Below the pieces are notes generated by a model. That model did not search any database. It was not told where the DNA came from and saw only the letters and a program-made list of their open reading frames with translations. Shown here one piece after another: positions 1 to 64,000 of a stretch of 64,000 bases of DNA; the first letter of the stretch is position 1, and each line of letters begins with the position of its first letter. The stretch covers positions 1,674,001 to 1,738,000 of the forward strand of contig NZ_CP159218.1 of assembly GCF_040438885.1 (NCBI RefSeq), given 5' to 3'. Source of the DNA: Nakamurella sp. A5-74. GTDB lineage: Bacteria > Actinomycetota > Actinomycetes > Mycobacteriales > Nakamurellaceae. Both the position numbers and the translations under genes were made by a program.

Positions 1-1838
1 CCGGCGAGATGCGGGTCCGGCTGCGGGCACTGGGTGCCCCAGGCGTGCAGGCCCGCACCTTCCACTCCGCCGCCCTCAAACAACTGCGGTACTTCTGGCC
101 GACAGCTGTGGGCGGTCAGCTGTGGCCGTTGCTGGAGAACAAACTGCGGCTGGTGGCGATGGCGTCGCGTCGGGTCGGTTCCGGCACCGATGCCGCCACG
201 CTGCGCGACCTGGCCGGCGAGATCGAGTGGGCCAAGGCGACGCTGGCCGCTCCCAGCACCTACCAGGCGGCGGCGGCGAAGGCTCTGCGCGATCCGTCGG
301 TGGCGCCGGAGACGGTGGCCAAGGTGTTCGAGGTCTACGAATCCGTCAAACGGGACGCCGAGCAGCTCGACTTCGACGACCTGCTGCTGCACACCAGTGC
401 GATCCTCGAGGACAACGAGACGGTGGCGCGGGAGTTCCGCGCGCGGTACCGGTGCTTCGTGGTCGACGAGTACCAGGACGTCACCCCCCTGCAGCAGCGC
501 ACTCTGCAGGCCTGGCTCGGCGGACGGAACCAGCTGACGGTCGTCGGCGACGCCAACCAGACGATCTACTCCTTCGCCGGAGCGTCACCGAAACACCTGC
601 TCGAGTTCGACAAGACCTACCCCGAGGCGTCCGTCATCCGGCTGGAGAACGACTACCGCTCGACCCCGCAGGTGGTCACCCTGGCCAACCGGGTGATCGC
701 CGGAGCCGGTGCCGGACATCGGTTCCGGCTGAAGCTGCGGGCCGTGCTACCCGACGGTCCGCAGGCGGTCTTCTCCGAGCACCCGGACGAGCCGACCGAG
801 GCTTCCGAGGTGTCCGCCAAGATCGCCGCCAGGATCGAGGCGGGGATGCCTGCTTCGTCCATCGCGATCCTCTACCGCATCAACGCCCAGTCGGAGGTCT
901 ACGAGAAGGCGCTCACCGAGGCGGGGGTTCCGTACGTCGTCAAGGGCGGTCAGCGGTTCTTCGCCCGAGCCGAGGTGCGGCAGGCGATGACGCTCGTCCG
1001 GCGGGCCGCCGAGTCGGCACCGGAGACCCACGAGCGAGGCGGTCCGGTGCTGATCGACCAGGTCCGTGAGTTGCTCGGCCCGATCGGCCTCTCCGACGAC
1101 CCGCCCCCGCCGGGTGCGCTCCGTGACCGCTGGGACTCGCTGCTGGGAGTCGTCAGCATCGCGGAGGAGCTGGCGGACGCGGGCAACGAGCCCGGGCTGC
1201 GCGAACTGGCGGCCGAGCTGGAACAACGCTCGGAAGCGCAGCACGCCCCGACCATCGAGGGCGTCACGCTCGCCTCGTTGCATGCGGCGAAGGGCCTGGA
1301 GTGGGACGCCGTGCACCTGGTCGGTCTGACCGACGGGACGCTCCCGATCCAATATGCGGAGACTCCCGAGCAGGTCGAGGAGGAGCGGCGCCTGCTCTAC
1401 GTCGGCGTCACCAGAGCCAGGACGCATCTGCACGTGTCCTGGGCGCTGTCGCGGACGGCGGGCGGCCGCCGGTCGCGCCGGCGGTCGCGGTTCCTGACCG
1501 GGATCGCGCCGGACGCACCGGCGCGGGCCGGGACCGGGCGGTGTCGGGTGTGTGCGGGGCCGTTGATCACTCCGGGTGAGATCAAGACCGGACGGTGCCA
1601 CAACTGCCCGTCGTCGGCGGATCCTCAGTTGGTCGAAGCGCTCAAGACCTGGCGTCGGCAGCGGTCGGCTGACGATTCGGTGCCCGCGTTCGTCGTCTTC
1701 AGCGATGCCACGCTGCTCGCGATCGCCGAGCGTCGACCCACGGACGACGCGGCGCTGCTGGCGATCCCGGGAATCGGTCCGACCAAGCTCGACAGCTACG
1801 GATGCGAAGTCCTGGCCGTCGTCGGCCGGACCCGCTGA
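1..1838 (+). CDS. uvrD2: ATP-dependent DNA helicase UvrD2, 5' end cut off by the window
   Basis: Superfamily 1A DNA helicase that unwinds DNA with ATP during repair and replication. The frame is open to the left edge, so the N-terminus with the Walker A motif is missing. Visible in order: Walker B motif DEYQD (about 466-480), motif III GDANQTIYSF (about 547-577), YRST (about 655-665), motif V SLHAAKGLEWD (about 1276-1308), motif VI LLYVGVTRAR (about 1393-1420), a four-cysteine CxxC/CxxC cluster (about 1545-1610) and a C-terminal HRDC-like region (about 1690-1830). The cysteine cluster and the HRDC tail separate UvrD2 from UvrD1/PcrA. Its position directly upstream of a whiB7-type gene matches the mycobacterial order. 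Confidence 0.95.
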   Translation, partial: GEMRVRLRALGAPGVQARTFHSAALKQLRYFWPTAVGGQLWPLLENKLRLVAMASRRVGSGTDAATLRDLAGEIEWAKATLAAPSTYQAAAAKALRDPSVAPETVAKVFEVYESVKRDAEQLDFDDLLLHTSAILEDNETVAREFRARYRCFVVDEYQDVTPLQQRTLQAWLGGRNQLTVVGDANQTIYSFAGASPKHLLEFDKTYPEASVIRLENDYRSTPQVVTLANRVIAGAGAGHRFRLKLRAVLPDGPQAVFSEHPDEPTEASEVSAKIAARIEAGMPASSIAILYRINAQSEVYEKALTEAGVPYVVKGGQRFFARAEVRQAMTLVRRAAESAPETHERGGPVLIDQVRELLGPIGLSDDPPPPGALRDRWDSLLGVVSIAEELADAGNEPGLRELAAELEQRSEAQHAPTIEGVTLASLHAAKGLEWDAVHLVGLTDGTLPIQYAETPEQVEEERRLLYVGVTRARTHLHVSWALSRTAGGRRSRRRSRFLTGIAPDAPARAGTGRCRVCAGPLITPGEIKTGRCHNCPSSADPQLVEALKTWRRQRSADDSVPAFVVFSDATLLAIAERRPTDDAALLAIPGIGPTKLDSYGCEVLAVVGRTR

Positions 1839-1988
1839 ACTCGCAGCCCGACGACGTGCACGGCGCGTCCGGCGCTCCGGGTTTCCAGAAGTGTTGCTGC
1901 ACAACGAGTTGCGCACCTCTGTTTGCCGCCGTTCCGGTCGCTCGCGGTTTCGCCGACGGTCGCTGAACGGCCGCCGGGAAGAATCTTC

Positions 1989-2038
1989 CAGAAAGTTCTC
2001 TTATTCGGTTGCCCCGTCGATGTAGGGGGTCGTACTGT
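1989..2038 (+). promoter_or_regulatory. Candidate whiB7 promoter with AT-rich element
   Basis: A TTGCCC hexamer at 2009-2014 and TACTGT at 2033-2038 are 18 bp apart. A locally AT-rich stretch (about 1989-2005) lies immediately upstream of the -35. Known WhiB7-dependent promoters carry an AT-rich block just upstream of the -35, bound by the WhiB7 AT-hook. The match here is by eye and is an inference. Confidence 0.45.
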
Positions 2039-2113
2039 TTGTCAGGTCCGGCGAGTTGCCGGAATTCTGCCCGGTATCGACCCGAGCAGGATCGAGACGA
2101 AAGGAGGCGCCCC

Positions 2114-2311
2114 GTGGAGATCACCAAGTTCAACTTCGGTGGACACAGCCGCGCCCTCGTCTCGATCGAGGCGAATCGGACGGCGTCCGCCGTGCTGGTG
2201 CGTCAGCGGCCGTCTTCGGTGATGGTCACCGGTCCCGTCATGGGATCGGCCGGCGAATACGCCGGTAGCGCTGATGCATGCCTGGGTCGGACCGGGGATC
2301 AACTGGTGTAG
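2114..2311 (+). CDS. 65-residue upstream ORF in the whiB7 leader
   Basis: A GTG start at 2114 follows an excellent ribosome site (AAGGAGG, 2101-2107, six bases before the start) and gives a 65-residue protein starting MEITKFNFGG and ending GDQLV. It contains no recognisable domain. It lies between the candidate whiB7 promoter and whiB7 itself, with 157 nt to the WhiB7 start. Mycobacterial whiB7 leaders carry short upstream ORFs whose translation controls read-through in response to ribosome-targeting antibiotics. A regulatory leader peptide is therefore the most natural reading, though this one is longer than the mycobacterial examples. It could also be an independent small protein. Confidence 0.6.
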   Translation: MEITKFNFGGHSRALVSIEANRTASAVLVRQRPSSVMVTGPVMGSAGEYAGSADACLGRTGDQLV

Positions 2312-2331
2312 GTCACCAGCTCCCTCCCCTC

Positions 2332-2368
2332 CGACCGCGGCCCCCCAAGATGTTGGGTTCCGCGGTCG
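2332..2368 (+). promoter_or_regulatory. Attenuator-like hairpin in the whiB7 leader
   Basis: A 9-bp perfect stem (CGACCGCGG at 2332-2340 with CCGCGGTCG at 2360-2368) encloses a second 5-bp stem (CCCAA 2344-2348 with TTGGG 2353-2357). It starts 20 nt after the stop codon of the upstream ORF and ends 100 nt before the WhiB7 start. No T-run follows, which is usual for actinobacterial terminators. Position and shape fit a conditional terminator that depends on translation of the upstream ORF; this is an inference. Confidence 0.5.
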
Positions 2369-2468
2369 ACGTGTCTCCGCACCGACCCAGAACCCGCAGA
2401 TCATGCGCGGTTCCGCCCGGTCCCGCGTCATCAGAGACGAATACATCACCATCGGAGGTGAGCCAGCA

Positions 2469-2744
2469 GTGATCGAAAACCTGTTCCCCGACGAGATCGA
2501 CCCGATCTTCACCGACAACCTGCCATGCCACGCAGGCGACCCGGATCTGTGGTTCGCGGAGCGACCCGACGATCTGGAGCGTGCCAAGGTTCTCTGCGGC
2601 GACTGCCCGGCGAAGGCCCTGTGCCTGTCCGGTGCACTCGATCGCGGTGAGCCCTGGGGAGTGTGGGGCGGCGAGATCCTCGATCGTGGGATCGTCATCG
2701 CCCGTAAGCGTCCGCGTGGTCGTCCCCGCAAGGTTGCGGCATGA
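2469..2744 (+). CDS. whiB7: WhiB7 redox-sensing transcription factor
   Basis: A 91-residue WhiB-family [4Fe-4S] protein. The four cluster cysteines are C20, C43, C46 and C52, in the usual C...CxxC(x5)C spacing. The WGVWGG turn is at 63-68. A C-terminal AT-hook RGRPRK (83-88) identifies the WhiB7 subtype, which in other actinobacteria partners the housekeeping sigma factor and switches on intrinsic antibiotic-resistance genes. The GTG start at 2469 is chosen because GGAGG (2454-2458) lies ten bases upstream and the protein then has the family length. The frame is open further upstream, but the extra residues do not look like WhiB sequence. A leader ORF and hairpin upstream suggest attenuation control. 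Confidence 0.93.
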   Translation: MIENLFPDEIDPIFTDNLPCHAGDPDLWFAERPDDLERAKVLCGDCPAKALCLSGALDRGEPWGVWGGEILDRGIVIARKRPRGRPRKVAA

Positions 2745-2896
2745 CCCCGCGCCTCGTCATCTGCGGCCCCGGTCCGGTGACCGAGGTCCCGGATCCGAAC
2801 TGTCGCAAGGGATCCAGCACATCAGCACCATCCGGTGGTTCCGGTCCGACCGGACCCACAGCAACCGACACCCATCCACAGCACAGGAGTATCGAC

Positions 2897-3031
2897 ATGC
2901 ATCTGCTCGTCCAAGAACTGTCCCGTGACCGAATGCGCCAGGCGCAGCGGGACATGGAGGCCATCAGGCTGGCCGGCCGACTGCGCACCGCTCGCAAGCT
3001 GCGCGATCGTCGGCGAACCGTCCGCCATTGA
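2897..3031 (+). CDS. Small basic protein of 44 residues
   Basis: ATG at 2897 follows AGGAG (2885-2889). The protein starts MHLLVQELSRDRMRQAQ and is rich in Arg, Gln and Leu, predicted as one amphipathic helix. Short basic helical proteins of this kind are common in actinobacteria and have no assigned role. It lies 152 bases after whiB7 and just before a strong terminator, so it may be the last gene of the whiB7 transcript. The frame is open up to the whiB7 stop codon, but the upstream part is low-complexity (Pro, Ser, Thr) and has no convincing ribosome site. Confidence 0.6.
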   Translation: MHLLVQELSRDRMRQAQRDMEAIRLAGRLRTARKLRDRRRTVRH

Positions 3032-3083
3032 AGGGCCGGCTGCACCGGACACCCGGAGCAGCACTGACCTTCCCGCATCATCC

Positions 3084-3119
3084 GCACAGCCCCGACCGGT
3101 GATCCGGTCGGGGCTGTGC
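3084..3119 (+). terminator. Strong hairpin terminator after the whiB7 unit
   Basis: A perfect 16-bp stem (GCACAGCCCCGACCGG at 3084-3099 with its complement at 3104-3119) closes a TGAT loop. It follows the small basic protein and precedes the next small gene. There is no T-tract, as is common in high-GC actinobacteria. Confidence 0.8.
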
Positions 3120-3146
3120 GCGTGCAGCGGCGCTACGGTGGCTCGC

Positions 3147-3338
3147 ATGATCGATCCGGAGGTGGGCGGTCCAACGCCCCAGGTTTCGTGCGCGCTCTGC
3201 GGAACGCACGCGGACCCGGTGCCGATGACGTGGTCGACCGAGTTCGACGCCGGCACGGGGACGCTGCACTACTGCGATCGGTGTTCCCGGGACAACCTGC
3301 GTGCTGTCGAGGCGAAGCTGCCGCACGACTGGTGGTGA
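3147..3338 (+). CDS. Small double-CxxC (zinc-ribbon-like) protein, 63 residues
   Basis: The protein starts at ATG 3147 and has two CxxC pairs, CALC near residue 15 and CDRC near residue 45, separated by about 27 residues, as in a zinc ribbon. It ends with a Trp-rich tail (HDWW). No enzymatic motif is visible. It converges on the ABC1 kinase gene. The role is unknown; a structural zinc-binding protein is inferred. The ribosome site is weak (the TACGGTGG stretch), so the start is the less certain part. Confidence 0.6.
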   Translation: MIDPEVGGPTPQVSCALCGTHADPVPMTWSTEFDAGTGTLHYCDRCSRDNLRAVEAKLPHDWW

Positions 3339-3378
3339 CCGTGCCGACCCGCGGGACCCTCGGCCGGCCACCGACCGG

Positions 3379-4686
3379 TCAGGCGAAGCCCGGCTGCCAG
3401 TGCTCCACGATGGTCTTGAACGGAGCAGTCGCGTCCAGCTGACAGAGGACCCCGATCGACCCGAACGTCACCCGGTACACCATGAGGTAGTGCGGGGGCA
3501 GGTTGAGGTTCCGGGCCATCTTGGACTCGGCACTCGAGATGTCGGACATCACCGCGAACCGCTCCTGCATCCAGCCGCGGGTGAAGTGGAAGCGTTCGTG
3601 CCGCAGCGGCTCGATGAACGGCGCGACGTAGTTCATCAACATCACCGGATCGGGTTGGTAGGCCGCTGGGATGAACCCCTCGAGCCGCAACAACCGCTCG
3701 ACGTCCTCGGCGCGCTCGTCGATGGCGAGCCGGGAGATCTCCCCGATGATCGGCGGAGAGCCGTCCGGAAGGCGAGCGACCGAGCCGAAGTCGATGACGC
3801 CCAGCCGGTCGTCGGCCGTGAGCAGGTAGTTGCCCGGATGTGGGTCGGCGTGCAGCAGACCGACCATCTCGGGGGAGCTGAAGTGCAGTTCGGTCAACAA
3901 CTCGCCACACAGATCACGCTGCTCGGTGGTGCCGGAGGCGATCACGGCGCTCATCGGCACCCCGTCGATCCACTCGGACACCAACACCTTCGGAGCGCTG
4001 GCCACCACCCGCGGGATCCGGAACCGCGGGTCGTCCGCGTAGCCGGCCGCGAAGGCGCGCTGGTTGTCCGCCTCGGCCGGGTAGTCCAGCTCCTCCAAGA
4101 TGCGCTCGCGCAGTTCGGCGATGAGCGGCTTGATCGCGATCCCCGGAAGGAGCATCCCGAACAGCGGCGCGATCCTGGCGAGCTGGCCGAGATCGGCGCG
4201 GAGCGCGGCCTCCGCGCGCGGGTACTGGATCTTGACGGCGACCTCGCGACCGTCCTTCCAGACCGCGCGGTGCACCTGCCCGACGCTGGCCGCTGCGGTG
4301 GCGGTGTCGTCGAACTCGGCGAACCGGGAGCGCCAGGTGGTGCCGAGCTGCTCGTCGAGCACCCGGTGGACCTGCGCCGTCGGCATCGGCGGTGCGTCCT
4401 TCTGCAGCTTGGTGAGGGCTTCCCGGTACGGCTCGGCGTACTCGTCGGGAATGGCGGCCTCGTAGACCGACAGTGCCTGCCCGAACTTCATCGCGCCGCC
4501 CTTGAGCGACCCGAGAACCTCGAACAGCTGCTCAGCGGTCCGGCGCTGCACTCCGGCGCTGACCTCGTCGCGGTCGGCGCCGAACAACTTCTGCCCCCAG
4601 CCGAGCGTCATCCTGCCCGCAGCAGAGATCGGCAGACCGGCCAGCTTGGCCGTCCGTCCGAAAGCGCCTTTGGGGATGTCCGACAC
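3379..4686 (-). CDS. ABC1/AarF (UbiB-like) atypical kinase
   Basis: A 435-residue protein-kinase-like protein of the ABC1/ADCK/UbiB family. Visible signatures are the KxGQ motif (K67-Q70), the VAVKIQYP lysine (K152), HADPHPGN (about 288-295) and the metal-binding IDFG (about 305-308). In quinone-making bacteria the family supports isoprenoid lipid metabolism; the substrate of actinobacterial members is not established. The ThiF-like gene lies 62 bases upstream on the same strand, so the two are probably co-transcribed. An ABC1 kinase beside whiB7 is also the mycobacterial arrangement. Confidence 0.9.
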   Translation of the reverse strand: MSDIPKGAFGRTAKLAGLPISAAGRMTLGWGQKLFGADRDEVSAGVQRRTAEQLFEVLGSLKGGAMKFGQALSVYEAAIPDEYAEPYREALTKLQKDAPPMPTAQVHRVLDEQLGTTWRSRFAEFDDTATAAASVGQVHRAVWKDGREVAVKIQYPRAEAALRADLGQLARIAPLFGMLLPGIAIKPLIAELRERILEELDYPAEADNQRAFAAGYADDPRFRIPRVVASAPKVLVSEWIDGVPMSAVIASGTTEQRDLCGELLTELHFSSPEMVGLLHADPHPGNYLLTADDRLGVIDFGSVARLPDGSPPIIGEISRLAIDERAEDVERLLRLEGFIPAAYQPDPVMLMNYVAPFIEPLRHERFHFTRGWMQERFAVMSDISSAESKMARNLNLPPHYLMVYRVTFGSIGVLCQLDATAPFKTIVEHWQPGFA

Positions 4687-4748
4687 GAGCTCATTGTGTC
4701 AGGTCGGTCCGACGGACAGGGGGAGCTGCTCGAGCCCACCCTCCTCCA

Positions 4749-5825
4749 TCAGGGACGATCGGTGCAGCCGCACTCCGGATGTGGTTGCCAGGTCCGACGT
4801 CGCGGCAGCGTTGCGGCATCCCACTCGAGCGTGCCGTCGACGGTCAGCGGGTGACGGATCCCCTCCACCACGTGCAGCACCTCGGCGGTGCCCAGCGCGG
4901 CAGCACCCGCGGCGAGCACCGCAGACGGGACACCGGGTGCACTCGACGTCGCCAGGCGCAGCGTCGCCCAGTCGGGATCGCGATCGGCCCGCCACAGGTC
5001 GAGACACCACAGGCAGCTGGATCGACCGGGGAGCACCAGTGGACCGACCACCGCGCGGCCGTCCGCGGCCCCGAGCGCCAGGTGGGGGACGCGGGCCGTC
5101 ATGAGGTCCCGGGCATCGGTGTACTCGGCCGCCGCGTCGCCGGCCAGCACCACGACCGTCGGCCGCAGCTGGGCGGGGGAGGACGCGGAGGTGGTCAGCA
5201 GACCCGCGCCGTCCGTCGAGGGTGGATTCCCCGCCGGCTCCGAGGCGCGGCCGGGTTCGACCGCCACGAGTGTGTCGGACGCCCGCGCGGGACGGTTCTT
5301 GGTGAGCTGCACCTGGCCGATCCCTGCGGCGACCAGCAGTCCGGCGACCAGGCCGGCGATCCGACCGGCACCGCGGATCTCGACGATCGCATCGCAGCGC
5401 CGTCCGAGAGCCAGGTCTGCGGCGTCGGCACCGTGCCGGTGGGTGAGATCGATGCGTTCGTCGACCAGCCCGGGACCCACCTGCGGTGCCCGGTCGTCGC
5501 CGTGCAGGATCCCGGCCAGGTACAGCTGTCGGAAGGTGCTGTACCACCACCGGCGGTCATCGGCGCCGGTGAGCAGATGATCGGCCGAGTGTGTCCCGTC
5601 CAGCTCCTGCAGGATCCGGGCCGCGCGCGGCGGCGCGTCGGCGAGCAGCAACCGTCGGCCGGCGGCGGTGCCGATCTGCAGGTCGGCACCGCGGGGGATG
5701 AGCCGGATTCCGGTGCCGAGGCGGTAGCGAGGGAGCGTGCCCGCTGCGACCGGCGCGATGACCGCACCTTTCGGCGATCTCCACTTCGCCGGCGCGGGCG
5801 GGCGCTCGCCGGGATCCGTCATCAT
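4749..5825 (-). CDS. ThiF/E1-like protein (cyclodehydratase-type fold, nucleotide site altered)
   Basis: A protein of about 358 residues with a glycine-rich Rossmann segment (GAGRIAG, then LVAAGIGQVQL) and a C-terminal zinc site made of CLWC and CGC. This is the layout of ThiF/E1-like proteins, including the leader-peptide-binding partners of azoline cyclodehydratases. The acidic residue that normally ends the second beta strand is not visible (TKN follows QVQL), so ATP binding may be lost. No precursor peptide, YcaO or dehydrogenase gene is next to it. Two ATGs (5825 and 5822) follow GGGAGG (5828-5833); the second has the better spacing. It precedes the ABC1 kinase on the same strand. Confidence 0.65.
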   Translation of the reverse strand: MMTDPGERPPAPAKWRSPKGAVIAPVAAGTLPRYRLGTGIRLIPRGADLQIGTAAGRRLLLADAPPRAARILQELDGTHSADHLLTGADDRRWWYSTFRQLYLAGILHGDDRAPQVGPGLVDERIDLTHRHGADAADLALGRRCDAIVEIRGAGRIAGLVAGLLVAAGIGQVQLTKNRPARASDTLVAVEPGRASEPAGNPPSTDGAGLLTTSASSPAQLRPTVVVLAGDAAAEYTDARDLMTARVPHLALGAADGRAVVGPLVLPGRSSCLWCLDLWRADRDPDWATLRLATSSAPGVPSAVLAAGAAALGTAEVLHVVEGIRHPLTVDGTLEWDAATLPRRRTWQPHPECGCTDRP

Positions 5826-5891
5826 TGCCTCCCGGGGCCGTCACGGTGTTCTGCCACGAGGGTGGCAGCCCAGGCCGGCGGGGACCATCAG

Positions 5892-5930
5892 TTGTCCACA
5901 CAGCGATCGTCCACAAGGCAGTTGTCCACC
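5892..5930 (+). repeat. Three DnaA-box-like 9-mers at 15-bp spacing
   Basis: TTGTCCACA (5892-5900), TCGTCCACA (5907-5915) and TTGTCCACC (5922-5930) lie exactly 15 bp apart. The first equals the actinobacterial DnaA-box consensus; the others differ by one base each. They sit in the gap upstream of the ThiF-like gene and downstream of the DUF5679 gene. They may be DnaA sites or just a short tandem repeat. Confidence 0.55.
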
Positions 5931-5987
5931 GGACCGGTCGTCCTCCGTCGCGTCCCGACCGGGGCACTGCTGGTCCGGGAGACGACA

Positions 5988-6023
5988 CACGGCACCGCCT
6001 CCCGCGAGGGGAGACGGCGCCGT
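5988..6023 (-). terminator. Hairpin terminator after the DUF5679 gene
   Basis: A near-perfect stem of about 14 bp with one bulge and two G-T pairs: CGGCACCGCCTCCC on the left, GGGGAGACGGCGCCG on the right, and a GCGA loop. It lies about 50 bases past the stop codon of the DUF5679 gene, read on the minus strand. Confidence 0.6.
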
Positions 6024-6071
6024 GGGGGTTGTTCGCTGCGCGTGCGCCGGATGTTCAGCGCGCCGCGAGGA

Positions 6072-6221
6072 TCAGGCCTTGCCCAGGATGCGGTTCATCT
6101 TCGTGCCGCAGACGGGACAGATGCCCTTCGCCATCCGACGGCCGTTGGTCTCGTGGACCTCGCCGTCGAAATCGCGCTTCTCCTTGCACTTCACGCAGTA
6201 GCCGTTGTAGGTCTCGGCCAT
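6072..6221 (-). CDS. DUF5679 small zinc-ribbon protein, 49 residues
   Basis: The protein starts MAETYNGYCVKCKEKR and has two CxxC pairs (CVKC at 9-12, CPVC near residue 36) around the VHETNGRRMAKGIC core. This is the DUF5679 family, short actinobacterial zinc-ribbon proteins without a known role. GGAAG lies upstream of the ATG (AAAGGAAGATCC then ATG). It stands alone between the aldo/keto reductase, transcribed away from it, and a terminator. Confidence 0.85.
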   Translation of the reverse strand: MAETYNGYCVKCKEKRDFDGEVHETNGRRMAKGICPVCGTKMNRILGKA

Positions 6222-6400
6222 GGATCTTCCTTTCGTCTGATCCCCACGACGTGGGGATTCGGGTCGGTTCTGGGTTGCCGCCCGGAATCGCCGCTCACGC
6301 TACAGGCTGAGCACGGCTGCACGCCGCAACCCGCGCCCGGCGGTTCGATCGGAGCCACGGTCCGGTACGGCCTGTCACATGCGGGTGGCACGATGCTGGC

Positions 6401-7441
6401 ATGACCTTCCTGGCCGACACCGCCCGTTACGAACCCACCGAGCACCCGCCGATGAGCTACCGCCGGACGGGCCGCAGCGGGCTCCTGCTGCCCGCCGTGT
6501 CCCTGGGACTGTGGCAGAACTTCGGCGACGTCAACCCGCTCGAGGACCAGCGGGCGATCCTGCGCGCCGCGTTCGATCGCGGGGTCACCCACTTCGATCT
6601 GGCCAACAACTACGGCCCGCCCTACGGCACCGCGGAGACCAACTTCGGGCGCATCTTCGTCGAGGACTTCGCTCCCTACCGCAACGAGCTGGTGATCTCG
6701 ACCAAGGCCGGCTACGACATGTGGCCGGGCCCGTACGGCAACTGGGGATCCCGTAAGTACCTGCTCAACTCGCTGGACGATTCGCTGCGCCGGATGCGCC
6801 TCGACCACGTCGACATCTTCTATCACCACCGAGCCGACCCCGAGACGCCGCTCGAGGAGACGATGGGGGCCTTGCACACCGCCGTCCAGTCCGGTCGGGC
6901 GTTGTACGCGGGCATCTCCTCCTACTCCCCGGAGCGCACCGTCGAGGCGGCACAGATCCTCGCCGAGCTGGGTACGCCGCTGCTGATCCACCAGCCGTCG
7001 TACTCGATGCTCAACCGCTGGATCGAAGGGGGGCTGCTGGATGTGTTGGGGGACAACGGGATCGGCTGCATCGCGTTCTCGCCCCTCGCGCAGGGCATGC
7101 TGACCGACCGCTATCTCGACGGTGTCCCGGAAGGATCCCGCGCCGCGCGCCAGGGCTCCCTGTCGACAGACCTGCTGACCGAGGACGCCCTCGGCCACAT
7201 CAGGGCGCTGAACGCCATCGCTGCCGACCGTGGCCAGAGCCTGGCGCAGCTGGCGTTGGCGTGGGCTCTGCGCGACACACGGGTCACCAGCGTGCTCGTC
7301 GGGGCGAGCTCGGTCGATCAACTGGTGGACAACCTCGGCGCGCTCGACAATCTCACCTTCGACGCCGACGAGCTCACTGTCATCGAGCAGCACGCCGTCG
7401 ACACCGGCATCGATCTCTGGCGTCCGTCCAGCTCCGTCTGA
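6401..7441 (+). CDS. Aldo/keto reductase, YghZ/MgrA-like
   Basis: A 346-residue NADPH-dependent oxidoreductase with the TIM-barrel AKR fold. The catalytic tetrad is visible: D in THFDLANNYG (about 67), Y in NNYGP (about 72), K in STKAGY (about 107) and H in YHHR (about 140). The stretch GSRKYLLNSLDDSLRRM and the late VTSVLVGASS segment are typical of the group that reduces glyceraldehyde 3-phosphate and methylglyoxal (E. coli YghZ/GpR), which is the likely role. It is an isolated gene divergent from DUF5679. The first ATG, at 6401, gives the family length. Confidence 0.88.
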   Translation: MTFLADTARYEPTEHPPMSYRRTGRSGLLLPAVSLGLWQNFGDVNPLEDQRAILRAAFDRGVTHFDLANNYGPPYGTAETNFGRIFVEDFAPYRNELVISTKAGYDMWPGPYGNWGSRKYLLNSLDDSLRRMRLDHVDIFYHHRADPETPLEETMGALHTAVQSGRALYAGISSYSPERTVEAAQILAELGTPLLIHQPSYSMLNRWIEGGLLDVLGDNGIGCIAFSPLAQGMLTDRYLDGVPEGSRAARQGSLSTDLLTEDALGHIRALNAIAADRGQSLAQLALAWALRDTRVTSVLVGASSVDQLVDNLGALDNLTFDADELTVIEQHAVDTGIDLWRPSSSV

Positions 7442-7463
7442 GCAGGCCGGGCCGCGACCCTGC

Positions 7464-7517
7464 GACCGGTCAGACCCTGCGGACCGGTCAGACCCTGCGG
7501 ACCGGTCAGACCGGGCG
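7464..7517 (+). repeat. Three 18-bp tandem repeats between convergent genes
   Basis: GACCGGTCAGACCCTGCG starts at 7464, 7482 and 7500, the last copy diverging after 11 bases. Each copy contains the palindrome GACCGGTC. The repeats lie between the stop codons of two converging genes and overlap the last codons of the metalloprotease gene. They could fold into several small hairpins and act as a bidirectional terminator. Confidence 0.7.
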
Positions 7518-8927
7518 GGGTGGGTTGTCGTCGTCGGGGGCGTCAGGCTTCGCGTCCGGGTGGGAGATCTCGTCGTCCGGAGCGGCGTTCTTCTCCTCGA
7601 AGCCCAGGTCGCCCAGGTCGCCGATGTCGTCCAGGCCGGCCAGCAGTTCGGAGAACTGTCGGTCCCGCTCGACGAAGCCGTCGGGATCATCCAGGTCGCT
7701 CGCGGTGGGCAACAGATCGGCGCTGGCCCAGAGTGCGTCCCGGCCTTCAGTGCCGCGGACCGCCGCGACGGCCCGCCACAGTTCACTGGCGGCGCGCAGC
7801 CGACGAGGTCGCAGCTCGAGTCCGATCAGGTTGGCGAAGGTCTGCTCGCTCGGTCCACCGGACGCCCGCCGTCGGCGCATCGTCTCCTGCAGCGCGGCCG
7901 CACCCGGCAACCGCTCGCCGACCGCATGCTCGACGGTCGCGTCGACCCAACCCTCCACGAGGGCCAACAACGTCTCCAGGTCCTGCAGGGCCGACTGCTG
8001 ACCCGAGGACATCTTCGGCTCGAACATGCCGGCCCCGATGCCCTGCCCGCTCAGCAGTTCCTGCATCTTCGCGGGGTCCGACGGGTCGAACTTCTCCGCC
8101 AGGTTCTCCATTTCGCCGAAGTCGACGGTGATGCCCCGGGCGTAGGTGTCCACCAGCTGCAGGATGCGCTCGCGCAGCCACGGAACCCCGGCGAACAGCC
8201 GATGATGGGCCGCTTCCCGTGCAGACAGGTACAGCAGCACCTGGTCGTCGTCGACGGCGAGGTCCTGGCTGAACTCGGCGATGGCCCGTGGCAGCAGCGC
8301 CGCGGTGCCGGCCGGTCCGAGCGGCAGTCCGACGTCGGTGGAGGTCAGCACCTCGGCGGCGAGCTGGGCGAGTCCCTGGCCGAGTTGCGTACCGAACGAC
8401 ATGCCGCCCATCGACGACAGCATCCCCAGCAGCGGACCCACCTGACCGCGCACCTCCTCGGGCAGCGCGTCGGTCCAGGCGCTCGTCACCCGCTGGGCGA
8501 TCGGCGTGCAGAGCAGCTCCCAGGTGGGCAGGGTCTTGTCGACCCATTCACGGGAGTTCCAGGCGGTGACGGTGGTGACCCCGATGCCGAACACGGTCGC
8601 ATCGTCCAGCCACAGCTCGGCGAGCTTCATCGACTCGCGGATCTTCTGCAGGTCGACCGAACTCGCCGGGTGCTCGGCCGGCAGCGCCTGCTGGGCGAGC
8701 TTGCGGGCGATGTCGTAGTTCACCGGTCCGGTGCTCTTGCCCGCCTCGGACATCATCTGACCGAGCTGCGCGAGCATGTTGCCCATCTGGCTCAGGTCGA
8801 AATCGCCACCGGCGCCGAACCCGAAACCGGGTACCTGGCCGCCGGAACCGCCCGCGGAGTCACGCTGCGACTCGTCGTCAGGATCGTTCCCGTTGCCGAA
8901 GCCGAAGCCGAAAGGAGGGTTCGTCAT
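7506..8927 (-). CDS. DUF2342-type zinc-dependent metalloprotease-like protein
   Basis: A 473-residue protein with a Gly/Phe/Asp-rich N-terminus (FGFGFGNGNDPDD), a largely helical body, the segment REAAHHRLF (about residue 235) that carries the putative metal-binding residues, and a Pro/Asp-rich tail. It matches the actinobacterial family named putative zinc-dependent protease or hydrolase (DUF2342, the Rv3195 type). The start at 8927 is chosen because AAAGGAGGGTT-type purine-rich sequence is on the wrong strand here and this ATG alone gives the family's N-terminus (MTNPPFGFGFG); the frame is open further upstream. Proteolytic activity is unproven. It is divergent from the PDZ protease gene. 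Confidence 0.78.
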   Translation of the reverse strand: MTNPPFGFGFGNGNDPDDESQRDSAGGSGGQVPGFGFGAGGDFDLSQMGNMLAQLGQMMSEAGKSTGPVNYDIARKLAQQALPAEHPASSVDLQKIRESMKLAELWLDDATVFGIGVTTVTAWNSREWVDKTLPTWELLCTPIAQRVTSAWTDALPEEVRGQVGPLLGMLSSMGGMSFGTQLGQGLAQLAAEVLTSTDVGLPLGPAGTAALLPRAIAEFSQDLAVDDDQVLLYLSAREAAHHRLFAGVPWLRERILQLVDTYARGITVDFGEMENLAEKFDPSDPAKMQELLSGQGIGAGMFEPKMSSGQQSALQDLETLLALVEGWVDATVEHAVGERLPGAAALQETMRRRRASGGPSEQTFANLIGLELRPRRLRAASELWRAVAAVRGTEGRDALWASADLLPTASDLDDPDGFVERDRQFSELLAGLDDIGDLGDLGFEEKNAAPDDEISHPDAKPDAPDDDNPPRPV

Positions 8928-9041
8928 GCTTCCACGGTACGCAGTCGCGGCGGCTCCCCGGCGGTGGAGATCGCAGGAATCCGCTGTGATCGCGCAGGGT
9001 GAACAGCGGGCCGGGATCGGGAAGCACCTACAGTCATGTAG

Positions 9042-10124
9042 GTGACTTGGTACTCCCGGCTCTCGCAGCGCGGAAAGGTCCTGCTGACCGGCGGCGTGCT
9101 CGGTGGCGTGCTCGTCGTGGCCGCCGCAGCGATCCCGGTGCCCTACGTGGCGCTGGGACCCGGCGTCACCTACAACACCCTGGGGGCGGTCGGCGGCACC
9201 GAGGTGATCTCCTTCTCCGGCAAGGGAGTCCCGAGCTCGGCCGCCGAGGAGATCCCTGGCGCCTCCCACCTCAACATGACCACCATCTCGGTGACCGACG
9301 GGCTCCCACTGTTCGCAGCACTCGGCCTGTGGGCGAACGGCGACTCGGCTCTGGTCCCCCGGGAGGACCAGTTCCCGCCCGACAAGTCCGTGGAGCAGGT
9401 CAACCAGCAGAACGCCGAGCTGTTCCAGGAATCCCAGTCGGCCGCGGAGATCTCCGCACTGCGCTACCTCAAGTATCCCGAGGTCGTCTACGTCGGGGAC
9501 ATCCCCACGGATTCGCCGAGCGTCGGCAAGCTGCAGCCCAACGACCGGATCACCAGCTTCGGCGGAACGGCCGTTACGGATCGCGCCTCGTTGCTGAAGG
9601 CCATCCTGCCGACGAAGCCCGGCCAGCAGGTCGAGGTCGCCGTGGTGCGGGACGGGAAACCGACGACCGTGCAGGTGACGTTGGGAACCCGACCAGACTC
9701 CGGGAAGCAGGGCTACCTGGGGACGGTGCCGACGGATCGCCCGATCGCCGACTTCACCATCTCCATCTCACTGGACCGGATCGGTGGACCCAGCGCAGGA
9801 CTGATGTTCACCCTCGGCATCATCGACAAGCTGACCGCCGGCGATCTCGCCTCCGGCCATTTCATCGCGGGCACCGGCACCATCAACCCGGACACCACCG
9901 ATCCGACGAAGCCCAGCGCGGTCGGGCCGATCGGCGGGATCACCCTCAAGCTGATCGCAGCCCGCGACCAGGGCGCCCAGTTCTTCCTGGTGCCCGCGGC
10001 GAACTGTTCCGAGGCCGTGACGGACATCCCCGCCGGTCTCACCCTGGTGAAGGTGTCCACCGTCGATGACGCGATGACCGCCCTGCAGCAGATCGCCGCC
10101 GGCGGGCCGACCACCGGCTGCTGA
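9042..10124 (+). CDS. Membrane-anchored PDZ/Lon-like serine protease (YlbL type)
   Basis: A 360-residue protein with one N-terminal membrane segment (about 12-32), an extracytoplasmic PDZ-like region (about 150-225) and a C-terminal S16 (Lon-type) protease domain. The Ser-Lys dyad is S251 in GGPSAGL and K303 in GGITLKLIAA. The family (Bacillus YlbL, Mycobacterium Rv3194c) is thought to degrade membrane or secreted substrates. The GTG at 9042 is the only usable start, since the nearby ATG is followed directly by a stop. It is divergent from the metalloprotease and converges on PPA1309. Confidence 0.9.
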   Translation: MTWYSRLSQRGKVLLTGGVLGGVLVVAAAAIPVPYVALGPGVTYNTLGAVGGTEVISFSGKGVPSSAAEEIPGASHLNMTTISVTDGLPLFAALGLWANGDSALVPREDQFPPDKSVEQVNQQNAELFQESQSAAEISALRYLKYPEVVYVGDIPTDSPSVGKLQPNDRITSFGGTAVTDRASLLKAILPTKPGQQVEVAVVRDGKPTTVQVTLGTRPDSGKQGYLGTVPTDRPIADFTISISLDRIGGPSAGLMFTLGIIDKLTAGDLASGHFIAGTGTINPDTTDPTKPSAVGPIGGITLKLIAARDQGAQFFLVPAANCSEAVTDIPAGLTLVKVSTVDDAMTALQQIAAGGPTTGC

Positions 10125-10139
10125 GCCGCGGCGGGGCCG

Positions 10140-10655
10140 TCAGTCGAATGTCCCGGCCAGCGCCTGCACCAGGCCGGGCGCCAGGTCGGCACCCCGCAGC
10201 AGCTCGGCAGACTCGGTCCGCAGCCGCATCAGACAGGCGCCGCCGCTCGCACCCCGCAGCACACCGGCCGCGAGGCGTGCCTCGACCCGGTCCGGGTGCA
10301 CCGCTGCGGCATCGGGGTCGTCGCCGACCGACGCCGCCGCGTCCGGCGGCAGGACGAGGATCTCGCGGACGAGCACGCAGCCGGCCACCGCCTCCGGCCA
10401 GCCGATGCCGGCCAGCGACTCCTGCAGGTCGCCGGCCAGGAACTCGTCCTGGGCGATCGGGGTGAACCTGGACGCCGGATCCAGCTGGCCGGCCAGGCTC
10501 GGGTCGGCCGCGAGCAGCTCACCGGTGGGGACCAACGCGAACAGCCGCGGCGGTTGGTCCCAGCCGGCCTCACCGGCAAAGGCCTCGACCTCGGCGACGG
10601 CGGCGGCGAGGTCGGGATTCTCGAGGAAATCGGCGGCTGCGGGGGAGTCGTTCAT
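10140..10655 (-). CDS. PPA1309-family protein
   Basis: A 171-residue acidic protein (starts MNDSPAAADFLENPDLAAA) of the conserved actinobacterial PPA1309 family. Typical features are the QPPRLFALVPTGELL segment (about 36-50), an internal LVREILVLPP strand and a C-terminal GACLMRLR segment. No catalytic motif is recognisable and the family has no established function. It lies between the PDZ protease and UPF0182 genes, a placement often conserved in the phylum. Confidence 0.82.
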   Translation of the reverse strand: MNDSPAAADFLENPDLAAAVAEVEAFAGEAGWDQPPRLFALVPTGELLAADPSLAGQLDPASRFTPIAQDEFLAGDLQESLAGIGWPEAVAGCVLVREILVLPPDAAASVGDDPDAAAVHPDRVEARLAAGVLRGASGGACLMRLRTESAELLRGADLAPGLVQALAGTFD

Positions 10656-10710
10656 CCCGGAGATCGTCGCACGTCTCCGCCCACTGCCGGGGTGGTGTCA
10701 CGACCGGGGC

Positions 10711-10777
10711 GCACGGTCGTGGAACCGCTGGCTCACGGTCGTGGAACCTCCGGCGCCCGGTCGGGGAACCTCGGCGG
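10711..10777 (+). repeat. Degenerate 22-bp tandem repeat upstream of UPF0182
   Basis: CACGGTCGTGGAACC occurs twice (from about 10712 and 10734), followed by the diverged CCCGGTCGGGGAACC (from about 10756), at about 22-bp spacing. A further partial copy precedes them. It lies about 100 bases upstream of the UPF0182 start, in the divergent promoter region. No known operator was recognised. Confidence 0.5.
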
Positions 10778-10875
10778 CGTCCGTAGAGTTGTCAGCATGA
10801 CCGGCTGTGGCCGCGCCGGTCGATCCGCGCCCGGTGGCGGTGGCGGACCGGAGTGCGACATGAGGAGCTTTCAGC

Positions 10876-13794
10876 GTGGGCATGCGTCCAGGTATGGGTA
10901 TCCCGACGATGTCCAGACGTGCGAAGCGGGTCTTGACAGCAATCGTCGCCTTGGTCGTGTTGGCCATTCTGTGGTTCCAGTTCGTGAGCGTCTACGTCGA
11001 CTTCCTGTGGTTCGGTGAGGTCGGCTTCCGAGAGGTCTTCACCACCCAGGCGCTGACGAGGATCGTGCTGTTCCTCGTCGTCGGCGCTGTCGCGGCCGGC
11101 CTGGTGCTGGGGGCGATGGTGGTCGCCTACCGTTCGCGTCCGGTCTTCGTGCCGTCGACGAACGAGCAGGATCCGCTGGCTCCGTACCGCATCATCATCT
11201 CCTCCCGTCCCCGGCTGATCGCGATCGTCGCAGCGGTACTGATCGGGCTGATCAGCGGAATCTCGGCGCAGGGCAACTGGCAGACCGTGCAGCTGTTCCT
11301 GCACGGCGGGAACTTCGGCAAGGCGGACCCGCAGTTCGGGCACGACATCGGTTTCTACGTCTTCCGGCTACCGCTGATCCAGATGGTGCTGGGCTGGCTG
11401 TTCGTCATCACCGCGATCTGTGCGGTGATCGTCGCCGTCGTGCAGTACCTCTTCGGCGGGCTGCGCACCCAGGGCGCCGGTCGCAAGGTGACCTCGGCGG
11501 CCACGCTGCAGCTGTCGCTGCTGGTCGGTTTCTTCGTGCTGATCAAGGCGGTGCAGTACTGGTTCGATCGGTACAACCTGCTGTTCTCCGACCGCAGCGC
11601 CATCTTCACCGGCGCAAGCTACACGGACGTCAATGCGGTGCTGCCGGCCAAGATCATCCTGATGGTGATCGCGGCCATCTGCGCGGTCGGCTTCATCGTC
11701 GGCGCGATCCTGCGTTCGGTGAAGCTGCCGGCCCTCGCGGTCGCGTTGCTGGTGCTCTCCAGCGTGCTGATCGGTGGCCTGTGGCCGCTGATCCTGCAGC
11801 AGGTCGTCGTCAAGCCCAACGCCAACACCCGCGAGCCCGCGTACATCAGCAAGAACCTCGATGCCACCCGGACGGCGTTCGGGATCGGTGACGACAAGGT
11901 GACCTACGTCCCCTACCAGGGCGAGACTGCGGGCGACAAGACCGACATCGTCAAAGACACCGACACGGTGCCGAACGCCCGGCTGCTCGATCCGAACATC
12001 CTGTCCCCGACCTTCACCCAGAACCAGCAACTCAAGAACTGGTACGGCTTCGCTTCGCAGCTGTCCGTCGATCGCTACACGATCGGCGGCAAGACCGGCG
12101 ACTTCCTGGTGGCTCTGCGCGAGCTCAACACCGCCGGTCTGTCTGCCAACCAGCAGGACTGGATCCAGCGACACCTGGTGTACACCCACGGTGACGGGTT
12201 CGTCGCGGCGCCCGCCAACGAGGTCGTGAACGGTGTACCGAACTACAGGATCTCCGAGGTCTCCAAGCCGGCTGGCTTCGTGCCGATCTCCGAACCCCGG
12301 ATCTACTACGGCCAGTTGACCACCGACTACTCCATCGTGGGCTCGGCGGCCGGCGATCCCGCCAGGGAACTCGAGACGGACAGCAGCACCTACACATACC
12401 AGGGCTCTGGTGGTGTCTCGCTCGGAAACCTGTTCCAGCGTTTGGTCTTCGCCACCAACTACAGCGAGATGAACTTCCTGTTCTCCTCCGGCATCAACGA
12501 CAATTCGAAGATCCTGTACAACCGGGACCCCCGCACCCGGGTGGAGAAGGCCGCACCGTTCCTGACCACCGACACCAAGCCGTACCCGGCGGTCGTGGAC
12601 GGACGGATCGTCTGGATCGTCGATGCCTACACCACGGCCGAGAACTATCCGTACTCGCAGAACGTCCTGCTCGGCGACGCGACCACGAACTCGTCGCAGA
12701 GTCGAGGCGCCGAGGCGCAGGTGAACAAGCCGATCTCCTACATCCGCAACTCGGTGAAGGCGACGGTCGACGCCTACGACGGAACGGTCACCCTCTACCA
12801 GGTGGACGACGCGGACCCGCTGCTCGAGGCGTGGAAAGGGGTCTTCCCGGGGATCGTCAAACCGCAGAGCGACATCTCGCCAGATCTGCGAGCGCACTTC
12901 CGGTATCCGGAGGACCTCTTCGAAGTCCAGCGTGGATTGATCACCAAGTACAACGTGAGTGATCCCGTGAGTTTCTTCAACAACTCGGGCTTCTGGAAGG
13001 TGCCGGGCGATCCGACCAGCGACACGACCCTGGCGCAGCCGCCCTACTACTTGCAGGTCAAGCTGCCCGGCGAAGGGTCGTCGGGGTTTGCGCTCACGAG
13101 CGTCATGACCGGCTTTGCCCGGGAGTTCATGGCTTCCTACATGGCTGCGTCCTCGGACCCGGAGACCTACGGCAAGATCACCGTGCTGCAGCTACCCACG
13201 AACACCCAGACGCCCGGCCCTGCTCAGGTCCAGAACTACTTCCGGACCACTCAGGAGATCAGTCAGTTGGTCACCCTGTCCCAACAGCCAGGTGGCACCA
13301 AGGTGCTGTTCGGAAATCTGCTCACGCTTCCGGTGAACAACGGTCTGCTGTACGTGGAGCCGTTCTACATCCAGGGCGGCGCTTCCACGGCGCAGTTCCC
13401 CCAGCTGAACAGGGTGCTTGTCTGGTACCGCGGTCTGGTCGGTGTCGGCTCGACACTGGCCGAGGCACTGGTGAAGGCCCAGCCGCCGGACACCTCGGGG
13501 ACGAACCCGGACGGGTCGCCGTCGAGCGGCGCGCCATCGAGCACGCAGTCGGGTGGTCAGCCGTCGGTCACGAGCGGATCCGTCGTACCGCCGTCGAACG
13601 AAGCGGGTGCCCGCGCTGCGCTGCAGGCCGCCTATCTGAACCTCGAACTGGCCAAGAAGACCGGGGACCAGGAACTGATCGGCGCCGCCAACAAGCGGCT
13701 CGAGGCCGCAGTGACGGCCTACCTCGGAGTCACCTCCAGCGGTCTTCCGTCCTCGACACCGATCACCTCGGCGCCGAGCAGCAGCACCGGCTGA
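10876..13794 (+). CDS. UPF0182-family large membrane protein
   Basis: A 972-residue integral membrane protein. The N-terminal third has seven hydrophobic segments between about residues 15 and 310. The rest is a large soluble, probably extracytoplasmic region with the family's characteristic aromatic and Pro-rich blocks, and it ends in a Ser/Thr/Pro/Gly-rich tail after a predicted helix (about 905-945). UPF0182 proteins are conserved in actinobacteria (Rv3193c type) with unknown function. The GTG at 10876 follows GAGGAG (10862-10867). It lies beside the PDZ protease and metalloprotease genes as in mycobacteria, which hints at a shared envelope role. Confidence 0.92.
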   Translation: MGMRPGMGIPTMSRRAKRVLTAIVALVVLAILWFQFVSVYVDFLWFGEVGFREVFTTQALTRIVLFLVVGAVAAGLVLGAMVVAYRSRPVFVPSTNEQDPLAPYRIIISSRPRLIAIVAAVLIGLISGISAQGNWQTVQLFLHGGNFGKADPQFGHDIGFYVFRLPLIQMVLGWLFVITAICAVIVAVVQYLFGGLRTQGAGRKVTSAATLQLSLLVGFFVLIKAVQYWFDRYNLLFSDRSAIFTGASYTDVNAVLPAKIILMVIAAICAVGFIVGAILRSVKLPALAVALLVLSSVLIGGLWPLILQQVVVKPNANTREPAYISKNLDATRTAFGIGDDKVTYVPYQGETAGDKTDIVKDTDTVPNARLLDPNILSPTFTQNQQLKNWYGFASQLSVDRYTIGGKTGDFLVALRELNTAGLSANQQDWIQRHLVYTHGDGFVAAPANEVVNGVPNYRISEVSKPAGFVPISEPRIYYGQLTTDYSIVGSAAGDPARELETDSSTYTYQGSGGVSLGNLFQRLVFATNYSEMNFLFSSGINDNSKILYNRDPRTRVEKAAPFLTTDTKPYPAVVDGRIVWIVDAYTTAENYPYSQNVLLGDATTNSSQSRGAEAQVNKPISYIRNSVKATVDAYDGTVTLYQVDDADPLLEAWKGVFPGIVKPQSDISPDLRAHFRYPEDLFEVQRGLITKYNVSDPVSFFNNSGFWKVPGDPTSDTTLAQPPYYLQVKLPGEGSSGFALTSVMTGFAREFMASYMAASSDPETYGKITVLQLPTNTQTPGPAQVQNYFRTTQEISQLVTLSQQPGGTKVLFGNLLTLPVNNGLLYVEPFYIQGGASTAQFPQLNRVLVWYRGLVGVGSTLAEALVKAQPPDTSGTNPDGSPSSGAPSSTQSGGQPSVTSGSVVPPSNEAGARAALQAAYLNLELAKKTGDQELIGAANKRLEAAVTAYLGVTSSGLPSSTPITSAPSSSTG

Positions 13795-13853
13795 TGCCGG
13801 GTGTCTCCACGATTTGGGTTCTGCTGCAAGGACTTGATACAGTGGAGATACGA

Positions 13854-13930
13854 CGCGGGGTGGAGCAGCTCGGTAGCTCGCTGGGCTCATAACCCAGAGG
13901 TCGCAGGTTCGAATCCTGTCCCCGCTACCA
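13854..13930 (+). tRNA. Initiator tRNA-fMet (CAT)
   Basis: A 77-nt cloverleaf with encoded CCA. The anticodon loop CTCATAA sits on a stem with three consecutive G-C pairs (CTGGG/CCCAG), the hallmark of initiator tRNAs. Position 1 (C) does not pair with the base before the discriminator A, also an initiator feature. The T loop is TTCGAAT. Confidence 0.96.
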
Positions 13931-13940
13931 TGTGAAGTGA

Positions 13941-13973
13941 CAGAACCGCCGCCCGGATCGGGTGGCGGTTCTG
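13941..13973 (+). terminator. tRNA terminator hairpin
   Basis: CAGAACCGCC (13941-13950) pairs with GGCGGTTCTG (13964-13973), with a G-T pair and an inner CCCG/CGGG stem around a three-base loop. It begins ten bases after the CCA of the tRNA and is followed by TCGTTCC. Confidence 0.85.
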
Positions 13974-14168
13974 TCGTTCCCGGGTTTGGCACTCCCGACC
14001 GGTGACCGCCGCCACTTCCGTCGTCGGCCCCTCGGGACGGGTTCGGGGACGCGGTGACCGTTCGGGCCGGAACTCCGGTGTCGATCGAGCCGGACCTGCC
14101 CTGAGCTGGCGACATTCCGTGCCGCGGTGCCGGTTCTCTGCGAAAAGTATCCGCTGGATGACTACGGT

Positions 14169-15125
14169 ATGACCATGGTGCGCACGCGATCCACGCAGAA
14201 GAATCCCGCCGGCAGTGCTGCCCGGTCGCGCAAGGTGGCCAAGTCCGCGCCGGCCGAGCCAGCGGATGGCATGGAGCACTCGTTGCTCGTGCGACTGCGG
14301 GGGCTCCGGCCGACGCTCTCGCCGGCCGAGGACCGGGTGGCCGAGAAGGTGCTGCACAACCCGCGGGCGGCGGCGAATCTGACCATCAGTGAACTCGCTA
14401 CCGCGGCCAGCACGTCGGAGACCACCGTCCTGCGCTTCTGTCGTCGGCTCGGTCTGCCGGGCTACCCGTCGCTCCGGCTGGCGCTGGCCGAGGAGTCGGC
14501 GCCCCAGCGGATCCGCAAGGCCCCGGCGTCCGACATCAGTGCCGACGACTCGATCGACGACATCATCGCCAAGATCGCCTACATCGACTCCTCGGCGGTG
14601 GAGGAGACAGCAGGTCAACTGGATCGCGGTGCGCTGACCGCGGCGGCGCAGGCGGTCGCCGCAGCCGGTCGGGTGGAGATCTACGGCATCGCGGCGAGCA
14701 ACCTGGTGGGCGGCGACCTGCAGCAGAAGCTCTACCGCATCGGCATCCACGTCTCGGCCACCGCGGACCCCCACGTCGCCCTGACCGGCGTCACCCTGCT
14801 CGGTACCGGAGACGTGGCGATCGGGATCTCGCACAGCGGAACGACCACCGAGACGGTCGAGGTGATGCGAGCCGCCCGGCAGCGCGGGGCCACCACGATC
14901 GCGATCACCAACTTCCCGATGTCCGCGCTCGCCAAGGCGGTCGACATCACGCTCACCACCGCGGCCCGCGAGACCAAGCTCCGGTCGGGTGCGACCGCGA
15001 GCCGGATTGCCGCGCTGACCGTGGTCGACTGTCTGTACATCGCAGTTGCCCAGCAGGACATCGATCGGGTCCTGGAGGCCATCGCCGAGACCAGGGAGTC
15101 GGTGGCATCCCACCACCAGTCCTGA
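14169..15125 (+). CDS. MurR/RpiR-family regulator of amino-sugar use
   Basis: About 318 residues. The N-terminal RpiR helix-turn-helix contains LTISELATAASTSETTVLRF, followed by a C-terminal SIS sugar-phosphate-binding domain with VEIYGIAASN and GISHSGTT (the phospho-sugar loop). The next gene is murQ, so the ligand is most likely N-acetylmuramic acid 6-phosphate. Several starts are possible (14127, 14169, 14175); 14169 is preferred because the region before it is not domain-like, but no strong ribosome site is visible. It may repress the murQ-transporter unit downstream. Confidence 0.85.
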   Translation: MTMVRTRSTQKNPAGSAARSRKVAKSAPAEPADGMEHSLLVRLRGLRPTLSPAEDRVAEKVLHNPRAAANLTISELATAASTSETTVLRFCRRLGLPGYPSLRLALAEESAPQRIRKAPASDISADDSIDDIIAKIAYIDSSAVEETAGQLDRGALTAAAQAVAAAGRVEIYGIAASNLVGGDLQQKLYRIGIHVSATADPHVALTGVTLLGTGDVAIGISHSGTTTETVEVMRAARQRGATTIAITNFPMSALAKAVDITLTTAARETKLRSGATASRIAALTVVDCLYIAVAQQDIDRVLEAIAETRESVASHHQS

Positions 15126-15218
15126 GTCCGCACGACGGTGCCGGTCCAGCAGCCGAGTGGTACCAGCTCGGTGCATACTCCTCGGTAATTTCTTCACCGC
15201 GTTGACCTGAGCGTCGTT

Positions 15219-15234
15219 GGAAAGTAACTTCTCC
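15219..15234 (+). promoter_or_regulatory. Candidate MurR operator in front of murQ
   Basis: GGAAAGTAACTTCTCC ends two bases before the murQ ATG and has an AAGT-A-ACTT core palindrome. MurR/RpiR regulators of other bacteria bind GAAA/TTTC-type imperfect palindromes. AAAGTA also occurs just upstream of the murR start (14146-14151). The purine-rich left half could equally be the murQ ribosome site. Confidence 0.35.
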
Positions 15235-15236
15235 CT

Positions 15237-16232
15237 ATGCCAGATGACGTCTCGGTGAGCGCGCCGACGGAGGAACGACTCCCTGCCTCCCTGGAGATCG
15301 ACAAGATGTCGACACTCGAGGTCGTCCAGCTGATCAACGACCAGGATGCCCAGGTTGCCGGTGCCGTCGCAGCTGCCCTGCCGCAGCTGGCCGGGCTCGT
15401 CGACGAAGCCGTGCAGCGAATGCGCGCCGGAGGCCGGGTGCACTACTTCGGGGCCGGTACCTCCGGACGACTGGCCGTCATCGACGCCGCCGAACTGCTC
15501 CCGACCTTCAATGTTCCGCCGGGTCTGGTGATCGCCCACCACGCCGGTGGCGCCAGTGCGCTGATCACCGCGGCCGAGAACGTCGAGGACAGCGTCGAAT
15601 TGGGCCGCAGCGAGGCCTCCGCCCTGCGTGAGCAGGACATCGCCATCGGCCTGACCGCCTCCGGCCGGACCCCGTTCGTCGGTGGCGCCCTCGCGGTGGC
15701 GCGTGAGGTCGGCGCTCTGACGGCCCTGATCACCTCCCATCCGCAGGCCGAGCTCGCTTCGTCGGCCGACTACCTGCTGGCCGCGGACACCGGCCCCGAA
15801 GTGATCACCGGGTCCACCCGGATGAAGGCGGGGACGGCGCAGAAGCTGCTGCTGAACGCCTTCTCGACCGCATTGATGATCAAGCTCGGTCGGACGTGGT
15901 CGAACCTGATGGTCGACATGCTCGCGACGAACGCGAAGCTGCGAGGTCGGGTCGTCCGCATCCTGCAGCAGGCCACCGGAGTCTCGGACGAGGTCGCCCG
16001 GGACGCCCTGGCGATGTCCGATGGCGAGCTCAAACCGGCGCTGGTGCACCTGCTGGCCGGAATCGACGTCCAGACCGCCCGCGACCTGCTGGCGCGGCAC
16101 GACGGGGTGGTTGCCGCCGCGTTGGCGGAAGCAGCCAGGCCCCGAACCGGCCGCCGGTCGAGCGACCGAGCAGGGGGACCGGCCCGCACGATGATCAGAC
16201 CCGCCGCACCGTCAGGCACCCCTGCACGATGA
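15237..16232 (+). CDS. murQ: N-acetylmuramic acid 6-phosphate etherase
   Basis: Cytoplasmic lyase that removes the lactyl ether from MurNAc-6-phosphate, giving GlcNAc-6-phosphate and D-lactate. Its 331 residues form the SIS fold: YFGAGTSGRLAVIDAAE (about 76-92), the catalytic-region glutamate in AAENVEDS (about 117-124), the ASGRTP loop and GSTRMKAGTAQK (about 195-206). The C-terminus runs past the usual family end and terminates in the ATG-repeat region. It stands between murR and an ABC sugar importer, forming a cell-wall sugar recycling unit. Confidence 0.94.
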   Translation: MPDDVSVSAPTEERLPASLEIDKMSTLEVVQLINDQDAQVAGAVAAALPQLAGLVDEAVQRMRAGGRVHYFGAGTSGRLAVIDAAELLPTFNVPPGLVIAHHAGGASALITAAENVEDSVELGRSEASALREQDIAIGLTASGRTPFVGGALAVAREVGALTALITSHPQAELASSADYLLAADTGPEVITGSTRMKAGTAQKLLLNAFSTALMIKLGRTWSNLMVDMLATNAKLRGRVVRILQQATGVSDEVARDALAMSDGELKPALVHLLAGIDVQTARDLLARHDGVVAAALAEAARPRTGRRSSDRAGGPARTMIRPAAPSGTPAR

Positions 16233-16317
16233 GACACCGCCCGACGATGAGACACCGCGCACGATGAGACACCGCCGCACCATGAGAGCCAGCCGCACCA
16301 TGAGAGCCAGCCGAACG
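16220..16317 (+). repeat. Five ATG-containing 17-18-bp tandem repeats
   Basis: Copies place an ATGAGA core at 16229, 16247, 16264, 16282 and 16300, at spacings of 18, 17, 18 and 18. The first three share CGATGAGACACCGC, the last two CACCATGAGAGCCAGCCG. The murQ stop codon lies in the first copy (ATGA overlap). The array ends shortly before the start of the binding-protein gene. One 17-bp step shifts the frame within the array. Confidence 0.85.
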
Positions 16318-16335
16318 ACGAGCGAAGGACACCCG

Positions 16336-17649
16336 ATGAAGATGACCCGAGGTGTCGTCGGCCTGGTGGCCGTCGGCGCGAGTGCAGTGCTGGTGGCCGG
16401 GTGTGCGCCGTCCAGCGATCCCGACACCGCCGGTTCGGGCTCGACCGCCGCTGCCGGCTCCTCGTCCGACCCGGCCACCATCACGGTGTGGTCGTGGCGG
16501 GTGGAGGACAAGGACGCCTACCAGAAGATCTTCGACGTGTACGAGAAGGCGCATCCGGGCGTCACCGTCGACTTCAAGCCGTTCAAGAGCACCGAGTACA
16601 ACACCATCCTGGCCACCGGTCTGGCGGGCGCCGACGGCCCGGATGTCGCCCAGGTGCGCAGCTACGGTCAGCTGCAGCCGACGGTGGCCTCGGGCTCGCT
16701 CGTCGATCTCGACGGCAAGGTGGACCTGTCGAAGTTCGACGCGAACGTCGTCAAGAGCGTGCAGGGCAAGGACGACGGCAAGATCTATGCCGTCCCACTG
16801 GCCGTGCAGACACTGCAGATGTACTACAACCAGGAGCTGTTCACGAAGGCTGGGATCAGCGCTCCGCCCACCACCTGGGCCGAGTTCACCGCAGATCTGG
16901 ACAAGTTGAAGGCGGCCGACGTGACCCCGCTGGCGGTGGGCGCCAAGGACGACTGGACGCTGCCGATCCTGCACCAGGTGTTGGCCACCCCGCGGTTCGG
17001 TGGCAGCGCGTTCCAGATGGCGGTGCTGAGCGGCGCGAAGACCTTCGGGGACCCCGACTGGGTCGCGTCGGTCGACGACGTCAAGAAGCTCGAGCAGTAC
17101 ATGCCGGAGAGCCCGACTGCTGTCGCGTACACCGATGCCCAGGCGATGTTCACCGGCGGCACCGCTGCGATGTTCCCCGGCGGATCGTTCGAGCTGGGCT
17201 ACTTCCAGAAGCAGAACCCCGACCTCAAGATGGGTGTGTTCGAGGTCCCGGCACCGGACGGCTCACCGACCGCCGGCGCCGTCACCCCCGGGTACGCCGA
17301 CGGCGCGTTCGGCGTGAACACCAAGTCGTCGAAACAGGACGCCTCGCTCGGGTTGGTGAAGTGGATGGCGACCCCGGAGTTCGGCCAGATGGTGGCCGAC
17401 GAGATCAAGCAGCTGTCCGCGGTTCCTGGCGTCACCTACACGGATCCGCTGCTCAAGCAGATGGCCGACAACTACCAGGCGGCGCCCACCCCGTACCTGC
17501 TGCTGGCCGACTTCCGGTACGGCACGCCCAGCGGCGGTGAGGTGTTCGGCAAGGGCATGCAGAGTCTGTTGCTCGGCGAGAAGGACGCCGCGACGGTGTC
17601 CGCTGATCTGCAGACCGGTATCTCGGCCTGGTTCAAGCCGACCAAGTGA
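16336..17649 (+). CDS. ABC sugar transporter substrate-binding lipoprotein
   Basis: A 437-residue extracellular binding lipoprotein of the carbohydrate (family 1) class. The signal sequence ends in the lipobox VAGC (about 20-23). The mature part starts with a Ser/Gly/Ala linker and then TITVWSWR, followed by typical elements such as GPDVAQVRSYGQLQ and GTAAMFPGGSF. The start at 16336 (MKMTRG) is chosen because GAAGGA lies upstream and the signal peptide follows at once; earlier ATGs belong to the repeat array. Its permeases are directly downstream and murQ upstream, so MurNAc, GlcNAc or muropeptide sugars are the likely cargo. Confidence 0.9.
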   Translation: MKMTRGVVGLVAVGASAVLVAGCAPSSDPDTAGSGSTAAAGSSSDPATITVWSWRVEDKDAYQKIFDVYEKAHPGVTVDFKPFKSTEYNTILATGLAGADGPDVAQVRSYGQLQPTVASGSLVDLDGKVDLSKFDANVVKSVQGKDDGKIYAVPLAVQTLQMYYNQELFTKAGISAPPTTWAEFTADLDKLKAADVTPLAVGAKDDWTLPILHQVLATPRFGGSAFQMAVLSGAKTFGDPDWVASVDDVKKLEQYMPESPTAVAYTDAQAMFTGGTAAMFPGGSFELGYFQKQNPDLKMGVFEVPAPDGSPTAGAVTPGYADGAFGVNTKSSKQDASLGLVKWMATPEFGQMVADEIKQLSAVPGVTYTDPLLKQMADNYQAAPTPYLLLADFRYGTPSGGEVFGKGMQSLLLGEKDAATVSADLQTGISAWFKPTK

Positions 17650-18650
17650 CCGCGGGTCTGACCCGGACGGACGCGGAGCCTCCGACGCTGTCCGTCCGCC
17701 GCGCTGCCGTCGGAGCCACCGGGGGACGCCGGGGCCGCGCGGGATCCGGGATGCCGCTGCGTACGGCGTTGTTGTTCGTGCTGCCCGCACTGGCGCTGTT
17801 CGGCGTGTTCATCCTGTATCCGATGTTCACCGCGTTGTCGTACTCGCTCTTCGAGTGGGGCGGCACGAAGCGTGGCGGCTTCGTCGGACTCGGCAACTTC
17901 AGCACGTTGTTCACCGCTGAGCCGTTCGTCTCCACGGTCCCGATCGCCCTGCTGCACAACGTCTTGTTCTTCCTGGGCACGATGCTCATCCAGAACACCG
18001 TCGGCCTCGGGATCGCGTTCCTGTTGTTCAGACGCAGCAGCACCCGACGTGCGCTGCAGGTGCTGTACGCGATCCCCTACCTGGTCAGCCCGATCGTCAT
18101 CGGCTATCTGTGGACGTTGCTGCTGTCGCCGGCGTTCGGACCCGTCAATGCTGCTCTGAAGGGGATCGGACTCGACGGGCTGGCACTGCCGTGGCTGGGC
18201 GATCCGGACCTCGCGATCTGGGCGGTGATCGCGATCAGCGTCTGGCAGTGGATCGGGTTCCCGGTGCTGCTCTACGGCGCAGCACTCGGTGGCATCCCCG
18301 AAGAGCTGTCGGAGGCGGCCCGGATGGACGGAGCGAGCAACTGGATGACCTTCCGGCGCATCCTGCTGCCCCTGCTCACCCCAGCGATCGGCACCGTCAG
18401 CGTGTTGACGTTCATCTTCGCGATGGAGGCCTTCGCGCTGCCGTACGCGGTTGGTGGATCCACCGGAAGTCCGGCCGGAGCCACCGATTTCATCTCCCTG
18501 GTGTTCTACCGCACCGCCTTCGAGTCGGGTGATCCGAACCGGATCGGCACCTCATCGGCGATGGCTGCGCTGTTGTTCGTGCTGATCTTCGGGGGTGCGC
18601 TGCTGGCGACCTGGGCGCTGCGCAGGGTGGAGCGGAGGGTGATGTCATGA
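17646..18650 (+). CDS. ABC sugar permease, MalF/UgpA type
   Basis: A 334-residue inner-membrane permease with six membrane segments and the EAA loop (EELSEAARMDGASNWMTFR, about 219-237) that contacts the ATPase. The GTG start overlaps the stop of the binding-protein gene by four bases (GTGA), indicating translational coupling. A cytoplasmic N-terminal stretch of about 35 residues precedes the first membrane segment. Confidence 0.9.
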   Translation: MTAGLTRTDAEPPTLSVRRAAVGATGGRRGRAGSGMPLRTALLFVLPALALFGVFILYPMFTALSYSLFEWGGTKRGGFVGLGNFSTLFTAEPFVSTVPIALLHNVLFFLGTMLIQNTVGLGIAFLLFRRSSTRRALQVLYAIPYLVSPIVIGYLWTLLLSPAFGPVNAALKGIGLDGLALPWLGDPDLAIWAVIAISVWQWIGFPVLLYGAALGGIPEELSEAARMDGASNWMTFRRILLPLLTPAIGTVSVLTFIFAMEAFALPYAVGGSTGSPAGATDFISLVFYRTAFESGDPNRIGTSSAMAALLFVLIFGGALLATWALRRVERRVMS

Positions 18651-19546
18651 CCGCGACCCTCGACCGTCCGACCCCGTCGGCACCGACCCCGCCGGATCCC
18701 CGGCAGTCGCGGCACCGACGGTCGATCACCCCGCCGGTCGGCGGCCGGATCGGCAGCACGGCGCTCTGGACCTACGCGATCATCGCGTTGATCCCGCTGC
18801 TGCTGATGGTGTGGAACTCCTTCCGCACCAACCGGGATCTGGTGACGAACCCGCTCGGCGCACCCTTCCCGCCGAACGCCTCGAGCTATCGGACCGCCTG
18901 GACCGACGGCAGCATGGCACAGTACTTCGTCAATTCGGTGATCATCACGGTCGGTGCGGTGCTGTTGTCGACCGTTGTCGCAACGATGGCCTCGTATGCG
19001 TTGGCCCGCAGCAGATCCAAGGTGATCCGGGTGATCGAGGGCCTGTTCCTGTCCGGCCTGATGATGCCGATCCATCTGGCGATCCTGCCGATCTTCTACC
19101 TGTTCGACTCGCTCGGTCTGATCAACAGCCTGTTCGGCCTGGTGCTGCTCTACGGGGCGTCGGGGGTACCGTTCTCGATCTTCGTGCTCTCGACGTTCTT
19201 CCGCCAGCTGCCGGCGGAGCTGGAGGAAGCCGCGCAGATCGACGGGGCCAACGCCTGGCAGACGTTCGTGAAGATCATGCTGCCGCTGGTGCGTCCGGCG
19301 GTGGTGACGGTGGCAGTGTTCCGCTTCGTGCCGATCTGGAACGACTTCCTGTTCCCGCTGGTGCTGCTGCGAGACTCGGACAAGTACCCGCTGCCGGTCG
19401 GGCTGACGAGCTTCTTCGCGGAGAACTCCGCGAACTACTCCGCCATCTTCGCCGGTCTGGTGATCACCACTCTCCCGCTGATCGTGCTGTTCCTGCTGGC
19501 CACCAAGCAGATCGTCGCCGGCTTGACTGCGGGGATGAGCAAGTGA
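18647..19546 (+). CDS. ABC sugar permease, MalG/UgpE type
   Basis: A 299-residue permease with six membrane segments and the EAA loop (ELEEAAQIDGANAWQTF, about 199-215). It starts in an ATGA overlap with the first permease. No ATP-binding subunit is encoded nearby, so the importer probably uses a shared MsiK-type ATPase encoded elsewhere, as is common for actinobacterial sugar importers. Confidence 0.9.
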   Translation: MTATLDRPTPSAPTPPDPRQSRHRRSITPPVGGRIGSTALWTYAIIALIPLLLMVWNSFRTNRDLVTNPLGAPFPPNASSYRTAWTDGSMAQYFVNSVIITVGAVLLSTVVATMASYALARSRSKVIRVIEGLFLSGLMMPIHLAILPIFYLFDSLGLINSLFGLVLLYGASGVPFSIFVLSTFFRQLPAELEEAAQIDGANAWQTFVKIMLPLVRPAVVTVAVFRFVPIWNDFLFPLVLLRDSDKYPLPVGLTSFFAENSANYSAIFAGLVITTLPLIVLFLLATKQIVAGLTAGMSK

Positions 19547-19560
19547 TCCGCTGACGTGCG

Positions 19561-20475
19561 ATGAGCATCGTTGTCGGGGTGGACGTTGGCGGTTCGGGGC
19601 TGCGCTGCGTCGTGGTCCGCGACGATGTCCGCGACGGGGTGCGGTCCGCTCCCGGCATCCGAATCGGCAGCGGTGGGGTCTCCTTGCCCGCGTTGGTGGA
19701 GACGGTGCGCGGATTCCTGCCTGCTGATGAGCGGATCGACGCGCTGACCTTTGCTGCGCGGTCGTTCACCACGCTCGCCGACCCCGACGAGATGCTGGCC
19801 GCGGTGGTCGGCCTCGGCGCTGCGCGTTCGGTGCTCTGTGCTGACGCGGTCTCGTCCCTGGTCGGGGCGCTGGGCGCGGTACGGCCGGGTGCGGTGATCG
19901 CGGTCGGCACCGGCGCGATCGGTTTCGGCACCGACTTCGCCGGCGCGCATCGGCGGGTGGACGGCTGGGGACATGTGTTGGGGGACAGGGGCTCTGCCGC
20001 CTGGCTCGGTTGCGAGACCCTGCGACGACTGTTGGTCGCGGTCGATCTGGGGCACCCGACCGGTGCGTTGCTGTCGGCAGCGCAGGAGCACTTCGGTCCG
20101 GTGATGGCCTGGTCCCGTCAGGTGATGACCCGTGATGACGCCCCAGCCCTGCTGGGTGCGTTCGCTCCACGAGTGACTGCGCTGGTCGATGAGGATCCGC
20201 TCGCGGCAACGCTGTGCGCCGAGGCGGGTGGTCTGCTGGCTGCGACGCTGCTGGCCGCGTCCGAGCCGCTGCCGGATGACGCGGTGCTCAGCTGGACTGG
20301 CGGGCTGTTGTCGTCGGCCGCAGTGCGTGAGCCCTTCGAGGCTGCTGTGGCCGCGGCCGGGCGCCGGTTGACTCCGCCGGTGGGCGGTTCGCTCGACGGC
20401 GCCGTGCTGCTCGCGGAGGCGGTGGCGGTGGGGGAGTCGCCGGCGGCGTTCGCGCCCTATCTGATGCTGGGCTGA
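19561..20475 (+). CDS. BadF/BadG-type sugar kinase (N-acetylhexosamine kinase-like)
   Basis: A 304-residue ASKHA-fold kinase. The phosphate-1 loop is VGVDVGGSGLR (4-14), the phosphate-2 region is GTGAIGFG (about 120-127), and WGHVLGDRGSAAWLG (about 139-153) matches the family's substrate-side motif. Relatives include N-acetylglucosamine kinases. With MurR, MurQ and a sugar importer upstream, phosphorylation of imported MurNAc or GlcNAc is the likely job. It starts 15 bases after the last permease stop and probably belongs to the same operon. Confidence 0.82.
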   Translation: MSIVVGVDVGGSGLRCVVVRDDVRDGVRSAPGIRIGSGGVSLPALVETVRGFLPADERIDALTFAARSFTTLADPDEMLAAVVGLGAARSVLCADAVSSLVGALGAVRPGAVIAVGTGAIGFGTDFAGAHRRVDGWGHVLGDRGSAAWLGCETLRRLLVAVDLGHPTGALLSAAQEHFGPVMAWSRQVMTRDDAPALLGAFAPRVTALVDEDPLAATLCAEAGGLLAATLLAASEPLPDDAVLSWTGGLLSSAAVREPFEAAVAAAGRRLTPPVGGSLDGAVLLAEAVAVGESPAAFAPYLMLG

Positions 20476-20487
20476 TCGCACGCTGTT

Positions 20488-20595
20488 CGAGCGACGCAGG
20501 AGACGAGACCGGAGCGTCTTCACCTGCGCCGGTCGGGCGGCTGTTCGGTGGTCGGGCGGCTGTCTCGGCGGTCGAGCGACGAAGGAGTCGAGACC
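20488..20595 (+). repeat. REP-like dispersed repeat pair (GAGCGACG.AGGAG.CGAGAC)
   Basis: CGAGCGACGCAGGAGACGAGACC (20488 onward) and TCGAGCGACGAAGGAGTCGAGACC (from about 20572) share one motif. GGTCGGGCGGCTGT is duplicated between them (about 20531 and 20550). The reverse-complement form (TCTCGACTCGCTCCTTCGTCGCTCG type) recurs in the 22.8-23.3 kb spacer. Such short dispersed motifs are typical intergenic repeats of high-GC actinobacteria. Confidence 0.65.
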
Positions 20596-20710
20596 GGTCC
20601 GGATCATCACGGGGCTCTCTACGCGACATGCCAATCCTTGTGGCCTGCACTGAGGCCGTTCGCTCGATGAGCGGCCGGTTACCAACGTTTCCGGGCCGCC
20701 ATGCGTCAGA

Positions 20711-21289
20711 GTGGGTATGGGCCGACGGGCGGGGGTGCAGGAAGTGGCAGAGCACGTGATGCCGGTCGACGATCCCGTCGAGCCCGCAGAGTTCTTCGCT
20801 GCCTCCCTCGACCGGCTGGTCCGCGTCGCCTTGCTGTTGACGGGCAACAGCGCAAGTGCCGAAGATCTGGTGATGACGGCCGTCTCGAAGTGTCTGCCTC
20901 GGTGGTCGTCGATCCGCGGCGCGCCGCTGCCGTACGTGCGGCAGGCGGTGCTGCGGGAGTTCCTGTCGACCGTTCGCCGCCGATCCGTCGTGGACGAACG
21001 ACCCACCGACCGGGTGCCGGAGAGTGCCACTGCCGATTCGCACGAGCGCGCGATGCTGCGGGCTGACCTGTTCTCGGCGCTCGAGGCGCTCCCGCCGCGG
21101 CAACGCGCGGTGGTGGTGCTCCGGTTCTTCGAGGACCTGACCGGAGCGCAGATCGCCGAGGTGCTGGGCATCTCGGTGGGCACGGTGCGATCGCAGCTGC
21201 ACGACGGACTGGCGGCGCTGCGCGCGGCGGCGCCGCAGACCCTCGGCGAATATCTGCAGATCTCCGGCGACGAGGAGTCGAGGCCATGA
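20711..21289 (+). CDS. ECF RNA polymerase sigma factor, SigE-like subgroup
   Basis: A 192-residue extracytoplasmic-function sigma factor with region 2 (about 28-95; LVRVALLLTGNSASAEDLV) and region 4 (about 125-178; ALPPRQRAVVVLRFFEDLTG, then the recognition helix GISVGTVRSQLHDGL). It redirects RNA polymerase to its own promoters. The next gene starts in an ATGA overlap and encodes a membrane protein, the usual place of an anti-sigma factor or sensor. The GTG at 20711 is a plausible start, but downstream GTG/ATG codons are possible. Confidence 0.85.
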   Translation: MGMGRRAGVQEVAEHVMPVDDPVEPAEFFAASLDRLVRVALLLTGNSASAEDLVMTAVSKCLPRWSSIRGAPLPYVRQAVLREFLSTVRRRSVVDERPTDRVPESATADSHERAMLRADLFSALEALPPRQRAVVVLRFFEDLTGAQIAEVLGISVGTVRSQLHDGLAALRAAAPQTLGEYLQISGDEESRP

Positions 21290-22752
21290 ATGAGCAACGG
21301 CTGCGCGAGCTGATGAGCGACTCGGTCGACGGCGCAGAGGCGTCGGACACGTTGCGCGCCAGGGTGTCCGCAGCTGTCGAGGGAATGCGTGTGCGCCGTC
21401 GCACGACGGTCCGCGGCTGGATCGCGGTCGGTGGTGCGGGTCTGGCTGCTGCTGCCGTGTTGCTCGCGGTACCGCTGATCCGTGCCCCTGAGTCCGCTCC
21501 GCCGGGGCCTGGGAACGGGGTTGTTACGGCATCAACCGGTGTCACGCCGGTCGACGATGTGGAGGACGTCCTGGGGGGCGACACCTGGTACGGGGTCGCC
21601 ATCGTCGCGCAGGGGAAGAGCTTGGCTTTGAGCGCGCCGCAGCCTGCCGAGGATTCCATGCGCATCAAGCTCGATGGCAATGGCCTGAGCGGCTACGACG
21701 GGTGTCACTGGTTCAACGCCGCAAGAGCCCTGCTAGAGAGTGCACCCTCCAACACCGTTGCCCTGACCGTGACGGCCAATTCCTGCGGGCCGGATCCGGT
21801 CGGGTCCAAGGAGTTCTACGATGCGCTGAAGTCCGGGCCCAAATCCTGGGTCCTTGACCGGGGTCTGCTGGTGCTGACCTCCGGGAGCATCGAGATCAGC
21901 TTCAGCAAGGATCGGACAGCCCGACCCCCGTCGAGCGCGACTGTGTTGTCGTCCGAGCAGGACGTTGTCGATTTCATCGGAACCTCGACCTGGTACGCGG
22001 CAGCGATCTTCACGAATGGTCAAGCAGTGGACCTCGCGAAACCACTTTCAGCCGAGCAAGCCATGCGGCTGCGAATCGTAGGAAACAGCATCGAGGCGTA
22101 CGACGGGTGCGGCTGGATCGGCGCTGACGTTTCCATTGTCACCAGCAACTCGTCCGTCCCCGCACAATTGAGTTACGCCGGCACGGAATGCTCACCACCC
22201 CCAGGAGGTCAGTCGGAGTTCTATGCGGCTCTGCAGGAGGGGTCGAAATCATGGTCAATGATGGGTGGCGATCTGGTGCTTCGAGCGGGCATATACGAGG
22301 TGACCTTCGACTCGACACCATCGACGCAGCTCATCGTCGCTGCGCCGTCCCGGCAGGATGTGGCGCGGCTGCTCGGCTCGAAGACCTGGTACGTCACCAA
22401 GATTCTCACGAACAGTGAGCCGATCGCCATCTCTCGGCCGGTGGACCCGGAGCAGGCGATGCGTCTGCAACTCTCACGGACCGGCATGCAGGGCTACGAC
22501 GGATGCAATTGGATCGGTACGAGTGCAGCCTTGATGTCGAGTGGAGCTCCAACGACCGTAGCGCTCAGTCAGAATGGCCGATTGTGCGAGCCGACACCGG
22601 CGGGGCAGAAGGAGTTCATGGTCGCCCTGCAGGCGCGGGACAAGTGGTGGTTTGTCAATCGGGGTGGGGTCGTGCTGCAGGCGGCCGGCTACGAGATCAC
22701 CTTCAACGCTTCCGCGCTGCCGCCGAGCGCTGCAACCAGCAGCACGGGCTGA
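21286..22752 (+). CDS. Membrane-anchored protein with three META-like repeats, partner of the ECF sigma factor
   Basis: A 488-residue protein. A cytoplasmic N-terminus (1-43, RLRELMSDSVDGAEASDTLR, resembling short anti-sigma tails) precedes one membrane segment (about 44-68). The extracytoplasmic part holds three repeats of about 125 residues. Each has a DTWY/STWY/KTWY start (about residues 99, 226, 360), a MRxxLxxxxxxGYDGC core and a closing Cys (SC, EC or LC) about 40 residues on. This layout resembles the META (HslJ-like) domain, where GYxGCN is typical. The pair of Cys per repeat could form a disulfide. ATGA overlap with the sigma gene suggests it controls that factor; this is an inference. 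Confidence 0.7.
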   Translation: MNEQRLRELMSDSVDGAEASDTLRARVSAAVEGMRVRRRTTVRGWIAVGGAGLAAAAVLLAVPLIRAPESAPPGPGNGVVTASTGVTPVDDVEDVLGGDTWYGVAIVAQGKSLALSAPQPAEDSMRIKLDGNGLSGYDGCHWFNAARALLESAPSNTVALTVTANSCGPDPVGSKEFYDALKSGPKSWVLDRGLLVLTSGSIEISFSKDRTARPPSSATVLSSEQDVVDFIGTSTWYAAAIFTNGQAVDLAKPLSAEQAMRLRIVGNSIEAYDGCGWIGADVSIVTSNSSVPAQLSYAGTECSPPPGGQSEFYAALQEGSKSWSMMGGDLVLRAGIYEVTFDSTPSTQLIVAAPSRQDVARLLGSKTWYVTKILTNSEPIAISRPVDPEQAMRLQLSRTGMQGYDGCNWIGTSAALMSSGAPTTVALSQNGRLCEPTPAGQKEFMVALQARDKWWFVNRGGVVLQAAGYEITFNASALPPSAATSSTG

Positions 22753-23274
22753 GCCGTTCCGCGGTCTCGTCACGCTCGTGCCTCGCTGCTCGACAACCGG
22801 AGAACTGGGCAGCGGCTGGTCGAGCGACGGGATCTCGGCTCGCCGGTGCTCACTCGATCACGGGCGCGGTGCGAGTGACCAGGATGTGGCCCTCGAGCGG
22901 CATTTGCGCAGGGGCGCCTGGGGTTTCGGCGGTCGAGGTCCATTTTCTCGTCACCGGGTCTGAACCAGTGACGGGATCTCGACTCGCTCCTTCGTCGCTC
23001 GCTCGATCGCCGAGGATGGGCGCACGCCGACGACCTGGTCCGTTTTTTGTGATTCCCGCGATCCGCGGTGAACTGGGGGCGAGATGCTGAGTGACCAGGA
23101 TGTGGCCCTCGAGCGGCATTTGCGCAGGGGCGCCTGCGGTTTCGGCGGTCGAGGTCCATATTCTCGTCACCGGGTCTGAACCAGTGACGGGATCTCGACT
23201 GGCTCCTCCGTCGCTCGCTCAAGCACTGTGTGGCCGCGGGATCTCGTCTCCTGCGTCGCTCGATCAGTGAGGGA
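22753..23274 (+). repeat. Gene-free spacer with a 132-bp direct duplication and REP-like motifs
   Basis: No supported gene lies here. The stretch 22873-23004 is repeated at 23089-23220 with four mismatches, at an offset of 216 bp. Each copy ends with a GATCTCGACT(C/G)GCTCC(T/C)TCG-type REP motif, and a further copy (GATCTCGTCTCCTGCGTCG) follows at about 23239. The core GAGTGACCAGGATGTGGCCC is unexplained. Frames reading through it give only repetitive Arg/Ser/Pro-rich peptides. Confidence 0.8.
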
Positions 23275-23940
23275 TCAGGGGCCGCCGCGCCAGTGGTCGA
23301 TGCGGTGGTGGTCGGGGGAGAAGCCGTGTTCAACGCCCCAGAGCACGGCCTGCGTCCGGCTCTCCACCTCGATCTTGCGGTAGACGCTGCGGATGTAGGA
23401 CTTCACCGTGTTCGGGCTCAGGTAGGTCAGCTTCGCCACCTCGGCGTTGCTCTTGCCCTGGGTGATGAGGGCGAGGATCTCTGCCTCGCGGTCGGTGATG
23501 CCGTGCAGCCGACCGGGCCAGTCGAGGGCGGGTGAGGAACGGGCGCGTCCCGGCGGATCGTTGAACACCGTCTCGCCTGCATGCACCGCCTCGAGCGCCG
23601 CCACCAGGGCTGCGGCGGGCAGAGTCTTGGACAGATAGCCGTCGGCACCCTTGTCCCGTGCGGTCTCGATGAGACCGGGTGCGAAGTTCCAGGTGTAGAC
23701 CACGACCTTCCGCGCCCGCTCACTGCGGACCAGGACCTCGATCTCTTCGTGATCGGCCTCGGGCTGGGCGAACGAGTCGTACAACGCGATGTCGACAGTG
23801 TCCTCGAGGGGCTTGTTCGCGTCGATCTCGGACACCAGCACCCGGTCGCGGTAGCGGTCGAGCATGCTCGCGACCCCGGTGAGCACCACGTCGTAGTCGT
23901 CGATCAGTGCGATGAGGATCGGCAGCTTCGCGGAGGTCAT
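23275..23940 (-). CDS. Orphan NarL/LuxR-family response regulator
   Basis: A 221-residue regulator. The receiver domain (about 8-125) has the acidic pair in IALIDDYDVV (D14, D15), a candidate phosphorylation aspartate in DIALYDSF and the conserved Lys in YLSKTLP. The C-terminal LuxR helix-turn-helix (about 150-205) has GITDREAEILALITQGKSN and LSPNTVKSYIRSVY. No histidine kinase is nearby. The shared promoter region with the GlsB-like gene holds two CCCYTAGGGG-type palindromes, which are good candidates for its operators. Confidence 0.88.
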   Translation of the reverse strand: MTSAKLPILIALIDDYDVVLTGVASMLDRYRDRVLVSEIDANKPLEDTVDIALYDSFAQPEADHEEIEVLVRSERARKVVVYTWNFAPGLIETARDKGADGYLSKTLPAAALVAALEAVHAGETVFNDPPGRARSSPALDWPGRLHGITDREAEILALITQGKSNAEVAKLTYLSPNTVKSYIRSVYRKIEVESRTQAVLWGVEHGFSPDHHRIDHWRGGP

Positions 23941-23954
23941 GGTTCCACGTTAAC

Positions 23955-23987
23955 CCCCTTAGGGGTGTACTGCACCAGCCCTAGGGG
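23955..23987 (+). promoter_or_regulatory. Twin palindromic operator (CCCYTAGGGG)
   Basis: CCCCTTAGGGG (23955-23965) and CCCTAGGGG (23979-23987) have centres about 22 bp apart, two helical turns. They lie just upstream of the response-regulator start on the minus strand and of the GlsB-like gene on the plus strand. Autoregulation and control of the membrane gene are inferred. Confidence 0.55.
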
Positions 23988-24067
23988 TGCCATTGTTCAT
24001 GGATAGGGCCGACGAGCTGTCAGCCACCGTCACGCACCGGACCGGTGCCTCGAACCAAGGAGCACTC

Positions 24068-24346
24068 ATGCTCGGACTCATCGTCACCCTCATCGTCGTC
24101 GGACTCATCGCGGGCGCTCTCGCTCGCCTGCTCGTCCCCGGCAAGCAGAACATCAGCATCGCGATGACCATCGTGCTCGGAATCGTCGGCTCGTTCATCG
24201 GCGGATTCCTGGGCTACCTGATCTTCCACAAGGACGCCCAGGACGGCTTCTTCCAGCCCGCCGGCCTCATCGGTTCGATCATCGGCGCTGTCATCGCGCT
24301 GCTGATCTACACCCGCGTGGGCAACCGGAGCCGCGTCAGCCGCTGA
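24068..24346 (+). CDS. GlsB/YeaQ/YmgE-family small membrane protein
   Basis: A 92-residue protein with three hydrophobic helices (about 3-24, 32-52, 66-86), LVPGKQNIS between the first two and SxxGAVIALLIYT at the end: the transglycosylase-associated (GlsB/YeaQ/YmgE) family, linked to envelope stress responses. The ATG at 24068 follows AAGGAG with normal spacing; the frame is open further upstream but without a ribosome site. It is divergent from the response regulator across the twin palindromes, so it is a likely regulatory target. Confidence 0.85.
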   Translation: MLGLIVTLIVVGLIAGALARLLVPGKQNISIAMTIVLGIVGSFIGGFLGYLIFHKDAQDGFFQPAGLIGSIIGAVIALLIYTRVGNRSRVSR

Positions 24347-24362
24347 CCGTCCTTCCAGGTCC

Positions 24363-24385
24363 GCTGGCCGCCGTCCAAGGCCAGC
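24363..24385 (+). terminator. Hairpin after the GlsB-like gene
   Basis: GCTGGCC (24363-24369) pairs with GGCCAGC (24379-24385) around a nine-base loop, 16 bases after the stop codon. It is short and has no T-tract. Confidence 0.5.
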
Positions 24386-24399
24386 GTCCCGTGACTTGG

Positions 24400-24461
24400 A
24401 ACGGCCCCTCGATCCGCATTCCCCGCAGCAGTCCGGCGGGAACGTGGGACGAGGGGCCGTT
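24400..24461. terminator. Bidirectional terminator between glsB-like and prfB
   Basis: A perfect 12-bp stem (AACGGCCCCTCG at 24400-24411 with CGAGGGGCCGTT at 24450-24461) encloses an inner TTCCCCGC/GCGGGAA stem. A short T-run follows on the plus strand (GTTTCG). It lies between convergent genes. Confidence 0.8.
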
Positions 24462-24479
24462 TCGCGTCGTGCGGAAGGG

Positions 24480-25577
24480 CTACTCGGTGTCCGCCGAGCG
24501 CCGCCAGCGGATGCCGGCCTCGATGAAACCGTCGATGTCGCCGTCGAACACGGCGGAGGGGTTGCCGACCTCGAACTCGGTGCGCAGGTCCTTGACCATC
24601 TGGTACGGGTGCAGCACGTAGGAGCGCATCTGGTTGCCCCAGGAGTTGCCGGTGTCCTTGAGCGCATCCATCGTCGCCTTCTCCTCCTGGCGGCGGCGCT
24701 CCAGGATCTTCGCCTGCAGGACAGTCATCGCCGAGGCCTTGTTCTGCAGCTGGCTGCGCTCGTTCTGGCAGGACACGACGATGCCGGTCGGCAGGTGGGT
24801 GAGTCGCACGGCCGAGTCGGTGGTGTTGACGCCCTGGCCACCGGGCCCGGAGGAGCGGTAGACGTCGACCCGCAGGTCCTTGTCGTCGATCTCGACGTGG
24901 TCGCTCGTCTCCACCACCGGGACCACCTCGACACCGGCGAACGACGTCTGCCGCCTGCCCTGGTTGTCGAAGGGGGAGATGCGCACCAGGCGGTGGGTGC
25001 CCTGCTCCACGGACAGCGTTCCGTAGGCGTAGGGCACCTTCACCTGGAAGGTGGCCGACTTGATGCCGGCCTCCTCCGCGTACGAGGTGTCGTAGATCTC
25101 GGTCGGGTAGTGGTGGCGCTCGGCCCACCGGCTGTACATCCGGAGCAGCATCTCGGCGAAGTCCGCGGCGTCGATCCCGCCGGCCTCGGAGCGGATCGTC
25201 ACGAGTGCCTCGCGCTGGTCGTACTCACCCGACAGCAGCGTGCGGACCTCCATCGCCTCCACCGCGGCGTGCACCGACTTCAGCTCGGCCTCGGCCTCCA
25301 CGAGCGTGTCGGCGTCGTCCTCCGCCAGCTCGAAGAGCACCGGTAGGTCCTCGATCCGCTGGCGCAGTTCCTCGATCCGCCGGACCTCGGTCTGGGCGTA
25401 GGAGAGCGCGGACGTCACCGCCTGGGCCTTCTCCTGGTCGTTCCACAGGTCGGGCGAACTCGCCTGCTCGGAGAGGTCTGTGATCTTCACCTTCAGCGAT
25501 CCGACGTCGACCACCGCCTCGATGGTTGTCATCGTGGCGGCCAGCTGATCCATCTGCACTGCAACGTCGGGATTCAC
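24480..25577 (-). CDS. prfB: Peptide chain release factor 2
   Basis: A 365-residue class I release factor that reads UGA and UAA stop codons. The stop-codon-recognition motif is SPF (in [11 protein letters not shown]) and the catalytic GGQ is in [10 protein letters not shown]. The N-terminal coiled coil is intact. The frame is continuous, without the programmed +1 frameshift of E. coli prfB. The start appears to be GTG at 25577; a downstream ATG (MDQL) is possible. It is transcribed toward the bidirectional terminator. Confidence 0.96.
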
Positions 25578-25685
25578 AACATCCCAGGCTACCCGGCGCG
25601 GTCCACGACGTTCGCCAGGGACGATGCGAGGGACGGGTCCCGAGGCCTGCCCCGACCCGCGCCCCCGATGTGTTAGACCCCAGGT

Positions 25686-26609
25686 GTGAATTCATCCCGC
25701 GTCCTGGTCGTCGGCAGTCTCAATGAGGATCTGCGCCTGCGCACTCCCACGGTCCCGGCAGCGGGCGAAACGGTGCTCGGCGGTCCGCACGACTGGGGCC
25801 TGGGCGGAAAGGGCTCCAACCAGGCCATCGCCGCCGCCCGCTTCGGGGCGGACGTGGGAATGCTGGGCAGACTCGGGGACGACGCCGGTGGTGCGAAGAT
25901 CCGCCGCGTGTTCGCCGACGAGGGCATCGACACGGAACTGCTCGGCACCAGCGACGACGCGGGGACGGGGCTGGCGCTGATCGTGCTGGAACCCTCCGGC
26001 GAGAACCGGATCATCGTGAGCTCCGGGGCGAACTTGCAGGTGACGCCTGCCGACATCGACGCGGCAGCAGAGGCAGTTCGGTCTGCGGCCGTCGTGCTGT
26101 GCCAGTTGGAGATCCCGCTGGAGACGGTCGCGGCCACCTTCGAACTCGCCGGCGGTACCCGCATCCTCAACAGCGCCCCGGCCCGATCGCTGCCGGAGAC
26201 CCTGCTGGGCGCCACGGATGTGTTGGTGGCCAACGAGATCGAGCTCGCGATGCTGGCCCACCTCGCGGGCGCCGACGACGTCGCCGAGCCCGACCAGATC
26301 GTCCGTGCCGCCAGGTCGATCACCGGGACCAGGACGGTGATCGTCACCCGCGGCGCCGCCGGAGCGATGGTGATCACCGACGACGACGTCCTCTACATCC
26401 CGGCCCCGAAGATCACGGTGGCCGACACGACGGGCGCCGGCGACTGCTTCTGCGGGGTGTTGGCAGGGGCGATCGCCGAGGGGACCTCGGTGCAGGACGC
26501 CGCTCGGATCGCTGTGCGGGCGGCCTCGCTGGCCGCTTCCCGGGAGGGCGCCGCAGAGGGCATGCCGCGCAGGTCGGACATCGACGCTGCGGTCGCGGGA
26601 GCGTCCTGA
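25686..26609 (+). CDS. PfkB-family sugar kinase (ribokinase-like)
   Basis: A 307-residue kinase with the ribokinase fold. The N-terminal signature is [15 protein letters not shown] (about 39-53), the C-terminal signature is [15 protein letters not shown] (about 248-262) with the catalytic Asp in GAGD, and [10 protein letters not shown] is near the start. The set resembles ribokinase more than fructokinase. It is divergent from prfB, with about 108 bases between starts, and no transporter or regulator gene is adjacent. GTG at 25686 is the start. Confidence 0.85.
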
Positions 26610-26610
26610 C

Positions 26611-26756
26611 GACCGTGGGGTCCGCGGAGGTGGGTGGTTGGCGACCGTGGGGTCCGCGAACATGGGTGGTTGGCGACCGTGGGGTCCGCGAACATGGGTG
26701 GTTGGCGACCGTGGGGTCCGCGAACATGGGTGGTTGGCGACCGTGGGGTCCGCGAG
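26611..26756 (+). repeat. 32-bp minisatellite, about 4.6 copies
   Basis: Units begin at 26611, 26643, 26675, 26707 and 26739 with GACCGTGGGGTCCGCG. Copies 2-4 are identical over 32 bp, copy 1 differs at its centre, and copy 5 is partial. The array fills the gap between the convergent kinase and pilus genes. There is no spacer variation, so it is not a CRISPR. Confidence 0.95.
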
Positions 26757-26764
26757 CGCGGCAA

Positions 26765-27166
26765 TCAGTCGCGGCGGAGCTGGCTGACCGAGCGGACCTG
26801 CAGCGACACCGTCGGCGAGCCGAACAGCCCGCCCAGTGCGATCGGTGCCTGCACGGCGCAGACGGCGATCAGGGAGGCGTTCTGCGTCCCTGTCGACACG
26901 GTGGCGGCGGGGACCCGGCGCTGCAACTCCGCACTGGCCTGCTGGTCGAAGTATCCGTCGGCAGCGGAAGTGATGTCGGTCTGCGTCGTCGAGCCGGTCA
27001 CGTAGTCGGCGGTCGAGTCGCAGGCGTTCTGCAGGCTTCGCTTGGCCAGCACCACCGACCCCATGGCGATGACGCCAAATCCCAGCAGCAACAGGCACAG
27101 CACCATGCCGATGATGAGCGGGGTGATCGAACCGCGATCGCCAGTCACCCGGGGTCGGGCCGTCAT
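26765..27166 (-). CDS. TadG-like (Rv3654c-type) pilus/secretion protein
   Basis: A 133-residue protein with a short basic N-terminus, the motif DRGSITPLIIGMVLCLLLL (one hydrophobic helix, about 13-38) and a small extracytoplasmic domain. The GSITP start of the helix is typical of the TadG/DUF-type proteins that end actinobacterial Tad clusters. It starts in an ATGA overlap with the TadE-like gene before it and is the last gene of the cluster. A structural or assembly role in a Flp-like pilus is inferred. Confidence 0.75.
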   Translation of the reverse strand: MTARPRVTGDRGSITPLIIGMVLCLLLLGFGVIAMGSVVLAKRSLQNACDSTADYVTGSTTQTDITSAADGYFDQQASAELQRRVPAATVSTGTQNASLIAVCAVQAPIALGGLFGSPTVSLQVRSVSQLRRD

Positions 27167-27678
27167 CCCTGGGCGCCTTCGACGAACTCGTTGATGGCGA
27201 GCGAGTAGACCCCGGTGACGGTGTTTCTGCTGCCTCCGATGACGCTGGGGAGACCGGGCAGGTCGACGACCGTCGTCACGCAGACATCGAAGCGGGAGCC
27301 GGCCCGCAGCGGCGGCAGGGTGGTCGACCCGGCGTCGCACGACGCACCCGGCTCGGTGAACCGGATGACCACGTTGCGCGCCGACAGCTGTTGGTCCGCC
27401 AGGGCCACCTCGGCCACCTGCTGTGCCTGCGACAGGCTGCCGGAGGGGAAGTTGATGCTGATGACCCGGCCCACGTCCCTGGCGGCCTGGGTGACTGCGA
27501 ACGTGGCGGCCTGGAACTTGAACACGGTGATCAGGATGTAAACGGTCGGGATCAGCAGCAGAACAGCGCCGAAGATGACTTCCAGGATGGCCCGCCCGCT
27601 GTCCCTCCGAGCGCGATCGGCCGGAGGGGCGCAGCGATCGTCGTCGGGCGGGCCGAACACGGACCTCAGCCGGTCCAT
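27163..27678 (-). CDS. TadE-like pseudopilin
   Basis: A 171-residue protein. A hydrophilic leader (1-27) ends in RDSGRAILEVIFGAVLLL, a class III prepilin-like site with glutamate at +5 after the Gly (G/RAILE). One hydrophobic helix and an extracytoplasmic domain with a Cys pair follow. TadE-type pseudopilins help assemble Tad pili. Its start overlaps the stop of the upstream TadE-like gene (TGATG), so translation is probably coupled. Confidence 0.75.
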   Translation of the reverse strand: MDRLRSVFGPPDDDRCAPPADRARRDSGRAILEVIFGAVLLLIPTVYILITVFKFQAATFAVTQAARDVGRVISINFPSGSLSQAQQVAEVALADQQLSARNVVIRFTEPGASCDAGSTTLPPLRAGSRFDVCVTTVVDLPGLPSVIGGSRNTVTGVYSLAINEFVEGAQG

Positions 27679-28075
27679 CAGCGCTCCCGGACGCTGTGGC
27701 CGGTGACCGTGATGGTGGGCAGCACACCGTCCAGCAGGGAGACGATCCCCGGCGCGGGCAGCGTGCAGGTGACCCCGACCAGGTCGCCGTCGGCGACGGC
27801 GGTGCAGCTCAGCTGCTCGCCGGTGGAGCCGACGATCCCGTCACCCAGCAGCTCCCGCACCTTGGCCGCGGCGGAGGCCGGCGGAATGTCGGCGTTGGCG
27901 ACGTAGCGGGCAGCGTCGGCGGCTGCTGCGGTGGCAACGGTGCGGGTGTACATCCACAACCCCACCGACACCAGGGACAGGAACAGGATCATCAGCAGCA
28001 CGATGACCATCGCGAACTCGGCCACCGCTGAGCCGCTGTCCCGGTCCGGGATCCGCTGCGTACGCTCGGCGCCGC
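27678..28075 (-). CDS. TadE-family pseudopilin with unresolved start
   Basis: The coding part reads DRDSGSAVAEFAMVIVLL, a prepilin-type site (G, then S-A-V-A-E with glutamate at +5), a hydrophobic helix and an extracytoplasmic domain with a Cys pair: a clear TadE-like pseudopilin. No ATG, GTG or TTG lies in frame between the stop of the Flp-like gene and the cleavage glycine. The first in-frame GTG (28025) would start inside the mature helix; one further upstream (about 28203) would add a long Arg-rich leader overlapping the Flp-like gene. The given right end is only a limit. An unusual start codon, coupling, or a sequence error must be considered. Confidence 0.65.
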
Positions 28076-28327
28076 CTACTTGCCGATCTTGGAGTCTCCG
28101 ACGCTGCTGAACGCCTTGGTGATCGCGTCCTGCACCTCCTTGCCGAAGATGCTGACGAGCGCGACGACGACGATTGCTGTCATCACGGTGATCATCACCC
28201 ACCCGGGGACGTCGCCGCGATCGCTGCCCTCCCGTCCCTCCGGCTCCGGCTCGCCGAACTGCCTGGTCAGGGCAGTCAGCATCGTCAGGGTGAATGCCAA
28301 CCCGTGGGTGGCCCATTTCTCCATCAT
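28076..28327 (-). CDS. Small Flp/DUF4244-like pilin-related protein
   Basis: An 83-residue protein with two hydrophobic stretches: a weak one near the N-terminus (LAFTLTMLTALT) and a strong one (WVMITVMTAIVVVALVSIFG, about 43-62), the second followed by a charged tail. Size and place between TadC and the TadE genes match the Flp-type pilin or the DUF4244 protein of actinobacterial Tad clusters. AGAGGAAT precedes two adjacent ATGs (28327, 28324). An acidic stretch (PEPEGREGSDRGD) precedes the helix, where a prepilin site would be expected, but no clean site is seen. Confidence 0.65.
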   Translation of the reverse strand: MMEKWATHGLAFTLTMLTALTRQFGEPEPEGREGSDRGDVPGWVMITVMTAIVVVALVSIFGKEVQDAITKAFSSVGDSKIGK

Positions 28328-28340
28328 CGGATTCCTCTCT

Positions 28341-28399
28341 CGTGGTGGGTTTCGTGGTGGTGGGTTTCGTGGTGGTGGGTTTCGTGGTGGTGGGATTCG
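28341..28399 (-). repeat. Four 15-bp tandem repeats upstream of the Flp-like gene
   Basis: GTGGTGGGTTTCGTG-type units (plus-strand view) repeat at 15-bp steps; the last carries GGGATTC. They lie in the leader of the Flp-like gene, between it and tadC, within 15-75 bases of its start. A multiple of three, the array could lengthen an upstream peptide, but no start site for one is evident. Confidence 0.8.
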
Positions 28400-28472
28400 A
28401 GGTAGCGGGGTGCGTGCGCGCACAGGCCGAATGACGGTGCGAGGCGGCACTTCCGGGCGAAGTGTCCATTCC

Positions 28473-29408
28473 TCACCGCGCCACTTCCGTGATGGCGACC
28501 AGGCCCGGGTAGAAGGCCAGCACGATCGTCAGCGGCAGGACCAGGAACACCACCGGCACCATCATCGCGATCTCCTTCTTGCCGCCGGTCTCCATCAGCT
28601 GGCGTTTGCCGAGTGCCCGGACGTCTGCCGCCTGCGCCCGCAGGACGTCGGCCAGCGGGGTTCCGCGTTCGATCGCCACCGCCATGCCGTCCAGGAATCG
28701 GGCCAGCGGCGGTAGGTCGGTGCGGTCCCGGAGCGCGGTGACGGCCTCGAGGAAGGGTGTGCCGGAACGGGTCTCGGCCAGCAGTGCGGCCAGCTGTTCG
28801 ATCAACGGACCCTTGGCCAACCGGGTGATCCGATCGATTGCGCCGATCGGACCCTCGCCCGCGGTCACCGCCAGGGCCAGCATCTCGGCGATCACCGGGA
28901 ACTCGGCCAACACCGCGGCATCGCGCTTGGCAACCGCCTGGGTCAGCCACCAGTCGCGGCCGAGCACCCCGGCGATCGCGAATCCGATCACGAAGACCAG
29001 CACCATCAGCAGGTTCACCTTGCCGATCAGCAGGCCCACTGCGCCCAGGCCGAGTCCGAGCGCGGCCGCCCCTGCGCCCCAGAGCACCTGCTCGATCCGG
29101 AACTGCTCGACAGTGGCGTGCCGGTTCAGCGACTCGAGGCGTCGTCGGACCGACGCCTGGCCACCCAGCAAACGGTCCAGGAAACCGACCAGGTCCCGCA
29201 ACAGGGGCCCGCCGAGCCGGGTGAACAGTGATCCGCCGGAAATGTTGCGCTGCAACAGTTTCGACGGCATCTCCGCATCCTGCAGGAACGGAGCTACCCG
29301 ATCCGCGAGCGCTCGTCGGCGCAGCGGCGGGAGCGAGAACACCAGCGTCAGGAGTGCGGTGGCGGCAAGCGCGCCGAGCAGGCCGCCGATCACCATGGGC
29401 GTATTCAT
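28473..29408 (-). CDS. TadC-like type II secretion F-domain protein
   Basis: A 311-residue inner-membrane platform protein. Hydrophobic segments lie near 4-26, 105-150 (two helices) and 290-308; the cytoplasmic T2SSF domain between them has AEFPVIAEMLALAVTAGEGP and the GTPFLEAVTALRDRT segment. It starts in an ATGA overlap with tadB. With TadB it would form the membrane platform of a Flp-type pilus machine. Confidence 0.85.
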   Translation of the reverse strand: MNTPMVIGGLLGALAATALLTLVFSLPPLRRRALADRVAPFLQDAEMPSKLLQRNISGGSLFTRLGGPLLRDLVGFLDRLLGGQASVRRRLESLNRHATVEQFRIEQVLWGAGAAALGLGLGAVGLLIGKVNLLMVLVFVIGFAIAGVLGRDWWLTQAVAKRDAAVLAEFPVIAEMLALAVTAGEGPIGAIDRITRLAKGPLIEQLAALLAETRSGTPFLEAVTALRDRTDLPPLARFLDGMAVAIERGTPLADVLRAQAADVRALGKRQLMETGGKKEIAMMVPVVFLVLPLTIVLAFYPGLVAITEVAR

Positions 29409-30265
29409 CGCATCACCCGCCGCTCTTCCGGCAATCGCCCGATCCGCAACATCAACCGATAGGCCACGACGGTGAGGACGGCGGCGCCGGCGAGCAGGAT
29501 GCCGCCGACAGCGCTGTCGTAGGCGCGCAGGGTGGTGCTCTGGGTGGCCAACAGGACCAGCACCAGCCACGGTGCGCAGACGGCGAGCCTGGCAGCGTTG
29601 ACGGACCAGCTCTGCCTGGCCAGCAGCTCCGCCCTGGTGCGTTGCTCCTCCCGCAGGAACGCAGAGAGCGTCACCAGCAGCCGGCCCAGATCGGTGCCAC
29701 CGACCTCGCGGGCCACCCGCAGCGATTCGCACACCCGATCGCCGATCGGATCGGCGAGCGCGCTCTTGAGCCGATCGAGGGCGTCGTTGAAGCGACCGGT
29801 CGTGCGGTAGTCGCTGCCGAACCGTCGGAACGGCTCGCGGATGCCCTCGGGGCCTCGGGAACCGATGGCGCTCAACGCCTCCGGGAGGGACAGACCCGCC
29901 CGCACGCCAGAGGTCAGGTTGTCGACCACCTCGGGCCACAGCTCGCGCAGATCGGCCTGGCGGCGCCGCCGGAGCCGGTTCACCAGCAGCCGGGGAACGG
30001 TCGCACCGAAGATGGCGAACACCACCGACACCGCGATGGACCTGGTGACGACGAGGGTGAGCGTCGCGACGACCAGGGCGGCGAGAATTTGTCCCACGTA
30101 CAGCTGCAGCGGAGAGACTCCGGTCAACCCGGCCTCGTCGAGCTGGTCCTTGGTCCGCGCGGCGAAGGGTTTCGACGACCGGGGGAGGGTGGGCACGGCG
30201 AATCCGTGCCAGACGAGCAACAGCCCGATCCCGGCACACAGCCCGATGAATGCCCCCACGACCAA
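29405..30265 (-). CDS. TadB-like type II secretion F-domain protein
   Basis: A 286-residue platform protein with N-terminal helices (about 2-22 and 55-90), the T2SSF core (ELWPEVVDNLTSGVRAGLSLPEAL, quoted in part, about 130-150) and two C-terminal helices. The apparent start is TTG at 30265; GTG at 30259 is an alternative. It is the first gene of the cluster: no TadA/CpaF ATPase, CpaE or TadZ gene precedes it, unlike the usual actinobacterial order. Confidence 0.85.
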   Translation of the reverse strand: MVVGAFIGLCAGIGLLLVWHGFAVPTLPRSSKPFAARTKDQLDEAGLTGVSPLQLYVGQILAALVVATLTLVVTRSIAVSVVFAIFGATVPRLLVNRLRRRRQADLRELWPEVVDNLTSGVRAGLSLPEALSAIGSRGPEGIREPFRRFGSDYRTTGRFNDALDRLKSALADPIGDRVCESLRVAREVGGTDLGRLLVTLSAFLREEQRTRAELLARQSWSVNAARLAVCAPWLVLVLLATQSTTLRAYDSAVGGILLAGAAVLTVVAYRLMLRIGRLPEERRVMR

Positions 30266-30403
30266 CCCCCACGCCCGGCGCTGACAGGACTCCGGGCACC
30301 CTTCCGCGGCGCAGTGAGGTCCCTTGCAGGGAAAACTAGCGCATCCCGGCGGGTCCGGCCCGGTGTGCGCACCTCCGGTGTGGACAACCCCTCGAACGAG
30401 TGG

Positions 30404-31285
30404 TCAGGACAGGGCGCGGTCACGCTCGGGATCGACGGCGATGACGAATGCGCCGTGCAGCGGATGGGTGCCGGACAGCGACGGGATGCGGAAGGTGTCG
30501 ACACCGTTCCCGCCGAACGCGTTACCCAGCAGGTCGAACAGCTCGCGATGATCGGTGACGGAGAGCCGACTGCCGTCGCACCACTGCCAACCCGGTGGCG
30601 GGTCCCCCTGGTGCCACTGGCGGATCTCACCGAGGAAGGGCGAGACGTCGGCGTCCTCGGGGGATCTGGCCGGCGACGGGAGCGGGCTGCGCTCGGCAAC
30701 TCCGGTCAGCGGGTGCCGCAACTCCAGGTAGCTGGCGCCCTCGGCGACGATCTCGGCACCGAGCCGGCGGATCAGCGACGCCGTCATGAACGACGTCCGT
30801 GCGCGGTAGTGCAGAGGGAGACCGCGCTCAGCGGCGCTCTGGGCGATCGCCCGGATGACGGCCACCGCATGTCCCTGGCCGCGGAACCCGGGGAGCAGAC
30901 CGATGTCGATGAGTCGGAACTCGGACCTCGTCACCAGCGTGGTGACGACACCCGCCGGAACGTGGTGGTGGTCGATCACATGATCGGTCGCCCGCGGCCA
31001 GCAGAGGGCCCGGTGTCGTACGGCGGCGACGTACTGCATGCCGAGCAGTGTGCTGGCGAGCTCGGGCGGCAGACCGTTGAACTCGACCGCACGCCCTTCG
31101 ATCGAGATGGTGCGCAACACGGAGCGGTCGTACACGCTGGCCGCGCGGACCTGCAGGCCGGCGCCGATGTCCAGGGGTGGCGTCGGAGTTCCGGTGGCCG
31201 CGCCCCTGGGCCAGGGAAGGTGGTGGGAAGCCAGGTTCCGCTCGCGACGACGCAGGAACGGCAGCGCAGTCGGCTCGGCTCTCAT
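30404..31285 (-). CDS. GNAT acetyltransferase fused to a phage tail-collar-like domain
   Basis: A 293-residue protein with two parts. Residues about 45-200 look like a GNAT N-acetyltransferase: the strand [18 protein letters not shown] contains the acetyl-CoA loop (R/Q-x-x-G-x-G/A type), and a later segment reads [20 protein letters not shown]. Residues about 228-293 match the phage tail-collar (microcystin-dependent, MdpB-like) domain: [15 protein letters not shown], then [17 protein letters not shown] and RIPSLSG, ending in a hydrophobic strand. The collar domain normally sits at the N-terminus of phage or contractile tail proteins. Substrate and partners are unknown. No phage gene is adjacent. 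Confidence 0.75.
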
Positions 31286-31704
31286 GTGCTGGTCCTCACT
31301 CGTCCGAGGGAACGTGGAAGTGCCCGAAGGGCATCATCGATCACTGTGGGTGTCAAGCCGTCGCTCCGACGAGCGAGTATTCACTTCTTGCAGGATCGTC
31401 GGTCGGCCGACCTCCGGATCCAGCACGCCACCAGCAACGGTGCTGGTGGCGATGCATCAGGCTAGCGCGATCCCCGCATGATGGAGAGGGCCTCCAGTCC
31501 GATTCGAGTAGTTTCTGGGCCTGTGTTCACTCGTGCGGTCCAGTGGATTGTCGTTACGGTGAGTTGCTATGATCAACAGGGTGTGCCGGGAAGACTGGTC
31601 GGCACGGGACCGCGTCGATCGAGGCGAGCGCTCCGCTCGGATCCTGATCGGCGACGATGGACACCGAGTGTCCGTCCGGCCCGTCGACCCAGTGGGGACC
31701 CAGC
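31286..31704. other. Gap upstream of nhaA with one hairpin
   Basis: Divergent promoter region between the GNAT-collar and nhaA genes. The only clear structure is a 10-bp perfect hairpin, GCCACCAGCA (31427-31436) with TGCTGGTGGC (31441-31450) and an ACGG loop. I see no riboswitch fold and no supported gene. The nhaA frame stays open upstream to 31657. Confidence 0.6.
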
Positions 31705-33009
31705 ATGCAGGAGCGATCCGGCTTCACCCTGTTCGACCGCGGGAGCTGGCCGGAGGCCGGCCGTATCGCCACGCTTCTCCGGAGCGAGACGGTCGGAGGC
31801 GTCCTGCTGCTGCTCGGTGCGGTGATCGCGCTGGTCTGGATCAACTCCCCGCTGGCCGCGAGCTACGCCGCGCTGCGGGACACGGTGATCGGCCCCTCCG
31901 CCCTGCACCTCGACCTGTCGCTGGGCACCTGGGCGGCGGACGGCCTGCTGGCGTTGTTCTTCTTCGTCGCCGGGCTGGAGCTCAAGCGTGAGTTCGTCGC
32001 GGGAGATCTCCGCACCGTCCGTCGTGCGCTCACACCGGTCGCTGCCGCGATCGGCGGCATGCTGCTGCCCATCGCGACCTACCTCGTCGTCAACGCGGTC
32101 CTGCCGGGTGGTCGCCCGCAGGGTTGGGCGATCGCCACGGCGACCGACATCGCCTTCGCCCTGGCCGTGCTGGCGGTCGTCGGCAGGCAGCTGCCCACCG
32201 CGCTGCGTACCTTCCTGCTCACGCTGGCGGTGGTGGACGACCTGTTGGCGATCACCATCATCGCGGTCTTCTTCACCGCAGAACTGCACCTGGCGTACCT
32301 GGCCATGGCGATGCTGCCGATCGCGGCCTTCGGCGTTCTCGTGCAACGGCGGGTCCGCAGTTGGTACCTGCTGATCCCACTCGCGGTCACCGCCTGGGCG
32401 TTGGTCCACGCGTCCGGGGTGCATGCCACGGTCGCGGGGGTCCTGTTGGCCTTCACCGTGCCGGTGCTGCGCAGCGAGGCTGCCGGTGGGCCGGACGCCG
32501 GACCCGGGCTCGCCGAGCACTTCGAACACCGGCTGCGCCCGTTGTCTGCCGGGCTCGCGGTGCCGGTGTTCGCCTTCTTCGCGGCAGGCGTTCCGATCGG
32601 CGGCGCCGAGCAACTCGGACGCACCCTGTCCGATCCGATCGCCATCGGGGTGGTCCTCGGACTGGTGCTCGGCAAGCCGATCGGCATCATGCTCACCACC
32701 TACCTGGTCGGGAAGCTGACGCGCAGCCGGCTCCCCGGATACCTGTCCTGGTGGGACGTGCTGGGCATGTCGATGCTCGGCGGGATCGGCTTCACGGTGT
32801 CCCTGCTGATCGGCGAGCTCGCCTTCGTGGGCGACCCCGTTGCCGGCGAGGCGGTGAAGACCGCCGTGCTCGTGGGAACGGTGCTGTCCGCGCTCGTGGC
32901 CTCGGTCGTGCTGTTCCGCCGGAGCCGGCGGTACCGGCTGCTGGCCGAGCAGGAGCAGCGGGACGACGACGGCGACGGGATTCCCGACGTCTACCAGCAG
33001 CGATCCTGA
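31705..33009 (+). CDS. nhaA: Na+/H+ antiporter NhaA
   Basis: A 434-residue twelve-helix antiporter that exports Na+ (or Li+) in exchange for protons. The essential aspartate pair is in VVDDLLAI. Other family blocks are [26 protein letters not shown] and [15 protein letters not shown]. The C-terminus ends in an acidic tail ([11 protein letters not shown]). Start at 31705 (MQERSGF) gives the usual N-terminus; an ATG at 31657 would add 16 residues. It stands alone between divergent and following units. Confidence 0.94.
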
Positions 33010-33204
33010 CGACTCGTCGCGAGCCGGTGCAAGGGCGAACGGTGCGATCCAGTGGATCCGGTGAGCTACCGGGACCCTCCTCTGGTCGTCGGGACGGGAT
33101 CCGGGCAAGATCATCCTCAGGCGACCCGCGGGCCGGCCGTCCACCGTCGTGCGGTACCCCTCAGAGGTGCTCCCAGCCGGAGCTCTCGGAACAGGACAGT
33201 CAGC

Positions 33205-34206
33205 GTGAAGAAGATCATCAACGATCCGTCCACCGTCGTCACCGAGGCCCTGCAGGGGATGGCAGCTGCGCACCCTGAGCTGATCTCGGTGTCGTACGCG
33301 CCCGACTTCATCACCCGCGCCGACGCCCCGGTGGCCGACAAGGTGGCCCTCGTCTCCGGCGGCGGGTCCGGCCACGAGCCCCTGCACGGCGGGTTCGTCG
33401 GTGCCGGCATGCTCGACGCCGCGGTGCCCGGCCCGGTCTTCACCTCGCCGACACCCGACCAGGTGACTGCCGCTGCCCGGGCGGTCGACGGCGGCGCGGG
33501 AGTACTGCTGATCGTCAAGAACTACACCGGCGACGTACTGAACTTCGAGACCGCGGCCGAGCTCGCCGACGCGGAGGGGATCGCGGTGCAGACCGTGCTG
33601 GTCGCCGACGACGTCGCGGTCAAGGACTCGACCTGGACAGCCGGACGTCGCGGGGTCGGCGGAACGGTGCTGGTGGAGAAGATCGCGGGAGCCGCGGCGG
33701 CCAGGGGCGACGACCTGGCTGCAGTGGCGGCCATCGCCCAACGGGTCAGTGACGGTGTGCGGTCGATGGGTCTCGCGCTGGCACCGTGCACCGTCCCGCA
33801 CTCCGGTGAACCGTCCTTCAGCCTGGGCGACGACGAGATCGAGATGGGGGTGGGCATCCACGGCGAACCAGGTCGGGAGAAGATGAAGCTGGCCCCCGCC
33901 GACGATCTGGTGTCGATCATGCTCACCGCGATCGTCGACGACCTGCCGTTCACCGCGGGCAGCAGCACACTGTTGTTCGTCAACGGGTTGGGCGGCACCC
34001 CGCAGATCGAGCTCTACCTCGCCTACAATTCGGCACGGAAGTTCTTGGCGGGCAGGGGGATCGAGGTGGACAGGTCACTGGTGGGCAACTACATCACGTC
34101 GCTCGAGATGCAGGGCATGTCGATCACGCTGTTGCAGTTGGACGATGAGATGACCGAGCTGTGGGACGCGCCGGTGCAGACCGCTGCACTGCGTTGGGGA
34201 GTGTGA
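33205..34206 (+). CDS. dhaK: Dihydroxyacetone kinase subunit DhaK
   Basis: A 333-residue substrate-binding subunit of the PTS-dependent dihydroxyacetone kinase. It starts [27 protein letters not shown] (about 50-64) and [12 protein letters not shown] are family motifs, and the histidine in GIHGEPG forms the covalent hemiaminal with dihydroxyacetone. The GTG at 33205 matches the family N-terminus and follows an AGGA site. It is followed directly by dhaL and the phosphoryl donor gene. Confidence 0.95.
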
Positions 34207-34214
34207 GGAGACCG

Positions 34215-34850
34215 ATGAGCTGTACGACCGAATCAACCATCGCCGCCGTGCGGGCGGCCGCTGCGGTGATCGCGGAGCGGCGCGCGGAGCTGACAGCGCT
34301 GGACCGGGAGATCGGCGACGGTGATCACGGGGAGAACCTGGCCAGAGGCTTCGCAGCCGTCTCGGCGAAGCTGGACAGCGAGCACCCGGGTACCCCGGGA
34401 GAGGTGCTCAAGCTGGTGGCCACGTCGTTGATCTCCACCGTCGGGGGTGCCTCGGGCCCGCTGTTCGGGACCGGGTTCCTGCGGGCCGCGACGGCCGCCG
34501 GAGACGCGGCCGAGCTCGACTCCGCCACCATCGCCTCGGTGCTTGCGGCCGCCCGCGGCGGTGTGGTGGCCAGGGGCAAGGCCGAGGCCCAGGACAAGAC
34601 CATGGTCGACGCACTGAGCCCAGCGGTCGAGGCGGCCGCCGCGGCCGCCGCCGACGGCCAGGACGTGTCTGCGGTGCTCGCCGCCGCAGCGGCAGCTGCC
34701 GAACAGGGCGCCCTGGACACCAAGCCGCTGCAGGCTCGCAAGGGCCGTGCTTCCTATCTGGGCGAACGGTCCATCGGGCATGTCGACCCCGGCGCGCAGA
34801 GCGTCGCCTATCTCTTGCGGGCACTGGCAGCGGCAGCCAACGGCAGCTGA
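34215..34850 (+). CDS. dhaL: Dihydroxyacetone kinase subunit DhaL
   Basis: A 211-residue ADP-binding subunit. The Mg-binding aspartates are in LDREIGDGDHGENLARG (about 29-45), and STVGGASGPLFGTGFL is the next signature. DhaL keeps a tightly bound ADP that is rephosphorylated by DhaM, and passes the phosphate to dihydroxyacetone on DhaK. GAGGAG precedes the ATG at 34215, eight bases after the dhaK stop. Confidence 0.95.
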   Translation: MSCTTESTIAAVRAAAAVIAERRAELTALDREIGDGDHGENLARGFAAVSAKLDSEHPGTPGEVLKLVATSLISTVGGASGPLFGTGFLRAATAAGDAAELDSATIASVLAAARGGVVARGKAEAQDKTMVDALSPAVEAAAAAAADGQDVSAVLAAAAAAAEQGALDTKPLQARKGRASYLGERSIGHVDPGAQSVAYLLRALAAAANGS

Positions 34851-34856
34851 GACGAG

Positions 34857-37352
34857 ATGACCGTCGCCCTCGTCCTGGTCTCGCACAGTGCGGCGTTGGC
34901 GCGTGGGGTCGCTGAGCTGGCTGCGCAGATGGCGCCGTCGGTCACGATCCTGGCGGCCGGCGGTGGCGACGACGGCGGTCTGGGGACATCGTTCGAGCTG
35001 ATCTCGGATGCCTTGCAGCGCGCCGACAATCCGGACGGAACGGTGGTGCTGTACGACCTCGGGTCGGCCGTGCTGACGACCGAGACGGCGGTGGAGTTCC
35101 TCGACCCGCAGGATGCCGACCGGATCACCGTGATCGACGCTCCGCTCGTCGAGGGAACCATCGCTGCTGCAGTGACCGCCGAGGGTGCGGGCGACCGGGC
35201 GGCGGTCGCGGCTTCGGCCCGCTCGGCGATCGGATCCTTCGGCGCAGGACCCGACGGCGCCGCGGCGGTGGAGCAGGTCGCTGCCGGTGACGAGGGTGCC
35301 GGAGAGGAAGTTGCCGGGGGCTCAAGTGTTCCGTCCGGCGGGTTCGGTGCGGACCAGGACGACGCGGACATTCCCGCCGGGATCCCGGACTCGGCAGACG
35401 TCGAAGTCGTCAACCCGCTGGGACTGCACGCCCGCCCGGCCGCGGAACTGGCCAGGTCGCTCGCCGGTACCTCCGCAACGGTCCGGATCGGGCGTCCCGG
35501 TGGCCCCGCCGTGGATCTGCGCTCGGTGCTCGGGGTGGTGGGCCTGGCTGTACGGGGCGGCGACGACGTCAGGATCAACGTCTGGGGGCCGGACGCGATC
35601 CTGGTGCTGGGCCGGCTGGTGAAGCTGGTCCGCGGCGGGTTCGGCGAGATCGCCCATCATCGTGCGGCCACGGTGGTGACCCGACCCGAACCGTCCGCTC
35701 GGATGGTGGACGGAGTGGTGACCGCGACGGCGGGATCACCGGGCCGGGCGATCGGCCCGCTCGCGCGGCTGGATGCACTGCCGGAGACGCTCCCGGCCAC
35801 GGCCGATCCTGCGCCGCGGACCGGCAGGGACCGGGACATCGAGGAGCACCGGCTCGACTCAGCGATCGCAGCGGCGGCCAAAACCCTTGCCGGACAAGGT
35901 GAGTTCGGCCAAGCACACGCGGCGCTGGTGGCCGATCCGAAACTCCGGGCGCTCACCGAACAGAAGCTGGAACGCGGCGCTCCCGCCGCCTGGTGGGACA
36001 CCGTCGTCCAGATCTCCCGCGAGTTGGAGGCCAGTGACGACGAGCTGATCGCGTCCAGGGGGATCGATCTGCGGGAGGCGGGCGTCGCCGTCCTGGGCGA
36101 GCTCGGTGTGCACCTGGACCGGATCCCCGACGACCTCCGCGGAGCAGTGGTGCTGGCCGGCGAGTTGGGGCCGGCCGAGATCCCGGAGCTCGTCGGGCGG
36201 GGCGCCGTCGCCGCGGTGCTGGCCACCGGCTCGACGACCGCCCATGCCGTGATCGTCGCTCGCGGCCTCGGTCTGCCCATGGTGATCCGCTCCGGCGACG
36301 TCCTGCAGTCGGTGGCCACCGGAACCACCCTCGTCGTCGACGGCGACACCGGGACGGTGCTGGTGGATCCGCCGCGCGAGCAGCGGGAGGAGATAGTTTC
36401 ATCCATCGCCGAGCAGGCAGCGGTCGCCGAGCGGCTGCGCGGTGAGGCCCGTCGACCGGTCGTGCTGGCCGGGGGTCGCGAGGTCCTGGTGGCCGCCAAC
36501 GTGGGATCGGTGGCGGATGCGATCGCGGCGGTCGACAACGGTGCTGACGGTATCGGGCTGCTGCGGACCGAGCTGCTGGTGCTCGATCGGGACGAGTATC
36601 CCGACGAGGACCTGCAGACGGCGAACCTCGTCGAGATCCTGCATCCGATGGGTGACCGGCCCGTCGTGATCCGGGCCCTCGACGTGGGCGGCGACAAACC
36701 GCTGGCCACGCTGGACGTCGATGCCAGACGCAACGGCTTCCTCGGGGTCAGGGGTCTGCGTTTCCTGCTGGAGAACCCGGAGATCCTGCGCACCCAGCTG
36801 CGGGCGATCTGTCGGGCGTCCTTCGGACACCACGTCTCGGTGATGGCGCCGATGGTCACCGTGCCGCACGAGGCCAAGCAGTGGCGGGAAGCGGTCGCGT
36901 CGGCGGTCGATTCGCTGCGCGCGGACCGTCTGGAGTTCGCCGTGCCGGAACAGGTCGGGATCATGGTCGAGGTCCCGGCGGCGGCGCTGGCCGCGGACGG
37001 ATTCGCGGGCCTGGTGGACTTCTTCTCGGTCGGCTCCAACGACCTGACCAGCTACACGATGGCGGCCGACCGGACCGAACCAGGGGTGGCCGATCTGCTC
37101 GACCCGGGATCGATCGCCATCCGCCGACTGCTCGAGCAGCTGTGCGCGGCAGCGGCAGCGGCTCACATTCCGGTGGCGGTCTGCGGCGAGATGGCCGGCA
37201 TGGACGCATTCGCGGTCGACCTGGTGCGGCTCGGGGTCGGCGAGCTGTCGATGGCCCCAGCCCGGATCCCGCAGATCAAGGCATTGCTCCGGGAGACCTT
37301 GGGTGGGCCCGCGGGGGTGGCTGCGGGCGAGGCCCCGGATGCGGAAGAATGA
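34857..37352 (+). CDS. dhaM: DhaM-HPr-Enzyme I fusion phosphotransferase
   Basis: An 831-residue three-part PTS protein. Residues 1-130 are the mannose-type EIIA domain of DhaM (VSHSAAL, active His about 10; LYDLGSAVL). After an Ala/Gly linker, an HPr domain (about 180-265) carries H191 in NPLGLHARPAAEL. The rest is Enzyme I: the phosphorylated His is H463 in GSTTAHAVIVARGLG, with LRTELL, DVGGDKPLATL and the C-terminal VAVCGEMAG. The whole phosphate relay from PEP to DhaL is therefore in one chain. It begins six bases after dhaL. Confidence 0.93.
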   Translation: MTVALVLVSHSAALARGVAELAAQMAPSVTILAAGGGDDGGLGTSFELISDALQRADNPDGTVVLYDLGSAVLTTETAVEFLDPQDADRITVIDAPLVEGTIAAAVTAEGAGDRAAVAASARSAIGSFGAGPDGAAAVEQVAAGDEGAGEEVAGGSSVPSGGFGADQDDADIPAGIPDSADVEVVNPLGLHARPAAELARSLAGTSATVRIGRPGGPAVDLRSVLGVVGLAVRGGDDVRINVWGPDAILVLGRLVKLVRGGFGEIAHHRAATVVTRPEPSARMVDGVVTATAGSPGRAIGPLARLDALPETLPATADPAPRTGRDRDIEEHRLDSAIAAAAKTLAGQGEFGQAHAALVADPKLRALTEQKLERGAPAAWWDTVVQISRELEASDDELIASRGIDLREAGVAVLGELGVHLDRIPDDLRGAVVLAGELGPAEIPELVGRGAVAAVLATGSTTAHAVIVARGLGLPMVIRSGDVLQSVATGTTLVVDGDTGTVLVDPPREQREEIVSSIAEQAAVAERLRGEARRPVVLAGGREVLVAANVGSVADAIAAVDNGADGIGLLRTELLVLDRDEYPDEDLQTANLVEILHPMGDRPVVIRALDVGGDKPLATLDVDARRNGFLGVRGLRFLLENPEILRTQLRAICRASFGHHVSVMAPMVTVPHEAKQWREAVASAVDSLRADRLEFAVPEQVGIMVEVPAAALAADGFAGLVDFFSVGSNDLTSYTMAADRTEPGVADLLDPGSIAIRRLLEQLCAAAAAAHIPVAVCGEMAGMDAFAVDLVRLGVGELSMAPARIPQIKALLRETLGGPAGVAAGEAPDAEE

Positions 37353-37356
37353 CGCC

Positions 37357-37899
37357 ATGACAGCGACCGTCCCGTCCGAGAAGCCCGCCGACGACTCTGC
37401 TGCCGGCTCCGGGGACGAACTCGGTGCCACCGATCCGGCCACCCGACTCACTCCGGAACAGTTCTGGCAGTATGTCGCCGAGCTGGGCGGCCGCGCCGAG
37501 CCCGAGGGCTTCGCCGCGCTGATCGAGACGCTGGCCCAACTCCGCAGCGCCGCCATCTGTTCTTTCGCCGACCACCTCGCGACGGCGCTGTACGCACTCG
37601 ACTCGCGGGACCGGATGGCGCAGCCGATCCGCGACACCGCGGACGGTCCCGACAGTCCCGCGTTCCCGCTGTCCAAGGAGGTCTTCCTCTACGCCCGTCT
37701 CGCGGTGGTGGTGGCCGGGCGCGAGACCTGGCAGCGGGTCGCCGACGATCCGTCGGCGATGGCCGGGACCTGGGATCTCGGCGCCGAGGAGCTGTTGTAC
37801 GTCGCGCCCGCAGCCTTCGCCCAGCGGACCGGGTCCGACTGGACCCACCGGACCGAGCTCGATCACACCACCGGCAGCAACGCCGACGGGTGGGCATGA
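37357..37899 (+). CDS. DUF4240-like protein
   Basis: A 180-residue protein. The segment LTPEQFWQYVAELG followed by a helical region and FLYARLAVVVAGRETWQRVADDP fits the DUF4240 family, whose function is unknown. A low-complexity acidic N-terminus (1-30) precedes the domain. It starts four bases after the dhaM stop and ends in an ATGA overlap with the nucleoside hydrolase gene, so it is inside the same transcript. No catalytic residues can be named. Confidence 0.6.
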   Translation: MTATVPSEKPADDSAAGSGDELGATDPATRLTPEQFWQYVAELGGRAEPEGFAALIETLAQLRSAAICSFADHLATALYALDSRDRMAQPIRDTADGPDSPAFPLSKEVFLYARLAVVVAGRETWQRVADDPSAMAGTWDLGAEELLYVAPAAFAQRTGSDWTHRTELDHTTGSNADGWA

Positions 37900-38861
37900 C
37901 CGCGGTCGGGACAGTGGCGCACCCGGCGCCGCGGAAGATCATCATCGACTGCGATCCCGGGCATGACGACGCGATCGCCATCCTGTTGGCGCACGGCGAC
38001 CCGAACATCGAGCTGCTGGCGATCACCACGGTCGCCGGCAACCAGACGATCGAGAAGGTCACCCGCAACGCGCGGATCATCGCCACCTTCGCCGGAATAT
38101 CCGGGGTCCCGATCGCCGCCGGCTGCGGCGGACCGCTGGTCCGGCAGCCGTTCGTCGCCGCACACATCCACGGCGAGAGCGGCCTCGACGGGCCGGTGCT
38201 GCCGGAACCCACTGTGCCGCTTGATGATCGGCATGCGGTCGACCTGATCATCGACCTGGTGATGGCACACGAGCCCGGCTCCATCACGCTGGTGCCGACG
38301 GCACCGCTCACCAACATCGCGCTGGCGATCCGCAAGCAACCGGCCATCGTCGAGCGGGTGCGAGAGGTGGTGCTGATGGGTGGTGGCGACGGATTCGGCA
38401 ACATCACGGCCGCCGCCGAGTTCAACATCGCCGTCGACCCCGAAGCGGCCCAGGCGGTCTTCGCCGCTCCGTGGTCGGTGACGATGGTCGGCATCGACAC
38501 CACGCACCAGGTGCCGGCCACTCCTGCTGTGCGGCAACGGATCCGCGCGGTGGACACGACGTCGGCGCGGATGGTGGAGGCGATGTTGGAGTTCTACACC
38601 GCTGCGTACGCCCACGAGTACCGCTTCACCGCACCGCCGGTGCACGACCCCGTGACGGTCGCCGCAGTGATCGATCCGGACCTGCTCACCACCCGTCCCG
38701 CGCATGTCGAGGTCGAGCTCGCCGGCACCCACACCACGGGCATGACGGTCTGCGACTTCTACGGCCGCGGCGGCGCCGAGCTGCGCACCGCCGTCGCGCA
38801 ATCGGTGGACGCAGATCGGTTCTGGGATCTGGTGATCGCCGCCCTCGCGCGCTGCGAATGA
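37896..38861 (+). CDS. Inosine-uridine type nucleoside hydrolase
   Basis: A 321-residue hydrolase that cleaves ribonucleosides to base and ribose. The calcium-binding motif is IIDCDPGHDDAIAIL (about 14-28), VLMGGGDGFGNITAAAEFN is the substrate loop and VHDPVTVAA carries the late Asp. It begins in an ATGA overlap with the DUF4240 gene; a GTG six bases upstream is an alternative. A link to dihydroxyacetone metabolism is not obvious beyond carbon salvage. Confidence 0.92.
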   Translation: MTAVGTVAHPAPRKIIIDCDPGHDDAIAILLAHGDPNIELLAITTVAGNQTIEKVTRNARIIATFAGISGVPIAAGCGGPLVRQPFVAAHIHGESGLDGPVLPEPTVPLDDRHAVDLIIDLVMAHEPGSITLVPTAPLTNIALAIRKQPAIVERVREVVLMGGGDGFGNITAAAEFNIAVDPEAAQAVFAAPWSVTMVGIDTTHQVPATPAVRQRIRAVDTTSARMVEAMLEFYTAAYAHEYRFTAPPVHDPVTVAAVIDPDLLTTRPAHVEVELAGTHTTGMTVCDFYGRGGAELRTAVAQSVDADRFWDLVIAALARCE

Positions 38862-38937
38862 GGGTGCGGCCGGATCTTGTCGGTTGCTGTCGGTCGGCAC
38901 GCTGGTGGCCACCGCAGTGGCCGACTGTGATGGAACC

Positions 38938-39537
38938 ATGACACTCCCCGCGGCGCCGTGCGCCCTCATCGTCATCGACGTCCAGGACGGATTCTCCGAC
39001 ACCCGGTTCTGGGGGCCGAGCGTGAACCCGCAGGCCGAGTCGAACATCGAGGCCCTGGTGAGCTGCTGGCGCGCCCAGGACCGCGGTCCTGTGGTGCTGG
39101 TACGCCACGACTCCGTCCACGTGGATTCGCCGTTGTTCACCGGCTCCGAGGGCAACAGGTTGCAGTCGTTCCTGGACGAGGGTGCGGCCGAGCTGTTCGT
39201 CACCAAGTCGGTGAACTCGGCGTTCTACGGTGATCCGGATCTGCATGCCTGGCTGCAGGAGCGCGAGATCGCCGAGCTGGTGCTCTGCGGGATCCAGACG
39301 AACATGTGCGTCGAGACCACTGCTCGGATGGCCGGGAACCTCGGCTATCTCGTCACCGTCGCGCTGGACGCCACCCGCACCTTCGACATGACGACCACGT
39401 TGCCGGACGGCGAGCGGATCACCCGGACCGCGACCGAACTCATGCTCACCACCGCGCTCAACCTGGCGGCCGGTGGGTTCGCGACCATTGCCACGTCTGC
39501 GGAGCTCGTCCGGCCCCGCTCGGACGGCACCGGCTGA
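38938..39537 (+). CDS. Isochorismatase-like cysteine hydrolase
   Basis: A 199-residue hydrolase of the isochorismatase/nicotinamidase family. The catalytic triad is visible: Asp in VIDVQDGF (about 14-17), Lys in FVTKSVNSAFYG and Cys in GIQTNMCVETT (about 122). The substrate is not clear; nicotinamidases have extra metal ligands that are not evident here. The ATG at 38938 begins the domain properly. It lies 76 bases after the nucleoside hydrolase, and pyridine or pyrimidine salvage is a possible shared theme. Confidence 0.85.
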   Translation: MTLPAAPCALIVIDVQDGFSDTRFWGPSVNPQAESNIEALVSCWRAQDRGPVVLVRHDSVHVDSPLFTGSEGNRLQSFLDEGAAELFVTKSVNSAFYGDPDLHAWLQEREIAELVLCGIQTNMCVETTARMAGNLGYLVTVALDATRTFDMTTTLPDGERITRTATELMLTTALNLAAGGFATIATSAELVRPRSDGTG

Positions 39538-39866
39538 GGAAGTGTTGATCGGTCACGCGGGCCGGGAAGCTGGATTCGGCTGCCTTGAGCCGAACAATCA
39601 CCACCGCGAGATGCACCACCACGGCGAGGCCGAAGGCGAGGATGCTCTGCAAGCGGTCTTGGTCCATCACCGGGAGAGACCTAGGATCCCAGTCCGAAGA
39701 AGTGCGTCCGATCCAGCCGGGGCCGCAGCGAACGTGCACCTGCACCAGCATGGACGTTCGGTTCCCGCCGGCGCGGGCTCGTCCGCGATCGGACGCACGA
39801 CTCGAGTGATGCTGCCTGCTCGACGCGCGATGATGAGTTCCCCATGTGTGTGCCGTCATATAGGAC
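39538..39866. other. Gap between the salvage genes and the ECF sigma factor
   Basis: No firm gene. On the minus strand, a frame starting at 39667 reads MDQDRLQSILAFGLAVVV and gives one strong hydrophobic helix and a GC-rich third codon position, but its last third runs antisense into the isochorismatase gene. It may be a tiny membrane protein or a remnant. No promoter motif is convincing. Confidence 0.4.
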
Positions 39867-40862
39867 ATGAACATCGATACCGACGACCTGACCACACTCG
39901 ACGAGCGCAGCTTCGGCGCCCGCGTCGAGCCGCACCGCCGCGAACTGCACGTGCACTGCTACCGCCTGCTCGGATCGTTCGACGACGCGGAGGACCTGGT
40001 GCAGGAGGCGTTCCTGCGCGCGTGGCGCCGCCGCGAGACCTATGCGGGGCGGGCGTCCGTCCGCGCCTGGCTGTACCGCATCGCGACCAATGCGTGCCTG
40101 GACGCACTGGACAAGCGACCCCGGCGTCCGTCTGCGGACGGGGAGGTCGCGTGGCTGCAGCCCTATCCGGACGACCTGCTCGCGCAGCTGCCCGATCATC
40201 GGGAGGGACCGGAGGACGTCGCGTTGAGCCGCGAGACGGTCGAGCTCGCATTCATCGCCGCGATCCAACACCTTGCGCCGCTTCCTCGTGCCGTGCTGGT
40301 CCTGCGCGAGGTGTTGGGGTGTTCCGCGAGGGACACTGCGGTCCTGCTCGAGACGACGGTGGCGTCGGTCAATTCCGCTCTGCAGCGCGCTCGCGGGGGG
40401 TTGCGGCACGCGCTGCCGGAGGACCGCGGGGACTGGCGCGCCGACGCGACCGCGGTCGAGCAGGCCCTCCTGGCGCGGTACGTCGACTGCACCGAACGTG
40501 TCGATCTCGAGGGGTTGGCCGCGCTGCTGCACGAGGACGCGCGGTTCTCGATGCCGCCCGAGCCGGGTATGTGGGTCGGGAAGGAGGCTGTCGTGACGTG
40601 CTGGGCCGAGGGCGGCTTCGGTTCCGACGCGTTCGGCAGCGTGCGCTGCGTCAAGACCCGCGCGAACGGTCAGCCCGCCGTGGCCGTCTACGTGCGTCTT
40701 CCGGGTGGTTCCGACTACGCCGCCCTGACGCTCGAAAGTCTGCGGTTCCGGGACGGCGCGGTCGCCGACGTCGTCAACTTCGACCGCTCCGTTCTCCCGC
40801 ACTTCGGCCTGCCGATGACCCTCGACACGGTGCAGTCAGTAGGGACAGTGGAGACGTCATGA
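39867..40862 (+). CDS. ECF sigma factor with C-terminal SnoaL-like domain (SigG/SigJ type)
   Basis: A 331-residue sigma factor. Region 2 (about 24-95) has CYRLLGSFDDAEDLVQEAFLR, quoted across LGSFDDAEDLVQ; region 4 (about 135-190) has LPRAVLVLREVLGCSARD and TVASVNSALQRARGGL. A C-terminal extension (about 200-325), with VDLEGLAALLHEDARFSMPP, is the SnoaL-like fold that regulates this ECF class in place of a separate anti-sigma factor. It overlaps by four bases with a metallo-beta-lactamase gene, the likely target or partner. Confidence 0.9.
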   Translation: MNIDTDDLTTLDERSFGARVEPHRRELHVHCYRLLGSFDDAEDLVQEAFLRAWRRRETYAGRASVRAWLYRIATNACLDALDKRPRRPSADGEVAWLQPYPDDLLAQLPDHREGPEDVALSRETVELAFIAAIQHLAPLPRAVLVLREVLGCSARDTAVLLETTVASVNSALQRARGGLRHALPEDRGDWRADATAVEQALLARYVDCTERVDLEGLAALLHEDARFSMPPEPGMWVGKEAVVTCWAEGGFGSDAFGSVRCVKTRANGQPAVAVYVRLPGGSDYAALTLESLRFRDGAVADVVNFDRSVLPHFGLPMTLDTVQSVGTVETS

Positions 40863-41476
40863 GCATCACCGTCACACCCGTGCTCGTCGCGGATCTCGGC
40901 ATCGGGGGCGAGCGCATGCCGGTGTACGCCCATGTCATCGACCATCCCGATGCGCGGGTGCTCATCGACACGGGCATCAGGGAGCTGCATCCGTTGACCG
41001 TCGACCTCGACCCGCGACCTCGTCCGCCCCACGACTGGGGCATCGATCTCGGCAGCATCGACCTCGTGGTCAACACCCATCTGCACTTCGACCACTGCGG
41101 CAACAACCATCTGTTCGCCGGCACGCCGATCTATGTGCAGCGCCGGGAGCTCGACGACGCCCTGACCCTGGACGACTACACGATCCGCGATTGGGTCGAC
41201 GCTCCCGGCGCGCAGTACATACCGGTCGACGGCGAGTTCGAACTGCTGCCCGGGGTGCAGCTTCTGCCTGCGCCCGGTCACACGCCCGGCACTCAGATCG
41301 TTGTCATCAACACCGGCGGCCCACCGATCGTCATCGGCGGCGATGCGACGGTCTGGTTCGGCGAACTCGACGAGCCACGCACCGACGGGCAGCGCCTGAT
41401 CGTGGCGCTGCAGCCCGAATCGGTCTGGCTCACGCACACACACGACCCGTGGCGTCCGCGCACCGACCGTGAGTAG
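40859..41476 (+). CDS. Metallo-beta-lactamase-fold hydrolase, N-acyl-homoserine-lactonase-like
   Basis: A 205-residue zinc hydrolase. The metal site is THLHFDHCG (H74, H76, D78, H79), with later ligands in PAPGHTPGT and GGDATVW and a final THTHD. The motif and size fit the AHL-lactonase group, but the same fold serves many lactonases and esterases, so the substrate is open. It starts in an ATGA overlap with the sigma factor and is probably translated with it. Confidence 0.8.
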   Translation: MSITVTPVLVADLGIGGERMPVYAHVIDHPDARVLIDTGIRELHPLTVDLDPRPRPPHDWGIDLGSIDLVVNTHLHFDHCGNNHLFAGTPIYVQRRELDDALTLDDYTIRDWVDAPGAQYIPVDGEFELLPGVQLLPAPGHTPGTQIVVINTGGPPIVIGGDATVWFGELDEPRTDGQRLIVALQPESVWLTHTHDPWRPRTDRE

Positions 41477-41665
41477 CCGGTGGAAGGTGATGGGCCTCCT
41501 GCCGCTGCCAGGTCGAGGAGGAACAACCCGATCGGGACGGTCCATCGACCCAGCTGCAGCAGCGGGCCCACCGGTACAACGGCATCGGATTCGAGCTCGA
41601 CTGGGCCCGAACGAGTCGACCGCTACGGGCAAGGATCCCTCTCAGCGCTGGCGGGGGTCGGGTTG

Positions 41666-42067
41666 TCAGGCGAGTCCCAGCAGTCCGATCCCGGTCACGA
41701 GGGCCAGGACGCTGGCGGTGCAGGCGGAAGCGTTTCGGTGCGCCCCCGGCACAGCGACGGCTACCAGAGCGACCACAGCAGCCGCCGGGATCAGCCACGG
41801 GTACGTCCCCGCGCCCGCCCCCACGAACTTGCCGAGGACGACCCCGACCCACGCGAGGACCGCGACGATGACAGACGTCCAAGGCATGATTCCACGCGCC
41901 CTTTCGACGACGAGGGAAACTGCAGCTGCTGCCCCCAACAACAGGGAGTAGCGACCGATCACGTACTCGGATGTCTCTTGCCGCGGGGAGAGCGCGTAGC
42001 TGTCTGAATCGTTCCGAGTCCCAGTCGGGTGCTCATTCAGCAAGGGAGCCACGATGATCGACGACAT
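41666..42067 (-). CDS. Hypothetical small membrane protein, four helices
   Basis: A 133-residue protein with a hydrophilic N-terminus (1-35) and four hydrophobic segments (about 37-54, 61-80, 88-107, 112-131). Basic and acidic residues sit only between helices. No family is recognised. An AGGTGG site precedes the ATG at 42067. It follows the VOC/HxlR pair on the same strand after a gap of about 143 bases. Codon use looks coding. Confidence 0.6.
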   Translation of the reverse strand: MSSIIVAPLLNEHPTGTRNDSDSYALSPRQETSEYVIGRYSLLLGAAAAVSLVVERARGIMPWTSVIVAVLAWVGVVLGKFVGAGAGTYPWLIPAAAVVALVAVAVPGAHRNASACTASVLALVTGIGLLGLA

Positions 42068-42210
42068 CGGCTACCACCTGCGAGCGTCGCGGACGTGATA
42101 CTGCCGGCTGCGACCTGGATGCGCTGGACCGACCCTTGTCGTCAGTAGGCGTTGGGTTGTTGAGACGCCCTGTCAGCACAGGCTTCGCGCGCCGCGCGAG
42201 CACGGCGCAC

Positions 42211-42492
42211 CTACTCGTTCTCCTCGCCCCATCGTCCGAGCGCGACGATCGCCTCACGCAGAGCGAAACCGCGATCGGTCAGCGCGTAGGCCCGGGTGTT
42301 GTGCCGCAAGGGCAGCCGGGACAGCACGCCGGCCGCCTCGAGCTCACGCAGGCGCGTTGCGAGCATGTTCGTCGGCACTCGGAGATTGCGCTGCAGATCG
42401 CCGTAGCGCTGCGGCCCGTCGAGCAGCCGCTCCACGATGAGCAGAGCCCACCGTGCTCCCACGACGTCCAGGGCCGCGGCGAGGTCACTCAC
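42211..42492 (-). CDS. HxlR-family winged-helix regulator
   Basis: A 93-residue DNA-binding protein of the HxlR group: VGARWALLIVERLLDGPQRY (8-27), the recognition region LRVPTNMLATRLRELEAAG and the wing RLPLRHNTRAYALTD. The N-terminal Cys of redox-sensing HxlR members is absent. It starts with GTG in a four-base overlap with the VOC gene (GTGA), so it is co-translated and probably represses the pair through the palindrome at 42904-42918. Confidence 0.88.
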   Translation of the reverse strand: MSDLAAALDVVGARWALLIVERLLDGPQRYGDLQRNLRVPTNMLATRLRELEAAGVLSRLPLRHNTRAYALTDRGFALREAIVALGRWGEENE

Positions 42493-42893
42493 GTGGTCGG
42501 ATCGGCGTCCGGCTTCATCCAGAACGGCGAGTAGTGGTATCCGTCGGGGTCATCGAACTGACGCTGGTACATGAAGGGGTAGTCGTCGGTGTCACCGATC
42601 CGGCCGCCGGCGGCGCCGGCTTGCTCGACGAGCTCGTCGACCGCCTCACGGCTGCCGAGATCGAAGGAGACCGTGACCTTCGAGGGGGTGTGGGGTCCGC
42701 CGACCAGCTCCTCGACTCCGCCGACGCTCGCGTACATCTCGCGGCTGCCGAGCATGACGTGCTGCTCGGGTCCGATCGCGAAGCACGACACGTTGTGATC
42801 TGACATCTCGGTGTTGAGGGTCCAGCCGAGAGCGTTGTAGAAGGCGGTCGCACGCTCGACGCTCTCGACCGGACAGGTGATGAAGAGGCTCAT
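42489..42893 (-). CDS. VOC-family (glyoxalase/dioxygenase-like) protein
   Basis: A 134-residue vicinal-oxygen-chelate fold protein starting MSLFITCPVESVERATAFY, with DPDGYHYSPFWM at the C-terminus. The YYF/FY-type helix after the first strand and the late DPDG turn are typical. Some family metal ligands are not clear, so binding or detoxification roles are both possible. It overlaps the HxlR gene, and a HxlR-VOC pair commonly responds to small electrophiles. Confidence 0.82.
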   Translation of the reverse strand: MSLFITCPVESVERATAFYNALGWTLNTEMSDHNVSCFAIGPEQHVMLGSREMYASVGGVEELVGGPHTPSKVTVSFDLGSREAVDELVEQAGAAGGRIGDTDDYPFMYQRQFDDPDGYHYSPFWMKPDADPTT

Positions 42894-42903
42894 GCGGTCA
42901 ACA

Positions 42904-42918
42904 CTTGCAAAATACAAG
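42904..42918 (-). promoter_or_regulatory. Candidate HxlR operator
   Basis: CTTGCAAAATACAAG is an imperfect palindrome (CTTG/CAAG arms with an AT-rich centre) ten bases upstream of the VOC start. On the transcribed strand the centre reads TATTTT, so it would overlap the -10 or sit between it and the start. Known HxlR operators are TAC/GTA-flanked AT-rich palindromes of similar size. Confidence 0.5.
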
Positions 42919-43032
42919 CGGATCGTCAAGTTTCCGGCCCTTCCTCCGGCCAGACCGTGTCGTCGGAGAGCTTGCGTTTCCGGGCAGGTCCCGAGACGCA
43001 GAGAGGCCAACGCCTGTGAGCATCATCCGAGG

Positions 43033-43920
43033 TCAGCCCTTGACGGCCTTTCGTCCAATGGTGAAGGCAGGGAAGCCCGGCGGAGTCGGGGCGGAAGTGA
43101 TCTCGCTGAGTCCGCCGTTGAGTAGAAGCTGACTTGCCTGGTCGTTGTCCAGGGCCGTTCCCCCGTAGGAGATGGTCTTGAAGCGGTTCAGTGCGTCCTC
43201 AAGGGGGTCACCCGAGAACTTGCCGTGCCCCAGCGTCAACCAGCCGCCGGGGACCAACGCGTCGACGACTCTCCGGACGCCCTCGCGAAGGGCTTGCTCG
43301 GGGATGAACGGTGCGGGCATCCAAGCGAACGCGTACGTGTCCGTTTCATCCAACGTGCTGACGTCCTGCTCCCGAAGGATGACTCGGCCCCCGGCCGTGC
43401 TCGCGCTCACGTTGGCCGCAGCCAGCGCGAGCACTCGGGGGAGGACGTCGATGCCTACCACCGCGATGTGCGGGTACTGCTCAGCCCAGAACACCGCCAT
43501 CGCCCCGACGCCGGTGCCGACATCGAGCACCCGCGGATGGTCAACGATGCCCAAGGCTTCCGCCAACCCCGGCAGCATCAGGCCTTGCCGTGCCAACTGT
43601 GCGGCTCCTTGGGCGCTGGCTCTCCCCTGCGCGAGCAGGGCCTCGTCGGACTGGCTCGCCCACAGCTGCTCCTCGCCCCCGAGGAGTGCAGCGACCTGAA
43701 TCATGGATGCGGTCGCTTGTGAGGCCACGACGTCGGGATCCAGGGGCCCGAGATCGGAGGACGTCTCGAGGTCCAGGATCCGAAGCACCTCCGCGGCCGC
43801 CGCCCGCGCCTCGGGGGAGCCGAAGCCGCGGATCCCCATGATCAGCGCCGCTGTCGACCACATCGACTGGTCGGAGGAGCGCACGAAGCTTTCGAAACGC
43901 TCCTGTTCGGCCGCCGGCAT
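43033..43920 (-). CDS. SAM-dependent methyltransferase
   Basis: A 295-residue class I methyltransferase. An N-terminal helical dimerisation-like part (about 1-115) precedes motif I PRVLDVGTGVGAMAVFWAEQ (about 127-146), the acidic end of strand 2 in VVGIDVLPR and DVSTLDE. The late IGRKAVKG ends the fold. The N-terminal layout resembles the O-methyltransferases that act on small molecules; substrate unknown. It is isolated from the VOC/HxlR unit by about 140 bases. Confidence 0.82.
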   Translation of the reverse strand: MPAAEQERFESFVRSSDQSMWSTAALIMGIRGFGSPEARAAAAEVLRILDLETSSDLGPLDPDVVASQATASMIQVAALLGGEEQLWASQSDEALLAQGRASAQGAAQLARQGLMLPGLAEALGIVDHPRVLDVGTGVGAMAVFWAEQYPHIAVVGIDVLPRVLALAAANVSASTAGGRVILREQDVSTLDETDTYAFAWMPAPFIPEQALREGVRRVVDALVPGGWLTLGHGKFSGDPLEDALNRFKTISYGGTALDNDQASQLLLNGGLSEITSAPTPPGFPAFTIGRKAVKG

Positions 43921-43982
43921 CCGCTCACTGTCCCATAGGTCGCGATGCAGAGCGCCGAGATCATGGCTCGCACTTTCTCAAG

Positions 43983-44297
43983 GTGCCGACGGACATTCGC
44001 AACGGATTGGGCCATCCGCCGAAAGCTCCTCCGCCACTTCGGGGAGTTGGACCGGTGGAACTCGGGCTCTTCAAGGCCGTCGATTCCTTGGTGTGGTACG
44101 ACCAGGTCGACCCCGAGGGTGTGCAGATCCTGGGCCGGGTCGATGTGTTGCTCGACAGGCCCATCCGTGATGGGTTCAGTTTCGAACTTCCGGAGTGGCA
44201 GCGTTGCAAGACGTGGCTGCATGCGGAGGGTCCAGCCAACGGCCCTTTCCGAACCAATCGCGGCTTGTGCTCACGCGCCGCGTCGGAGGACTCATGA
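43983..44297 (+). CDS. Possible small protein or gene remnant
   Basis: A 104-residue frame with GC-rich third positions and a plausible fold-like stretch (ELGLFKAVDSLVWYDQVD, then VQILGRVDVLLDRPIRDG). It ends four bases into the alpha/beta hydrolase gene (ATGA-type overlap). There is no clear ribosome site, and the first 40 residues look non-coding. A minus-strand frame of similar length competes but has poorer third-position bias. It may be the tail of a lost gene. Confidence 0.35.
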   Translation: MPTDIRNGLGHPPKAPPPLRGVGPVELGLFKAVDSLVWYDQVDPEGVQILGRVDVLLDRPIRDGFSFELPEWQRCKTWLHAEGPANGPFRTNRGLCSRAASEDS

Positions 44298-45559
44298 TCA
44301 CTCGCCCATCCATCCGTCGATTGGCCCGGTCCGCGCTCGTTGCGGCAGCGGTGCCCCTGACCATCCTGGCCACCAGTGTCTCCGCGTCGGCCTCTCCGGG
44401 AGACACCGTCTCGAGCAACGACACCGTTCGCCAGTTCGGGGTGTCGTTCACCGTGCAGAACGTCAACCGTTCCGCCATCGAGTGCGCGGCGGACGGCAAG
44501 ACGTACACGGTGCGGGGTCACATCACCGCGCCGGTCCAGTCGTTCACCGATCCGCAGGCTGTCACCGTGTTGCTGCACGGTCTGAGTTACGGGGAGTTCT
44601 TCGGGAATTTCGACGCGGTGCCCGGCTACAACTTCGCCGAGAGCCAGGCGATGTCAGGTCACACCACCGTCACCATCGACCGTCTCGGCTACGGCAGCAG
44701 CGGCAAACCTGCCGGCAAGGACATCTGTTTCGGGTCCCGGGCGGACATCGCCCACCAGATCGTGCAGCAGCTGCGGGCCGGTTCCTACACCGTCGACGGG
44801 ATCCAGAGCCCGAAGTTCCGGCAGGTCGTGCTGGCAGGACACTCGGTCGGCGGCCTGATCGCGCAGGCTGAGGCGTACAGCTTCGGCGACATCGATGGGT
44901 TGATGGTGTTGTCGTACTCCGACACCGACGTGAGTCCCGCAGCCAAGGGCGCACTGGCCGTAGCCACCCAGGAGTGCCAAGCGGGCGGCCAGAAACAGGA
45001 CGGCACCACCGGCCCTGAGGGTTACGTCTACTTCGGCGCGCAGACCCCGGAGAAATTCATCGAAGCGCACTTCTACGTCAACAACGCGGATCCGTCCGTC
45101 GTCGACGCGACCGCCGGCCTGCGGAGCCGCGACCCCTGCGGCGACGTGCTGTCGTACAAGACGGCCGCAGCCACCAACCTGAAGAACCTGTCGAAGATCA
45201 GCGTTCCGACTCTCGTGTTGATCGGTGGCGCCGACGCGATCTATCCCGTCACCGCCGACAAACAGGCTGGGCTGCTGACCGGCAGCACCGACGTCACTGC
45301 TGTCACCATCCCGTTGACCGGCCACGCTGTGGCGCTGCATCGCACTGCGGATCTGTTCTCTTCCGACGTCGCGGGATGGCTCGCCAAGCACGACTTCGGT
45401 GGCTGGGCGATGCCCGTCGGCGCCCCGAACACCGGAGGCGGCAGTACCGCCGCGCAGGGCCCTGCCGGTGACACCGGGCGGGCCGTCCTGCTGACCACCG
45501 GTATGTTGTCGATCCTTGCGGCTGCGGCCGTGCTGTTCCGGCGCCGCGCACACCGGTGA
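44294..45559 (+). CDS. Secreted, C-terminally anchored alpha/beta hydrolase
   Basis: A 421-residue protein. A signal peptide (1-33, ending SVSASASP) is followed by an alpha/beta-hydrolase domain: oxyanion-strand segment LLHGLSYGEFFG, nucleophile S184 in LAGHSVGGL, acid in LIGGADAIYP and His in PLTGHAVALH. A Gly/Ser/Ala linker then leads to a hydrophobic helix and an Arg-rich end (FRRRAHR), resembling a cell-surface anchor without an LPxTG motif. GGAGGA precedes the ATG at 44294. Substrate is unknown; lipid or lactone esters are possible. Confidence 0.82.
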   Translation: MITRPSIRRLARSALVAAAVPLTILATSVSASASPGDTVSSNDTVRQFGVSFTVQNVNRSAIECAADGKTYTVRGHITAPVQSFTDPQAVTVLLHGLSYGEFFGNFDAVPGYNFAESQAMSGHTTVTIDRLGYGSSGKPAGKDICFGSRADIAHQIVQQLRAGSYTVDGIQSPKFRQVVLAGHSVGGLIAQAEAYSFGDIDGLMVLSYSDTDVSPAAKGALAVATQECQAGGQKQDGTTGPEGYVYFGAQTPEKFIEAHFYVNNADPSVVDATAGLRSRDPCGDVLSYKTAAATNLKNLSKISVPTLVLIGGADAIYPVTADKQAGLLTGSTDVTAVTIPLTGHAVALHRTADLFSSDVAGWLAKHDFGGWAMPVGAPNTGGGSTAAQGPAGDTGRAVLLTTGMLSILAAAAVLFRRRAHR

Positions 45560-45678
45560 GCGATCTTCACCTACCCGTATTCCCGGTCTCGAACTCGCAG
45601 GACTTGGCGGACGCCCACGACGCGCCTGATCGGGCGACTGTCACGGCGTGTGCGTCCCCGGGTTCGTCCTAGCCGGAG

Positions 45679-45726
45679 GCGACCGCTGATGCACCTGAAT
45701 CCGAATTCAGGTGCGCCAGCGGTCGC
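45679..45726 (+). terminator. Long two-part hairpin after the hydrolase gene
   Basis: GCGACCGCTG (45679-45688) pairs with CAGCGGTCGC (45717-45726), and GCACCTGAAT (45691-45700) pairs with ATTCAGGTGC (45705-45714). The stems are separated by a 2 x 2 internal loop, and the hairpin closes on a CCGA loop. It starts 120 bases after the stop codon. Twenty base pairs is long for a terminator and would also suit a mobile-element end or regulatory RNA. Confidence 0.6.
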
Positions 45727-46379
45727 CGCTGCAATGGGCCACCTGGTGGTCGGGCCCAGGTTGACGCCACGCTCATGCGCAGCCGCGACCACGTCGGCAG
45801 CCCGGCCCGGTACCGAACGCGTTACCGCACTCCAGCCGGACAGGCGCCGCAAGAGGCGGGGCGGCGCCGTCCAGCTCACCGGCGGCGATCTGGTCGGCGG
45901 CGCCACTTCGGAGTGCTGCAACTATGTCGACATTCAAAGTGCCGTAGTCATCCAAGACCGGAATGAAGCGGTGGTCGCCGGCACCCCTGGTCGGCAGTGA
46001 TGTCTGCCCGCCCGAGTTCGAACACGCACCCATCGGTGTCGACAATGACGTCCCCGTAGAACCCGGTCGGGGTTGCATCGCAGTGCGAGGCGAGGACTCG
46101 ACGTCTCGCACCATGTCGGCGAACGACGTGTGCTTGCCCTTCCTGCTCATGCCGCCAGCGTGCCTCACCTGCCATGACGAATACCGGGGTCACCGAGCAC
46201 GGCGGTGCCTGCGAAGCGTGCAGCAGACCCGGATTGCACCTGACCGATGGTGCATCGTCGCTGTCGATGCTGCGCCACTACTGACCCCTTGACGCCGGGC
46301 GGCTTCGAGTGCTCGTCCAGCTGGGGCAACCGCCGTTTCAGGGCGGATAGCACTGGCGCACTGGGCTTTTGCGGTGGGA
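45727..46379. other. Gene-poor, probably decayed stretch
   Basis: About 650 bases with no intact gene. Two minus-strand frames hold protein-like fragments: GFYGDVIVDTDGCVFELG (near 46050) and FIPVLDDYGTLNVDIVAALR (near 45930), interrupted relative to each other. The family cannot be named. I read this as remnants of one gene broken by frameshifts. Confidence 0.35.
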
Positions 46380-47474
46380 TCAGCCCCTGGACAGTTCGCG
46401 CAGGAGATCGTAGAAGCCCTTGTCGGGGTCGACGAGTTGCGATCCGGCGGCGCCGAGGTCGAGGGCGACGCCTGCGCCGCCGAAGTCTGAGTCCCAATGG
46501 GCGGTGTAGGTGTGCCCGTCTGTGGCGGTGAAGGTGATGTTGAAGGTCGCGCCGCCGGTGGTGCCGGAGTAGGTCAGTGCAGGCTTCAGCGGGGCCCGGT
46601 TGAGGTAGTCGATGAGCTCGTCCGCAGCGGCCTTGTCGATGGTGCGGGTCTTCGCCTCCCTGGGGTCGTTGGGCTTCCAGTTCAGCTCGGTGCGGGTGAT
46701 CTGCGCGGCGGGGATGAAGGCTTCCTTCGGATGTACGTCTCGGTGGTAGCCGGTGGCAATCACGTCAACTCTGGTGGTGTCGATGTTCACCTCGCTGAAC
46801 CGGATGGCGACCTGGGGTTGCACGAAGGTGTCCCGGGCGGCGGCGAGTTCCGGGGTTGTTCCGGCTGGGTACAGCGTGGAATCGATCAGCGTGAGTGGTT
46901 GCGGGGCGCTGGCCGTCGGCACGTTGGTCTGGTACCAGGCGATGACGTCCGTGATGGGGGCGGGGACCGAGCGGCTGCGGGTGTAGGACCAATTCAGTGC
47001 GCCGACCACTGTGGAGCTGTCCGTGGGTGGCCCCGCATCGGGTTGGACGATCACACCGGTGGCAATGGCGCGCAACAGATCCATGTCCGACGCCAGGGTG
47101 TTCGCTGGCTGGGTGTCGCCGGCCGAGGGATTGCTGGTACGGGTGCTGGTGGGTGGTGCACTCGTAGCCGGTGGCTGTGTGACCCCGGTGGGCGCGGCGT
47201 CCCGGTCGCTGCGCGATCCGGTCACGTTGGTGGTCAGGATCGCGACCGCGGCGACCGCTGCGGCGATCAGCGAGGCAGCAAGCACCGCTCGCTTCCTGGA
47301 CGCCCGCAGTGTCGGTGCACGAACGACGATGGGCTTGGGCTCGGCTGCGCTGGTCTGGGTGCTCGTTCCGTCGCTGTTCAGGAGTGCCCGGGCGGCGGCG
47401 GTGAGGCTTTCGGGGATGGGGGAGTGGTCGTAGGCCTCTCGGACGGCCAGCTGCAGATCGTGCTGACTGGTCAT
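46380..47474 (-). CDS. Membrane-anchored hypothetical protein, partner of an ECF sigma factor
   Basis: A 364-residue protein. The cytoplasmic N-terminus (about 1-58) contains LREAYDHSPIPESLTAAARA-like sequence (VREAYDHSPIP), then one membrane segment (about 61-83), a Pro/Thr/Ser-rich linker and a large extracytoplasmic domain ending GFYDLLRELSRG. No enzyme motif is seen. It starts one base after the stop of the sigma gene, the classic anti-sigma position, so it probably restrains or informs that sigma factor. This resembles the sigma plus META-repeat pair at 20.7-22.7 kb in plan, though not in sequence. Confidence 0.65.
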   Translation of the reverse strand: MTSQHDLQLAVREAYDHSPIPESLTAAARALLNSDGTSTQTSAAEPKPIVVRAPTLRASRKRAVLAASLIAAAVAAVAILTTNVTGSRSDRDAAPTGVTQPPATSAPPTSTRTSNPSAGDTQPANTLASDMDLLRAIATGVIVQPDAGPPTDSSTVVGALNWSYTRSRSVPAPITDVIAWYQTNVPTASAPQPLTLIDSTLYPAGTTPELAAARDTFVQPQVAIRFSEVNIDTTRVDVIATGYHRDVHPKEAFIPAAQITRTELNWKPNDPREAKTRTIDKAAADELIDYLNRAPLKPALTYSGTTGGATFNITFTATDGHTYTAHWDSDFGGAGVALDLGAAGSQLVDPDKGFYDLLRELSRG

Positions 47475-47475
47475 C

Positions 47476-47979
47476 TCAGTTCTCCCGTTCCGTGGGGGTG
47501 AGGTCGCGGGTGAGTTGCCCGACTGCTTCGCGTCCGATGCGCCGGATCGTCCCAGGCGGCCGCTGCAGGATCGCGGCCACTTCATGGAACGGCAGATCCT
47601 CGAGGTAGTGCAGCACGATCACCAGTCGGTGGGTGCCGGGCAGCCGAGCGAGTGCGCGTTGCACATCGATGCTCGCTTCGATGTCGCGGTCCGTGGTGGG
47701 GTCACTGGCCGATCCGAGTTCGTCGGCGTTCGTGCGCAGGATTCGGAGCCGGTCGGTGGAACGGCGGTGCTGGTCGTACACGGCGTTCGCGACGGCGGCA
47801 CGAATGTAGGGCCACGTCAGCTCGGTCGCGGGTTGCGCGCTCCACAGCTTGAGGAGCAGGTCGTGGCTGATGTCCTCAGCGACGTGGCTGTTACCGGTCA
47901 TGGCCAGGGCGAGGCGGTACATTTGCGGGACCGCAGCGACCAGTGCGTGTGGATCCACCACCTGCCCCGTTTCGCTCAC
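47476..47979 (-). CDS. ECF RNA polymerase sigma factor
   Basis: A 167-residue ECF sigma factor with region 2 (MYRLALAMTGNSHVAEDISH, about 21-40) and region 4 (LPGTHRLVIVLHYLEDLPFH, then AAILQRPPGTIRRIGREAVG). The GTG at 47979 is chosen because the domain begins directly after it; the frame is open further upstream. It is co-transcribed with the membrane protein downstream. Targets are unknown. Confidence 0.88.
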   Translation of the reverse strand: MSETGQVVDPHALVAAVPQMYRLALAMTGNSHVAEDISHDLLLKLWSAQPATELTWPYIRAAVANAVYDQHRRSTDRLRILRTNADELGSASDPTTDRDIEASIDVQRALARLPGTHRLVIVLHYLEDLPFHEVAAILQRPPGTIRRIGREAVGQLTRDLTPTEREN

Positions 47980-48079
47980 ACAACTCAGACGCGCCGGCGT
48001 CCCCGAATGTTCACGACCGCCAGGATCGTCGTGCCGGTCCACCACAGACAGCAAGCCCGTCACGTCGATCGAGCCGCGC

Positions 48080-48800
48080 TCAGCGAAGGCAGCTCGGGTA
48101 ACGCATCATTTCAGGCGGGGCCACTTCAGTCGATGGAGCCGCAGCCGGGGAGGGGATGTCGGGGGCTGCGGTGACGGTGGAGCCAGGGGTTGCGCCGTCG
48201 GTGAGTTCCGAGGCAGAAATCGACATGTCTTCCTGCTGGAGGGGAAACAGGACCAGCTCCCCGTCGACGTAATTGAATCGAAGACTGCAGCGCACGTCTT
48301 CACCTGAGGCGCAGCCGACGGTGTAATCGACTGCGGCGAAGGGGAACTCCCTGATGGATGACTCCATGTACTCGGCCACCCTGACGGGTTTTCCGCCGTA
48401 GATCTCCATGAGACCGGCCATGAGGTTGGGCTGCTGTGACGACGGATCCTGTAATGCGGAAGGCGCTGGGAGCTCGTTCTTCTGCAGGGCGTTCGCCACG
48501 TTCAGACCGAGGGCACGGAACTCGTCCGAGGGGGTGCCGTGCTCACCTTCCGAGTAGATGACTGCGGTCGGTGGATCGAGCACGAGTTCGGGGGAGGGCG
48601 TGGGTTCGGGTGCGATGCGCTGGGCGGGTCGGATGAGCCGGTGCGCTGCAGCCAGGGCGCTGTTCCTGCCACGCTGTCGGAGGTGAGCGTTGAGAATCGA
48701 TCTGCGGAGGTAGGCGGTCGTCGATTCGACGTTCCGGGGGTTGCTTGAGGAACATCTCGATGGAGCTCTGAGTGAGGTCCCAGAAGTGTTGGCCGCGAGC
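48080..48800 (-). pseudogene. Broken sigma-factor remnant joined to a secreted-protein frame
   Basis: Two sigma-like pieces lie in different frames: DLTQSSIEMFLKQPPE (about 48779-48735) and then ESTTAYLRRSILNAHLRQRG (48727 down to about 48670), which together resemble region 2 of a SigE-type ECF factor. A one-base shift separates them. The second frame continues without a stop into a Pro-rich stretch and a domain with VDYTVGCASGEDVRC, ending near 48080. No start codon is credible. I read it as an ECF sigma gene whose end was deleted and joined to the tail of its downstream membrane-protein partner. Confidence 0.5.
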
Positions 48801-48963
48801 AGTTCTCCCGACCGGCGGTCAGCGGACCTGGCCAGATGGCGCTCATTCCGTCGCCCGGCCGGCTGCCGCCGCGTTGGATCTGCCGAGGAACACATCTTCC
48901 TGAACGGCATCCTTGTTGATCCACTCATGCGAGCATGTCTGCACCATCGCACAGGGGGTTCAG

Positions 48964-49641
48964 ATGACCACGGCCATCGAGCAAGACACTGGCGCGCCGG
49001 CATCGGCCGCGCCCCCGAGGCGGAGCCGGCGTCGCGTGTGGGCTGCGGTGATTGTCGTCGTGATCCTGCTGGCGGGTGCGACCACCTGGTATGTGTTGGC
49101 GCACAACCGTTCCCGTGCGATCGCCGCCGCGAACGTCCTGGATCCGAATGGCTCGTTGTCCGGGATCTTCTTCCCCGACCCGCGGGACGAGGCGGCCGTC
49201 CGGGTGACTGCCGACGACTTCGAGGAGTACAGCCGTACCGTCCCGATGCGCAAGGGTGAGCCGATGACGATCCTGATGATCGTCACCAACGAGAGTGAGT
49301 ACCCGGTGACGGTGCGTGGCTCGAGCGATCCCGGTCGTCTGATCGTGACGACAGCGACCGAGCCCGAGGACGCCCGTGGTGGCGCCGTGAATTGGCAGGA
49401 GCGCACGTTCGCCCCTGATGTCACGATCGCGCCCGGCCGCTGGCACTACCTGCGAGCCGAGTGGACGGTCGAGCAGATGTGCCTCGCCATGGGCAAGGGC
49501 GCCGGTCTGCAGCTCTCCGACTTCCGGGTCAACACCCTCGTCGACGGCACCCCTCGGATCGTCGAGGTGACTACGACTCCGATCATCCGGGCCGTGTCGG
49601 AATCCGACGACGAGCCGGCCAGCTGCGCCGGCCGGTCGTGA
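48964..49641 (+). CDS. Membrane-anchored hypothetical protein
   Basis: A 225-residue protein with a short basic cytoplasmic N-terminus (PPRRSRRRVW), one membrane helix (about 26-46) and an extracytoplasmic domain of about 175 residues with strands such as MTILMIVTNESEYPVTV. No family is recognised; the beta-rich domain looks like a small Ig-like or adhesion-type fold. The ATG at 48964 follows AGGGGG. It is divergent from the broken sigma locus. Confidence 0.6.
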   Translation: MTTAIEQDTGAPASAAPPRRSRRRVWAAVIVVVILLAGATTWYVLAHNRSRAIAAANVLDPNGSLSGIFFPDPRDEAAVRVTADDFEEYSRTVPMRKGEPMTILMIVTNESEYPVTVRGSSDPGRLIVTTATEPEDARGGAVNWQERTFAPDVTIAPGRWHYLRAEWTVEQMCLAMGKGAGLQLSDFRVNTLVDGTPRIVEVTTTPIIRAVSESDDEPASCAGRS

Positions 49642-49777
49642 TGCTCGTCGAAAGTCCTCCGAAGCCAGATGAGAACAGCTACCGCTTCGAGCAGCCGCAT
49701 CCGGCACAGCTCTTCGTTCGAGAAACCGGGATGTCGGACACCGGGTCATCCTCGCCTGAAGGATCCGGGCCGGGGGA

Positions 49778-50113
49778 TTACGACGTCCGCTTCACCACCG
49801 TCAGCAGTACAGCGGCGGCATCCAATGCTTCCAAGCTGTGACGAGAATCCGGAATGATCAGCAGATCCCCGGGCAAACCGACCCAGGAGTCCTTGCCGGC
49901 CATGAGGCGTACTCGGCCGACGAGAACCTGCAGCGTGGCTTCGCCGGGATTCTCGTGCTCACTCATCGCTTGACCCGCGGCCAACGCAATCAGGGTCTGT
50001 CGGAGTTGATGCTCGTGCCCGCCGAACACCGTGGATGCGCTACGGCCACTGGACGCGCGGTGGGCAAGCTCCAGCTGGTGACGCGCCAGCGCGGTGAGGG
50101 ACATCTTCAGCAT
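49778..50113 (-). CDS. Cupin-domain protein
   Basis: A 111-residue single-domain cupin. HENPGEATLQVLVGRVRLMAG (quoted in part as ATLQVLVGRVRL) and the motif-2 region PGDLLIIPDSRHSLEALD are visible, with a His in each. A hydrophilic N-terminal helix precedes the barrel. Small cupins of this type bind a metal or small ligand; the role is unknown. It stands alone, facing the membrane protein gene. Confidence 0.75.
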   Translation of the reverse strand: MLKMSLTALARHQLELAHRASSGRSASTVFGGHEHQLRQTLIALAAGQAMSEHENPGEATLQVLVGRVRLMAGKDSWVGLPGDLLIIPDSRHSLEALDAAAVLLTVVKRTS

Positions 50114-50304
50114 GTTGTCTCCGTCAAGATCCGGCGGCCAGAATGTCAGCAGCTGAGCTTAGATCGTCCACCAGGCTCCATTGGGACGTTCACCGCTCAC
50201 TGCGACGAGCCACCTGGATCTGGTCATCGAGATGGACCACCTCGTGATCCGTCGCTGCACCCATTGAGCGACCCGTCCTGCCGTGGGTCTGCCCACCGGA
50301 GGTC

Positions 50305-51060
50305 TCAGGGGCGCCCAGGCGCCTCGGGCGAGACAGAGCCGGCGTCGATGACGGCCCAGTGCGCCGTTGGCCTTCCGTCGGTCCGCCACTGGTGTTGGCC
50401 CCGGGGTAGACGCGGCCAGCCGTCAGGGCTGTCCTCCCAGGGTTCCTGTCGGCCGAACGCGGTGAGATCCATCAGCCCGTAGCTCCACAGCTGGGTTTCT
50501 GCGCCTCGTCCTGTCGTCCAATACGTCTCGTAGACTCCGCCGTCGTCGTCGCGTAGGTAACAGGCATGGAATCCGAAGTGGCGGCCGGCGATGAGTTCAG
50601 GGGATTCGCGGGCGGAGTACCAGGGTGTGATGTGGCCGAGGAATTCGGCGTAAGGACTGCTCTCCTCGTAGGTTCCCTCGCTGAAGATGGCGAGCGTGAT
50701 GTCGCGCGAGTGCAGGTATTCGGGTCGCTGCATCTGTGAGGCACAGAATGTGCATCCTTCGCACTGGTCCGGCCAGGGTTGGCCGTCGTGCCACATGTGG
50801 AAGTACGCGATGAGCATCCGGCGTCCTTCGAACGCGTCGAGGATGGGGATCTCTCCGGCGGCGCCGACGACTGTCGTGGTCGCGGGTACTGCGACCATGG
50901 GGAGTCGGCGACGTGCAGCGGCGATCGCGTCACCCTCACGGGTGTGCGCCTTTTCGCGGATCAGCAGCGTATCCAGCTCGCTCTGCCATGTACCGCGGTC
51001 AGCGATCGGTGGCAGCACGCGCGCGAGCACGGGTTCGAGCGGCAGCCGGCGGGAGGTCAT
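50305..51060 (-). CDS. DUF899 thioredoxin-like protein
   Basis: A 251-residue DUF899-family protein, a thioredoxin-fold group of unknown activity. Family features are EGRRMLIAYFHMWHDGQPWPDQCEGCTFC, seen as the CEGCTFC cysteine cluster (about 99-105), and TPWYSA. It starts in an ATGA overlap with the preceding alpha/beta hydrolase, so the two are co-translated. The unit is divergent from an HxlR regulator that may control it. Confidence 0.85.
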   Translation of the reverse strand: MTSRRLPLEPVLARVLPPIADRGTWQSELDTLLIREKAHTREGDAIAAARRRLPMVAVPATTTVVGAAGEIPILDAFEGRRMLIAYFHMWHDGQPWPDQCEGCTFCASQMQRPEYLHSRDITLAIFSEGTYEESSPYAEFLGHITPWYSARESPELIAGRHFGFHACYLRDDDGGVYETYWTTGRGAETQLWSYGLMDLTAFGRQEPWEDSPDGWPRLPRGQHQWRTDGRPTAHWAVIDAGSVSPEAPGRP

Positions 51061-51875
51061 CGCGTTGCCTGCGGTGTCGTTCGTCCCGCTGTCCTGCTCG
51101 TCGTGCGGGACTCCAGGAAGTCATCGATCGTCTCGACGATCACGTCGTCGGCGATGCCGTGCCATTGGCCCGGAAGGATGCGCAGGTCGACGTCGGGCAG
51201 GGCGTCGCCGAGCTCGCGAGCCCAGTCGAGCAGATTGGGCGCGGTGTGATCGCTGGCCATGAGCAGGGCAGGCGTCCGTAGCGCAGCGAATTGTCGTGCC
51301 GTGGTGCCCGGCAAGAACCTCAGCTCATGCAGCATCGTGGACGCGTTCTCGATGTCCTCGTCGGTGAGGGGCGAGAACTGGGCTCGGATCTCCGCGGGGA
51401 TGCCGGTGATCTCCACGTCGAACCACTCGCGGGCCGTGGCTCGATCTGTGTGCAGCCTGCGTTCGGCCTCCTCCAGCGGTCCCAGGTCGGGATCGGATAC
51501 CAGCGGTGGCTCGATCAGCAGCAGCTGTGAGCCACCCACACCCGCGTCCGCGGCCAGGAGTGCAAGCGTGGCGCCTGAGGAGAACCCGTAGACCGAGGCG
51601 CCCGGGCCGACGAGACCGAGCATGCAGTTCAGATCCTCGAATTCCCGCTCCACCGAGTAGGGCTGCTCGGTTCGGGATTCGCCGGTGCCCCGGCGGTCGT
51701 AGGACAGGACGCGGTAGTGACTCGACAGGGCGCTGGCCAGCCCAGGCTGTTGCGGGCGTGACCGCGACGACATAACACCGCCGACCATGACGATCGCGGG
51801 GCCCTCACCTTGCTGCGTCCATGCGATCCGGGAGCCATCGGCCGACACCGATGTCCGGGACACTTCACCACTCAT
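51057..51875 (-). CDS. Alpha/beta hydrolase
   Basis: A 272-residue hydrolase. The nucleophile is S99 in VYGFSSGATLAL, SYDRRGTGES marks the canonical strand-turn, and the late GQWHGIADD provides the His. No signal peptide, so cytoplasmic. Substrate unknown; esters or epoxide-like compounds are possible. It leads the hydrolase-DUF899 unit, opposite an HxlR regulator. Confidence 0.87.
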   Translation of the reverse strand: MSGEVSRTSVSADGSRIAWTQQGEGPAIVMVGGVMSSRSRPQQPGLASALSSHYRVLSYDRRGTGESRTEQPYSVEREFEDLNCMLGLVGPGASVYGFSSGATLALLAADAGVGGSQLLLIEPPLVSDPDLGPLEEAERRLHTDRATAREWFDVEITGIPAEIRAQFSPLTDEDIENASTMLHELRFLPGTTARQFAALRTPALLMASDHTAPNLLDWARELGDALPDVDLRILPGQWHGIADDVIVETIDDFLESRTTSRTAGRTTPQATR

Positions 51876-51892
51876 GCCACCCTCCTCTCGGT

Positions 51893-51909
51893 AGTATGGT
51901 TTTCATAGT
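51893..51909. promoter_or_regulatory. Candidate HxlR operator between divergent genes
   Basis: AGTATGGTTTTCATAGT has TATG/CATA arms around an AT-rich centre. It lies 20 bases upstream of the hydrolase start and 32 bases upstream of the HxlR-SCP2 start, so one dimer could control both genes. Confidence 0.5.
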
Positions 51910-51941
51910 TCAACGGAGACCGTACCTGAGGAGACGTGCTG

Positions 51942-52655
51942 ATGGCCAGGGCCACTTATGCGGAGCTGGGTGACGCCTGCGCCACTGCCCACGCGATGGA
52001 ACTGATCGGCGGGCGGTGGTCCTACCCGATCCTGCGTGAGCTGATGTTGGGCCCCAAGAGGTTCGGCGCCCTGCTCGAGTCAGTGCGTGGTATCACGCCT
52101 GCCGTATTGACCAGCCGCCTGCGCGAGTTGTCGCAGTCCGGACTGATCTGTCAGAAGGACGAGTTGGACCCCGCCGCGTTGCACGCCTACGCGCTGACGG
52201 ACTGGGCGCTCACACTCGCGCCGATCCTGCGTGAGCTCGGCAGGTGGGCTCAGTCCTCACCCGTGCGCAGCACCGAAGGCGGCCTCACCCCCGACGCCGC
52301 CGTACAGGCGATGATCACCCTGGCCGCCGGCACCGCCCCGAGCGCGCCCGTGCGGCTCGAACTGCGTCTGACTGACGACCGGGTTGCGTCCGGCGGTGAG
52401 CACACGTATGGGATCGAGTGGAGCAGGTCCGCCTTCAGGGGTGAGCGCGGGCCGCTCGCTGACGCGCCGGCCGTGGTGCGCTGTGACTCCAGCACCTGGG
52501 CTCAGGTGCTGTTTGCCGGGCTACCTCTCAGCGCGAGCGGGGCTGTCACGAGCGGCGACGAGGCCACGATTGCGGTCCTCATCGACACTTTCCGCACCCG
52601 CATTGCCGCTACCGCTGAAGACTCCCGTCACGCCCGAGACACGCGGTTGGGTTGA
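51942..52655 (+). CDS. HxlR regulator with C-terminal SCP2-like domain
   Basis: A 237-residue protein. The HxlR winged helix occupies about 1-110 (AMELIGGRWSYPILRELMLG, then LTSRLRELSQSGL). The remainder (about 125-235) resembles the SCP2 sterol-carrier-like ligand domain found in a subset of HxlR proteins. The ATG at 51942 is preferred over the upstream GTG because GAGGAG (51928-51933) is then eight bases away. It probably senses a hydrophobic ligand and controls the divergent hydrolase-DUF899 unit. Confidence 0.8.
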   Translation: MARATYAELGDACATAHAMELIGGRWSYPILRELMLGPKRFGALLESVRGITPAVLTSRLRELSQSGLICQKDELDPAALHAYALTDWALTLAPILRELGRWAQSSPVRSTEGGLTPDAAVQAMITLAAGTAPSAPVRLELRLTDDRVASGGEHTYGIEWSRSAFRGERGPLADAPAVVRCDSSTWAQVLFAGLPLSASGAVTSGDEATIAVLIDTFRTRIAATAEDSRHARDTRLG

Positions 52656-53032
52656 GCAGGCCTCGGGTGATCAGGATGACCGAAGTCAGCACCGAGATCG
52701 CTGCTTGCCTCACCGACCGAACAACGGATCTCGTCGCACACCGTGCAGCGATCCGCCAGCGGATCAGCCCGCCTGAGCTGACGTGGGCCCCAATCCGGTC
52801 GCGCGCAGCACCCCTCCTCCCTGTCGGGTCGCTGCCGCACCGTGTTGAGCCTTGGACCCGTCAGGTACGTGCCGGTTGCAGCCTGCGCCGACCGGTACGG
52901 CCCACTCAGGTGAGGCGAGTCACTCGAGATCGACAACGAACAGTGCCGATCGTGGATCGGGGCCAGGCAGATCGATGAAGGGTTGCTGTTCGACCCGGTA
53001 CCCGGTAGCTGCATTCCCCGGCCCGAGGGACC
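52656..53032. other. Gap without a recognisable gene
   Basis: Frames on both strands are short and rich in Arg, Pro and Ser without domain-like stretches. There is no hairpin or repeat of note. Confidence 0.5.
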
Positions 53033-53707
53033 TCAGGTCCTGATCCGGCGGGCGAGGTCGTCCAGCCCCGACACGGTCATCGTCGGAGCGGTGAAACAGC
53101 TCGGGTACGGCGTCCCCGTGCGGTTGACCCAGGCCGCCTGCAACCCGGCGCGCCGAGCACCATCGATGTCCCACGGGTGCACCGCGACGAGCAGCATCTC
53201 CGCGGGCTCCACCCCGCACGTCCGCGCCGCGTATGCGTACGCCCCTTCGGCCGGCTTCCACACGCCGGCATCGTCCACCGAGAGCAGCCTTTCGAACTCG
53301 TCCCGCACTCCGGCACCGGTCAACAACCGGTCGGCGACCTGAACGGCGCCGTTGGTCAACGTGACCAGCCGGTGGCCCGCGGCGCGGAGTGCGCGGATCC
53401 CGTCCGGCACGTCCGGATGTACACGCAGCTCGGCGAACCCACCCATGACGTGGTCGACGGCGGCGTCCACATCCCGGTTCAGCGGGACCCCGTGCAGCAC
53501 CGTCCGGAGACTATCGGCGGCCAGCATCGCGAATGGCTCACACGCTCCGACGGCGGTCAGTGCGAACCCGTCCCGCAACACCCCGGCGAACCACACCCGC
53601 GACAGCTCCGGCGGCGCGCCCACCTCGGTGAAGCGGCCACCCATCGGGCCCAGGTCCGACAGGGTCTCGTTGACATCGAACACCACAACCAACGGTCGAA
53701 CGGTCAT
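53033..53707 (-). CDS. Haloacid dehalogenase type II (HAD family)
   Basis: A 224-residue HAD hydrolase. The nucleophile is D11 in VVFDVNETL (motif I), motif II is LTNGAV with Thr/Asn, the motif III Lys is in WKPAEGAY, and HPWDIDGARRAGL provides motif IV. The pattern fits the L-2-haloacid dehalogenase/epoxide-type group. It starts in an ATGA overlap with a zinc-finger anti-sigma-like gene. Confidence 0.88.
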   Translation of the reverse strand: MTVRPLVVVFDVNETLSDLGPMGGRFTEVGAPPELSRVWFAGVLRDGFALTAVGACEPFAMLAADSLRTVLHGVPLNRDVDAAVDHVMGGFAELRVHPDVPDGIRALRAAGHRLVTLTNGAVQVADRLLTGAGVRDEFERLLSVDDAGVWKPAEGAYAYAARTCGVEPAEMLLVAVHPWDIDGARRAGLQAAWVNRTGTPYPSCFTAPTMTVSGLDDLARRIRT

Positions 53708-54057
53708 TGGGGATCAATCCTTTCGGTTGCAGAGCCGAGCCGAGGCGGGGCGGACATCTGTCGGGCCCTCACCCGTTTCGGCGAGTGGGTACGGACGTTC
53801 GGGTTGCGGACCGACGTGTCTCGGGACGCCGCTCGCCGGTCACGGCCGTCCTCCGGAGCCTCCAGGTCGGAGACGAACGCCCGCAGTAGGCTGACGGCGG
53901 CCGCGTCGACCTCGCCCGGTCCGATGGAGGCGATGACCGTCTTGATCGCCCGGTGGGTGCTGGCCTCAAGGCCGCAACGCCGGCAGAATTCCAAGTGGGA
54001 GTTCACGATCGCCGCGGTCCGGTCGTCGACCTCCCCGTCCAGGTAGCTCTGCAGCAC
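53704..54057 (-). CDS. Zinc-finger (zf-HC2) anti-sigma-like protein, orphan
   Basis: A 117-residue frame with YLDGEVDDRTAAIVNSHLEF then CRRCGLEASTHRAI: the HxxxCxxC site of ZAS-type anti-sigma factors (about 21-29) followed by a basic tail. The GTG at 54057 is the only in-frame start; the upstream conserved Cys region is present in frame (CENVDVRL) but lacks a start codon. No complete sigma gene is adjacent, only a degraded stretch upstream. It is likely a surviving anti-sigma gene of a lost pair, co-translated with the HAD gene. Confidence 0.55.
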   Translation of the reverse strand: MLQSYLDGEVDDRTAAIVNSHLEFCRRCGLEASTHRAIKTVIASIGPGEVDAAAVSLLRAFVSDLEAPEDGRDRRAASRDTSVRNPNVRTHSPKRVRARQMSAPPRLGSATERIDPQ

Positions 54058-54507
54058 TCTGGCGGCCCGATAGCGCTCAGACCGGGTCAGCCGGACGTCA
54101 ACATTTTCACATCGCCCTCCCTTGGGGTAGGGAACCGGTGGCGACTCGATCCGCCGCCAGCAGTGCTCGACGACACTCTAGGTCCGCATCAGCTAGCTGA
54201 GTCATCGGCATCAATCGATCCTGGACCGAGGGTGGAACCCGGGCAGGGTCGCAAGGTTGCGGGCGGTCATGGTCACTAGCCTCTGTGCGACGTCTGCCGG
54301 CTCGCCCAGCGCCCACACCCGGCAGCCCAGGATCATGCCGGACACGACATGGCCACTGACTCCCGGACTTGCAGGGAACCCTCGCGGGTCGCGGGGTGGA
54401 GTGCGAACGCGGCCTTCGTTTCGATCCGGGTGCCGTGTCCGGGCGCAGCTCGAGCCGGTTGCGGACGGGGTGGATCTGCCCTGGTGCCGACCGGTTCCGG
54501 TCCGGGT

Positions 54508-54741
54508 GCCCGCGAGCAGGCCGGGTAGGTCGTAGCCGGCGCGCTCGAATCGGTCGGGGTGCGGGGGATAGCCCTGGGCCCGAACGAGTCGACCGTCGAT
54601 CGTGGTGAAGATGTCGGCCGTCTCGACGACGCCGGCCTCGACGCGGCCGGGCAGCGCCACGATCTCGCGGATGCGTCGGGATCCGTCGTGCTCCATCCCG
54701 ATCTGCACCACCAGGTCGATCGATGCTGCGACGGTAGGCAC
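54508..54741 (-). pseudogene. C-terminal fragment of a CpaF/TadA-type secretion ATPase
   Basis: A frame starting at 54741 reads SIDLVVQIGMEHDGSRRIRE, then VALPGRVEAGVVETADIFTT and RLVRAQGYPPHPDRFERAGY. This is the C-terminal part of a VirB11/CpaF ATPase (the ASA/AIDLVVxxxR..DGxRR..EI pattern) without the Walker A, Walker B or His box. The frame runs on to 54211 with unlike residues. No ribosome site. It is a remnant, notable because the Tad cluster at 26.8-30.3 kb has no ATPase. Confidence 0.6.
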
Positions 54742-54810
54742 GACGAACAGACGTCTTGGGTAGATAGCGACGGAGGCGCATTTCCAGCGTACCGCGCGGT
54801 GATGTCGCTG

Positions 54811-54852
54811 CGCAGATCAGGGCGGGGCAGGGGGCGAGCGCCCTGATCTGCG
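54811..54852. repeat. 14-bp perfect inverted repeat
   Basis: CGCAGATCAGGGCG (54811-54824) and CGCCCTGATCTGCG (54839-54852) are exact complements around a 14-base purine-rich loop. It lies in the degraded stretch past the SDR gene and could be its terminator or a mobile-element relic. Confidence 0.7.
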
Positions 54853-54996
54853 TGCGTAGTCGTTGGGAGACGGCCGCTCGCAGAACGATTGGAGTCGGCG
54901 ATCAAGGGACGCGATTGCCTGCCTGCGCCCGGCGAGTCGGAAGACGAGGTCATCGCCCTCAGTTGGCTCTCAACCGCTATGCGTCTTGGTTTGCGG

Positions 54997-55788
54997 TTAG
55001 ACGACGGGGAGTTCGCCGCCGTCGATGCTCAAATTCACCCCGCTGACCCACTGAGCTCGGTCCGATGCGAGGAACGCAACTGCCTCGGCGATGTCCCGCG
55101 GGTCTCCGGGCCGACCGAGCGGAATGTTGGCGGTGATCTCGGCCAACGGGACGCCTGCTGCGTCGGCGAAATCCTGGCGGATAGCGTCCGCGCCCGGAGT
55201 CAGCACGTTGCCGGGAGAGACCGTGGTGACGCGAATCCCGGCGGGGGCGAGTTCGAATGCGAGCGCTTTGCTGTAGGCGTTGAGGGCGGCCTTCGCAGCG
55301 CCGTAGTGGGCCATCGGCGGCGTAGGAGTGAGCGCCGTCATGGATGAGATGTTGACGATCGCGCTGCCCGCCCCGGCCTCATGGAGCGCAGGCAGCAGCG
55401 CGTTGGTCACCCGCACCGCGGACATGAAGTTCAGGGCGAGGGCGTCGAGCCATTCCTCGTCGGGGATGGACGTGATGCCACCGAGATGGGTGCGGGCCGC
55501 GCCAGCGTTGTTGATCACGATGTCGGCGCCGCCGAGTTCGGCGAGCGCTGCCGAGGCGAACTCCTGCGCGCCCGCCAGCGTGCTGATGTCTCCTGCGATG
55601 AAGGTGGCACTCTTTGGCGTCTCGTCGGTGGCGGTCCGTGCCGTCGCGACGACGTTGGCGCCGCCGTCGAGCAGCCGTTGTACGACGGCGGCCCCGATTC
55701 CGCGAGAGCCTCCCGTGACGATTGCGCGTTTTCCGGCGAATTCGGTTCTGTCTGCTGGAGCTAGGGTTCTGAACATACGGTCCAGCAT
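54997..55788 (-). CDS. Short-chain dehydrogenase/reductase
   Basis: A 263-residue NAD(P)-dependent SDR. The cofactor motif is TGGSRGIG (25-32), NNAG is near 91-94, the catalytic Ser is in NISSM and the Tyr-Lys pair in HYGAAKAAL. The late VSGVNLSIDGG is typical. Substrate unknown. The start is either 55788 or the internal ATG at 55776; an operator copy overlaps both. It is divergent from a TetR gene and very probably repressed by it. Confidence 0.9.
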   Translation of the reverse strand: MLDRMFRTLAPADRTEFAGKRAIVTGGSRGIGAAVVQRLLDGGANVVATARTATDETPKSATFIAGDISTLAGAQEFASAALAELGGADIVINNAGAARTHLGGITSIPDEEWLDALALNFMSAVRVTNALLPALHEAGAGSAIVNISSMTALTPTPPMAHYGAAKAALNAYSKALAFELAPAGIRVTTVSPGNVLTPGADAIRQDFADAAGVPLAEITANIPLGRPGDPRDIAEAVAFLASDRAQWVSGVNLSIDGGELPVV

Positions 55789-55835
55789 AACGCAGTTTTG
55801 GACCGGACGTCCAGAAATTATGGACCGGCGGTTCA
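55770..55835. promoter_or_regulatory. Three copies of a TetR-type operator TGRAC-N5-GTYCA
   Basis: TGAACATACGGTCCA (55770-55784), TGGACCGGACGTCCA (55799-55813) and TGGACCGGCGGTTCA (55821-55835) fill the promoter region shared by the SDR and TetR genes. The second and third are 22 bp apart. The first overlaps the SDR start. Confidence 0.7.
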
Positions 55836-55856
55836 GAACGAGGTAGCTTTGTCAGC

Positions 55857-56441
55857 ATGGCGCGACCACGCAAGTTCAAGGAACAAGATGTCCTCGTTTC
55901 CGTCTACCGGCGGTTCAACGAGACCGGCTTCCACGGGACCTCAGTCGACGATCTGTCTACTGCTACAGGGCTCAGCAAGGGCAGCCTCTACGGTGCGTTC
56001 GGCGACAAGGAGGCCCTGTTCGAGCGAGTGTTCGACGCCTACTGCACGACAGCTGAGAGGAGCGTCGCCGACCTACTCGAAGGCCCTGAAACCCTCGCAC
56101 TCGATCGCCTTCGCACCTGGCTGCAGCCTTCTCAGGACGACACGGATCGACTTGGCTGTCTGCTGGCCAAGGGCACGGCTGAACTGGCCTGGGAGAACGA
56201 CACCATTGTGACCCGGTCGCTCGCGGCGTTCGAAAGCCTGATCGACAGCTGCCGACAGGTGGTCGAGCAGGCTCAGCGTGCTGGACGCCTCGACCCAGCC
56301 GCCGACGCTGAGCTGCTGGGCGGGCTGATCGTGAGTACACATCGCGGACTTGAGGCGCTCGCGAAAGCAGGGGTCAGCGTCGAGATGAGAAATCGCATCG
56401 CCGACGCTGCGATCGATAGCCTGCCGGTGCCCGTTGCCTGA
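55857..56441 (+). CDS. TetR-family regulator
   Basis: A 194-residue repressor. The helix-turn-helix (about 10-55) reads FNETGFHGTSVDDLSTATGL, then SKGSLYGAFGDKEALF. The C-terminal ligand domain is helical (AAFESLIDSCRQVVEQAQRA). It resembles the TetR_C_11/YxaF-like group that responds to quinones or other small compounds. It is divergent from the SDR gene, with three operator copies between the two. Confidence 0.9.
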   Translation: MARPRKFKEQDVLVSVYRRFNETGFHGTSVDDLSTATGLSKGSLYGAFGDKEALFERVFDAYCTTAERSVADLLEGPETLALDRLRTWLQPSQDDTDRLGCLLAKGTAELAWENDTIVTRSLAAFESLIDSCRQVVEQAQRAGRLDPAADAELLGGLIVSTHRGLEALAKAGVSVEMRNRIADAAIDSLPVPVA

Positions 56442-56474
56442 CCTCGACACGATGCCGTCGGTTGGTGGTGATGG

Positions 56475-56505
56475 TGGCGCCTCGGCCTTGGTGGCCGAGG
56501 CGCCA
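56475..56505. terminator. Bidirectional terminator after tetR
   Basis: A perfect 13-bp stem, TGGCGCCTCGGCC (56475-56487) with GGCCGAGGCGCCA (56493-56505), around a TTGGT loop. It lies between the ends of the convergent tetR and peptidase genes, five bases from the latter. Confidence 0.85.
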
Positions 56506-56509
56506 CGGA

Positions 56510-58264
56510 TCACCCGGTGCTGGCCGGGATGGTGACGGTGGCGGTGCCGGTGGGCAGTTCTCCCGTCTTCTGCGCCAGGTAGACGTCCAGGTACGGGGAG
56601 CGTCCGCCGGCGGTGGGGGTGTCGTCTGCGGGGTTGTCCAGTGCGACGCGGAGCTGTGCACGGGTGACGGTGATCCGCTTCTGTGACGGCGTGCCCAGCC
56701 AGCCGTTACCCGGCCCGAATTCGGCCGACAGCGGGAAGGGGTCCGGAGTGATGGTGCCGATCTCCACGGCGAGGGAGTGCCCGGCGGCCAGGGTCCAGTC
56801 GGTCGACCTGAGATCGAAGTTGGTCCGGCCCGAGCTCAGCAGGGAAACCTGCTCGTCGAAGATGACGGCGGTGCCGTCCGGGGCGACGTCGTGCAGCTTG
56901 ACCATCACGTTGCCCTGACCGACGGCGTTCAGCGAGATCCGCGGGGTGCCGGTGATCCGAGTTGCCTTGTCCAGCGGCTCGGAACGTGTGATGAAGCTGT
57001 TCTTGGAGTCGGTCCCGCTCTCGCGGCCGTCGTCGAGGTAGGAGCCACGGCCGACGGGAAGGGTGACCCGGGAATCCGCTGCCGGCCAGGTGTCCTGGGC
57101 CCGCCAGGTTCCGGTGCTGTCCTGGATGGAGTACGCCGGATACTCGCTCGTCGGTGCGATGCCCTTGAGGTACTGGTCGTAGAAGGACATGACCTCGGCG
57201 AACCAGCCCTCGCGGCCCATCTCGAGCTGCCCGTCCGGGGTGCGGTCGTTGCCCCGCACGTGGTCCCACTGCCCGAGCCACCCGCGCTCCGGGCCTTGGT
57301 GATTAGCGAGGAATTCCTGCATCCCTTCGGCTTCGGTGTTCCACTCGATGAATCCTTGGGTCACGAAGAGCGGAGTGTCGCTGCCCTTCGCCTGCCGAGA
57401 GAGGTCCTGACTGCGCCAGTACTCGGACTGCGGATCACTTGTCCTGGCATCCACCGAGTTCTTCTGCAGACATTCCGGGTGTGTGAGCTCGTAGCCGGCG
57501 TTGGCCAGGTATCGAGGTTCGTCGTCCGGCATCTGCGGGCTCGCGGCGCTGGCGTTGTAGACGTTGGGAACCTCGACGATGGTCGTGCGGGGCACGCCGT
57601 TCGATCGGAAGTTCCGGGACACGTCCCAGATGGGTTCCTGGGCGACGACGGCTTTGAGCGCGTCCTGGTCCAGATTGTTGCCGACCAGGCCGGTGATGGC
57701 GTCGTAGGATTTTCCGTACATCCCCACTGAGCCGGTGGACCACCGCTGGTCGGCGGACCAGTCGATCGCCGCCCGGACGTCGGCCTGCTGTCCGCGACCG
57801 GCGAGCTCCAGACATCCACTGGACCCGCCGAAGCCGCGCGAATCGACCATGACGAGGGCGTACCCGCGGGCGAACAGGTCTGCATCCTCGATCAGGTCGG
57901 AGAAACGGTCGGAGGGACCGGTGTGGGTGAACCCCTCCGGATAGTTCTGGCCGGCGTGGCCGTAGTACGAGCCGACGGACAGGATGACGGGAACCTTCTC
58001 GCCCTTCACCAGTCCCTCCGGCAGCAGCACGTCGGCATGCAGTTCGGTGTCGGAACCATCCGAAGACGGGAAGTAGTGCTGGGTCCAGGAGGCGCCTTCG
58101 GGAACCCGGTCGTTCTGTGCGTGGGTGACTGCGATGACGTCACTGGCGACGGCTCCCGACGTCGGTACCGCTGGTCCTGCAGCGCCTGCGGCAGCGGCGC
58201 CCGTCAGTGCGCAGGTGGCCATTAGGACTGGTGCGGCCCAGAGTGCCGTTCTCGATCGGTTCAT
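56510..58264 (-). CDS. Secreted X-Pro dipeptidyl-peptidase/CocE-family hydrolase
   Basis: A 584-residue S15-type serine hydrolase. A signal peptide (1-30, MNRSRTALWAAPVLMATCAL) precedes the alpha/beta-hydrolase domain: VMVDSRGFGGSSG is the strand-turn, the nucleophile is S186 in GMYGKSYDAITG. The C-terminal jelly-roll (about 400-584, RVTLPVGRGSYL onward) is typical of the S15 group. It acts outside the cell, probably on X-Pro peptides or esters. AGGAG precedes the ATG at 58264. Its 3' end meets a bidirectional terminator. Confidence 0.88.
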   Translation of the reverse strand: MNRSRTALWAAPVLMATCALTGAAAAGAAGPAVPTSGAVASDVIAVTHAQNDRVPEGASWTQHYFPSSDGSDTELHADVLLPEGLVKGEKVPVILSVGSYYGHAGQNYPEGFTHTGPSDRFSDLIEDADLFARGYALVMVDSRGFGGSSGCLELAGRGQQADVRAAIDWSADQRWSTGSVGMYGKSYDAITGLVGNNLDQDALKAVVAQEPIWDVSRNFRSNGVPRTTIVEVPNVYNASAASPQMPDDEPRYLANAGYELTHPECLQKNSVDARTSDPQSEYWRSQDLSRQAKGSDTPLFVTQGFIEWNTEAEGMQEFLANHQGPERGWLGQWDHVRGNDRTPDGQLEMGREGWFAEVMSFYDQYLKGIAPTSEYPAYSIQDSTGTWRAQDTWPAADSRVTLPVGRGSYLDDGRESGTDSKNSFITRSEPLDKATRITGTPRISLNAVGQGNVMVKLHDVAPDGTAVIFDEQVSLLSSGRTNFDLRSTDWTLAAGHSLAVEIGTITPDPFPLSAEFGPGNGWLGTPSQKRITVTRAQLRVALDNPADDTPTAGGRSPYLDVYLAQKTGELPTGTATVTIPASTG

Positions 58265-58461
58265 GTGGTTCTCCTGAGGGTGTGGGGGACGCCGAGGATC
58301 GGCGAAGATCGATGTGGATGTCAGACGGCACCCGGCCGTACGGGCACTCTCGACCCCGCACCGCGTGAGTGGGGTCATGTCGCGCAGGGGACCGCGGGGA
58401 CCGCGGGGAAGGCGGGACCTCCACCGCCGCAGGCACTAGCAGGGCGCCCCCGGTTCGACAC

Positions 58462-58749
58462 TCACTCCGTCCCGGATCCTGTGTACTGGATCGGAATCAG
58501 TGCGATGACCTGGAACATGATGATGATGACAACGGCGCCGACGGCCGGTGAGCCACGTTCACCGGTGAAAAGCAGGGCGAGCGGCAGGACAGGCATCAGC
58601 ACCACACAAAGGATCGCGAGTCTGTTCCGGGAGAGCAGGAGTGCGTTCCTGCGGATCAGGCTCGCAGTCCGACGGATCGAGAATCGCGCGGCGGCGGGCA
58701 CTTTCCCCGGCAAGCGTGTGAGGGGGTCACCGCGGGCGATCGTGGCCAT
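58462..58749 (-). pseudogene. Truncated ABC-2 transporter permease
   Basis: A 95-residue frame with a basic N-terminus (RFSIRRTASLIRRNALLLSRNRL) shown in part as LIRRNALLLSRNRLAIL, a hydrophobic helix and a second helix (VVIIIMFQVIALIPIQYTG). This is the start of an ABC-2 permease; about two thirds are missing, and no ATPase gene is adjacent. It stops 197 bases upstream of the peptidase start. The TetR on the other side carries its operators, so this was probably a TetR-regulated efflux gene now truncated. A short functional protein cannot be excluded. Confidence 0.55.
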
Positions 58750-58800
58750 CGTGGGGCTCCTGTCGGATACGAACCCGGTCCGGTACGCACCTCTGACGAT

Positions 58801-58836
58801 ACGAGCCGTCTCGTCTCCCGTCAAGACGGCTCGTCT
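58801..58836. promoter_or_regulatory. Nested palindromic TetR operators
   Basis: ACGAGCCGTCT (58801-58811) and AGACGGCTCGT (58824-58834) are exact complements around 12 bp. Each half is also its own palindrome: ACGAG-CCGT-CTCGT (58801-58814) and AGACG-GCT-CGTCT (58824-58836). They lie between the truncated permease and the TetR gene. Confidence 0.65.
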
Positions 58837-58863
58837 CGTCTCGTGGCGTTGTACGATGGGGTC

Positions 58864-59463
58864 ATGTCAACTCCCGCGCCGCCCGACCCCACTCGGCGTA
58901 ACGAACGCTGTCGTCGCGCCATTCTTGACGCAGCGACCTCGCTGATCAGCGAGCTCGGCTACGACCACGTCTCGATCGAGGCGATCGCCAAACGCGCCGG
59001 TGTCGGGAAACAGACGATCTACCGTTGGTGGTCATCCAAGGGTGCCGTTGCGCTCGAGGCATTGGATGAAAGCCTCGCCACAGTGGTCGATTACCAGGAC
59101 ACGGGTGACATAGTGGAGGATCTGCGCCACCACATGGGCGGAGTCACGCGAATGATCAGCTCAACCCAGATCGGTCCGGTCATCCAAGGGTTGCTCTCCG
59201 CGGCCCAATCCGATCCCGACCTCTCCCGCGCGCACCTTGCGAAGGTCATCGAACCGGCCCACACCGCTTGGCACGAACGGATCACTCGCGCACAGCGCAA
59301 CGGCGAACTGCGCGCGGACGCCGACCCCGACGCGCTCATCGACATGCTCTTCGGCGCCATGTACTTCCGCCTGCTGCTGCACACCCGACCGTCCGAACCC
59401 GGGCAGGTCGACGATGCCCTGGACATAGCATTCCGAGGAATCCGCACCGTGCCGCAGCCATAG
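58864..59463 (+). CDS. TetR-family regulator
   Basis: A 199-residue repressor with the helix-turn-helix VSIEAIAKRAGVGKQTIYRW (about 35-54) and a helical C-terminal ligand domain (TetR_C_16-like: RAHLAKVIEPAHTAW). ATG at 58864 is the start, just after the nested palindromes. Efflux and ABC genes are common targets of this class, fitting the truncated permease opposite. Confidence 0.88.
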   Translation: MSTPAPPDPTRRNERCRRAILDAATSLISELGYDHVSIEAIAKRAGVGKQTIYRWWSSKGAVALEALDESLATVVDYQDTGDIVEDLRHHMGGVTRMISSTQIGPVIQGLLSAAQSDPDLSRAHLAKVIEPAHTAWHERITRAQRNGELRADADPDALIDMLFGAMYFRLLLHTRPSEPGQVDDALDIAFRGIRTVPQP

Positions 59464-59686
59464 GAAGCCGACCCGTTCCGCGAAAGTCTCGGAGCCTGCG
59501 ACAGCCGCTGCTGCAACAAGTATCGCCTTGCTCGCACCGGTGGCAAGGGGTCGCCGGCGGTAGCAAGTACAAGCCTGGCGAGGTAGAGCCGAGGTGACGT
59601 GGCCACCTGCTGGATGAGTCGCTGACCTCTTTCATCCGACGGTGGATCCGAAGCCGCCGTCGGCGCGTCCGCCTGGGACTGCACGG

Positions 59687-60377
59687 TCAGCGTTCTGCTT
59701 TCAGTGCGGCCGCTACAGCGCTGGAACCTGCCAGGGAATTGGCCGCGTCGGTACGCGTCAGGGCGTCACCGACGGCTCGGGCTGCCCAACAGGCACTCTC
59801 GAGTTCCTTGCCACGGACGAAGACTCTGCCGGACCAGGAGATTGCCCGGGTGGAACTGCGGGAGCGTGCCGGTCGCGGACAGGAGCGCGACCAGCGTTGC
59901 TTCCCGGGCGTTCTCCGGTTCCGCGCCGTCCTCGAGGACGGCGCGAACCGCTTCCAACATTGCAGCTTCGTGGAGCGGGGCGTTCGTCGGCAGGCGGCTG
60001 GTGGTGAAGATCTTCAACCACTTCCTGGTCTCGCGGCGGAGCACTCCGCGGTGCAAGAGCCGGTCGAGCACGATCGACCGCAAGTCAGCACCGATCTCGA
60101 GTAGGAGCGTTTGTATGCCGCGCGGTCGTTCGGCAATCTTCTCGTAAGCTCTGCGCAGCAGCGGGTCGCTGACGTGTGCTTCGCTGACCGCACTGACCTT
60201 CAGGCCGTGGAACACCGTTTGCTCCGCTGTCCGGACATGGCCTGCCAGTGCCAGTTCGGCGATCACTGCTCCGCCCAGCGCGTAGTGCAGCGTTCCCTCG
60301 CCGGCGATCGTCCCGGTCTCGTCGTCGAGCAGGAGTAGCAGGAGGTCCTCGACGATCAACAGGTTCGGCTCGTTCAT
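59687..60377 (-). pseudogene. GPP34 (GOLPH3/VPS74)-family gene with a frameshift
   Basis: The first part (60377 down to about 59850) encodes a GPP34-family protein: LLLLLLDDETGTI (about 12-24), a helical core, and LPQFHPG at its end. The proper continuation ISWSGRVFVRGKELESAC, then AARAVGDAL and AAALKAER, is in another frame and ends with a stop at 59687. A one-base indel between about 59835 and 59855 separates them; the uncorrected frame stops at 59766. GPP34 proteins are common in actinobacteria and bind phosphoinositide-like membranes in eukaryotes; their bacterial role is unknown. Confidence 0.75.
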
Positions 60378-60457
60378 TGTGCTTTTCGTCTTCGTACTGC
60401 GTGTCGCTCGGGGTCGTTACGGAGCGAAGTTCTCTGGTGGGCAATGGGTTCGGTGCG

Positions 60458-60862
60458 TCAAGGCAGGACTGCGGTCACCTCAGCCTCGATGAGGATCTCG
60501 GGTTGGAAGAGCATCTGGACGCCGATGAGCGATGCCGGGGGAGTCGTGATGTCGAACTCCTGTGCTGCTTGTCCGACTCCGGCGTTGAAGGCGTCGAACA
60601 TCTCCGGTTGCCATCCCGCTGCGTACCAGGTGATCCGCACGACGTCGGAGAACGTGGCTCCGGCGGCCTCGAGCGATGATGCAATGTTGCGGTACACCTG
60701 TGCCACCTGCCCTGCGAGATCTCCTGGGGCAACGAGCTGTCCATTGGGGTCCCAGGCGACCTGGCCGCCGATGTGCACCTGGCGACTCCCGGTCGCGACG
60801 GCAACATGGTGGCCGAACGCGACGATCACCTGCGGGTCGGGATTGATCAGTCGTACTGTCAT
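60458..60862 (-). CDS. RidA-family protein (YjgF/YER057c/UK114)
   Basis: A 134-residue RidA-type protein, a trimeric fold that hydrolyses reactive enamine/imine intermediates. It starts MTVRLINPDPQV; IGGQVAWDPNGQLV (about 32-45), IASSLEAAGATFSDVVRITWY and the late IEAEVTAVLP are typical. The conserved Arg of the active RidA group is visible in VVRITWY. AAGGAGAGAG precedes the ATG at 60862. It starts ten bases after the NAD(P)-binding gene. Confidence 0.88.
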   Translation of the reverse strand: MTVRLINPDPQVIVAFGHHVAVATGSRQVHIGGQVAWDPNGQLVAPGDLAGQVAQVYRNIASSLEAAGATFSDVVRITWYAAGWQPEMFDAFNAGVGQAAQEFDITTPPASLIGVQMLFQPEILIEAEVTAVLP

Positions 60863-60872
60863 GCTCTCTCCT

Positions 60873-61522
60873 TCAACGGACGTTCGCTCGGATGGACTCT
60901 TGAATGGGGGTCGAGCCGGTGGTGAGCTCGAGGATCTGCCTGCCGATGCGGGGTTCGTGGAGTAGGCCGAGCAGGGTCTGCGCGACGTCGTCGCGGGTGA
61001 TCTGGCTGTGCAGTTCAGCGGGTCCCAGGGATACTGTACCCGCCGGTGGACCGTCGACCAGCAGGGACGGACGCAGGATGACCCAGTCCAGACCGCTGCG
61101 GCTGAGCGCGACGTCCGCTTTCTTTTCAGGGCGAAGTAGTACTCGACCGCCGCATCGAGGTTCCGCTCCCGCCAGGACTCGGGAAAGACCGATACCAGGG
61201 TGAAACGCTTGACACCGGAACGCTTCGCCGCCGCGATCGCTGTCGCGAGACCGTCTCGGTCGATGCTTCTGGTGGTTTCCTCATCGCCGCCGTTCGAGCC
61301 TGCGGTGAAGACGATCGCGTCGACATCCTTGAGCATCGATGCGAGCTCCGTGGCGGTCAGGCGCGCGAGATCACCGAGCTCGGTGTGGATGCCCCGCAGG
61401 GAGAGCCGAATCTGTTGGTCGACTTGGCGAACGAGGCCCCGGACGGTCGCACCCTTGGCTCTCAACTTCTGCGCCAGGAGGTCGCCGATCTGGCCGCTGA
61501 TCCCGATGATGAAGACGTTCAC
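60873..61522 (-). pseudogene. NAD(P)-binding (NmrA/SDR-like) gene with a frameshift
   Basis: The first part (61522 down to about 61128) begins VFIIGISGQIGDLLAQKL, an NAD(P)-binding glycine motif. It reads on as VKRFTLVSVFPESW and EYYFALKRK. The continuation ADVALSRSGLDWVILRP, LVDGPPAGTV and ILELTTG is in another frame and ends at 60873. A one-base indel in the A-rich run near 61116-61127 explains it. The family (YwnB-like/NmrA) contains many flavin- or quinone-related reductases. Function is unlikely unless the shift is a sequence error or is bypassed. Confidence 0.72.
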
Positions 61523-61721
61523 CGTGTGCCCGGTTCCATCGAACGCGTTCCCCGCCGTGCGTCCAGTCGGCGACGCCTGGTGAGCACTCTGCGTGCGAGC
61601 GGCGCCGATTCTCGCGGGATGAGCAACCGGCTGGCTGCGACCCCGCCGGATGCGGATCCCCACCAGTGCGTTTCGCACGCGGGCGGCACTGCTGGATCGG
61701 AACGGTCACCCCCCGTCCCGC

Positions 61722-62558
61722 TCACGCGTCGCGGGCCTTGAGCCGCCATGCCGCACCCCCGACGAGGACGGCCGTGAACGCGGTCAGGACCAGGAACCCG
61801 GTCAACGGGGACAGCGCGTTGGTGACACCGTCGGCTCCGCCGAACATCGCGCCGCCGGCGTTGGAAGGCAGGTACTGCAGGAAATGGTCACCGATGGACG
61901 CGGGCAGGGCCTGGGCGACGAGGGGGACCATGACGAACACGGCGACGTAGGTGGAGATGCCGGCGGCGGTGTTGCGCAGTAGCGATCCCAGCGCGACGCC
62001 GATCAGCCCGGCCAGGGTGACGTACAGCGCTGCGCCGACGATCTTGCCCACTGCGCCGGGTGCGGACAGGCTGACACCCAGGTTGTCGCTGCTCATCATT
62101 GCCTGACCGGCGAGGAAAGCGACGAGGCCGGCGATCAGGGTCAGCAGGAACGTCACGCCGGCGAAGACGGCCAGTTTGGCCCACAGCACGGGCAGCCGCG
62201 CGGGGATGACGGCGAGCGTGGAGCGGATCATGCCGCTGCTGTATTCGGCGGACATCAGCATCACCCCGAGGATTCCCAGGGCCAGTTGGCAGAACAGGAT
62301 CCCGTAGAGGCTCGTGTCGGTGGCGTCGAAGCCGTACCGTTCGGCTTCGCTCACGGACTTGTATTGGCCAGGGACGGCCGCGGAGAAGAGCACTCCGGCG
62401 CCGATCGTCAGGACGGCCGCGATCAACAGGGTCCAGATCGTGGATCTGAGGCTGCGGAACTTTGTCCATTCCGAGGCGATGACCCGAAGCTGGGAGGTCC
62501 GCTGGCCCGTCGGCGGGGTCCTCGGCCGGTCCGGTCGGGTGGGGGTGTGGGTGCTCAT
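61722..62558 (-). CDS. ABC-2 type exporter permease
   Basis: A 278-residue permease with six membrane segments (about 42-62, 88-106, 130-150, 172-192, 210-232, 247-270). A basic, Pro/Thr-rich N-terminus and the SEWTKFRSLRSTIWTLL start are typical of the group. It starts in an ATGA overlap with its ATPase. The pair probably exports an antibiotic, lipid or peptide. Confidence 0.88.
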   Translation of the reverse strand: MSTHTPTRPDRPRTPPTGQRTSQLRVIASEWTKFRSLRSTIWTLLIAAVLTIGAGVLFSAAVPGQYKSVSEAERYGFDATDTSLYGILFCQLALGILGVMLMSAEYSSGMIRSTLAVIPARLPVLWAKLAVFAGVTFLLTLIAGLVAFLAGQAMMSSDNLGVSLSAPGAVGKIVGAALYVTLAGLIGVALGSLLRNTAAGISTYVAVFVMVPLVAQALPASIGDHFLQYLPSNAGGAMFGGADGVTNALSPLTGFLVLTAFTAVLVGGAAWRLKARDA

Positions 62559-63478
62559 GCCGACACCTGAGCCACGTCGGTGGCGCGGTACTCGACAGAG
62601 TCGTGGGTGAGTTCCATGAATGCTTCTTCCAGGGATGCCTGTTGGGCGGTCAGTTCGAAGATCGGCAGGTGCGACCGCCAGGCGATCGTGCCGATCTGTT
62701 CTGCGGTGAGGCCCTGCACCTGCAGGAGGTTCGGTTCTGCGCTGGTCACTGTGATGTGCGGGCCGAGCAGGTGCTCACGTAGTTGGGTGGCCTCCGGAGT
62801 TCGGACGATGACCGACTGGTGGGAGGAGCGGGCGACGAACTCGGTGACGCTGGTGTCGGCGATCAGCCTGCCCCGGCCGATGATGACCAGACGTGTTGCC
62901 GTCAGGGCCATCTCGCTCATCAGGTGCGACGAGACGAAGACGGTGCGTCCCTCGGCGGCTAGGGATTTGAGCATGGTGCGGATCCACAGCACACCCTCAG
63001 GGTCGAGCCCGTTGACGGGTTCGTCCAGCATGACGACCTTCGGGTCACCCAGTAGGGCGACGGCGACGCCCAGTCGTTGACCCATGCCGAGGGAGAACCC
63101 GCCGACGCGCTGGGCGGCGACCCCGGTCAGGCCGACGATGTCGATGACGTCGTCGACCCGCCGGCGGCCGATGCCGTTGGTCTGCGCCAGTGCGATCAGG
63201 TGGTTGCGGGCCGACCGGCCCCGGTGGACGGCGGTGGCCTCGAGCAGGATCCCCAACTCGGCCATCGGTGCCTGTGCCGACCGGAAGGTGCTGCCGTTGA
63301 CCCGGATGGAGCCGGCGGTGGGGGCGTCCAGTCCGGCGATCATCCGCATCGTGGTGGACTTGCCGGAACCGTTCGGGCCCAGGAACCCGGTCACCGTCCC
63401 GCTGGGCACGGTGAACGTCAGATCGTCCACCGCGAGGGTGTCGCCGTACTGCTTCTTCAAATTCTCGACTTCGATCAT
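62555..63478 (-). CDS. ABC transporter ATP-binding protein
   Basis: A 307-residue ATPase. Walker A is GPNGSGKST (34-42), the signature is GFSLGMGQRLGV (about 133-144), Walker B is VVMLDEPVNGLDPEG (about 155-169), and SSHLMSEM gives the switch His. The C-terminal extension (about 220-307) is typical of drug/antibiotic exporters. AAGGAG precedes the ATG at 63478. It is the first gene of the exporter unit. Confidence 0.94.
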   Translation of the reverse strand: MIEVENLKKQYGDTLAVDDLTFTVPSGTVTGFLGPNGSGKSTTMRMIAGLDAPTAGSIRVNGSTFRSAQAPMAELGILLEATAVHRGRSARNHLIALAQTNGIGRRRVDDVIDIVGLTGVAAQRVGGFSLGMGQRLGVAVALLGDPKVVMLDEPVNGLDPEGVLWIRTMLKSLAAEGRTVFVSSHLMSEMALTATRLVIIGRGRLIADTSVTEFVARSSHQSVIVRTPEATQLREHLLGPHITVTSAEPNLLQVQGLTAEQIGTIAWRSHLPIFELTAQQASLEEAFMELTHDSVEYRATDVAQVSA

Positions 63479-63747
63479 CAACTGCTCCTTGGGGGAATGG
63501 ATTCGGGCCCCTGAGGCCCACTGGTTTAACTGATCTCCGTCGCGGGGAGGGGAGTGGGTAACCCCTCCGTGACGGTGAACGGTGCTGCGGTTGAGGAGAC
63601 ACTCGGCCGTCGCGGTACACGCAAACCTGGCCGGAGTGATCAGCAGCACTGCGGTTGGTCAGCGGAATGCGTGGTGAGTTCTTGTGCCACATCGGGTCCC
63701 CGCGAGCAGGCGCTGCCTACGGGGGCCGAGGCGGCACGGGAGGATGC

Positions 63748-64000
63748 CTACTTGCCCTTCCCACAGGCGACGTCGTTGGCCGGACGCTGCCCGGTGAGGA
63801 GGAACTTCGTGGCGATGCTGTTGGCGCATTGGTTGTCCAGGATCAGGTAACCCAGGTGTCCGCCCTGATCGGCGGTCACCATCCTGGCTCGGTCGCCGAG
63901 GGCTTTCCGCATGTTCAGAGCCCCGGCGAGCGGCGTGGCCGGGTCGCGGAGGTTCTGCACCATGAGTACGTTCGACGGACCTTCATCGGTGATGGTCACC
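63748..64000 (-). CDS. Alpha/beta hydrolase with TAP-like C-terminal domain (partial)
   Basis: The right edge cuts a gene read on the minus strand. The last 83 residues contain LMVQNLRDPATPLAGALNMR (shown in part) with the catalytic Asp, and DQGGHLGYLI with the catalytic His, followed by a tail with CANSIATKFLLTG and a last Cys. This is the C-terminal (TAP-like) part of secreted tripeptidyl-aminopeptidase-like hydrolases. The upstream remainder is outside the window. Confidence 0.82.
   Translation of the reverse strand, partial: VTITDEGPSNVLMVQNLRDPATPLAGALNMRKALGDRARMVTADQGGHLGYLILDNQCANSIATKFLLTGQRPANDVACGKGK

Follow-up and report, generated by a model that had tools for sequence, protein, structure and literature searches.

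The intrinsic resistance of actinomycetes to many drugs that target the ribosome is under the control of whiB7. The available excerpts of five papers (PMC11550727, PMC13236596, PMC12121999, PMC10727445, PMC13393426) describe a whiB7/wblC attenuator based on an upstream open reading frame (uORF) (Burian and Thompson 2018; Lee, Lee and Roe 2022). According to the excerpted model, a ribosome that reaches the uORF stop codon leads to the terminator, and one that stalls earlier leads to the antiterminator (PMC11550727, PMC10727445, PMC13393426). A uORF and a terminator-like hairpin are reported for M. marinum and M. bovis in the available text of Dinan 2014 (PMC4128351), and, according to work published in 2025, whether antibiotics stall ribosomes inside this uORF is still to be examined (PMC12121999). 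As excerpted, the mycobacterial ilvB1 amino-acid attenuator is similar in that the position of the ribosome in the uORF selects between terminator and antiterminator (PMC13236596).

In the excerpts of PMC8298421, Arg/Lys-X-Arg/Lys is described as a ketolide arrest motif and, less strictly, an erythromycin arrest motif, and stalling on ErmDL depends less on this motif with erythromycin than with telithromycin. In ErmDL the motif is RLR at residues 6–8 and regulates ErmD methyltransferase expression through refolding of the mRNA. For M. abscessus homologs of the WhiB7 regulon, the available portion of PMC4974804 reports induction of seven of eight by erythromycin and of two of eight by kanamycin.

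Layout of the Nakamurella leader

The locus lies in a window of 64,000 nucleotides (the whole stretch of DNA analyzed) from a Nakamurella genome of 4.75 Mb. Downstream of uvrD2 (9–1838) come, in order, a promoter, a uORF, a hairpin, 100 nt and whiB7 (Table 1). The 65-residue uORF with its near-perfect ribosome site, the nested hairpin of 9 and 5 bp and the spacing to whiB7 were all present where the first-pass annotation had placed them. With the attenuators described in the excerpted literature, the locus shares the uORF, a putative terminator before whiB7, a predicted antiterminator formed from the uORF end and the terminator, and a promoter that the gene product would activate; it differs in belonging to a new genus, in having its own peptide and a U-poor tail, and in a Lys/Arg-X-Lys/Arg (+X+) motif that is absent from the descriptions we met. 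This motif is a new, testable part of the leader, which is otherwise a regular member of the known class.

Table 1. Coordinates within the window of the whiB7 leader features, with predicted and candidate elements named as such
Feature	Position	Strand	Details
Promoter	1997–2038	+	AT-rich box 1997–2008; -35 TTGCCC 2009–2014; -10 TACTGT 2033–2038
Shine-Dalgarno site of uORF	2100–2107	+	AAAGGAGG, 6 nt ahead of GTG
uORF	2114–2311	+	GTG 2114, TAG 2309–2311, 65 codons; ORF at this place conserved class-wide
R30-Q31-R32, +X+ motif	2201–2209	+	candidate macrolide/ketolide arrest site
Predicted antiterminator	2285–2336	+	2285–2291:2330–2336, 2294–2298:2325–2329, 2303–2308:2314–2319; fold -30.6 kcal/mol
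Putative terminator hairpin	2332–2368	+	9 bp 2332–2340:2360–2368 and 5 bp 2344–2348:2353–2357; -24.3 kcal/mol
U-poor tail	2369–2378	+	directly after terminator stem; ACGTGTCTCC, 3 T in 10
Segment complementary to 2282–2290	2382–2390	+	9 bp; role uncertain
Shine-Dalgarno site of whiB7	2454–2461	+	GGAGGTGA
whiB7	2469–2744	+	GTG start, 91 aa; Wbl domain and C-terminal RGRPRK AT-hook-like tail

At the sequence level, the gene downstream of the leader is confirmed as a WhiB7 ortholog, because its best solved-structure match is the WhiB7 chain 7kif (E 6.1e-32) and the Pfam Whib model scores 50.5 bits on it; a scan of NCBIfam gave no match to this protein. The candidate AT-rich promoter of the first-pass annotation was located ahead of the uORF. 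Its -35 and -10 elements are separated by 18 nt, with the AT-rich stretch directly upstream of -35, and the same layout (TTG, 17–18 nt, TANNNT) recurs in all 14 Nakamurella leaders examined, a set without L020. A generic scan of 1840–3100 reported no sigma-70 promoter.

For comparison, 167 WhiB7-like loci were surveyed (18 from Nakamurella, paralogs included, 80 named and 69 unnamed loci of the class); 15 of the 130 class genomes with a WhiB7 match were left out. Terminators of the GGCC(A/G)CGG type were present at 142 loci, the window's hairpin CGACCGCGG being admitted by hand. The terminator pattern was lacking at the other 25, five of them from Nakamurella, of which four were placed by hand and the fifth (L020) was used only as a uORF. 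Among the surveyed loci, L024, L037 and L038 (L068 is the same place as L038) are three further WhiB7-like genes of N. lactea (G008), and the leader's terminator pattern was not found before them.

A uORF was called when it had at least 25 codons, an ATG or GTG start, a Shine-Dalgarno site matching in at least 5 of 6 positions, and a stop codon 13–37 nt before the hairpin. By this rule 115 of the 142 actinomycete leaders contain one, against 1.6 expected from dinucleotide shuffles; some of the remaining 27 may have a uORF with a weaker Shine-Dalgarno site. Lengths in the 115 leaders range from 37 to 120 codons with a median of 69, and 51 are of 65 codons or fewer; the named Mycobacterium/Mycolicibacterium loci (22 of 29 with a uORF by rule) span 46–74 codons and 14 Nakamurella leaders span 26 to 84. 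Sixty-five codons is therefore an ordinary length for a whiB7 uORF, and the proposal that this one is unusually long, much longer than those known, was rejected. Nor is the suggestion of a different antibiotic-sensing solution supported, such a uORF being the rule among leaders with this terminator type.

The distance from uORF stop to hairpin is tight (mean 22.5 nt, sd 3.6; 20 nt in the window) and that from start to hairpin is loose (mean 245, sd 61), so that the end of the uORF is its anchored part. The uORF bodies resemble coding sequence, with GC contents of 0.67/0.59/0.79 by codon position. Among 32 overlapping close pairs, dN/dS is moderate and dN is below dS in 25, with changes summing to 404.8 nonsynonymous and 216.2 synonymous. 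Judged from these substitutions, the comparison shows a peptide under weak constraint, the +X+ motif apart. Lack of conservation of the uORF had been named as a refutation of the first-pass reading, and the outcome is mixed: the ORF is conserved among relatives in its place and not in its peptide. The peptide in the window is indeed unlike the known ones, as had been remarked, a distinction that is not special to it, as these peptides diverge widely apart from +X+. Whereas uORFs of the ilvB1 type hold codons of the regulated amino acids (as excerpted in PMC13236596), the window's uORF is not rich in alanine, the one residue examined (12%, against a mean of 19.6% across the 115 uORFs).

Competing folds at the end of the uORF

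The leader (2060–2468) folds with a z score of -5.1 relative to 100 shuffles. Two folds, with the energies given in Table 1, compete for 2332–2336, the first five bases of the terminator 5' arm. The predicted antiterminator pairs segment A (2285–2308, the last uORF codons) with 2314–2336, and its apical loop contains the uORF stop codon. When segment A and linker were taken from matched rather than permuted leaders (110 non-redundant leaders), none of 5000 permutations paired as well, while an upstream uORF stretch used as control was equaled by 4064 of 5000; for A and the terminator arm the figures were 3 of 5000 and, for the upstream control, 4900 of 5000. Within Nakamurella alone (nine leaders), 43 of 5000 permutations were as good for A and linker. 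An earlier version of the test, based on swaps among 133 leaders, placed 98 matched pairs above the swapped mean (controls, 42–58). As expected, the co-variation between uORF end and linker fits the published whiB7/wblC attenuator.

Two results weigh on the other side. In the fold test A occupies at least three bases of the terminator arm in 120 of 133 leaders, but a shuffled A also occupies a mean of 3.7 arm bases, compared with 5.2 for the real one, and the fold energy is better than that of all 30 shuffles in only 48 of 133. Counted column by column in an alignment of 13 of the 15 Nakamurella leaders (L014 and L020 were left out), where the register shifts between leaders, the antiterminator is 65.7% paired, hardly more than the 64.3% in shuffles, 82 of 500 of which were as high. 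Folds and permutation co-variation together point to an antiterminator composed of the uORF end and the terminator arm.

On these grounds the whiB7 leader is very probably a ribosome-controlled transcription attenuator, and the earlier reading of a translated-looking uORF followed by a conditional terminator is supported. What the computations show is the set of parts, the competition between the two folds, and that A co-varies with its pairing partner; from these we infer termination, read-through and induction as follows. RNA polymerase would start near 2045 and a ribosome would load at the uORF. During normal translation the ribosome would reach the stop codon, covering much of segment A and keeping it from pairing with its partner; the terminator would then form and most transcripts would end at about 2375. 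An antibiotic or a shortage of amino acids would hold the ribosome further upstream, whereupon A would pair with 2314–2336, occupy the shared bases of the terminator arm and let the polymerase read into whiB7. The WhiB7 product would then boost its own promoter, by the Streptomyces precedent given in the available text of PMC7157823. To this scheme we add a less certain step, for which we would give slightly under an even chance: R-Q-R, codons 30–32, may be a stall site for macrolide-type drugs. As it lies upstream of A, a ribosome stalled there would leave A free.

The +X+ motif of the uORF peptide

The motif was first noticed by eye in Nakamurella, whose 15 uORFs therefore form a discovery set that was excluded from the tests on other genera. 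Counts refer to the uORF body, without the last 13 codons. At least one +X+ occurs in 13 of the 15 discovery uORFs (4.2 expected), in 77 of 91 from other genera (31.1 expected) and in 47 of 61 from other orders, the replication set included (21.3 expected). For replication, a criterion (observed-to-expected ratio of 1.7) was fixed before the sequences were fetched. Of 45 genomes used, four lacked a match to the terminator and 12 lacked a uORF; six of the 29 uORFs obtained were redundant, leaving 23. The motif was found in 17 of these versus 9.8 expected (sd 2.2), a ratio of 1.73; the number of motifs was 21 versus 12.9 (ratio 1.63), and frames +1 and +2 had 21 versus 21.4 and 21 versus 20.5. 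The excess was thus replicated, more weakly than in the first set.

Pooling the discovery, first test and replication sets gave 129 non-redundant uORFs, 107 of which contain +X+ (46.1 expected), with no excess in frames +1 and +2 (104 versus 104.4 and 118 versus 117.1 expected). Shuffling within seven-residue blocks raised the expectation to 58.0 and shuffling that preserved how dense Lys/Arg residues are at any given distance from the stop gave 50.9; none of 1000 and none of 500 shuffles, respectively, were as high as observed. Under these block and column-preserving shuffles, Lys/Arg pairs two residues apart are strongly in excess (z 7.1 and 7.8) and those at spacing 4 are depleted (z -4.0 and -3.4), with spacing 3 near zero (z -0.1 and 0.4), z values that overstate independence, since filtering by k-mer overlap removes near-duplicates but not shared ancestry. 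Acidic pairs are not raised (5 versus 17.2 expected).

At least one uORF with +X+ was found in 18 of 22 sampled families; the sampled leaders of the other four lack it (0/1, 0/3, 0/1 and 0/1), as do the Nakamurella leaders L013 and L017. Across 106 uORFs the motif is common 15–25 codons before the stop and absent at 10–15; its other frequent place is the last ten codons, a region constrained by RNA pairing. Class-wide, Lys/Arg pairs in the last 13 codons are raised at spacings 2, 4 and 6, perhaps as a result of that pairing. In the window the motif sits farther up, at 36 codons from the stop and beyond the common interval. This position and the families and leaders that lack the motif count against the added stalling step, as does the smaller part that +X+ plays in erythromycin than in telithromycin stalling on ErmDL. 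Among 108 leaders with both +X+ and a predicted A pairing, 95 have at least one motif so placed that a ribosome halted on it would keep clear of all A pairs, an uncontrolled count; the same would hold for most motifs located over about 14 codons ahead of the stop. In those 95 leaders the median gap from a ribosome stalled on +X+ to the antiterminator arm is 24 nt. For the window, a ribosome stalled at R30-Q-R32 would likewise leave the arm free (leading edge at -89, arm from -24).

Macrolides block the synthesis of certain peptides only, so that they might be sensed poorly by a uORF that lacks a suitable arrest context. We infer that +X+ may act as a macrolide sensor within the whiB7 uORF. In its general form the proposal is that, across actinomycetes, this uORF carries a built-in +X+ arrest site for macrolides and ketolides, often placed 15–25 codons ahead of the stop, a short way upstream of the antiterminator arm, with the rest of the peptide free to drift; we hold it tentatively, at not quite an even probability. 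Like ErmDL (RLR; excerpts of PMC8298421), the window's uORF would combine an R-X-R with a leader peptide controlling resistance to drugs that act on the ribosome; unlike it, the motif falls at codons 30–32 of 65, would act on the transcription of a regulator and is a candidate stall site. The available excerpts of the literature on the whiB7/wblC uORF, attenuation and stalling contain no mention of +X+, and the primary papers may name it.

The chief alternative, which concerns the added +X+ step only, is a uORF blind to its sequence, in which whiB7 is induced whenever a ribosome stalls or slows before A. The +X+ clusters would then have another cause, such as an RNA element or a general slowing of translation that keeps the ribosome in step with the polymerase. 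We regard this as a serious possibility that falls somewhat short of even. It agrees with the response of whiB7 to drugs of several classes and also to starvation for amino acids, as given in excerpts of PMC11550727 and PMC12121999, with the divergence of the peptide outside +X+, and with the mild rise of adjacent Lys/Arg pairs (spacing 1, z 1.5 and 2.6 under the two shuffles). Against it, the two-residue spacing stands out even when local composition or column density is preserved, and 55-aa segments of 26 window proteins have no +X+ excess (57 of 178 versus 52.2 expected). An RNA element, moreover, does not predict that Lys and Arg interchange (RxR 58, KxR 26, RxK 7 and KxK 1 in the 92 of 106 uORFs with the motif) while the codons vary, a pattern that points to selection on the peptide. 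If the +X+ arrest site is real, the whiB7 uORF does more than count ribosomes blindly: a single leader senses stalls in general and, by a dedicated site, also the drugs that arrest certain peptides only. The shared motif names the codons at which to search for stalls and predicts which drugs depend on them.

The putative terminator and the neighborhood of whiB7

The GC-rich hairpin between uORF and whiB7 is a putative terminator with a weak U-tract, a weakness that counts against the attenuator reading. Its pair cells are kept at 92.3% in the genus alignment, against 31.6–64.1% for slid versions; shuffles of the alignment keep 91.0%, with 29 of 500 as high as the real value. It is improbable that in Nakamurella the hairpin is not an intrinsic terminator and acts instead via Rho, a polymerase pause, or the translation or stability of the message. 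That reading draws on the U-poor tails of the genus, where a TTT run follows the stem in three of ten leaders, and on the generic scan of 1840–3100, which reported no U-tract terminator; yet the same stem is followed by a U-rich tail at the homologous place in other genera (TTT in 116 of 131), and 100 nt with a separate Shine-Dalgarno site lie between hairpin and whiB7. A search of Rfam with 1700–3400 returned no family at its gathering score.

That a third pairing (2282–2290 with 2382–2390) locks the read-through or the terminated form and is the true switch in Nakamurella is very unlikely: its 9 bp are part of the minimum-energy fold of 2270–2395 and only 7 of 500 shuffles were as high in a column count of the genus alignment, but register-free permutations were as good in 1530 of 5000 cases within the genus (nine leaders) and in 4998 of 5000 elsewhere (100 leaders), and 2382–2390 is situated past the point at which release is expected. 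As a general feature, which had first been read by eye, this pairing fails the permutation test and was rejected.

WhiB7 orthologs are present in 15 of 17 genomes of the genus, the window's own counted. The two others (G013 and G015, 98% and 96% complete) have no ortholog at E 1e-20, and possibly lost whiB7. UvrD2-like motifs occur upstream of whiB7 at 82 of 123 loci. Behind the gene, the window has a small ORF of 44 aa (2897–3031, + strand) without a Pfam or NCBIfam match; short ORFs containing RDR(M/I/A)R occupy this place at 9 of 15 loci of the genus. The window also encodes a small protein of 63 aa (3147–3338, + strand) with two Cys-x-x-Cys pairs and a weak match to DUF6510 (E 0.089). Also beside whiB7 lies an ABC1-type kinase (3379–4686, - strand), whose top NCBIfam model is the macrolide-binding ATPase MABP-1, at 546 bits and under the cut-off of 800.
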